23,568 bases of DNA from a virus, in IMG/VR virus record IMGVR_UViG_3300006802_000591, positions 1 to 23,568 of that record. One strand, 5' to 3'. Position 1 is the stretch's first letter; every line of letters starts with the position of its first letter. This document shows positions 1 through 23,568 of the stretch, piece by piece. Below the pieces are notes generated by a model, which made no database searches, was not told the origin of the DNA, and worked only from the letters and a program-made list of their open reading frames with translations. A program made the translations under genes and the position numbers.

Positions 1-1
1 C

Positions 2-76
2 GGCAGATGCCTGATCATGCACCCGGAAATGGTTCGGGAGCTTGAGCGCCGTATCGATGCGATTGGCGCCGCATGA
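2..76 (+). CDS. C-terminal end of an unknown phage protein (partial)
   Basis: The reading frame is open from the window edge to a TGA at 74-76 and gives 24 residues ending in LERRIDAIGAA. Its stop overlaps the next start as ATGA (73-76), the same coupling seen throughout this operon, which is the main reason to call it a gene. Too little is left to assign a family. Confidence 0.6.
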   Translation, partial: GRCLIMHPEMVRELERRIDAIGAA

Positions 77-225
77 CCCAGCAATCCTACGAGATCCTCA
101 TCACCACCCCCGGCGACAAGCCCATCACCAAAGAGGAGATGAAGGCGGCTGTGGAGAGAATGCCGGAGCTTCCCGAGGGCTCTCGGGTCCGCGTGACGCA
201 GATGTGGCCGGAGGCGCGGGTATGA
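73..225 (+). CDS. Small unknown protein, 50 aa
   Basis: This short ORF begins MTQQSYEILITTPGDKP and ends WPEARV. It fills exactly the space between the preceding gene (ATGA overlap at 73-76) and the DUF1064 gene (ATGA overlap at 222-225), so translational coupling supports it better than its length does. The composition suggests one small alpha/beta domain with a strand near residues 6-12 and a helix near 20-30. I recognise no motif. It probably belongs to the early/replication operon, by position only. Confidence 0.6.
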   Translation: MTQQSYEILITTPGDKPITKEEMKAAVERMPELPEGSRVRVTQMWPEARV

Positions 226-656
226 GGGAGTCCCTCGTCAGGCAAGCGCAGCGCGAGCGTCAGCGCGTTCTATCGCGCGATGAGGGCAGGGCTCTCATCA
301 ACGCACAGGCCAAGCGCAAGAACAAGTACGGCGCCAAGCGCACGACGATCGACGGCCAGACCTTCGATAGCAAAGGCGAGGCCGCACGTTTTCAGGTGCT
401 CAAGCGGCGGCAGCACATTGGCGAGATTGCCGAGTTGCAAGCGCAGGTGCCGTACCCGCTCACTGCGCCGAATGGCGAGGTCATCGGGACCTATGTCGCC
501 GACGCCGTCTACTTCGACTGCCGCGCCCGCAAGTGGGTGGTGGAAGACTTCAAGGGCGGTCGCGCGACGAAGACCGCGCTGTTCCGCTGGAAGGCCAAGC
601 ACATGCTGGCCGAGCACAAGATCGCAATCACCATCGTCGAGAGCCCGAACGCATGA
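222..656 (+). CDS. DUF1064-type PD-(D/E)xK phage nuclease
   Basis: This 144-aa protein matches the DUF1064 family of phage nucleases, often compared with Holliday-junction resolvases. A basic N-terminus (about 1-40) leads into KYGAKRT, FDSKGEAARF with Glu53, YVADAVYF with Asp94, and VVEDFKGG with Glu108 and Lys111, which is the order of a PD-(D/E)xK active site. In-frame ATGs lie further upstream, but the start at 222 has GGAGG at 210-214 and overlaps the previous stop as ATGA. The stop overlaps the next gene the same way. A role in recombination or branch resolution during replication is expected from the family and from its place before the replication genes; it is not shown here. Confidence 0.82.
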   Translation: MRESLVRQAQRERQRVLSRDEGRALINAQAKRKNKYGAKRTTIDGQTFDSKGEAARFQVLKRRQHIGEIAELQAQVPYPLTAPNGEVIGTYVADAVYFDCRARKWVVEDFKGGRATKTALFRWKAKHMLAEHKIAITIVESPNA

Positions 657-1231
657 GCCTGTCGGCAGCCATGATGCAAGCCCTCCTGGACGCAGGGGCA
701 ACGCCAGAGATGCTGGTGCGCGCTGCCGAGGCGGAAGAGCGCCGGATCGAAGATCGCGACGAGCGCAAGCGGGAACTGAACCGCGAGCGTCAGGCGCGGT
801 GGCGGCAGCGTCAGAAGGACGAGGAAAGCGTAACGCCCGTAACGCGTGACAAACGTAACGAGCGTGACAGCGAGACGAAGCCGGCGGCCAAGTCGAAGCC
901 GAAAGGCTGCCGAGTGGACGGATACGAACCGGACATCGCCGTCGCGGTCTCTCTCGGGTTGTCAGAAGAACGCGCCAAACTCCAGGCAGCGAAGTTCCTC
1001 GACTATTGGCGCAGCAAGCCGGGGCAAGCAGGCGTCAAGCTCGACTGGCTGGCAACGTGGCGGAACTGGATCCGCAGCGAGATTGAGCGGAACGGATCCG
1101 GCCATCTGCGGGTGGTCAACGGATCCGCGCCAACGAAGCCGCGCCGCACCGGCGACCGCCTCTTTGACCTGATGAACCCGCCCGCACCATCCGACGAAAG
1201 GACGATCGATGAATACGCACGCCGTCGTTAG
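653..1231 (+). CDS. Replication protein with DnaT/O-like C-terminal motif
   Basis: The 192-aa product starts with a helical segment, continues with a highly charged Arg/Glu stretch (about 28-85), and has the motif FLDYWRSKPG followed by KLDWLATWRNWIRS at about 115-142. A W-rich signature of this kind (F..YW..K.G...K.DW..TW..W) is common in the C-terminus of phage replication proteins and DnaT-like primosomal proteins, where it contributes to ssDNA or helicase contacts. The N-terminal winged-helix part usual in larger homologues is not evident, so this may be a short form. The start at 653 overlaps the previous stop as ATGA; an in-frame start at 533 would run deep into the nuclease gene and is rejected. 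The gene contains three CGTAACG and three GGATCC repeats. Confidence 0.65.
   Translation: MSLSAAMMQALLDAGATPEMLVRAAEAEERRIEDRDERKRELNRERQARWRQRQKDEESVTPVTRDKRNERDSETKPAAKSKPKGCRVDGYEPDIAVAVSLGLSEERAKLQAAKFLDYWRSKPGQAGVKLDWLATWRNWIRSEIERNGSGHLRVVNGSAPTKPRRTGDRLFDLMNPPAPSDERTIDEYARRR
829..868 (+). repeat. Three CGTAACG direct repeats (iteron-like)
   Basis: CGTAACG occurs at 829-835, 838-844 and 854-860. The second and third copies are followed by GTGAC at 846-850 and 864-868. The cluster lies in the low-complexity charged linker of the replication gene, where the protein can tolerate DNA-level constraint, as in lambda O, whose gene contains the origin iterons. Confidence 0.5.
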
Positions 1232-1883
1232 GCCGATCGAGAGCCGAAGCGTCATGGAGCTGATCACCATGGGCACGCAGATGGATCCGGCAGCGGAGTT
1301 CAAGCGCCTGTCCCGCATTCTGGATCCGGCGACGGATGAGGACGCTGCCGCAGCCATCTCGTTCATGTTCAAGATCCTGCCCATCGCCAACGTCGAGGAC
1401 GACGAAAGCCTATCCGTGGTCAGGGAGGGCTATCGGCTGGCCCTTCGCGGCTATCCGAAGTGGGCGATCCTCGAAGCGAGGGACGCTTTCATCGCAGGCC
1501 GTGTCGAGGGCTACACGTCCAGCTTTGCCCCGAACCCTGCCGACCTTGGCCGGGAGATCGGCCGCCGCGTCGCTGACTATCAGAACCGCCTTGCCCGCGC
1601 CCGTAAGCAGGCCGGCGAACAGAAGGCGCTAGGCACCGATAACCGGGAGCCGACCAGCGAGGCCGTCCGCGCCGAAGTCGCAGAGCGGATCCAGAAGATG
1701 AAGGCCGTTGCGGAAGACGAGCGGTCATCCCTGCGGGCGTTCAACGGACCGGACCTGTCCGCCTACTACGTCCAGCGCGCGGATCCGCCGTCGAAGCTCT
1801 CGCGCCCGCTCACCCCGGAAGATGTCGCTGGCATTCCCGATGCGCCGCCGAGGGGCACCGGATCCATGCAGCCTGTCGGATCC
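1068..1883 (+). repeat. Cluster of nine GGATCC hexamers, candidate origin region
   Basis: GGATCC starts at 1068, 1094, 1121, 1283, 1322, 1687, 1781, 1860 and 1878. Eye-scanning the remaining 22.7 kb found no other copy. Flanks are biased: the preceding base is always a pyrimidine and the following base is G in seven of nine, giving YGGATCCG. Copies fall in all three frames, so codon bias does not explain them. They span the end of the replication gene and most of the next gene. Confidence 0.75.
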
Positions 1884-1937
1884 GCCGGGCCGTTCCGCAG
1901 CTCCCGAATGATCAAGGAAGAGGAGGCAAGCCGCTGA
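1209..1937 (+). CDS. Unknown replication-module protein in helicase-loader position
   Basis: This 242-aa product overlaps the preceding gene by 23 nt and has AAAGGA at about 1197-1202 ahead of the ATG at 1209. The core (about 50-120) looks helical and reads PKWAILEARDAFIAGRVEGYTSSFAPNP; a charged helix follows (about 125-175), then a Pro/Ser-rich tail (about 180-242). I do not recognise a family. Its place after a replication protein and before a DnaA-like protein is where phages often encode a helicase loader or second replication factor, but no Walker motif is visible, so a DnaC-type ATPase is unlikely. Six of the nine GGATCC repeats lie inside it. A downstream in-frame ATG at 1254 is a possible alternative start. 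Confidence 0.7.
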   Translation: MNTHAVVRPIESRSVMELITMGTQMDPAAEFKRLSRILDPATDEDAAAAISFMFKILPIANVEDDESLSVVREGYRLALRGYPKWAILEARDAFIAGRVEGYTSSFAPNPADLGREIGRRVADYQNRLARARKQAGEQKALGTDNREPTSEAVRAEVAERIQKMKAVAEDERSSLRAFNGPDLSAYYVQRADPPSKLSRPLTPEDVAGIPDAPPRGTGSMQPVGSAGPFRSSRMIKEEEASR

Positions 1938-2341
1938 TGCAGACACACGCCGAACAGCCGCACGTCCTTCGCGGATGGTACGACAAGGCCAACCGCCGCG
2001 CCGATGCTGTGATGCAACCGACAGCCTCATGGATCGTCCAGGAGGTCGCCGCAGATCACGGGGTGACGGTCTCGTGGCTGCGCTCGACCCGCAACAGCCG
2101 CCGGCACGCTGCGGCACGGCGTCATGCGATGTACGAGATCGCCCGGCAGTGCCCGCATATGTCGCTGCGGATGATCGGGAACTTCTTCGACGGCATCCAC
2201 CATACGACAGTGCTCCATGCCATCCGCGAGTGGCCGGAGACGGCGGCCCGCATGGGCATCGAGGTCGAGCCTCTGCCGCAAAGGGCAAACGGCGTCATGG
2301 GGCGGGCTCGTCCACTGGACACAGGCAAAAGGGGCAACTGA
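1937..2341 (+). CDS. Stand-alone DnaA domain IV-like DNA-binding protein
   Basis: The 134-aa protein has AARRHAMYEIARQCPHMSL at about 59-77 and GIHHTTVLHAI at about 86-96, which match the DnaA C-terminal domain (helix-turn-helix plus the DHTTVLHA signature that reads DnaA boxes). In the first His position of the signature the usual Asp is replaced by His. The AAA+ ATPase domain of full-length DnaA is absent, so it could bind DNA but not form an ATP-driven helix by itself. Start and stop both use TGATG-type 1-nt overlaps (1937 and 2341), so it is coupled to both neighbours. It could bind the origin, act as a DnaA competitor, or regulate transcription; the sequence does not decide. Confidence 0.82.
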   Translation: MQTHAEQPHVLRGWYDKANRRADAVMQPTASWIVQEVAADHGVTVSWLRSTRNSRRHAAARRHAMYEIARQCPHMSLRMIGNFFDGIHHTTVLHAIREWPETAARMGIEVEPLPQRANGVMGRARPLDTGKRGN

Positions 2342-2889
2342 TGGCAAGCGTCGGGGCAGACGAATTGCACTGGTACGTTGCGAAGACGAATGTGCGCTGC
2401 GAGGAACGCGCACAAGCGTCTATCGAGGCGGAAGGCTACACGGCCTATGTGCCGATCTCCATTGTCGAGAAGCGGCACAATCGGACAAAGCAGTGGCAGG
2501 AGCATCGCCGAGTCCTGCTGGTCGGCTATCTCTTTCTCGGCATGCCGGCAGACGAGCGCCAGCGCCATTGGGGCGTCATCCGCAAATGCGACGGCGTGAA
2601 GGACATCCTGGGCCGCGATACGGGCGCACCGCTCCGCATCCCGACAAGCGAGGTCACAGCCTTCATGGAGAAGCAGGCGCTGGGCGATTTCGACATCCGG
2701 CGCCGTAGCTCTGTCAAGCGCCAATTCACGGTCGACGAGCAGGTCGTCATCGGCTCTGGCCCGTTCGCTGATATAACCGGAGTGATACGCGACGTGCGCG
2801 GTCGCCAGATGTGCGAAGTGATGATCAACCTGCTGGGCAGCTTGGTTCCTGTGCACATCTCGGAGCGGGAGTTGCGGAAAGTCGCGTGA
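2341..2889 (+). CDS. NusG/RfaH-like transcription elongation factor (phage paralog)
   Basis: The 182-aa product has the NusG N-terminal (NGN) domain: HWYVAKTNVRCEERAQ at about 10-25, a Tyr/Pro strand AYVPISIVE, and VLLVGYLFLGM at about 58-68, the counterpart of the P-L-FPGYLFV strand. A C-terminal KOW module follows at about 129-180 with FTVDEQVVIGSGPFADITG. NusG-family proteins bind the RNA polymerase clamp and the C-terminal domain contacts Rho or the ribosome (NusE). RfaH/LoaP-type paralogs suppress termination on specific operons. The 1-nt overlap at 2341 ties it to the DnaA-like gene. It is the last gene of the tightly coupled block, a good position for an early-to-late switch factor; that role is inferred. 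Confidence 0.85.
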   Translation: MASVGADELHWYVAKTNVRCEERAQASIEAEGYTAYVPISIVEKRHNRTKQWQEHRRVLLVGYLFLGMPADERQRHWGVIRKCDGVKDILGRDTGAPLRIPTSEVTAFMEKQALGDFDIRRRSSVKRQFTVDEQVVIGSGPFADITGVIRDVRGRQMCEVMINLLGSLVPVHISERELRKVA

Positions 2890-2896
2890 CCCCTTT

Positions 2897-2916
2897 GCAT
2901 AACCGCTGCGTTATGC
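2897..2916. promoter_or_regulatory. Perfect 7-bp inverted repeat, operator-like
   Basis: GCATAAC (2897-2903) and GTTATGC (2910-2916) are perfect reverse complements separated by CGCTGC. The palindrome lies in the short gap after the NusG-like gene and immediately before the first possible HNH start. No T-run follows, so an intrinsic terminator is unlikely; a protein-binding operator or mRNA hairpin fits better. Sequences loosely like -35/-10 elements (TTGCAT at 2895, TATGCT at 2912) overlap it but match poorly. Confidence 0.45.
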
Positions 2917-2917
2917 T

Positions 2918-3616
2918 ATGTGGTTCGGCAGGATGAGCGCCTGCCATAAGATGGGGCCGCAAGGTTTCGCGTCGGGGCGCAGCGGACTATCGATCCGCAC
3001 GGAACCAGAAGAGCGCCTTTTGACCACTCCGGCACCATACGTGATGCAGTTGTATTGCGGGACGTCTGATGTCGACGACGACCTGATCGAGCGCGCCACC
3101 AAATTCATGATCCTCGGCGGCGTAGAGGCTTCGGCAGTGAGCCGAGAGAACGACCTTCGGTCATTCTACAATCGCCGCTCCAAACGGACGCCATCCACGA
3201 CACGCGATGGTCTGGGCCGGGTTTGGCTCAAACTGTTCGCCGACTACAGTGGCGACAAGTGCATTCTCTACCCGTTCAGGACGGCGTACCAGCCAAGAGG
3301 CCGGCTCAGGTATAACTTCAAGGACATGCAAGCGCATCGCGCCATGTGCCTGATGGTCCACAAGGTGCCAGATAACCCCAAGGCCATGGCGCTGCATCGT
3401 TGCGGCAACGGGCATTTGGGGTGCGTCAATCCAAACCACCTTTATTGGGGCGACCAGTCGGATAATTCGAAGGACGCTCGGCGTCACATGGCTGAAGGCA
3501 AGCCCGACATGGGCGACTTCGGCAAGACGCCAGATCGGGCGGCGCCGCACAGGCGGCCAGTCAGATCAAAACAGTTTGTCGGTGTGGAGCAGCCCGGTAG
3601 CTCGCAAGGCTCATAA
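2918..3616 (+). CDS. HNH endonuclease (HNH_3-like)
   Basis: The ORF encodes up to 232 aa with a clear HNH nuclease core at about 139-195: AHRAMCLMVHK, ALHRCGNGHLGCVNPNHLYWGD and SDNSKDARRHMAEGK. The pattern H(RC)...CVNPNHL...N is typical of phage HNH_3-like homing-type enzymes that make nicks or breaks near their own gene. The true start is uncertain: ATG at 2918, 2933, 2951 and 3044 are in frame and none has a good Shine-Dalgarno sequence. The final 13 codons overlap the tRNA gene at 3578-3654, and the TAA stop sits in the tRNA anticodon loop, so this terminus may be accidental. The gene stands apart from the coupled operons on both sides, as expected for a mobile endonuclease. Confidence 0.8.
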   Translation: MWFGRMSACHKMGPQGFASGRSGLSIRTEPEERLLTTPAPYVMQLYCGTSDVDDDLIERATKFMILGGVEASAVSRENDLRSFYNRRSKRTPSTTRDGLGRVWLKLFADYSGDKCILYPFRTAYQPRGRLRYNFKDMQAHRAMCLMVHKVPDNPKAMALHRCGNGHLGCVNPNHLYWGDQSDNSKDARRHMAEGKPDMGDFGKTPDRAAPHRRPVRSKQFVGVEQPGSSQGS

Positions 3617-3654
3617 CCTTGAGGACGCAGGTTCGAATCCTGCCACCGCAACCA
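3578..3654 (+). tRNA. Initiator-like tRNA-Met (CAT)
   Basis: A full cloverleaf can be drawn. Acceptor 3578-3584 faces 3644-3650, with pairs 3-7 formed and 1-72 (G/A) and 2-71 (U/C) unpaired. The D-stem is GAGC/GCTC (3587-3590, 3600-3603). The anticodon stem is CAAGG/CCTTG with CAT at 3612-3614. The T-stem is GCAGG/CCTGC around TTCGAAT, and an encoded CCA ends at 3654. The unpaired 1-72 position, A11-U24 in the D-stem and overall likeness to bacterial tRNA-fMet point to an initiator type. Two G-C pairs plus A29-U41 replace the usual three G-C pairs of the anticodon stem. It overlaps the 3' end of the HNH ORF. Confidence 0.88.
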
Positions 3655-3656
3655 GA

Positions 3657-3670
3657 TCCCCGAAAGGGGA
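3657..3670 (+). other. Hairpin with GAAA tetraloop directly after the tRNA
   Basis: TCCCC (3657-3661) pairs with GGGGA (3666-3670) across a GAAA loop, two bases after the tRNA CCA. There is no following T-run, so this is not a standard terminator. It may be a processing or stability element for the tRNA 3' end, or the first helix of the structured region that follows. Confidence 0.5.
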
Positions 3671-4054
3671 GAGGCAATGCCAGAAAGCGGGGACGCTCGC
3701 TCTTGCCGCACCCCGCCAGCCCTTGACGTGGTTGGCACGGATAACTGGCATTAAAAGGCGCTAGACCGGGCTGATCACCGGGTCGCGGCCCGCCTCAAGC
3801 ATCCGAGAGCAAGCCTCTCGCACGAGTAGGGGCGGCGCAGAGGGCCAACCTGGGTGGCGTCGAGGGATCGGCGTGGCGGCGAGATCGCACCCCGCTCCTA
3901 GCCCATCGCCATTGTCCGACGCCCAAACTGATGTCGGTAAGGGGTCTCTGGCCGAAGAACCTTTCAGAAGGGCGCCAGACGAAGCAGCACGTAGCGGCCC
4001 GCGCCGTGCAGTGGCGATACCTCTCACCCCCTAGCACAGCACAGGAGAGCGTAG
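3671..4054 (+). ncRNA. Gene-free region with several hairpins, candidate structured RNA
   Basis: No ORF here has a family match, a credible Shine-Dalgarno sequence or operon-like spacing; the open frames present on both strands are Arg/Pro/Ser-rich chance ORFs. Clear helices are visible: CGAGAG/CTCTCG (3804-3809, 3815-3820, 5-nt loop), CCGAC/GTCGG (3916-3920, 3933-3937), and TCTGGC/GCCAGA (3947-3952, 3974-3979) enclosing CCTT(TCAG)AAGG (3960-3971). Long noncoding RNAs beside tRNAs are known in phages (GOLLD, ROOL), but I see no specific match to either. Strand and ends are guesses; plus is chosen from the tRNA and the operon. The segment could also be a long 5' UTR. Confidence 0.35.
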
Positions 4055-4153
4055 ATGGCGACACGGTTCCGCCTTCGCTCCCGCTTGCTGGAGCGCATCG
4101 CCCGCATCGCAGCGTGGCTCCTCATCCGCTCGGCTATCCGCAAGGGGCTCTGA
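4055..4153 (+). CDS. Micro-protein of 32 aa, basic and amphipathic
   Basis: AGGAG at 4043-4047 lies 7 nt before the ATG, one of the better ribosome-binding sites of this region. The peptide runs MATRFRLRSRLLERIARIAAWLL and then IRSAIRKGL: Arg-rich with a hydrophobic stretch at about 15-24, consistent with a membrane-associated amphipathic helix. It opens a chain of small ORFs (4055-4751) with 2-nt gaps or overlaps. No family is recognised. A holin-like or membrane-active role is conceivable, but the peptide is too short to argue for it. Confidence 0.5.
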   Translation: MATRFRLRSRLLERIARIAAWLLIRSAIRKGL

Positions 4154-4155
4154 TC

Positions 4156-4221
4156 ATGCGCGAGATATCCCCGTTCATTGAGGGGTGGGGTGGCCTTACT
4201 GTAGAAGGCAATGGCGGATGA
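4156..4221 (+). CDS. Possible micro-ORF, 21 aa
   Basis: The ORF reads MREISPFIEGWGGLTVEGNGG. AAGGGG at 4142-4147 sits 8 nt upstream of the ATG, and the TGA overlaps the next start as ATGA (4218-4221). These two signs are the only support; it may be a leader peptide that couples translation into the following ORF. It has no hydrophobic segment or known motif. Confidence 0.35.
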   Translation: MREISPFIEGWGGLTVEGNGG

Positions 4222-4415
4222 TCGAACTCATCGTGCTGGCGTGTCTAGCTGCGGCTCCTGACCAATGCCGCACAGAGCGCATCGGCTACCGCCCCGGCGG
4301 TGACACCAAGGCTTGCGTTGCCGCGGCACAGATGGAAGCGCCCCGCTGGGCCGGCGATCATCCCAAGTACGTCATTCGCGGCCTGACATGCCGCAGGGCA
4401 GTGGACGAGGCGTGA
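4218..4415 (+). CDS. Small exported-looking protein with cysteines, 65 aa
   Basis: The N-terminus MIELIVLACLAAAPDQ resembles a short signal peptide, with Cys9 or the Ala-Ala-Ala stretch at 11-13 as possible processing sites. The rest contains Cys17, Cys33 and Cys57 (near QCRTER, KACVAA and LTCRRA), suggesting a small disulfide-linked periplasmic domain. AAGG at 4205-4208 precedes the ATG; in-frame ATGs upstream are not supported. It overlaps its upstream neighbour as ATGA and its downstream neighbour by 1 nt (TGATG at 4413-4417). The function is unknown. Confidence 0.6.
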   Translation: MIELIVLACLAAAPDQCRTERIGYRPGGDTKACVAAAQMEAPRWAGDHPKYVIRGLTCRRAVDEA

Positions 4416-4570
4416 TGACAGAGGCGTCGGCCATTGATCTGCTGATTGGCATTGGCGGTGCCTATGTGGCGTTCTTCGCCGTGTGCGTCGTTATGGCATT
4501 GCACGGCGTTCCAACATTCGGTTGCCCGCCGCCCAAAGTTCCAAGCCGCAAGCATATAGACGAGGCTTGA
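4415..4570 (+). CDS. Small single-pass membrane protein, 51 aa
   Basis: Residues 8-29 (DLLIGIGGAYVAFFAVCVVMAL) form one clear transmembrane helix, followed by a short polar tail with PTFGCPPPKVPSRKH. The TGATG overlap at 4413-4417 and GAGG at 4407-4410 support this start. With the preceding signal-peptide-like ORF it forms a small membrane-directed pair. Holin, superinfection exclusion or unknown membrane function are possible; nothing in the sequence separates them. Confidence 0.62.
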   Translation: MTEASAIDLLIGIGGAYVAFFAVCVVMALHGVPTFGCPPPKVPSRKHIDEA

Positions 4571-4571
4571 G

Positions 4572-4751
4572 GTGATCGGCGCCCACTTCGTCACGGAAGA
4601 CGGCGAGGAACTGGAGATCATCCGCTTTCTCGACGCCTGGGACGAAGAGACAGACGACGAAGACGAGATCGTCGCCATGGTCGTGCGCGCGCCAGACGGC
4701 GAAATGACCACCGTGGATCTGATCGACGTGCATGAGAGCACGCTGCACTGA
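4572..4751 (+). CDS. Small acidic protein, 59 aa (GTG start)
   Basis: A GTG at 4572, one base after the previous stop, opens a frame reading IGAHFVTEDGEELEIIRFLDAW and a run rich in Asp/Glu (DEETDDEDEI), ending HESTLH. GAGG at 4562-4565 is 6 nt upstream. The very acidic composition resembles DNA-mimic or inhibitor proteins of phages, but that is only a compositional likeness. No motif is recognised. Confidence 0.55.
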   Translation: MIGAHFVTEDGEELEIIRFLDAWDEETDDEDEIVAMVVRAPDGEMTTVDLIDVHESTLH

Positions 4752-4830
4752 TCACCATAGGTTGCAGAAACAGGGCGAAGGTGATCCCGAACACGGGGGC
4801 AGTACCGCCCAGAGGTTGAACGAGGTCGGA

Positions 4831-5061
4831 ATGGTCGACATCCAGGCAATGAAACCCGGCTCCTTCGAGACGTTCGGGGATGGTGATTTCATCCGCAAGA
4901 AGTCCGATGGCACGTTCACCGGCCAGAAGGATGGCGAGAAGATCCGCTTCGACAGTGAGGCAGAAGCCATCGAGGCTTTCGCATCCAGCGGCCCTCGCAC
5001 CACGACCAACGGCAAGCCGCGCACTCAGCGCGGCAAGGCCAAGGCGCCCAAGGAAGACTGA
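4831..5061 (+). CDS. Small unknown protein upstream of terminase, 76 aa
   Basis: The product starts MVDIQAMKPGSFETFGDGDF, has a central KIRFDSEAEAIEAFAS helix, and ends in a basic tail rich in Lys and Arg. The ATG at 4831 has an AGGT-type site within GAGGTCGGA; an in-frame start at 4732 would overlap the acidic-protein gene and gives an atypical sequence, so it is rejected. The stop overlaps terS by 1 nt. The 79 nt before it hold only a weak GGGC/GCCC hairpin (4797-4810). The family is unknown; adjacency to terS suggests expression with the packaging genes. Confidence 0.65.
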   Translation: MVDIQAMKPGSFETFGDGDFIRKKSDGTFTGQKDGEKIRFDSEAEAIEAFASSGPRTTTNGKPRTQRGKAKAPKED

Positions 5062-5519
5062 TGTCTCAGGTCTCGGCTTATACCGAGGAAAAGGGCGACG
5101 TGATCTGCGAGCGCATCATTGCCGGCGAAAGCCTGCGGTCGATATGCGCTGATGAGGACATGCCCTGCACGACGACTGTTTGTAAGTGGCTGCGTGACAT
5201 CCCGGCTTTCGCGCAACAGTACGCGCACGCGAGAGAAGCGCAGGCCGATACGCTGTTCGACGACATTCTCGAAATCGCCGACGATGGGCGTAACGACTGG
5301 ATGGCGAGACACGGCGAAGACGATGCCGGCTGGCAGGCAAACGGCGAGCATATCCAGCGCGCGAAGCTGCGTGTTGATGCCCGCAAATGGATGGCTGGGA
5401 AGCTTCGACCGAAGAAGTACGGCGATCGTGTTGCCCATGACCATGGCGTCCAGCCTGACAATCCGCTCTCCGACCTCCTGAGTGAGATCGCATCGCATGG
5501 CCGCAAAATCACAGATTGA
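5061..5519 (+). CDS. terS: Terminase small subunit (Sf6 gp1-like)
   Basis: The 152-aa product has an N-terminal helix-turn-helix, ICERIIAGESLRSICADEDM followed by TTVCKWLRDIPAFAQQYAHAREAQADTL within about 15-65, typical of Sf6/P22-style small terminases that recognise the packaging site. A middle helical part follows (VDARKWMAGKLRPKKYGDRV, about 105-124), which is a very conserved signature of this family. It forms the ring that loads DNA for TerL. The start has a TGATG overlap with the previous gene, and its 3' end overlaps terL by 23 nt. Confidence 0.9.
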   Translation: MSQVSAYTEEKGDVICERIIAGESLRSICADEDMPCTTTVCKWLRDIPAFAQQYAHAREAQADTLFDDILEIADDGRNDWMARHGEDDAGWQANGEHIQRAKLRVDARKWMAGKLRPKKYGDRVAHDHGVQPDNPLSDLLSEIASHGRKITD

Positions 5520-7035
5520 CACGCGGCAGTTTCTGGACCCGCGCTGGCGTCTGTCCAACCTCTACTGGATCACCGACAAGCGAGGGCAGGCGGTCAAGTT
5601 CGAGCCGAACAGCGCGCAGCTTCAGTTCCTCGACGAACTGCACACCTCGAACATCATCCTGAAGGCGCGGCAGCTCGGCTTCACGACGCTCTGTTGCCTG
5701 ATCTATCTCGACGCCTGTGTCTTCAACCCAAACACCAGGGCCGGCGTCATCGCCCACAAGCTGGATGATGCGAAGGTCATCTTCCGGGACAAGATCAAGT
5801 TCCCGTACGATCAACTGCCCGAGCAGATCAGGGCCAAGGTCCCGGCGACACAGGACAGCGCCGACACGCTGACATTCGCCAACAACTCGTCCGTGCGCGT
5901 TTCAACCTCGATGCGCTCCGGCACGCTGCAATACCTGCATGTGTCCGAGTTCGGGAAGATATGCGCTCAGTACCCGGAGAAGGCGCGAGAGATCGTCACT
6001 GGCGCGCTGAACGCGATCGAGCCCGGCCAGTTCGTCGTGATCGAGTCCACTGCCGAGGGGCAGGAGGGCAAGTTCTACGACATGACGCAGGAAGCGATGT
6101 CGCACAAAGCCGGCGAACGCATTCTGACGCCGCTCGACTTCAAGTTCCACTTCTTCCCGTGGTGGCAGGAGCCGACATACCAGCTTGCTCGCGATGGCGT
6201 GGTGATCGGCGAGGAGTACCTACGGTATTTCGACAGCCTGGAGGCTGAGGGTATCAAACTGACCGAGCCGCAGAAGGCTTGGTATGTGAAGAAGGATCAG
6301 TTGCAGGGCGGGGACATGAAGCGGGAATTCCCGTCGACGCCCGAGGAAGCGTTCGAGCAGGCGCTAGAGGGTGCCTACTTCACCCGCGAACTTGACCAGG
6401 CCATGAAGCAGGGCCGCATCGGCGGTTTTCCTGTCGACCCGACATATCCGGTCAACACGTTCTGGGACTTGGGACGGAACGATCTCAATACGATCTGGCT
6501 GCACCAGTACATCCGCGGCTTTCATCGCTTCGTCGGTTATTACGAGAACAGCGGCGAATTCGTCGGCCACTATGTCGCGTGGCTCAAGGAGTGGGCCAGC
6601 GAGAACGGCGCCCAGCTCGGCGAGCATTACCTTCCGCACGACGGCAACCGCCAATCGCTGTGGCTGGAGAGCGGCACGCTGGACGTGATGGACAAGCTGA
6701 AGTTCCATCCGACCATTGTGCAGCGCGCACCGGACAAGATGCAGTCTATCAATCAGGCCCGTCCGTATTTCGCACGGTCGCAGTTCGATGAGCAGGGCTG
6801 TTCGGTTGGGCTCAAGCGTCTCAGGGCCTTCCGCAAGGATTGGGATGACATTCGCGGCGTCTGGAAAGACCGGCCTCGCCACGACATCAACTCGCATGGT
6901 GCGGATGGTTGGCTGACGTTCTCGTCGTCGGGCTTCACCGAGACGGAAGTAACGGTTCCGAGCCTTGTGCGTGATCGCCATCGTGACCGCTTCCGCAATC
7001 GTTCGGACACTGCCGAAAGCTGGATGACCGCATGA
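5497..7035 (+). CDS. terL: Terminase large subunit
   Basis: The product is 512 aa from the ATG at 5497; an upstream in-frame GTG at 5482 is possible. The ATPase half shows the terminase Walker A variant KARQLGFTT (56-64), Walker B-like QYLHVSEFG (145-153, catalytic Glu151) and coupling motif VIESTAEG (181-188). The nuclease half has the expected acidic triad: FWDLGRND (Asp324), LPHDG (Asp382) and SHGADGW (Asp470). It pumps DNA into the procapsid through the portal and cuts the concatemer. The overlap with terS and the ATGA overlap with the portal gene (7032-7035) show a packaging operon. All catalytic positions look intact. Confidence 0.95.
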   Translation: MAAKSQIDTRQFLDPRWRLSNLYWITDKRGQAVKFEPNSAQLQFLDELHTSNIILKARQLGFTTLCCLIYLDACVFNPNTRAGVIAHKLDDAKVIFRDKIKFPYDQLPEQIRAKVPATQDSADTLTFANNSSVRVSTSMRSGTLQYLHVSEFGKICAQYPEKAREIVTGALNAIEPGQFVVIESTAEGQEGKFYDMTQEAMSHKAGERILTPLDFKFHFFPWWQEPTYQLARDGVVIGEEYLRYFDSLEAEGIKLTEPQKAWYVKKDQLQGGDMKREFPSTPEEAFEQALEGAYFTRELDQAMKQGRIGGFPVDPTYPVNTFWDLGRNDLNTIWLHQYIRGFHRFVGYYENSGEFVGHYVAWLKEWASENGAQLGEHYLPHDGNRQSLWLESGTLDVMDKLKFHPTIVQRAPDKMQSINQARPYFARSQFDEQGCSVGLKRLRAFRKDWDDIRGVWKDRPRHDINSHGADGWLTFSSSGFTETEVTVPSLVRDRHRDRFRNRSDTAESWMTA

Positions 7036-8957
7036 CCGAAGCCACCAAGATCACAAAGGGCGAGCCGGTCCCCCAGTCCTTCAAGCGGTGGTATCTGAAT
7101 GACCGTGACAAGACCGAGGATTGGCGCAAGGAAGCGCGTGAGGATTACGACTTTTTCGCTGGTCGTCAGTATACAGATGAGGAGATGGCCGCGCTGAAGG
7201 ACAAGGCGCGCCCGATCGTCACCTTCAACCGCATTGGCCCGGTGGTGGATTCCGTCCACGGCCAGGAGATCGGCAACCGCCGCGAGGTTCGCTATATCCC
7301 GCGTGAAGAAGGCGACGTTAAGCCGAACGAGATCCTGACCTCGGCTGCCGAGTGGTTTCGTGATCAGTCGCACGCAGACGACGAGGAGAGCGACAGCTTT
7401 CTCGACACCATCATCTGCGGCATGGGCTGGACGGAAACCCGCATCGACTTCGAGGAGCAGCCGGACGGCAAGCCTGTCGTGTCCCGTGTAGATCCTCTGG
7501 AGATGTTCTGGGACTTTGACGCCCGGTCTCGTAACCTGTCCGATGCTCGCCGCGTGTGGCGTGTTCGCCGTGTGCCTCTGTCCGAGGCCATGAGCATGTT
7601 CCCGGGCAAGCCCAAGGCCGAGTTGGATGCTACTTGGACGATGGTTCAGAGCGCGGCAGACCTTCAGCGTGAGGAGGACACCCCGAACGAGGATGAAGAC
7701 GCTGGCGACGGCATGGTCACCATTGTGCATTGCCAGTGGGTAGAGCGCGAATCCTACATGATGGCGCAAGACCCGCTATCGGGCGAGGTCGCCGAGTTCA
7801 CCGAAGCTGAATTCAGCACGGTCAACAAGCGCCTCAAGCAGATGGTCGGCGTCGAGATGCAGGGCGTGCGCAAGAAGCGCAAGGTCCGCAAGCAGGCGTT
7901 CATGGGCGACGTGGTGTTGTCCAATGGACCGGCGCCGTGCCCGTATCAGTTTTCGTTCCAGTGCATCACCGGCAAGCGGGATCGCAACAAGGGTACGTGG
8001 TACGGCCTCGTGCGCGCCATGAAGGACCCACAGCGGTGGGCCAACAAGTGGCTGTCGCAGATGATGCACATCATGAACAGCAACTCCAAGGGCGGGTTGC
8101 TGGCCGAGCGCGGTGCATTCGATGACCAGCGGCAGGCAGAGGCGTCATGGGCTGACCCTAGCGCCATCACGTGGCTCAAGAGCGGCGCGCTGAGTGGGCA
8201 GGCCCCCGCGGTCAAGGAAAAGGGAGCAACGCAGTTCCCGGCTGGCTTCCAGCAACTGACGGAGTTCGCGATTTCGTCCATTCGGGACACGTCGGGCGTT
8301 TCGGTCGAGATGCTGGGCATGCGCGAGGCCAATCAGGCGGCATCGCTCGAATATCAGCGCCGACAGGCCGGCATGACGATCTTGCAGCCGCTGTTCGACA
8401 GCCTCAAGCACTACCGCGAGCTCCAGGGCCGCGTGATGCTTCATTACATCCAGGAGGATCTGTCAGACGGTCGCCTGATCCGCATCGTTGGCGAGGCGCA
8501 GAGCCAGTATGTGCCGCTAGTGAAGCAGTCGACGCTGGATTACGACATCATTGTCGAGGATGCGCCAACGTCGCCGAACCAGAAAGAAGCGACATGGGGC
8601 TTCCTGTCCCAGCTTCTGCCGTCGATCGCCAAGATGGTGCCGCCGCAGATGCTTCTGATGCTGATGGAGTATTCCCCGCTGCCGTCCGCAGTCATCGAGA
8701 AGCTGCAAAAGGCGGCTCAGGAGATGGAACAGCAGCAGCAGCCTGCGCAACAGGCTCAGCAGCAGATGGCGATGGAGCAGCATCAGTCGGAAATGGCAAA
8801 GGCTGCATCCGAGACCGCCGAAAACCAGGCAGGCGCTCAGTTGGATGTTGCCAAGGCGCAGGCCGAGGACGTTTACGCGTCCGCTGAGTTTGCTCAGGCC
8901 ATCCAGGCGCTGATGAACCCACAAGTTCCCGAGCCGAGCGGGTCATCTTGGCAGTAG
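7032..8957 (+). CDS. Portal protein (P22 gp1-like)
   Basis: The 641-aa protein matches P22-type portals: FKRWYLNDRDKTEDWRKEAREDYDFFAGRQY near the N-terminus, then RPIVTFNRIGPVVDSVHGQE and a conserved VDPLEMFWDFDAR block at about 155-167, and FAISSIRDTSGVSVEMLG in the helical wing. The C-terminus (about 560-620) is Gln/Ala-rich and probably forms the coiled-coil barrel seen in P22. The dodecamer is the DNA channel and docks TerL and the tail machine. Its start overlaps terL as ATGA. Length is close to that of other P22-like portals (over 600 aa). Confidence 0.93.
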   Translation: MTEATKITKGEPVPQSFKRWYLNDRDKTEDWRKEAREDYDFFAGRQYTDEEMAALKDKARPIVTFNRIGPVVDSVHGQEIGNRREVRYIPREEGDVKPNEILTSAAEWFRDQSHADDEESDSFLDTIICGMGWTETRIDFEEQPDGKPVVSRVDPLEMFWDFDARSRNLSDARRVWRVRRVPLSEAMSMFPGKPKAELDATWTMVQSAADLQREEDTPNEDEDAGDGMVTIVHCQWVERESYMMAQDPLSGEVAEFTEAEFSTVNKRLKQMVGVEMQGVRKKRKVRKQAFMGDVVLSNGPAPCPYQFSFQCITGKRDRNKGTWYGLVRAMKDPQRWANKWLSQMMHIMNSNSKGGLLAERGAFDDQRQAEASWADPSAITWLKSGALSGQAPAVKEKGATQFPAGFQQLTEFAISSIRDTSGVSVEMLGMREANQAASLEYQRRQAGMTILQPLFDSLKHYRELQGRVMLHYIQEDLSDGRLIRIVGEAQSQYVPLVKQSTLDYDIIVEDAPTSPNQKEATWGFLSQLLPSIAKMVPPQMLLMLMEYSPLPSAVIEKLQKAAQEMEQQQQPAQQAQQQMAMEQHQSEMAKAASETAENQAGAQLDVAKAQAEDVYASAEFAQAIQALMNPQVPEPSGSSWQ

Positions 8958-8978
8958 CACGACACAAGGAAGCACGAC

Positions 8979-9923
8979 ATGCCCACTGAAAAGGACTTCG
9001 TGGCCGAAGGGCTCACGGAAGACGAATTGGCGTCGCTCGAAAGCGATGTCGAAGCGCAGGGCGACACACCGGAGCCCGAACCACGGGAGCCTGACGCCGG
9101 CAATGAGCCGGAAGGTGGCGAACCGGAGGCACAGGCCGAGCCGAGCAAGCCGCAGGAGGAGCCGAAGACGGTCGATCTTCGCGCGCTTCAGGAGGCCCGC
9201 AACGAAAACCGCCAGATCCGCGAGCAGATGGCGCGGATGGAGGAGCGGACCAACGTCATCCTCCAGCAGATCAGTGGCCAGCGGCAGGAAGCGAAGGATC
9301 AGGGCGAGCCCGACCCGTTCACCTCGATGCCGGACGATAACGACCCGATGGGCCAGCTTGCGTGGCTGAAGAACCATGTCGTTTCGGATGCCAAGCAGCG
9401 CCAGCAGGTCGAGCAGCAGAGCCGCCAGCAGTCGCAGTGGCAGCAGCAGGTCGAGCACATCGTTTCGGAAGCTTCTCGCGAGTTCAACAGCGAGGCGCAG
9501 CATGATCCGTCAGTCGGCGACGCCTACAACCATCTGCGCCAGTCCATGGCGAACCAGTTTGCCGTGATCGGTCTCGCCGGTCGCGAGCTTGAGACGGCGA
9601 TGGAGCGGCACGAGCAGGAACACATCCTGACGGCGCGTTCCCGCAACATCCCGATCGGCGCCTACATCAAGGGCATGGCCGCAGCGCGCGGCTGGCAGGC
9701 TCAGGCGCCGCAGCAGCAGGCACAGCCGGGCAATGACGGCCAGCAGCTTCAGCGACAGGCCGAGGCACAGGACCGTCATATGAGCCTGTCCAGCGCATCC
9801 GGTGGCGAGCCGCCGAAGCCGATCACGGCCAAGGATCTCGCCGGCATGTCCGACAAGGCGTTTCAGGAGTTCATCAAGAAGAACCCTACGAAGGTCGACG
9901 AGCTTATGGGCATCGCGTCGTAG
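8979..9923 (+). CDS. Head scaffolding protein
   Basis: The 314-aa product is acidic and Pro/Glu-rich at the N-terminus (about 20-65), has a coiled coil with VDLRALQEARNENRQIREQM at about 66-85, a Gln-rich middle segment (about 135-160), and a small C-terminal domain with MSDKAFQEFIKKNPTKVDELM. This layout, and the position between portal and coat, are typical of podovirus scaffolds, which guide coat assembly and leave the procapsid. AAGGA at 8966-8970 is 8 nt before the ATG. Assignment rests mostly on order and composition. Confidence 0.85.
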   Translation: MPTEKDFVAEGLTEDELASLESDVEAQGDTPEPEPREPDAGNEPEGGEPEAQAEPSKPQEEPKTVDLRALQEARNENRQIREQMARMEERTNVILQQISGQRQEAKDQGEPDPFTSMPDDNDPMGQLAWLKNHVVSDAKQRQQVEQQSRQQSQWQQQVEHIVSEASREFNSEAQHDPSVGDAYNHLRQSMANQFAVIGLAGRELETAMERHEQEHILTARSRNIPIGAYIKGMAAARGWQAQAPQQQAQPGNDGQQLQRQAEAQDRHMSLSSASGGEPPKPITAKDLAGMSDKAFQEFIKKNPTKVDELMGIAS

Positions 9924-10136
9924 AGTCGTGCCTTCGGCGCGGTTCTGTAAGGGCCTACGTATGACGGCCTAAACTTCATGCTTCGGCGCCGGCCCGTTAG
10001 CCCGGCAACATGATCGACGCATGGCGATCTGAAACACCCATGCTCCGGCGCGGCTCCGATATGACCGCTTCGCTCTGTTCCGCAGCGTCACCGCGGGCGT
10101 CCACCCTCCCACTGATCCAATTAAGGATTAGCCAAA
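9924..10136 (+). repeat. Intergenic region with three degenerate repeats before the capsid gene
   Basis: There is no ORF in this 213-nt gap, the longest gap in the virion operon. A unit resembling TGCTTCGGCGCGG recurs at about 9929-9942, 9979-9992 and 10040-10053, each followed at about 10-20 nt by ATGA(C/T) (9961, 10010, 10061). The segment closest to the capsid gene carries its Shine-Dalgarno AAGGA (10123-10127). The gap may set high expression of the coat protein through a promoter or RNA structure. No convincing -35/-10 pair is visible. Confidence 0.55.
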
Positions 10137-11246
10137 ATGGCTGAAACTCGCTTTGGCGTTAACGACGCCTTGGCGGTGAAGCTTTGGGCGCGGCGTCTTG
10201 AGTACGATATCGTCTATCGTACCGACATCTCCTCGCTCATCGGTTCGTCGCCGGATTCTATCATCCACCTCAAGACCGAAACCCAGAAGGAAAGCGGCGA
10301 TCGTGTGCGGTTCCCGCTCATGAAGAAGCTGACGGGCGACGGTTTCACCGAGAACGAGATCGCAGAGGGCAACGGCGAAAGCCTTTCGCTCTACAGCGAC
10401 GACATTCTCATCAACGAGCTGGGCCACGTGGTCGACATCCCGAATTCGGGCCGTGCGATCGACGCTCAGCGTGTTCCGATCCCCCTGCGTGAGGCGGCTC
10501 GTCGTGGTCTGCGCACCTGGAAGTCGGAGCGCATGTCCAAGGTGTTCTTCAACCACGTCTGCGGCTACACGCCAGAGACGCGCGCGAAGTTCAACGGCAA
10601 CAACACCATCCTTGCGCCGACGCGTCAGGTCTGGGTCGACGAGACCGGCCCGGCCGTCAACAACGGCGACGAGGATCTGGTCGCGGCCGACACCTTCGAT
10701 CTGCGATACGTCGATTATGCCCGCGAACTGGCGGAAACCGGCGACAGCCCGGTCAACCCCGTCAATGTCATGGGCAAGGACGGCGGCCAGGACATCAGCG
10801 GCGGCAAGTACGTCATGTACCTGCATCCGTATCAGGTGACCGACCTGCGCACAAACACGGATACCGGCCAGTGGCTGGACATCCAGAAGGCGGCGCTGTC
10901 CGGCGCATCCACGTCGAAGAATCCGATCTATACGGATGCCCTCGGCGAGTACAACAACGTCATCCTCAAGAAGGCAAATCACGTCACCAACGGCGTGAAC
11001 TCTTCGACCGGGGCGGCGATCGCCACCGTTCGGCGCGCAGTGCTCCTTGGAGCGCAGTCGTGTGCGGTCGCTTTCGGCAAGGGCAATGGTCCTACGACCT
11101 ACGCCTGGAACGAAGAGCTGATCGACCACAAGCGCCGGCTCGAAGTGTCCATCATGTGCATGTACGGCATGAAGAAGACGCAGTTCGATTCCGAAGACTT
11201 CGGCGTCGTCACTGTGTCCTCGTATGCCGCGGCGCACACCGGCTAA
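10137..11246 (+). CDS. Major capsid protein (N4-gp56/DUF4043-like)
   Basis: The 369-aa product begins with FGVNDALAVKLWARRLEYDI and contains VPIPLREAARRGL and SKVFFNHVCGYTPETRAKFN followed by NNTILAPT. These are family features of the Phage_capsid_3/DUF4043 (N4-gp56) major capsid proteins, which adopt the HK97 fold. The strong ribosome-binding site (AAGGA, 9 nt spacing) and the leader with repeats fit a highly expressed gene. It follows the scaffold gene, as usual. The coat family is unlike P22 gp5, although portal and tail hub are P22-like, so the head module is mosaic. Confidence 0.9.
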   Translation: MAETRFGVNDALAVKLWARRLEYDIVYRTDISSLIGSSPDSIIHLKTETQKESGDRVRFPLMKKLTGDGFTENEIAEGNGESLSLYSDDILINELGHVVDIPNSGRAIDAQRVPIPLREAARRGLRTWKSERMSKVFFNHVCGYTPETRAKFNGNNTILAPTRQVWVDETGPAVNNGDEDLVAADTFDLRYVDYARELAETGDSPVNPVNVMGKDGGQDISGGKYVMYLHPYQVTDLRTNTDTGQWLDIQKAALSGASTSKNPIYTDALGEYNNVILKKANHVTNGVNSSTGAAIATVRRAVLLGAQSCAVAFGKGNGPTTYAWNEELIDHKRRLEVSIMCMYGMKKTQFDSEDFGVVTVSSYAAAHTG

Positions 11247-11260
11247 AGGAGGCCTGACAC

Positions 11261-11665
11261 ATGGCTACCAACACCGCCGGCAATTCGGCACGCTACTACA
11301 ACAAGCAGATGGTCCACTATCTGCGAGCTGGCCTCGCCTTCGGCGACAACGGCACCGCAGTCACCGTGGGCATCATCCCGGCAGGCTCCGTCATTCTCAA
11401 GGCGGCGTCTGGCGTCCAGGTCACCACGGCGTTCAACGCCGGCACGGGCAATGTGCTCGATGTCGGCACGAGCGACAATGACGATCTGTTCGGCACCGAT
11501 CTGGCTCTGGGAACGGCAACGTTCGTCCCCCTCGACGAGGCGATCGGCGGGTATCACGTCACTTCGGACACCACGATCACCGCGACCGTCGCCTTGACGG
11601 GCACCGCGGCGAGCGCTGGCGCTGCCGAAGTGCTCATCTGCTACATCCCCGACAACGATCGGTAA
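11261..11665 (+). CDS. Small head protein, possible decoration protein, 134 aa
   Basis: A near-perfect AAGGAGG (11246-11252) 8 nt before the ATG predicts abundant translation, as for a structural protein. The sequence is Ala/Thr/Gly-rich and beta-prone: TAVTVGIIPAGSVILKAASGVQV, then ATFVPLDEAIGGYHVTSDTTITATVAL, ending AEVLICYIPDND. No signature is recognised. Position right after the coat gene fits a capsid decoration or minor head protein. A 1-nt overlap joins it to the zinc-finger ORF downstream. Confidence 0.65.
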   Translation: MATNTAGNSARYYNKQMVHYLRAGLAFGDNGTAVTVGIIPAGSVILKAASGVQVTTAFNAGTGNVLDVGTSDNDDLFGTDLALGTATFVPLDEAIGGYHVTSDTTITATVALTGTAASAGAAEVLICYIPDNDR

Positions 11666-11847
11666 TGGACATCGCTCTGATGTCTCTGTGGGAGGCGGGC
11701 TACAACCTGCCTCCTACCTCCCCACCCCAGCCTGAGCAGCCGAAACCAAAGGGTGTTTGCCGTCACTGCGGCAAGCGCGTCGGTCGCGGTCTGCATTTCC
11801 ATGAGAAGGCGTGCGCCCGTGTCGACACTCGCAACGCTCAAGGCTGA
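11665..11847 (+). CDS. C2HC zinc-finger micro-protein, 60 aa
   Basis: The sequence contains VCRHCGKRVGRGLHFHEKAC (31-50). Cys32-x2-Cys35-x10-His46-x3-Cys50 is a textbook C2HC finger of the zf-C2HC_2 pattern, with a Pro-rich linker before it (about 16-29). The ATG shares one base with the preceding stop (TAATG). Its 3' end overlaps the connector gene by 29 nt in another frame. Small zinc fingers bind nucleic acid or protein; its presence inside a virion-assembly block is unusual. Coupling and motif support it as a real gene, but the function is unknown. Confidence 0.62.
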   Translation: MDIALMSLWEAGYNLPPTSPPQPEQPKPKGVCRHCGKRVGRGLHFHEKACARVDTRNAQG

Positions 11848-12457
11848 TATCGCCGACGATCTGGCCCGTAGCGATCTAACGAGCGCGATTGCGTCCGAGA
11901 TCAGCCGCGCCATCAAATTCTACCAGCCGCAGCGGTTCTGGTTTAACGAAACGCGCGATCTGACGTTCGACACCGTGGCGGATCAGCCGCGCTACGCGGG
12001 GGCCGACGACGCCGACATTCCGCTGTTCTACGCGCTCGACGGAATGTTCGTTACGGACGGAACCAGCGAATACGAACTCGACACCGTGGATGTGCGCGCA
12101 TTCGAGGTCTTGAGCGGTTCCAGCTCAACCTCCTCGCGCCCATATGCCTATTGCCGGTTCAACGTTGGCTTTGGTCTCTATCCGACGCCGGACGCGGCCT
12201 ACACCATTCGCCCGATGGGGCATTACAAGCTTGCGGGGCCAGCCTCTGACGACGAGGCCAACAATGCCTGGATGGTGGAGGCATATGACCTCATCCGCCG
12301 CCGTGCGCTCCACAAAGTGGTCACGTCCAAGCGTGTTCTGGAGGCAATCGAGGTCGTGCCATTCCTCAGAGGCGAGGAGCAGGAGGAGTTCAACCGGCTG
12401 AAGGACGAGACCTCGCGCCGCACAGGGATCGGCTTCATTATGCCGAGCCAGTTTTGA
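11819..12457 (+). CDS. Head-tail connector/adaptor protein
   Basis: The likely start is GTG at 11819 (VSTLATLKADIADDL), with AGAAGG at 11804-11809; an ATG at 11801 is an alternative and a start at 11753 is unlikely. The 212-aa product has an N-terminal helical pair, a beta-rich middle (FYQPQRFWFNETRDLTFDTV; IPLFYALDGMFVTDG) and a helical C-terminus (MVEAYDLIRRRALHKVV). This is a recurring phage family between coat and gp10-like genes, thought to serve as the portal adaptor like P22 gp4. I assign the role by neighbourhood and overall pattern, not by a specific motif. It overlaps the gp10-like gene by 1 nt (TGATG). Confidence 0.72.
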   Translation: MSTLATLKADIADDLARSDLTSAIASEISRAIKFYQPQRFWFNETRDLTFDTVADQPRYAGADDADIPLFYALDGMFVTDGTSEYELDTVDVRAFEVLSGSSSTSSRPYAYCRFNVGFGLYPTPDAAYTIRPMGHYKLAGPASDDEANNAWMVEAYDLIRRRALHKVVTSKRVLEAIEVVPFLRGEEQEEFNRLKDETSRRTGIGFIMPSQF

Positions 12458-13902
12458 TGATCCCCTTCGGCCAGTTTGAGCCGGCGCGGTCGCAGTTCAA
12501 CACGAACGCGACCAACGTCGCGACCAATGTGCGCCCGGTGGCCGATGGCTGGGGGCCGATCAAGAACCTTGAGCCCTATTCCAACACGCTTGGCGAACAG
12601 GCTCTCGGCGGCGTCTTCGTGCGAACCGATACGGGCGAAGTATTCATCTTCATCGGCACTGCTGACGCGCTCTACAAGTTCAACTCGGGCACGCTCGATT
12701 TTGACGACGTGTCGCGCGCCTCGCCGGCCTATACGGGCGTTCCCGATGGCGATGCGTGGTGCTTCACGGTCTTCGGCAATACGCTGGTGGCGACCAATTA
12801 CAACGACGAGCCGCAGGCGTTCGACATCAACAGCGGGACGCTCTTTGCGGATCTCGCCGGGTCTCCCCCGAAGGCGAAATATTGCTGGGTCGCGGGCGAC
12901 TTCCTCACGCTGGGCTATCTCGATGGCCTGCCTTCGCAAATCGCATGGTCGGGCTTGAACGACGCCGAATGGTGGACCTATGGCGAGCGCGGCAGCGACT
13001 TCCAGCAGTTCCCAGACGGCGGCGAGGTGCAGGGTGGGATTACCGAGGTCGGCGGCGCGATCGTGTTTCAGCGCAATGCGATCCGGTTTCAGCAGTTCAC
13101 CGGCAGCACGTACATCTTCAGCTTCCAGGTGCTGAATGCGAACCGTGGAACGGTTGCCCCGCGCTCGGTCGTCTCGGTCGGCCCGCAGCAATACGCCTAT
13201 CTTGCCGAGTCCGGCTTCTTCATGGGGCCAGGAACCGCTATCGGCGCGCAGACGATCGACGAATGGTTCCTTGGCGGCACAGAACTGGATCTCGACAAGA
13301 TCGATCTGGTGCAGGGCGTGGCCGATCCATACGAGAAGATCATCTGGTGGCGGTATCAAAACATAAACGGCGATTATCGCCTGCTGGGCTACAACTGGCA
13401 GCTTGGCCGGTGGTGCTGGTCGACGCTGGCCGCGAACTTCCTGATCAGCGTTTTGACGCCCGGCGTTACATGGGACGGCCTCGACGCGCTTTACGCCAAC
13501 ATCGACGCGGTGGATGTGCCGTTTGACAGCCGGCTGTTTCGCGGCGGTCGTCCCAGCTTCGCGGGCTTCGATAGCGACAACAAGCTCGGCTATTTCACCG
13601 GCGAGAACCTGGAAGCGACAGTCGAGACTGCGGTTGTCCAGCAGGCGCCCGGTCGCCGATCCTTCGTCAACGGCTTCCGTGTGATGACGGACGCGCCGAC
13701 GCTGACAGGTGCTGTGGCCCGTGGTGACTTCTACGGCGACCCACTGACGTGGAATGCCGCGGCATCGCGCAACACCACCGGCCTTGTTCCGGCACGCGCT
13801 GACGGGCGGCAACACCGCTTCCGCGTGACCATCCCGGCCGGGACCGTGTGGGACATCCTCCACGGCGTCGAGCCGCAGGTCCAGGCGACGGGGCTGCGAT
13901 GA
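12457..13902 (+). CDS. Tail hub / packaged DNA stabilization protein (P22 gp10-like)
   Basis: The 481-aa protein has the repetitive short beta-blade pattern of P22 gp10-like hubs: GPIKNLEPYSNTL, GGVFVRTDTGEVFIFIGTADALYKF, NTLVATNYNDEPQAFDI, WVAGDFLTLGYLDG, ISEVGGAIVF-like blades and NGDYRLLGYNWQLGRW. These proteins plug the portal after packaging and carry the needle and tailspikes. ATG at 12457 has a TGATG overlap with the connector gene; a TTG one codon upstream is not needed. The 3' end overlaps the next gene as ATGA. Length agrees with P22 gp10 (about 470 aa). Confidence 0.83.
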   Translation: MIPFGQFEPARSQFNTNATNVATNVRPVADGWGPIKNLEPYSNTLGEQALGGVFVRTDTGEVFIFIGTADALYKFNSGTLDFDDVSRASPAYTGVPDGDAWCFTVFGNTLVATNYNDEPQAFDINSGTLFADLAGSPPKAKYCWVAGDFLTLGYLDGLPSQIAWSGLNDAEWWTYGERGSDFQQFPDGGEVQGGITEVGGAIVFQRNAIRFQQFTGSTYIFSFQVLNANRGTVAPRSVVSVGPQQYAYLAESGFFMGPGTAIGAQTIDEWFLGGTELDLDKIDLVQGVADPYEKIIWWRYQNINGDYRLLGYNWQLGRWCWSTLAANFLISVLTPGVTWDGLDALYANIDAVDVPFDSRLFRGGRPSFAGFDSDNKLGYFTGENLEATVETAVVQQAPGRRSFVNGFRVMTDAPTLTGAVARGDFYGDPLTWNAAASRNTTGLVPARADGRQHRFRVTIPAGTVWDILHGVEPQVQATGLR

Positions 13903-14237
13903 CCGTCCTCATCAATCAGACTGGCGCATGTACGACGGTCCCACTGGCTCTCAGCAGCACGACGCCGACGACGCTCTACACGGCAACGCAATTTGACGCG
14001 GTGCTCGGGCTGCGGGTGACGAACACCCACAGCAGCGCGGTGGTGGTGACGGTTGAGCTTGTCCGCAGCGCTACGTCCTACGCGATCATCGACCAGTCGG
14101 TGGCGGCCAACACCTCGATCGAGGGGCCGGATTACCTGCCGATGAAAGAGGGCGACGTTCTCAAGGTGACGCTTGGCTCGGCCAACCCGGTCGACGTGGT
14201 GGCGATCATCATGCAGGGCGCGGGCCGCAACGGATGA
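13899..14237 (+). CDS. Small beta-rich virion protein, 112 aa
   Basis: The product is Thr/Val-rich with alternating strands: TTVPLALSSTTPTTLYTATQFD, VLGLRVTNTHSSAVVVTVELVRS, and DVLKVTLGSANPVDVVAIIMQG. This is the composition of an immunoglobulin-like or jelly-roll sandwich, common in small phage tail or capsid accessory proteins. The true ATG at 13899 overlaps the preceding TGA; the in-frame start at 13848 would lie inside the gp10-like gene. It is coupled to the next gene by ATGA. A structural role near the tail hub is inferred. Confidence 0.65.
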   Translation: MTVLINQTGACTTVPLALSSTTPTTLYTATQFDAVLGLRVTNTHSSAVVVTVELVRSATSYAIIDQSVAANTSIEGPDYLPMKEGDVLKVTLGSANPVDVVAIIMQGAGRNG

Positions 14238-14635
14238 GGCTCTTGCTCGTCAAGGACGTTGATGCCGTTTGGCCGGGCATCAATCGGTTTGCCGAAATGC
14301 TGGAGAAGGACTTCCCCGAATGGACGGCGGCCAGCTTGTTCCATGGCGCCCGATCTGGCGCATTGCAGCTCTGGGTGATCGCGGACGGGGAGGCGGCAAA
14401 AGCCGCGATCTTCGTGGAATACCGGTCTCGCGGGAATCATACCGGCGCCCGCGTGGCCGCCATGGCTGGCGAAGACATCCACGGCTGGAAGCACCTTTGG
14501 CCGGAATTCAAAAAAGCACTCGTGACTTTCGGCGCGTCCTCAATGGATTGCGTAGCCCGCAAGGGTTTCGGCGAGATTTTCACGGACTTCAAGGCCAAGC
14601 GATACCTGTTCGAAGTGGACCTCACTGATGCCTGA
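14234..14635 (+). CDS. GNAT-like small protein, 133 aa
   Basis: The predicted order helix, strand, strand, helix, strand fits a reduced GNAT acyltransferase fold. LQLWVIADGEAAKAAIFVEY at about 45-64 would be strands beta2-beta3, GWKHLWPEFKKALVTFG a long helix, and MDCVARKGFGEIFTDFKAKRYLFEVDL the last strands. GNAT-like proteins of this size are frequently encoded between tail-hub and ejection genes in similar phages. A classic acetyl-CoA pyrophosphate loop (Q/RxxGxG/A) is not clear, so it may be structural. It overlaps the next gene by 8 nt. Confidence 0.5.
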   Translation: MRLLLVKDVDAVWPGINRFAEMLEKDFPEWTAASLFHGARSGALQLWVIADGEAAKAAIFVEYRSRGNHTGARVAAMAGEDIHGWKHLWPEFKKALVTFGASSMDCVARKGFGEIFTDFKAKRYLFEVDLTDA

Positions 14636-15665
14636 CAACGACAACAAGACCCAGAGCGTGACCACGAGCAGCGCGAAGATTCCCGCGAACGTTCAGAGCG
14701 CCATGGATTCGTCTCTGGGCAAGGCACAGAGCCTGTTCAACAACAACCAGATTGCAACGCCGTATACCGGCTCGACGGTGGTCCCGTATTCCGAGAACAC
14801 CATGGCCGGCATGTGGCGGTCTCTGAACACCGCAGATCAGGCTCGACCCGGCGTTCAGGCTACATTCGACCGAACAGCAGCCCTCGGCAATTCGGACGGC
14901 TTGAACGATGGGCAGCGGTCTGCTCTCGGGTCACTTTCGGGCATCATGTCCGGCGCCAATGGCACGTCGAACGCCGAAAGCAATCTCGGCTTTTGGGCCA
15001 ATGGCGGCGCGCTCGACGGCAGCAAGAACCCGTACTTCTCGGCAGTCGTGGACCGTGCTTCCGAGGGCGCCCGCGACGCGGTGAACATGAACTTTGCTGG
15101 GGCAGGGCGCTATGGATCGGGCGCCAACCAGCAGATCCTCGCCCGCGAAGTCGGTGACCTGCAAAATCGCGCCTATGCCGGCCAGTATAACAACGAAGTC
15201 GCGAATATGTTCGGCGCAAACCAGCAGATGGACAGCCAGCGCCAGCAGGGCATTGCCAACCAGATGCAGGCGGCGGGCGATGTGTTCAACGGCTACCAGC
15301 AGGGCACGCAGAACGCCGCAGGTGCGCGCGCAGCCTTGCCGGGGGCCTATCAGGCGCTCCAGGGCCTGAACAACGCGCAGTTCTCGGTTGGCTCGATGTG
15401 GGAAGACCTGAACGCCCGGCAGATGAATGACCAACTCCGCATCTGGCAGGAGCAGCAACAGCAGCCGATGACATCGGTGGAGTGGTTGAACGGCATCGCT
15501 GGCGGCAATGGGGCGCTCACTGGCGGCCAGACGCAGACCATCCAGGCGCCGAAGACCTCGCCGTTCATGGCGGGCCTTGGCGGTGCGGCTACGGGCTTCG
15601 GTGTTGGCGGCCCGATTGGCGCGGCCATTGGCGGCGGCGCCGGCCTTCTCGGCAGCTTGTTCTAG
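14628..15665 (+). CDS. Probable ejection (internal virion) protein 1
   Basis: The 345-aa protein is Gly/Ala/Gln/Asn-rich. Helical repeats rich in Gln fill about 160-290 (ANQQILAREVGDLQNRAYAGQYN; MNDQLRIWQEQQQQ). The last 32 residues (GGAATGFGVGGPIGAAIGG, then AGLLGSLF) form a Gly-zipper membrane segment. This is the usual form of podovirus ejection proteins that leave the head with the DNA and line a conduit across the envelope. It heads a row of three such genes. ATG at 14628 overlaps the preceding gene by 8 nt. The role is inferred from composition, tail and gene order. Confidence 0.62.
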   Translation: MPDNDNKTQSVTTSSAKIPANVQSAMDSSLGKAQSLFNNNQIATPYTGSTVVPYSENTMAGMWRSLNTADQARPGVQATFDRTAALGNSDGLNDGQRSALGSLSGIMSGANGTSNAESNLGFWANGGALDGSKNPYFSAVVDRASEGARDAVNMNFAGAGRYGSGANQQILAREVGDLQNRAYAGQYNNEVANMFGANQQMDSQRQQGIANQMQAAGDVFNGYQQGTQNAAGARAALPGAYQALQGLNNAQFSVGSMWEDLNARQMNDQLRIWQEQQQQPMTSVEWLNGIAGGNGALTGGQTQTIQAPKTSPFMAGLGGAATGFGVGGPIGAAIGGGAGLLGSLF

Positions 15666-15674
15666 GAGAACCGC

Positions 15675-16766
15675 ATGGGCATTCTCGACGGCCTTTTCGG
15701 CGGCGGCCAGCAGATGCGCGCACAGGCACCGGGGCAGGGCCTGCTTGGCGACTTCGGCGCTCGCATGACGCAGATGCAGCAGAACAACCCGGAGGCGTTC
15801 ATTGCGCTCGGTGCGGGCTTGCTCAATGGCGACATGGCGCAGGGCGCTGCCGGCATGGGGCGGGCGGTGGGCGACTATCGGCAGCGCGAGGCGCAGGCCG
15901 GATTGCAGCGCGAAGGCTGGGATCGTCAGGACGCGCGCTTTGACAAGACCTTCGGGCTCCAGCAGGCGCAGTACAACAACCAGCTTGCGGCGCAAGGAAC
16001 TGCCAAGGCCCAGCAGGCGCAGCAGATCAACCAGACGATCAAATGGGCGGAATCGACGGGCGACCCCGACGTGATCGGGCTTGCCGGCGCCGGCATGTTC
16101 GACGAGGCGTTCAAGGTGTGGAATGCGAAGAACAGCGCAGGGGCGGCGAACGATTACGGCCTGACACCGATGTATGGGACCGACGATCAGGGCAACATTG
16201 TTCCAATGCAGCTCGGCAAGAACGGTCAGGCGGTGCGAACAGCCATCCCCGAGGGCATCACGCCGGTCTCACCGTACTCGCTGAACGCGGACAAGGCCCG
16301 AGGCACGGCAGTCGGCAAGGGCATGGGCGAGGCGCAGACCGAACTCGGCGGCACGCTACAGACGGCAGACCGGATGCTCGGCGTCATTGACGATGTTCTG
16401 AACGACCCGAACCGCGGCGCCGGCACAGGCGCATCGTCGATCTTCAACGTCATCCCGGCAACGGGCGGCTACGACTTCAACCAGAAGGTCAAGCAGCTTC
16501 AGGGGCAGGCGTTCCTCCAGGCATTTGAAAGCCTCAAGGGCGGCGGTCAGATCACCGAAGTCGAGGGCATGAAGGCCGAGCAGGCCATCGCTCGGCTGAG
16601 CACGGCACAGAGCGAGCCAGCATTTGAGCAGGCGCTGATGGACCTCAAGGAAGTCGTGCAGGCCGGCAAGCAGCGCGCCATGCAGCGGGCAGGCGGTGGC
16701 GGTGTGCAGGCGCAGCGCCCGGCGCCCGTCAATGTCGGCGGCTACACGATCGAGCAGGTGGATTGA
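15675..16766 (+). CDS. Probable ejection protein 2
   Basis: AGGAG (15664-15668) 6 nt before the ATG gives a strong start. The 363-aa product begins MGILDGLFGGGQQ, has a small hydrophobic region (AFIALGAGLLNGDMAQGAAGMG, about 40-61), then long Gln/Ala-rich helices (about 65-125). A conserved-looking block with VKQLQGQAFLQAFESLKGGGQ and ITEVEGMKAEQAIARL lies at about 275-310. The latter resembles a module found in phage internal virion proteins. It is tightly coupled to the next gene by TGATG. It would act together with its two neighbours in genome delivery. Confidence 0.62.
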   Translation: MGILDGLFGGGQQMRAQAPGQGLLGDFGARMTQMQQNNPEAFIALGAGLLNGDMAQGAAGMGRAVGDYRQREAQAGLQREGWDRQDARFDKTFGLQQAQYNNQLAAQGTAKAQQAQQINQTIKWAESTGDPDVIGLAGAGMFDEAFKVWNAKNSAGAANDYGLTPMYGTDDQGNIVPMQLGKNGQAVRTAIPEGITPVSPYSLNADKARGTAVGKGMGEAQTELGGTLQTADRMLGVIDDVLNDPNRGAGTGASSIFNVIPATGGYDFNQKVKQLQGQAFLQAFESLKGGGQITEVEGMKAEQAIARLSTAQSEPAFEQALMDLKEVVQAGKQRAMQRAGGGGVQAQRPAPVNVGGYTIEQVD

Positions 16767-18892
16767 TGCCGACATTCCAGATCACCGCTCCGGACGGCAA
16801 GAAGTATCGCGTTACCGGCGAGAATGCCGAGGGCGCGTTTCAGGCTGTGCAGGCGATGGCCGGCGGTGGTCTCGACAGTCAGCAGACCGACGCCCTCGCG
16901 CGCGCCAAGGCGAACTATGAAGCCGGCACACGCCCGGATGTAGAACTGTCGCCAGAGGCCGCGCGAGACCCGCGTGCCAATCTCCCGATGGACGACGGCG
17001 CTCTGAATCGTGCCGGCGCGTTCTTCCAAGGCGCGGTCGAAGGTATGCCCATTGTCGGCCCGACCATCATGGATGGTGTTCGGAGTGGCGTCGCAGGCGG
17101 CGCGGCATTGGCGTCCGGTCGCGGGTATGGCGACGTGAAGTCTGAACTGGATGCGGTCGGTGAACGGCTGCCGCAGGACTTCCCCGGCACGACGCTTGCC
17201 GGCAACATCACGGGCGCAGTCGCTCCGATGATGGGCATCGGCGCCACGGCTCTTGGTGGACGCGCTCTCGGCCTCACGCAATCGAGCCTCGGCGCTCGTG
17301 CCGGTATGTCGGCGGCATCTGGTGCGGGCATCTCGGCGGCTGATACGGCGGCCCGCGGCGGTGACATGGGCGATGTGGCCCAGAGTGCGGCGCTTGGCGG
17401 CTTCCTCGGCGGCGCTATTCCCATCGCAGGGGCGGGGCTCCAAAAGGGCTACCGTGCGGCGGCGGATTACGTCGGAGGGAAGATGCGCGGCGCGATCAAT
17501 CCGACCCGCGCGGCGGGCGAGCGTGTCGGGAAGGCTATCAGCCTCGACCGTGCCAACCCTGGCGATGACATCCTCGGTGCGGCTGACGACGTGACGGCGC
17601 GCACGAACAACCAGCAGGTAATGAACCTCGACCGCGGCGGCGAGACGACCCGCGCGCTGGCTCGTGCGGCATCGAACACCAATCCTGAGGCCCGAGCGAC
17701 CATCGCCAAGGCCGCAGACGACCGCTTTGCTACGCAGGGCGGGCGCACTGTCGATTTCGTCAAGCGCGTCATGGGCGGCAATGTCGACGATCTCGCGCTA
17801 CAGGACCGGATCAAGGACATCGCCCGCATTACCAATGCGAAGGCATATCGAGCAGCGGAGGCATCACCCCGCGCGCAGCAGGTATGGGACGGCGAGCTAC
17901 AGCAGCTTATGCAGTCGCCAACGGTCCAGAAGGCCGCACAGGGCGCGACAAGCCGCAGTGCCGACCGCGTGGCTGTGGAAGGCGGCAAGGCCGTCCGCAA
18001 CCCCTTTGTGTTTGACAAGGGCGTTGCCAAACTGGTGCGCAATGCTGACGGATCAATGGCGGTGCCGAACCTGCGCTTTTGGGATCAGGTCAAGCGCAAT
18101 CTTGACGACGAGATCGGCACGGCAATGAAGGCCGGCAATCGCTCGCGGGCTGCCGATATCCAGAGCATCCGCAGCCGGCTTGTCCAGAAACTGGACGGGC
18201 TTGTGCCGGAATACCAGGCGGCGCGTCGTGGTGCTGCCGCGGCATTCGGCGCAGAGGATGCCGTCGAGGCTGGTCGCAACTTCGCCCGCCAGACCCGCAA
18301 TGTGCCCGAGATGGAGCGGGCGATCGCCCAGTTCAACCAGGCTGAAAAGAAAGCCTTTGAGGTCGGCTATGCGTCGGAGATCGTGGATAAGGTCCGCTCG
18401 ACCAATGACCGCGTGAACGCCATCCGCATGTTCAAGTCTCCAGAGATGCGGCAGAAGTTCGAACTGGCGCTGGGGCCGCAGAAAACCCGCGAACTGGAAG
18501 CGTTCATTCGGGTCGAAGACGCGACGGACAAGATCCGCGGCGCTCTCGGCAATTCGACAACAGCCCGGCAGCTTGTTGAACTCGGGCTGGCTGGCGGTGC
18601 CGGTGGCGCAGCATCCATCGCGACGGGCGATCCGCGCTATGTCGGCTTTGCCGTTGCGGGCGCCCTTGCCCGATCCGGCATGAAGCTGGTGAACGCCAAG
18701 GTTGACGAGCGAGTGATGAAAAAGGTCGCCGAGATGCTGATTTCGGAAGACCCAAAGGTGATTGAGAAGGCCATCCGTCAGGCGGCATTTTCGCCGCAGT
18801 ATCTGGCTGCTGTCGAGGCGATCTCGGAAGCGGCAGGGCGCCTGTCTCGAGCTGCGCCGCCTGCTTTGGCGACCGGGGCCGCGCTAGAATAG
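16766..18892 (+). CDS. Probable large ejection protein 3, 708 aa
   Basis: The N-terminus FQITAPDGKKYRVTGENAEG at about 4-23 matches a short beta-hairpin module (DGKxYxV...A) found at the start of many phage internal virion proteins. A Gly/Ala-rich hydrophobic region follows (about 95-235), then long helical stretches and a second hydrophobic patch (LGLAGGAGGAASIATGDPRYVGFAVAGALA, about 605-635). No lytic transglycosylase or peptidase motif is visible, so it is unlikely to be the cell-wall enzyme. ATG at 16766 shares a base with the previous stop. It converges with the minus-strand pair, overlapping by 9 nt. Confidence 0.68.
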   Translation: MPTFQITAPDGKKYRVTGENAEGAFQAVQAMAGGGLDSQQTDALARAKANYEAGTRPDVELSPEAARDPRANLPMDDGALNRAGAFFQGAVEGMPIVGPTIMDGVRSGVAGGAALASGRGYGDVKSELDAVGERLPQDFPGTTLAGNITGAVAPMMGIGATALGGRALGLTQSSLGARAGMSAASGAGISAADTAARGGDMGDVAQSAALGGFLGGAIPIAGAGLQKGYRAAADYVGGKMRGAINPTRAAGERVGKAISLDRANPGDDILGAADDVTARTNNQQVMNLDRGGETTRALARAASNTNPEARATIAKAADDRFATQGGRTVDFVKRVMGGNVDDLALQDRIKDIARITNAKAYRAAEASPRAQQVWDGELQQLMQSPTVQKAAQGATSRSADRVAVEGGKAVRNPFVFDKGVAKLVRNADGSMAVPNLRFWDQVKRNLDDEIGTAMKAGNRSRAADIQSIRSRLVQKLDGLVPEYQAARRGAAAAFGAEDAVEAGRNFARQTRNVPEMERAIAQFNQAEKKAFEVGYASEIVDKVRSTNDRVNAIRMFKSPEMRQKFELALGPQKTRELEAFIRVEDATDKIRGALGNSTTARQLVELGLAGGAGGAASIATGDPRYVGFAVAGALARSGMKLVNAKVDERVMKKVAEMLISEDPKVIEKAIRQAAFSPQYLAAVEAISEAAGRLSRAAPPALATGAALE

Positions 18893-19075
18893 GTTGCCGA
18901 CAACTTCGATGAAGTGTGACGGGTCGCGGGCGAAGGTGATCGCGATCCCCATGCCGATAGCGCCGGGCAGGATCACCCACCATTGCAACTCTCGACCGTC
19001 CGCATAGCGGGCAGGCTCAGGGTTATACATCCGCCACCAGATGCTGCGCTTTGATCGGTCCTTCGGCTCAGTCAC
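18884..19075 (-). CDS. Small single-pass membrane protein on the opposite strand, 63 aa
   Basis: Translation from GTG (19075-19073) gives TEPKDRSKRSIWWRMYNPEPARYADG after the start, then a transmembrane helix WWVILPGAIGMGIAITFA at about 37-54 and a short tail. The GTG overlaps the stop of its upstream partner as GTGA, which strongly supports this start over ATG at 19108. A basic N-terminus before the helix suggests the N-terminus is cytoplasmic. Paired with an exported protein and opposed to the structural operon, it looks like a moron; superinfection exclusion or host-envelope modification are candidates. No homologue is recognised. Confidence 0.72.
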   Translation of the reverse strand: MTEPKDRSKRSIWWRMYNPEPARYADGRELQWWVILPGAIGMGIAITFARDPSHFIEVVGNLF

Positions 19076-19380
19076 TGGCAGCGCTCGACGAGCAGATCCG
19101 CACCCCATGTAAGGAACGTGTTGCCGTCGAATTCGTGGACGGCAAATGCGCGCTGCTTCGTCGGGTCAAAGTCTGGAGAGTCCGCAACCAGGACAGTCAT
19201 GCCGGTGCCGGTGCCCGTGCTGCTGTAGCGCTCGACCTTGCCGTCATAGGTCAGGACCGGCGTTGCGCCTGCTTCCATGACGATCGAGAATTTCGGGTCG
19301 TCCACATCGACAAATCGGCAATCGGCAGCAGCCGCGCTGACGCTCAAGAGTGTCGCCGCAGCGACTAGCAATGCTCGCAT
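19072..19380 (-). CDS. Exported protein with signal peptide, opposite strand, 102 aa
   Basis: The N-terminus MRALLVAAATLLSVSAAAADCRF is a classic Sec signal peptide with cleavage probable after the AAA stretch. The mature part (about 83 aa) is beta-prone (FSIVMEAGATPVLTYDGKVERY; GMTVLVADSPDF) and contains two cysteines (near its start and at its extreme C-terminus, VERCQ), which could form a disulfide closing the domain. GGGAG on the minus strand (19393-19389) lies 8 nt before the ATG. In-frame upstream ATGs have no ribosome-binding site. It is translationally coupled to the membrane protein downstream. The periplasmic function is unknown; inhibition of superinfection or envelope change fits its moron-like context. 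Confidence 0.78.
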   Translation of the reverse strand: MRALLVAAATLLSVSAAAADCRFVDVDDPKFSIVMEAGATPVLTYDGKVERYSSTGTGTGMTVLVADSPDFDPTKQRAFAVHEFDGNTFLTWGADLLVERCQ

Positions 19381-19404
19381 GGTCCAATCTCCCTTGAGGT
19401 AAAG

Positions 19405-21615
19405 ATGGCGAAGATCGAACTTTCCGCAAGGGATATCGACCACATTGCGCGTGTTGTGGAGACGGAAGTGTCGCGCGGGATACAGCGCGCCGACCCGCAA
19501 GTCTACAACGACATGGTGTCTGCGGTTGTCGATACCGTCACCAATCGCCTCGCGACGGGGCGTTATGGCAAGACGGTGCAGGACGTTCTAAACGACCGCC
19601 GCGCCTTCTCCAAAATCACCGGCCCGAAGAGCCTAAACCCTTATGGCTCGGTGCAGAAGGCACCAGCGGCGCCGACCAGCACGCGCGCCGTCGTGGCCCA
19701 ACATCTCGCCGATCGCGCCAAAGGCAAGCCGTCGATTGTTGGCGGTGCTCTCGACTATGCCAACCCGGCCCACTCCAGCCCGAACAACATCAGCGGCTGG
19801 ATCGATCCGATGCGTGCCGCGGGCGCTGTCCGGCTTGGTATCGGCAAGCAGGAGCACTATCACGGGCTTGCGCCCCACAACATTGGCCGAGCCGCGCCTG
19901 ACTACGAGATCAGCGTTCCCGAAGACGTGGCCTCGATGGCGACCGGCCAATACAGCCAGCCGTCCTACCCCGACAATCTCCGACCGACCGGAGGGCTGGT
20001 TGCCAGCCGCGCACCGACGCGCGAGGACGCCCGCCTCGGCGATGCCTGGGGCTTCCAAGACCCGACCACGACTGCCGGCGTCCGCATGGCTGACAACGCG
20101 CCATTGCCGGGCGGCCTGTTCGACGATCCGCGGAACATGCGCGATATCTCGGTGGGGCTCCTTGGCGGCGTAGCGCCTCCTGCCTCGCGCCCCGGTATGC
20201 CTGCGCCCGGCATGGCGACGCCGACCGCGCGTGCAAGCAACCCGAACCGTCCCGGCCTGCCGGCGCCGATGTCCCGGCCTTCGCCTTCCATGGCCGCGCC
20301 GTCCGTCATGTCTGCCGCGGTGCAGGAGCGCATGACCGGCGTGCCAATGTCCGATCGGCAGATCACGGCATCGGTCCCGGACATGCCGGCGGCCTCGGCC
20401 ATGCTGTCGCGCACAGCGCCCTCCATCAATGCGCGCCCGGCAATGGAGCGCCCGACTGCGATGGCGAGCCTTTCGCCGTCAGTGCAGGAGCGCATGGGCG
20501 GCTTCCCCGACGTGCCGACCCCGACGCAGCGCGCCGAACTGTCGCCCTCGGTGATGGAGCGAATGGATGGGTTCCCATCCTCGCCGGCACCAACGCGCTC
20601 GACCGCCACCCAGGATCTCTCGCCATCCGTTATGGACCGCATGGGCGGGCTGCTGAGCATGGATGCTAAGGCGGCAACGATGCCGGGCAGTCTGCCGAAT
20701 GGCCTTCTGAGCGACGTGCCGCCGGCTTCGCAGCCCTTTGGGCGCCCTGACGCCATCGCCTATGCAGATCCGGTTCCGGCGCGTCCGACGCCTTCTGTGC
20801 CGTCCTATAAGGCGCCGCCCGCATCGTATCAGACGCCAGCCTTCTCGACGGCACCCCCGCAGATCGACGCGCTCGGCCAGCCTCCCATTCCCGGCCTACA
20901 GCGAGCCCCACAGGCGCCCGCACAGCGGCAAGTAGCGGCAACGGTGCCCGATGTGCCCGCATACACCGCCCCGCGCGATGTAGCCCCCGCGCCGACGATT
21001 GCAGGGCCTGTCGGAAGGCAGCGGCAGGCCGAGACGCCGACGCGCTCCAACATCAACACCGATACCGCCGACCGAAATATGGCGCAGGTCGCTGCATCGC
21101 GCGCGCTGGATACGGTCGCGGAGCGGAGCAAGGGCGGACTGTTCTCTGGCGGATTCTCGGGGCCGTCCGGTGTCATGGGCGGCGCGATGCTCGGCGGTGC
21201 CATGGGCGGCCTTCCTGGCGCGGCCATCGGCGGATTGCTGGGCTCGCAGACGGTACGCGATGCCATCGGGCTCGGCGGCGGCTCCAGCGGCTTCGGCACC
21301 GGCCAGCTTTCGGCGGGCGCGCTCTCTGCCCTCAATGCCGGTTGGGGCGGCTTCGGCAACATGAACGCCACGCAGCAGCTTGCTACCAGTCTCGCCCGCG
21401 AACAGGCCGAACAGCAGGCACGCGAGGCGGCGCAAGCCGGCTATTTCGATGGCTGGGGCTTTGCCGGCAATCAAGCATCATCCTCGGCGCTTCCCGGCCG
21501 CACGACCAGCTATCGCGGCGGATCTACCAGTATGGGCGGCGAGGGCGGCTTCGGCAGCGGCACGATGTCTGACTCCGCGCGCAGTTCCGCCAAAAGCGGC
21601 GGCGGCTTGTTCTAA
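19405..21615 (+). CDS. SleB-like (Hydrolase_2) virion protein with repeat and Gly-rich regions, 736 aa
   Basis: Residues about 10-170 resemble the SleB/Hydrolase_2 cell-wall hydrolase fold: HIARVVETEV with Glu19/Glu21, MVSAVVDTVTNRLATGRY (37-54), TVQDVLNDRRAFSKITG and EHYHGLAPHN (150-159). The long middle part (about 180-550) is Pro/Ser/Met-rich and contains four copies of an SPSVxERMxGxP-like motif. The C-terminal third has a Gly-zipper segment (VMGGAMLGGAMGGLPGAAIG, about 590-609) and the end SGGGLF. It would be a virion-associated peptidoglycan enzyme used at entry. GAGGT at 19396-19400 precedes the ATG. Only 24 nt separate it from the divergent minus-strand gene. The hydrolase assignment is by pattern and moderate in strength. 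Confidence 0.62.
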   Translation: MAKIELSARDIDHIARVVETEVSRGIQRADPQVYNDMVSAVVDTVTNRLATGRYGKTVQDVLNDRRAFSKITGPKSLNPYGSVQKAPAAPTSTRAVVAQHLADRAKGKPSIVGGALDYANPAHSSPNNISGWIDPMRAAGAVRLGIGKQEHYHGLAPHNIGRAAPDYEISVPEDVASMATGQYSQPSYPDNLRPTGGLVASRAPTREDARLGDAWGFQDPTTTAGVRMADNAPLPGGLFDDPRNMRDISVGLLGGVAPPASRPGMPAPGMATPTARASNPNRPGLPAPMSRPSPSMAAPSVMSAAVQERMTGVPMSDRQITASVPDMPAASAMLSRTAPSINARPAMERPTAMASLSPSVQERMGGFPDVPTPTQRAELSPSVMERMDGFPSSPAPTRSTATQDLSPSVMDRMGGLLSMDAKAATMPGSLPNGLLSDVPPASQPFGRPDAIAYADPVPARPTPSVPSYKAPPASYQTPAFSTAPPQIDALGQPPIPGLQRAPQAPAQRQVAATVPDVPAYTAPRDVAPAPTIAGPVGRQRQAETPTRSNINTDTADRNMAQVAASRALDTVAERSKGGLFSGGFSGPSGVMGGAMLGGAMGGLPGAAIGGLLGSQTVRDAIGLGGGSSGFGTGQLSAGALSALNAGWGGFGNMNATQQLATSLAREQAEQQAREAAQAGYFDGWGFAGNQASSSALPGRTTSYRGGSTSMGGEGGFGSGTMSDSARSSAKSGGGLF
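20308..20655 (+). repeat. Four protein-level repeats of the form SPSVxERMxGxP
   Basis: Within the 19405-21615 gene, the unit appears at residues 302-314 (AAVQERMTGVP), 356-368 (LSPSVQERMGGFP), 379-391 (LSPSVMERMDGFP) and 405-417 (LSPSVMDRMGGLL). Spacing starts at 54 codons and falls to 23-26. Codons differ between copies, so the similarity is kept at protein level. Confidence 0.7.
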
Positions 21616-21627
21616 AAGGATCATCAC

Positions 21628-22356
21628 ATGGCGAAAGACTCGGTCGCGGATTGGGACACCACCGCTTCGAACAATACGGATATCGGCGGCACCTCCATTG
21701 TCGGGTCGGCCAACGTCAGCAATTTCGACAACGCGCTGCGCACGCTCATGGCGCAAGTCGCTGCAGCCCGCCCGATAGCGGGGGGGTATGCGACGAGCTA
21801 CACGACGGCGGAGATGCTGCAAGCGAGGGAGAACATCGGCGCGTCGGACGGTCAGATATCAGACACCACGCTTACGCCAGGAGCGAGCTTTGTCGATATT
21901 GCCCTACCGACTGGTTACGAATCCTTCACACTTACGTTGAGCGAGGTGAGAGGAGCGGTTGCCTGCGCACTATTCGTGAACCTCTGGGTTCCAATCGGGG
22001 GGCTCATCACGACGGCCAGCTATTTTTCAAGTCTGGACTTCTCCAACGGCCCGAACACCATTCAACGGCAAAGCCGCGCCGCCCAGACATCTTTCCAGAT
22101 ATCAGCCCTCATATCCTCCAGTGCAGGAGAGGGTTTGCATGGGTATATTCATCTCCTTCCCGGTGGCGGCAGCGCCGCCGCCAGACCCGCGATCTTTGCC
22201 GATGCAACCCACTACGCGGCCTCTCCGGGCACATGGGAGCGGGTTAATACCAACGGCGTTCTGGTGAATGGTGAGCGCGCAAACTTTATCCGCCTTTCGC
22301 CGAACGGGACAACCTTCGCAGCAGGGCGTGTAATTTTGAAGGGATCAAAGGCATGA
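21628..22356 (+). CDS. Tail fibre / receptor-binding protein
   Basis: The 242-aa product begins MAKDSVADWDTTASNNTDIGG and continues with VSNFDNALRTLMAQVAAARP. This short N-terminal module is common on small phage tail-fibre proteins and probably attaches to the tail. Residues about 75-242 form a beta-rich domain (ASFVDIALPTGYESFTLTLSEV; NGVLVNGERANFIRLSPNG) that would be the receptor-binding part. AAAAGGA (21615-21621) is 6-7 nt before the ATG. The distal coding part looks lower in GC than its neighbours. It is coupled to the accessory gene by ATGA. Confidence 0.75.
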   Translation: MAKDSVADWDTTASNNTDIGGTSIVGSANVSNFDNALRTLMAQVAAARPIAGGYATSYTTAEMLQARENIGASDGQISDTTLTPGASFVDIALPTGYESFTLTLSEVRGAVACALFVNLWVPIGGLITTASYFSSLDFSNGPNTIQRQSRAAQTSFQISALISSSAGEGLHGYIHLLPGGGSAAARPAIFADATHYAASPGTWERVNTNGVLVNGERANFIRLSPNGTTFAAGRVILKGSKA

Positions 22357-22697
22357 GCGCGCCATTCGCAATCCGAGACGGCAAGAAAGTCGCGCTTTCG
22401 TCAGAAGACGTTGCATGGCTGGCTGAGATGGCAAAGCCTCAGCCGGCACTTCCCCCAGCCTTCATTTCACCCTTGCAGGCCCGCAACGGACTTAGGGCGT
22501 GGGGGATTGGTCGCGCTCAGATCGATGCGTTCTTTGAAGCGATCAATGATGCGGCCGAGCGAGAGGCGGCTTATGATGCATGGGAATACGCCACGCAGAT
22601 TGACCGCGGCAACCCCCTTGTCGCTGCCTGCGCAGCCTTTCTCGGCAAGACAGACGCCGAAATCGACCAGTTCTTCATCGACGCAGCGTCAGCCTGA
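22353..22697 (+). CDS. Tail-fibre accessory / assembly-type protein
   Basis: The 114-aa product ends in a pattern very common next to phage tail fibres: LQARNGLRAWGIGRAQIDAFFEAI, AYDAWEYATQIDRGNPLVAACAA and GKTDAEIDQFFIDAA. Such domains occur in fibre assembly chaperones and related small proteins. It starts with MSAPFAIRDGKKVALSSEDV. The ATGA overlap with the fibre gene supports a partner role, chaperoning trimerisation or attachment. The 3' end overlaps the minus-strand ORF by 9 nt. Confidence 0.72.
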   Translation: MSAPFAIRDGKKVALSSEDVAWLAEMAKPQPALPPAFISPLQARNGLRAWGIGRAQIDAFFEAINDAAEREAAYDAWEYATQIDRGNPLVAACAAFLGKTDAEIDQFFIDAASA

Positions 22698-22925
22698 ATA
22701 GTCGGGCAGAACCCAGCGGTTGGTAGGTCGCGGCTCGCCCTCCGCTGGCCGCCAATACAGCCCCGGCGCCTGGAACATCGGGTGCACTGCTGACGGGCTG
22801 CTTACCCATCGCTTGCCGCCGCCGGCTATCGCGAACTCCACCAGATCATGCTGGGCAGCCTGTGCGCTGCTCGCCATCCAATCGCTGAAGCCTTCGGCCT
22901 GTAGGGCGTCGGAGCCGTTGCGCAT
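22689..22925 (-). CDS. Small unknown protein on the opposite strand, 78 aa
   Basis: AGGAGG on the minus strand (22936-22931) lies 5 nt before the ATG at 22925, one of the best ribosome-binding sites in the window; a GTG one codon upstream would be too close. The sequence starts MRNGSDALQAEGFSDWMASS and ends in a Trp/Pro-rich stretch with GLYWRPAEGEPRPTNRWVLP. There is no signal peptide or transmembrane helix. The other strand here has no better ORF. It fills the gap between the fibre accessory gene and the late terminator, so it is a second moron candidate. The function is unknown. Confidence 0.6.
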   Translation of the reverse strand: MRNGSDALQAEGFSDWMASSAQAAQHDLVEFAIAGGGKRWVSSPSAVHPMFQAPGLYWRPAEGEPRPTNRWVLPDYSG

Positions 22926-22959
22926 CACATCCTCCTGATTTCCCCATCCCTACCACAGC

Positions 22960-22992
22960 GCCCGCCCCGGTAAAGCCAGAGCGGGCTTTTTT
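22960..22992 (+). terminator. Rho-independent terminator after the tail module
   Basis: GCCCGC (22960-22965) pairs with GCGGGC (22981-22986) across a 15-nt loop, followed directly by six T residues (22987-22992). It is oriented to stop plus-strand transcription coming from the virion genes, yet lies only 15 nt upstream of the endolysin ATG, so it may act as an attenuator for that gene. Confidence 0.8.
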
Positions 22993-23007
22993 CGTTTGGA
23001 GCACGCC

Positions 23008-23568
23008 ATGTCGAAAGAGATCGTCCAGTCCGTCCAGACCCGGTTGCAGGAGCTCGGCTACTACAGCGGCAAGATCGACGGCGACGCCGGCACCAAGACC
23101 GAGACCGCGCTCAAAGACTTCAAGGCCGCGCATGGCTTCGTCGCCCGGCCGTATCCGGTCATCCAAACCCTGCATCTGCTGTTCGACGAGGACGCGAATA
23201 CCAGGGCCAAGCCGATCGTCTCCGGCGAGCCGGCGTGGATGGTCGAGGCTCGGTCGAAGATGGGGCTGCACGAGGTCAGGGATTACACCGCGCTCTCGGC
23301 TTGGCTGCGCTCGGATGGTCCTACGCTCGGCAACCCGCGCAAGCTGCCGTGGTGCGGCGACTTCGTTCAGACGGCCATCAAGCTGACGCTTCCCGACGAG
23401 CCGATCCCGGCCAATCCCTACCTGGCGCGCAACTGGCTGAAGTTCGGCATCGAGACTAAGCCTCGCCTCGGCGCGGTGATGGTGTTCTGGCGCGGCTCGC
23501 GGAACGGCATATCCGGCCACGTCGCCTTCTATGTCGGCGAGGACGCGAGCACCTACCACGTCCTCGGC
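23008..23568 (+). CDS. Endolysin: PG-binding domain plus TIGR02594/CHAP-like domain (partial)
   Basis: The frame is open from the ATG to the window end (187 codons seen). Residues about 5-45 form a PG_binding_1 domain (VQTRLQELGYYSGKIDGDAG, then TETALKDFKAAHGF). The second domain has PWCGDFVQTAIK with catalytic Cys116, NPYLARNWLKFG, PRLGAVMVFWRG and SGHVAFYVGED with His171, which match the TIGR02594 NlpC/P60-CHAP-like peptidoglycan hydrolases. It degrades the cell wall at the end of infection. GGAG (22998-23001) is 6 nt upstream of the start. No signal peptide is present, so release probably depends on a holin that is not identified here. Confidence 0.88.
   Translation, partial: MSKEIVQSVQTRLQELGYYSGKIDGDAGTKTETALKDFKAAHGFVARPYPVIQTLHLLFDEDANTRAKPIVSGEPAWMVEARSKMGLHEVRDYTALSAWLRSDGPTLGNPRKLPWCGDFVQTAIKLTLPDEPIPANPYLARNWLKFGIETKPRLGAVMVFWRGSRNGISGHVAFYVGEDASTYHVLG

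Follow-up and report, generated by a model that had tools for sequence, protein, structure and literature searches.

The pac site of phage P1 is made up of clusters of Dam-methylated hexamers. According to Sternberg and Coulby (1990), as cited in PMC3089641, its cleavage is regulated by adenine methylation. In lambdoid phages, the origin iterons lie inside the O gene and can add residues to the O protein, as with the two additional iterons found in Stx phages, which add 13 residues to O (PMC7466680). Extrachromosomal prophages of mycobacteriophages carry parS beside repA (PMC7157519). With regard to DnaA, residue R399 of the E. coli protein reads the 5' TTA of its box (PMC5742627), the weak ATP-DnaA boxes of E. 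coli have TGATCC as their core and the high-affinity box of Caulobacter is TGATCCACA (PMC8235120, PMC4285127). At the scale of whole genomes, the highly iterated palindromes (HIPs) comprise HIP1 of cyanobacteria and alternate HIPs, which include GGGATCCC (PMC4390886).

The cluster of nine GGATCC palindromes described here resembles each of these systems in part. It shares with lambda O and ori-lambda the presence of repeated putative binding sites inside an initiator gene, in protein-tolerant segments and within a replication module; however, the GGATCC sites are short palindromes, scattered irregularly across two genes within 816 bp, and they lie outside the linker. As with the parS of ParABS systems, including the phage parS near repA, multiple copies of a short site are found close to a replication gene, but the sites in our case are only 6–8 bp long. 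Similarly to P1 pac, GATC-containing hexamers are clustered within a gene, although the cluster lies far from the terminase genes and GATC as such is not enriched. The GATCC core and the adjacent gene for a DnaA-domain-IV protein recall the Caulobacter G-boxes and the weak E. coli ATP-DnaA boxes, whereas the palindromic form of the sites contrasts with the asymmetric 9-mers of DnaA box clusters. Finally, the motif is, like HIP1 and the alternate HIPs, a GC-rich, GATC-cored palindrome present in coding sequence in all frames, yet HIPs are distributed genome-wide and here a single 816-bp cluster was found, with no copy otherwise.

GGATCC sites and their gene neighbourhood

The window, i.e., the whole stretch of 23,568 bases that was analysed, is a 23.6-kb linear virus record (IMGVR_UViG_3300006802_000591), probably a fragment. 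It contains nine GGATCC hexamers, starting at positions 1068, 1094, 1121, 1283, 1322, 1687, 1781, 1860 and 1878, all of them within 1068-1883 (816 bp) and none in the other 22.7 kb. Dinucleotide shuffles gave an expectation of 9.2 copies for the whole window; the total is ordinary, but the placement is not. The initial annotation, made from the letters alone, had reported this packing, and our recount returned the same nine positions. The wider consensus YGGATCCG that it had proposed also holds at all nine sites on one strand or the other, with seven in forward orientation and two, at 1687 and 1860, that fit it on the reverse strand alone. When flanks were read on the + strand, nine out of nine sites were YGGATCCR, and four of them are complete CGGATCCG palindromes.

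An unsupervised scan of k-mers ranked CGGATCC/GGATCC as the strongest local cluster of the window, within which no equally dense GGATCC cluster occurs elsewhere. Furthermore, among approximately 200 phage loci, fetched irrespective of GGATCC, this cluster ranked first for palindromic hexamers and octamers. The spacings between consecutive sites (26, 27, 162, 39, 365, 94, 79 and 18) are irregular, with no clear helical phasing of the nine sites, and no AT-rich stretch was found accompanying them. Since the record is probably a fragment, further GGATCC sites may lie to the left of the window.

With regard to the surrounding genes, the one that ends at base 76 (tail GRCLIMHPEMVRELERRIDAIGAA) gave no match. 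Positions 225..656 (+) encode a DUF1064/Holliday junction resolvase-like protein (PF06356, E 3.3e-12; phrog_190, E 3.9e-25), and 653..1231 (+) encode a replication initiation/primosomal protein, lambda-O-like by arrangement (phrog_3992, E 4.6e-16; phrog_1408, E 2.2e-6), in whose gene sites 1–3 are located. Sites 4–9 are situated in the next gene (1209..1937, +), which encodes a partner protein with no assigned function, here called ORF 1209, and which is homologous to the genes in the same place in loci L088, L033, L324 and L326. A stand-alone DnaA domain IV-like protein (1937..2341, +; PF08299, E 1.7e-14) and a NusG-like transcription antiterminator (2341..2889, +; phrog_6386, E 1.8e-26; PF02357) are encoded thereafter, with an HNH endonuclease (2918-3616) downstream of the latter, followed by an Sf6-like terminase small subunit, the terminase large subunit, portal and major head protein. 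Family matches place the cluster in the replication module and bear out the DnaA domain IV-like neighbour of the initial annotation.

Similar gene sets are present in L033 and in the Rhizobium phage RHph_N28_2, and in loci of Ensifer and Sinorhizobium a DnaA-domain-IV gene accompanies a homologue of the replication protein. The structure models of the two site-bearing proteins (pLDDT 72 for the replication protein, 66 for ORF 1209) gave no significant match in searches of the PDB. A phage tRNA-Met (CAT) is located at 3578-3654 of the window, directly after the HNH gene, as is likewise the case in Sinorhizobium phage phiLM21; an Rfam search of the window found only a tRNA.

Within the replication gene, site 1 (1068..1073, TGGATCCG) falls in the conserved C-terminal domain, where it encodes W-I-R. 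Site 2 (1094..1099, CGGATCCG) encodes G-S in a segment missing from most aligned homologues, and site 3 (1121..1126, CGGATCCG) also encodes G-S; these two have in common the inserted segment NGSGHLRVVNGSAPT, for which the equivalent stretch in L033 is RNGGGNGQ. In ORF 1209, site 4 (1283..1288, TGGATCCG, M-D-P) lies near the disordered N terminus, site 5 (1322..1327, TGGATCCG, L-D-P) on the border of the folded core, and site 6 (1687..1692, CGGATCCA, R-I-Q) in the long C-terminal helix. The remaining three fall in a segment of ORF 1209 without counterpart in aligned homologues: site 7 (1781..1786, CGGATCCG, A-D-P) in a disordered stretch, and sites 8 (1860..1865, CGGATCCA, G-S) and 9 (1878..1883, CGGATCCG, G-S) in a disordered insertion, after which homology to L088 restarts at 1893. 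The site-free gap at 1328-1686 coincides with the core of ORF 1209 (residues 40–140, nt 1326-1628), whose fold is predicted with confidence.

DNA-level signal and avoidance of other palindromes

The placement of the sites was evaluated against a codon-aware null model, such as the initial annotation had proposed, in which the encoded proteins were kept fixed and codons were drawn from the phage's own usage (20,000 simulations). In ORFs 653-1231 and 1209-1937, nine of the 11 positions that permit GGATCC were used, in comparison with 1.87 expected and a simulation maximum of six, and the exact probability of at least nine out of 11 was 2.2e-8. Outside the cluster, none of the 47–49 permitting positions was used (3.5 expected of 49). 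Gly-Ser pairs were written GGA TCC in four of four cases in the cluster, versus none of 25 elsewhere.

The sites span three codon frames (WIR, NGS, MDP, LDP, RIQ, ADP, TGS and VGS are encoded), and therefore no protein repeat explains the cluster. Moreover, permitting positions are three times commoner per residue in the cluster genes than in the rest, so that the protein sequence itself seems bent, i.e., shifted to admit GGATCC. Five sites (2, 3, 7, 8 and 9) are located in protein segments without counterpart in aligned homologues, as extra lambdoid iterons are (PMC7466680). Together with the use of three frames, this indicates a signal at the DNA level: the GGATCC copies are clearly selected as DNA and not as protein code. 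In line with these results, several statements of the initial annotation held, namely, that all reading frames of two genes are occupied, that only a fraction of one copy would be expected locally (0.7 in the module, against the nine seen), that several copies would be expected, and none is found, in the rest of the window, and that the cluster is likely functional, as it does look functional at the DNA level.

The general avoidance of such palindromes by phages, also invoked there, is pronounced in this genome. In the backbone (1893-23568), 25 other palindromic hexamers were seen 56 times in total versus 247 expected, with GGGCCC (0 versus 10.7 expected) and CAGCTG (0 versus 8.6) as examples, which suggests heavy restriction pressure. 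The hexamer GCCGGC behaves oppositely to the other palindromes and is enriched in the backbone. As for GGATCC itself, nine copies were seen versus 80 expected in 17 terminase relatives, and two versus 19 expected in the L088 contig. Its absence elsewhere in the window is thus ordinary for the phage family, and the cluster is the remarkable half of the pattern. Within the replication module, the 25 other palindromic hexamers are avoided as strongly as in the backbone (six seen versus 21 expected), yet GGATCC is present there nine times; hence, only GGATCC escapes the purge on module DNA.

Candidate origin iterons and relatives of the module

A separate set of repeats is found upstream of the cluster, at 829..868 (+), where CGTAACG occurs at 829, 838 and 854 and CGTGAC at 845 and 863 (linker VTPVTRDKRNERD). 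This stretch codes for residues ~59–72 of the replication protein, whose linker (residues 61–80) is predicted to be disordered between a helical N-terminal part and a folded C-terminal part. The same motif is present in the same place in L033, a syntenic phage contig with no GGATCC at all, in which the linker of the rep gene (7267-7400) contains five copies of CGTAAC plus GTGACG/CGTCAC copies. Intragenic repeats are also found in other relatives, where they precede the conserved C-terminal motif of the replication protein by 200–400 bp. The rep genes of L162 and L304 harbor AAAGGGTT repeats with 12-bp spacing, that of L103 has CGTTACA at 9-bp spacing, related to the motif of the window, and that of L296/L297 has five copies of ACCGGT. 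Inside the rep gene of L096 (8110-8236), five TCCGCGGA palindromes within 130 bp make up an apparent palindromic iteron set. Judging by such repeats, lineage-specific intragenic iterons, some of them palindromic, are normal in the replication genes of relatives.

Based on the repeats, their position in the linker and the match in L033, 829-868 is probably a lambda-O-like intragenic origin with CGTAACG/CGTGAC as its iterons. These repeats lie in the initiator-gene linker, as those of lambda O do. The GGATCC set, on the other hand, begins in the C-terminal domain of the replication protein, continues through the next gene and lacks near-regular spacing. The best guess of the initial annotation, binding sites of the phage initiator in an intragenic origin, can therefore be kept only in part: an origin is probable, but its iterons would be the CGTAACG/CGTGAC repeats and not GGATCC, which L033 does without.

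The comparison with L088 delimits the segment to which the cluster belongs. Positions 211..1893 of the window have no nucleotide homology in L088 and lie between stretches of 87% and 95% identity, and all nine sites are inside this segment. Positions 1893-2344 are shared at 95% nucleotide identity, and the 42 kb of L088 contain two GGATCC and no array. It is consequently the 211-1893 segment, rather than the DnaA-like gene, with which the array travels. In L007, whose terminase is 100% identical, there is no GGATCC in 11.8 kb. Protein searches of phages, plasmids, IMG/VR and GTDB genomes revealed neither the array in relatives nor a close relative of the replication module, and of 117 viral contigs in which the rep motif TGGCGNAAYTGG occurs, none has a YGGATCCR array after that motif. 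A count of GGATCC in relatives had been proposed in the initial annotation as a check, and no relative that was found has a comparable array.

A putative binding array and its alternatives

The explanation that we prefer, albeit tentatively, is that the nine YGGATCCR sites constitute a lineage-specific, cis-acting intragenic array of putative protein-binding sites, involved in replication control or maintenance. The existence, location and exact motif of the cluster, the selection or bias at the DNA level and the separate iteron set are direct observations, from which we infer that a binding array, and a role in replication or maintenance, are probably involved. Such an array would start about 200 bp downstream of the putative lambda-O-like iteron origin (829-868), and its sites would fill mainly protein-tolerant parts of the two genes. 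A symmetric (dimeric) DNA-binding protein, from the phage or from the host, would occupy several sites at once, and the resulting nucleoprotein complex beside the origin would regulate or assist replication initiation, or would pair, partition and maintain plasmid-like copies. Candidate readers are the replication protein, the product of ORF 1209 and a protein encoded outside the record; the DnaA-domain-IV protein by itself is a less likely reader on the basis of the sequence comparisons given below. In favour of a binding array are the packing and shared flanks of the sites, the codon-aware result with its three frames, the five sites in segments without counterpart, the overlap of the site-free gap with the folded core, the escape of GGATCC from the purge and the private motifs in the rep genes of relatives. 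Against it are, above all, the lack of the array in every relative found, and also the irregular spacing, the missing AT-rich stretch, the empty structure searches and the presence of another iteron set in its usual place. Neither ParA nor ParB was identified among the genes searched in this 23.6-kb record, which is probably a fragment.

A more elaborate version, possible but unlikely, involves two site systems, in which the ordinary direct-repeat iterons of the linker would be complemented by exact 8-bp palindromes, dispersed over two genes, for a dedicated dimeric reader, and the hexamer would be purged elsewhere so that this reader assembles next to the origin and nowhere else. In a variant of this, a repurposed DnaA-domain-IV protein may be part of the reader. 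If the cluster is a binding array, the replication region of the phage carries a second code, exact in sequence, that runs through two protein genes, in nine sites that are mostly removable by synonymous change. This would also help to explain the partners of the stand-alone DnaA-domain-IV proteins that are widespread in Rhizobiales phages, or would exclude them.

The main rival of the binding array, which ranks second and which we consider unlikely though credible, is that module 211-1893 was acquired from a GGATCC-iterated phage lineage, comparable to HIP1 of cyanobacteria, and that the sites have no local function. Unrelated GC-rich phages with such genomes do exist and were reached through a pattern search for nearby YGGATCCR: L223 has 31 GGATCC in 6.4 kb and L237 has 37 in 8.9 kb, while the 38-kb L333 contig has 71, with ~5 per kb over its first 6 kb and a stretch without any at ~17.3-25.2 kb. 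All three show the same YR flank preference and use 55–64% of the possible positions, nine sites in 1.68 kb equal the density of L223, and the right edge of the cluster at 1883 almost meets the exchange boundary at 1893, where homology to L088 resumes. HIP palindromes, moreover, track orphan methyltransferases (PMC4390886). Nevertheless, other palindromes are only weakly avoided in L223, L237 and L333 (ratio ~0.7), in contrast to the strong avoidance in the module; the dinucleotide signature of the module is not foreign; and, among 297 genomes from the order of a Sinorhizobium host, none exceeds ~0.13 copies of CGGATCCG per kb. For these reasons, import was placed second. In addition, no related phage with a GGATCC-iterated genome was found, and the genome-wide high frequency that is typical of HIPs is absent both from the window (0 in the other 22.7 kb) and from L007. 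A HIP of the host as the source of the sites was discarded, with none of the 297 sampled genomes of the order being rich in CGGATCCG.

Regarding the GGATCC-iterated phages themselves, L223 and L237 (94% identity) have 28 of 31 GGATCC sites in common, versus 70% of all hexamers. This GC-rich, HIP-like family comprises L223, L237 and L331-L335, with L336 and L337 together making up the L333 contig, in which two DPPY/NPPF methyltransferase-like ORFs were observed (30330-31031 and 32312-33052). A non-exhaustive literature search found no report of HIP-like palindrome iteration in phages. If the cluster was instead left over from a GGATCC-iterated genome, it is a visible marker of module exchange that points to L333-type HIP-like lineages.

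It is rather doubtful that the sites are DnaA-type boxes, i.e., that the stand-alone DnaA-domain-IV protein (1937-2341), by virtue of changed base-reading residues, binds GATCC cores. This core is present on both strands of GGATCC and belongs to known boxes of E. coli and Caulobacter, as described above, and the gene directly follows the cluster. In the alignment of its product to 1j1v, R399 is replaced by N and D433 by H, changes that make a shift away from TTATNCACA plausible. However, the L088 protein is 98% identical (three of 134 residues differ), yet no array accompanies it in 42 kb, and the other phages with a DnaA-domain-IV protein (L033, L105, L327, L291, L293 and L008) have no GGATCC array either. 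Furthermore, DnaA boxes are asymmetric 9-mers near TTATCCACA, and no match of the TTATCCACA type was found in the window, where the sites are palindromic. The DnaA domain IV-like protein, to which the initial annotation had assigned a helping role at the sites, is thus probably not a GGATCC reader. Stand-alone proteins of this type are encoded in many phages and prophages, several of them from Rhizobiales and often near a replication gene (L033, L105, L289-L291, L293, L008, L309 and L327); the version shared by the window and L088 is the one changed at both R399 and D433.

Methylation-coupled control, whereby clustered GATC methylation would gate packaging or re-initiation as in P1 pac or SeqA/oriC, appears quite improbable. 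A D12-type (Dam-like) adenine methyltransferase (PF02086, E 1.2e-24) is encoded at L088:4914-5747, directly upstream of the module position in this relative, whose flanking genes are the same, and the regulation of P1 pac cleavage mentioned above would fit such a control. Yet 1000-1950 contains 16 GATC, nine of which are the hexamers themselves, and the remainder is at background (179 per 23.6 kb), so that GGATCC only, and not GATC, is locally enriched. Besides, the terminase small subunit is Sf6-like and encoded 3.2 kb from the cluster, and no gene of the window, probably a fragment, was recognised as a methyltransferase, versus two candidates in L088. Control through the GATC core, also put forward initially, is therefore not indicated in its plain Dam-type form. 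The second candidate in L088 is a DPPY methyltransferase located elsewhere, and in the window the equivalent of the D12 gene is truncated at base 1.

Chance, codon usage or an assembly or cloning artefact is very unlikely indeed, given that the codon-aware test (P 2.2e-8) and the top rank among ~200 loci argue against it and that the two reading frames are unbroken and have homologues among phage genes, unlike those of BamHI-linker chimeras, even if the choice of the window by an oddity-seeking reader entails some selection effect and site 1 and sites 4–7 are individually likely given the proteins.

Clustered palindromes were also encountered in unrelated sequences. When IMG/VR was scanned for the pattern of three nearby YGGATCCR, most of the matches, among those listed, looked like coding tandem repeats. 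In the IMG isolate prophages L038, L055 and L065, probably from Burkholderia, paired GGATCC (tgacccgaGGATCCac ... GGATCCcagg-ctca) lie in direct repeats upstream of a terminase gene, and these were set aside as a different feature. In L173 (2294-2740), an unrelated phage, many TGGATCCA-type palindromes are intergenic, between primase/helicase-like and terminase-like genes, and look like an operator or origin array.
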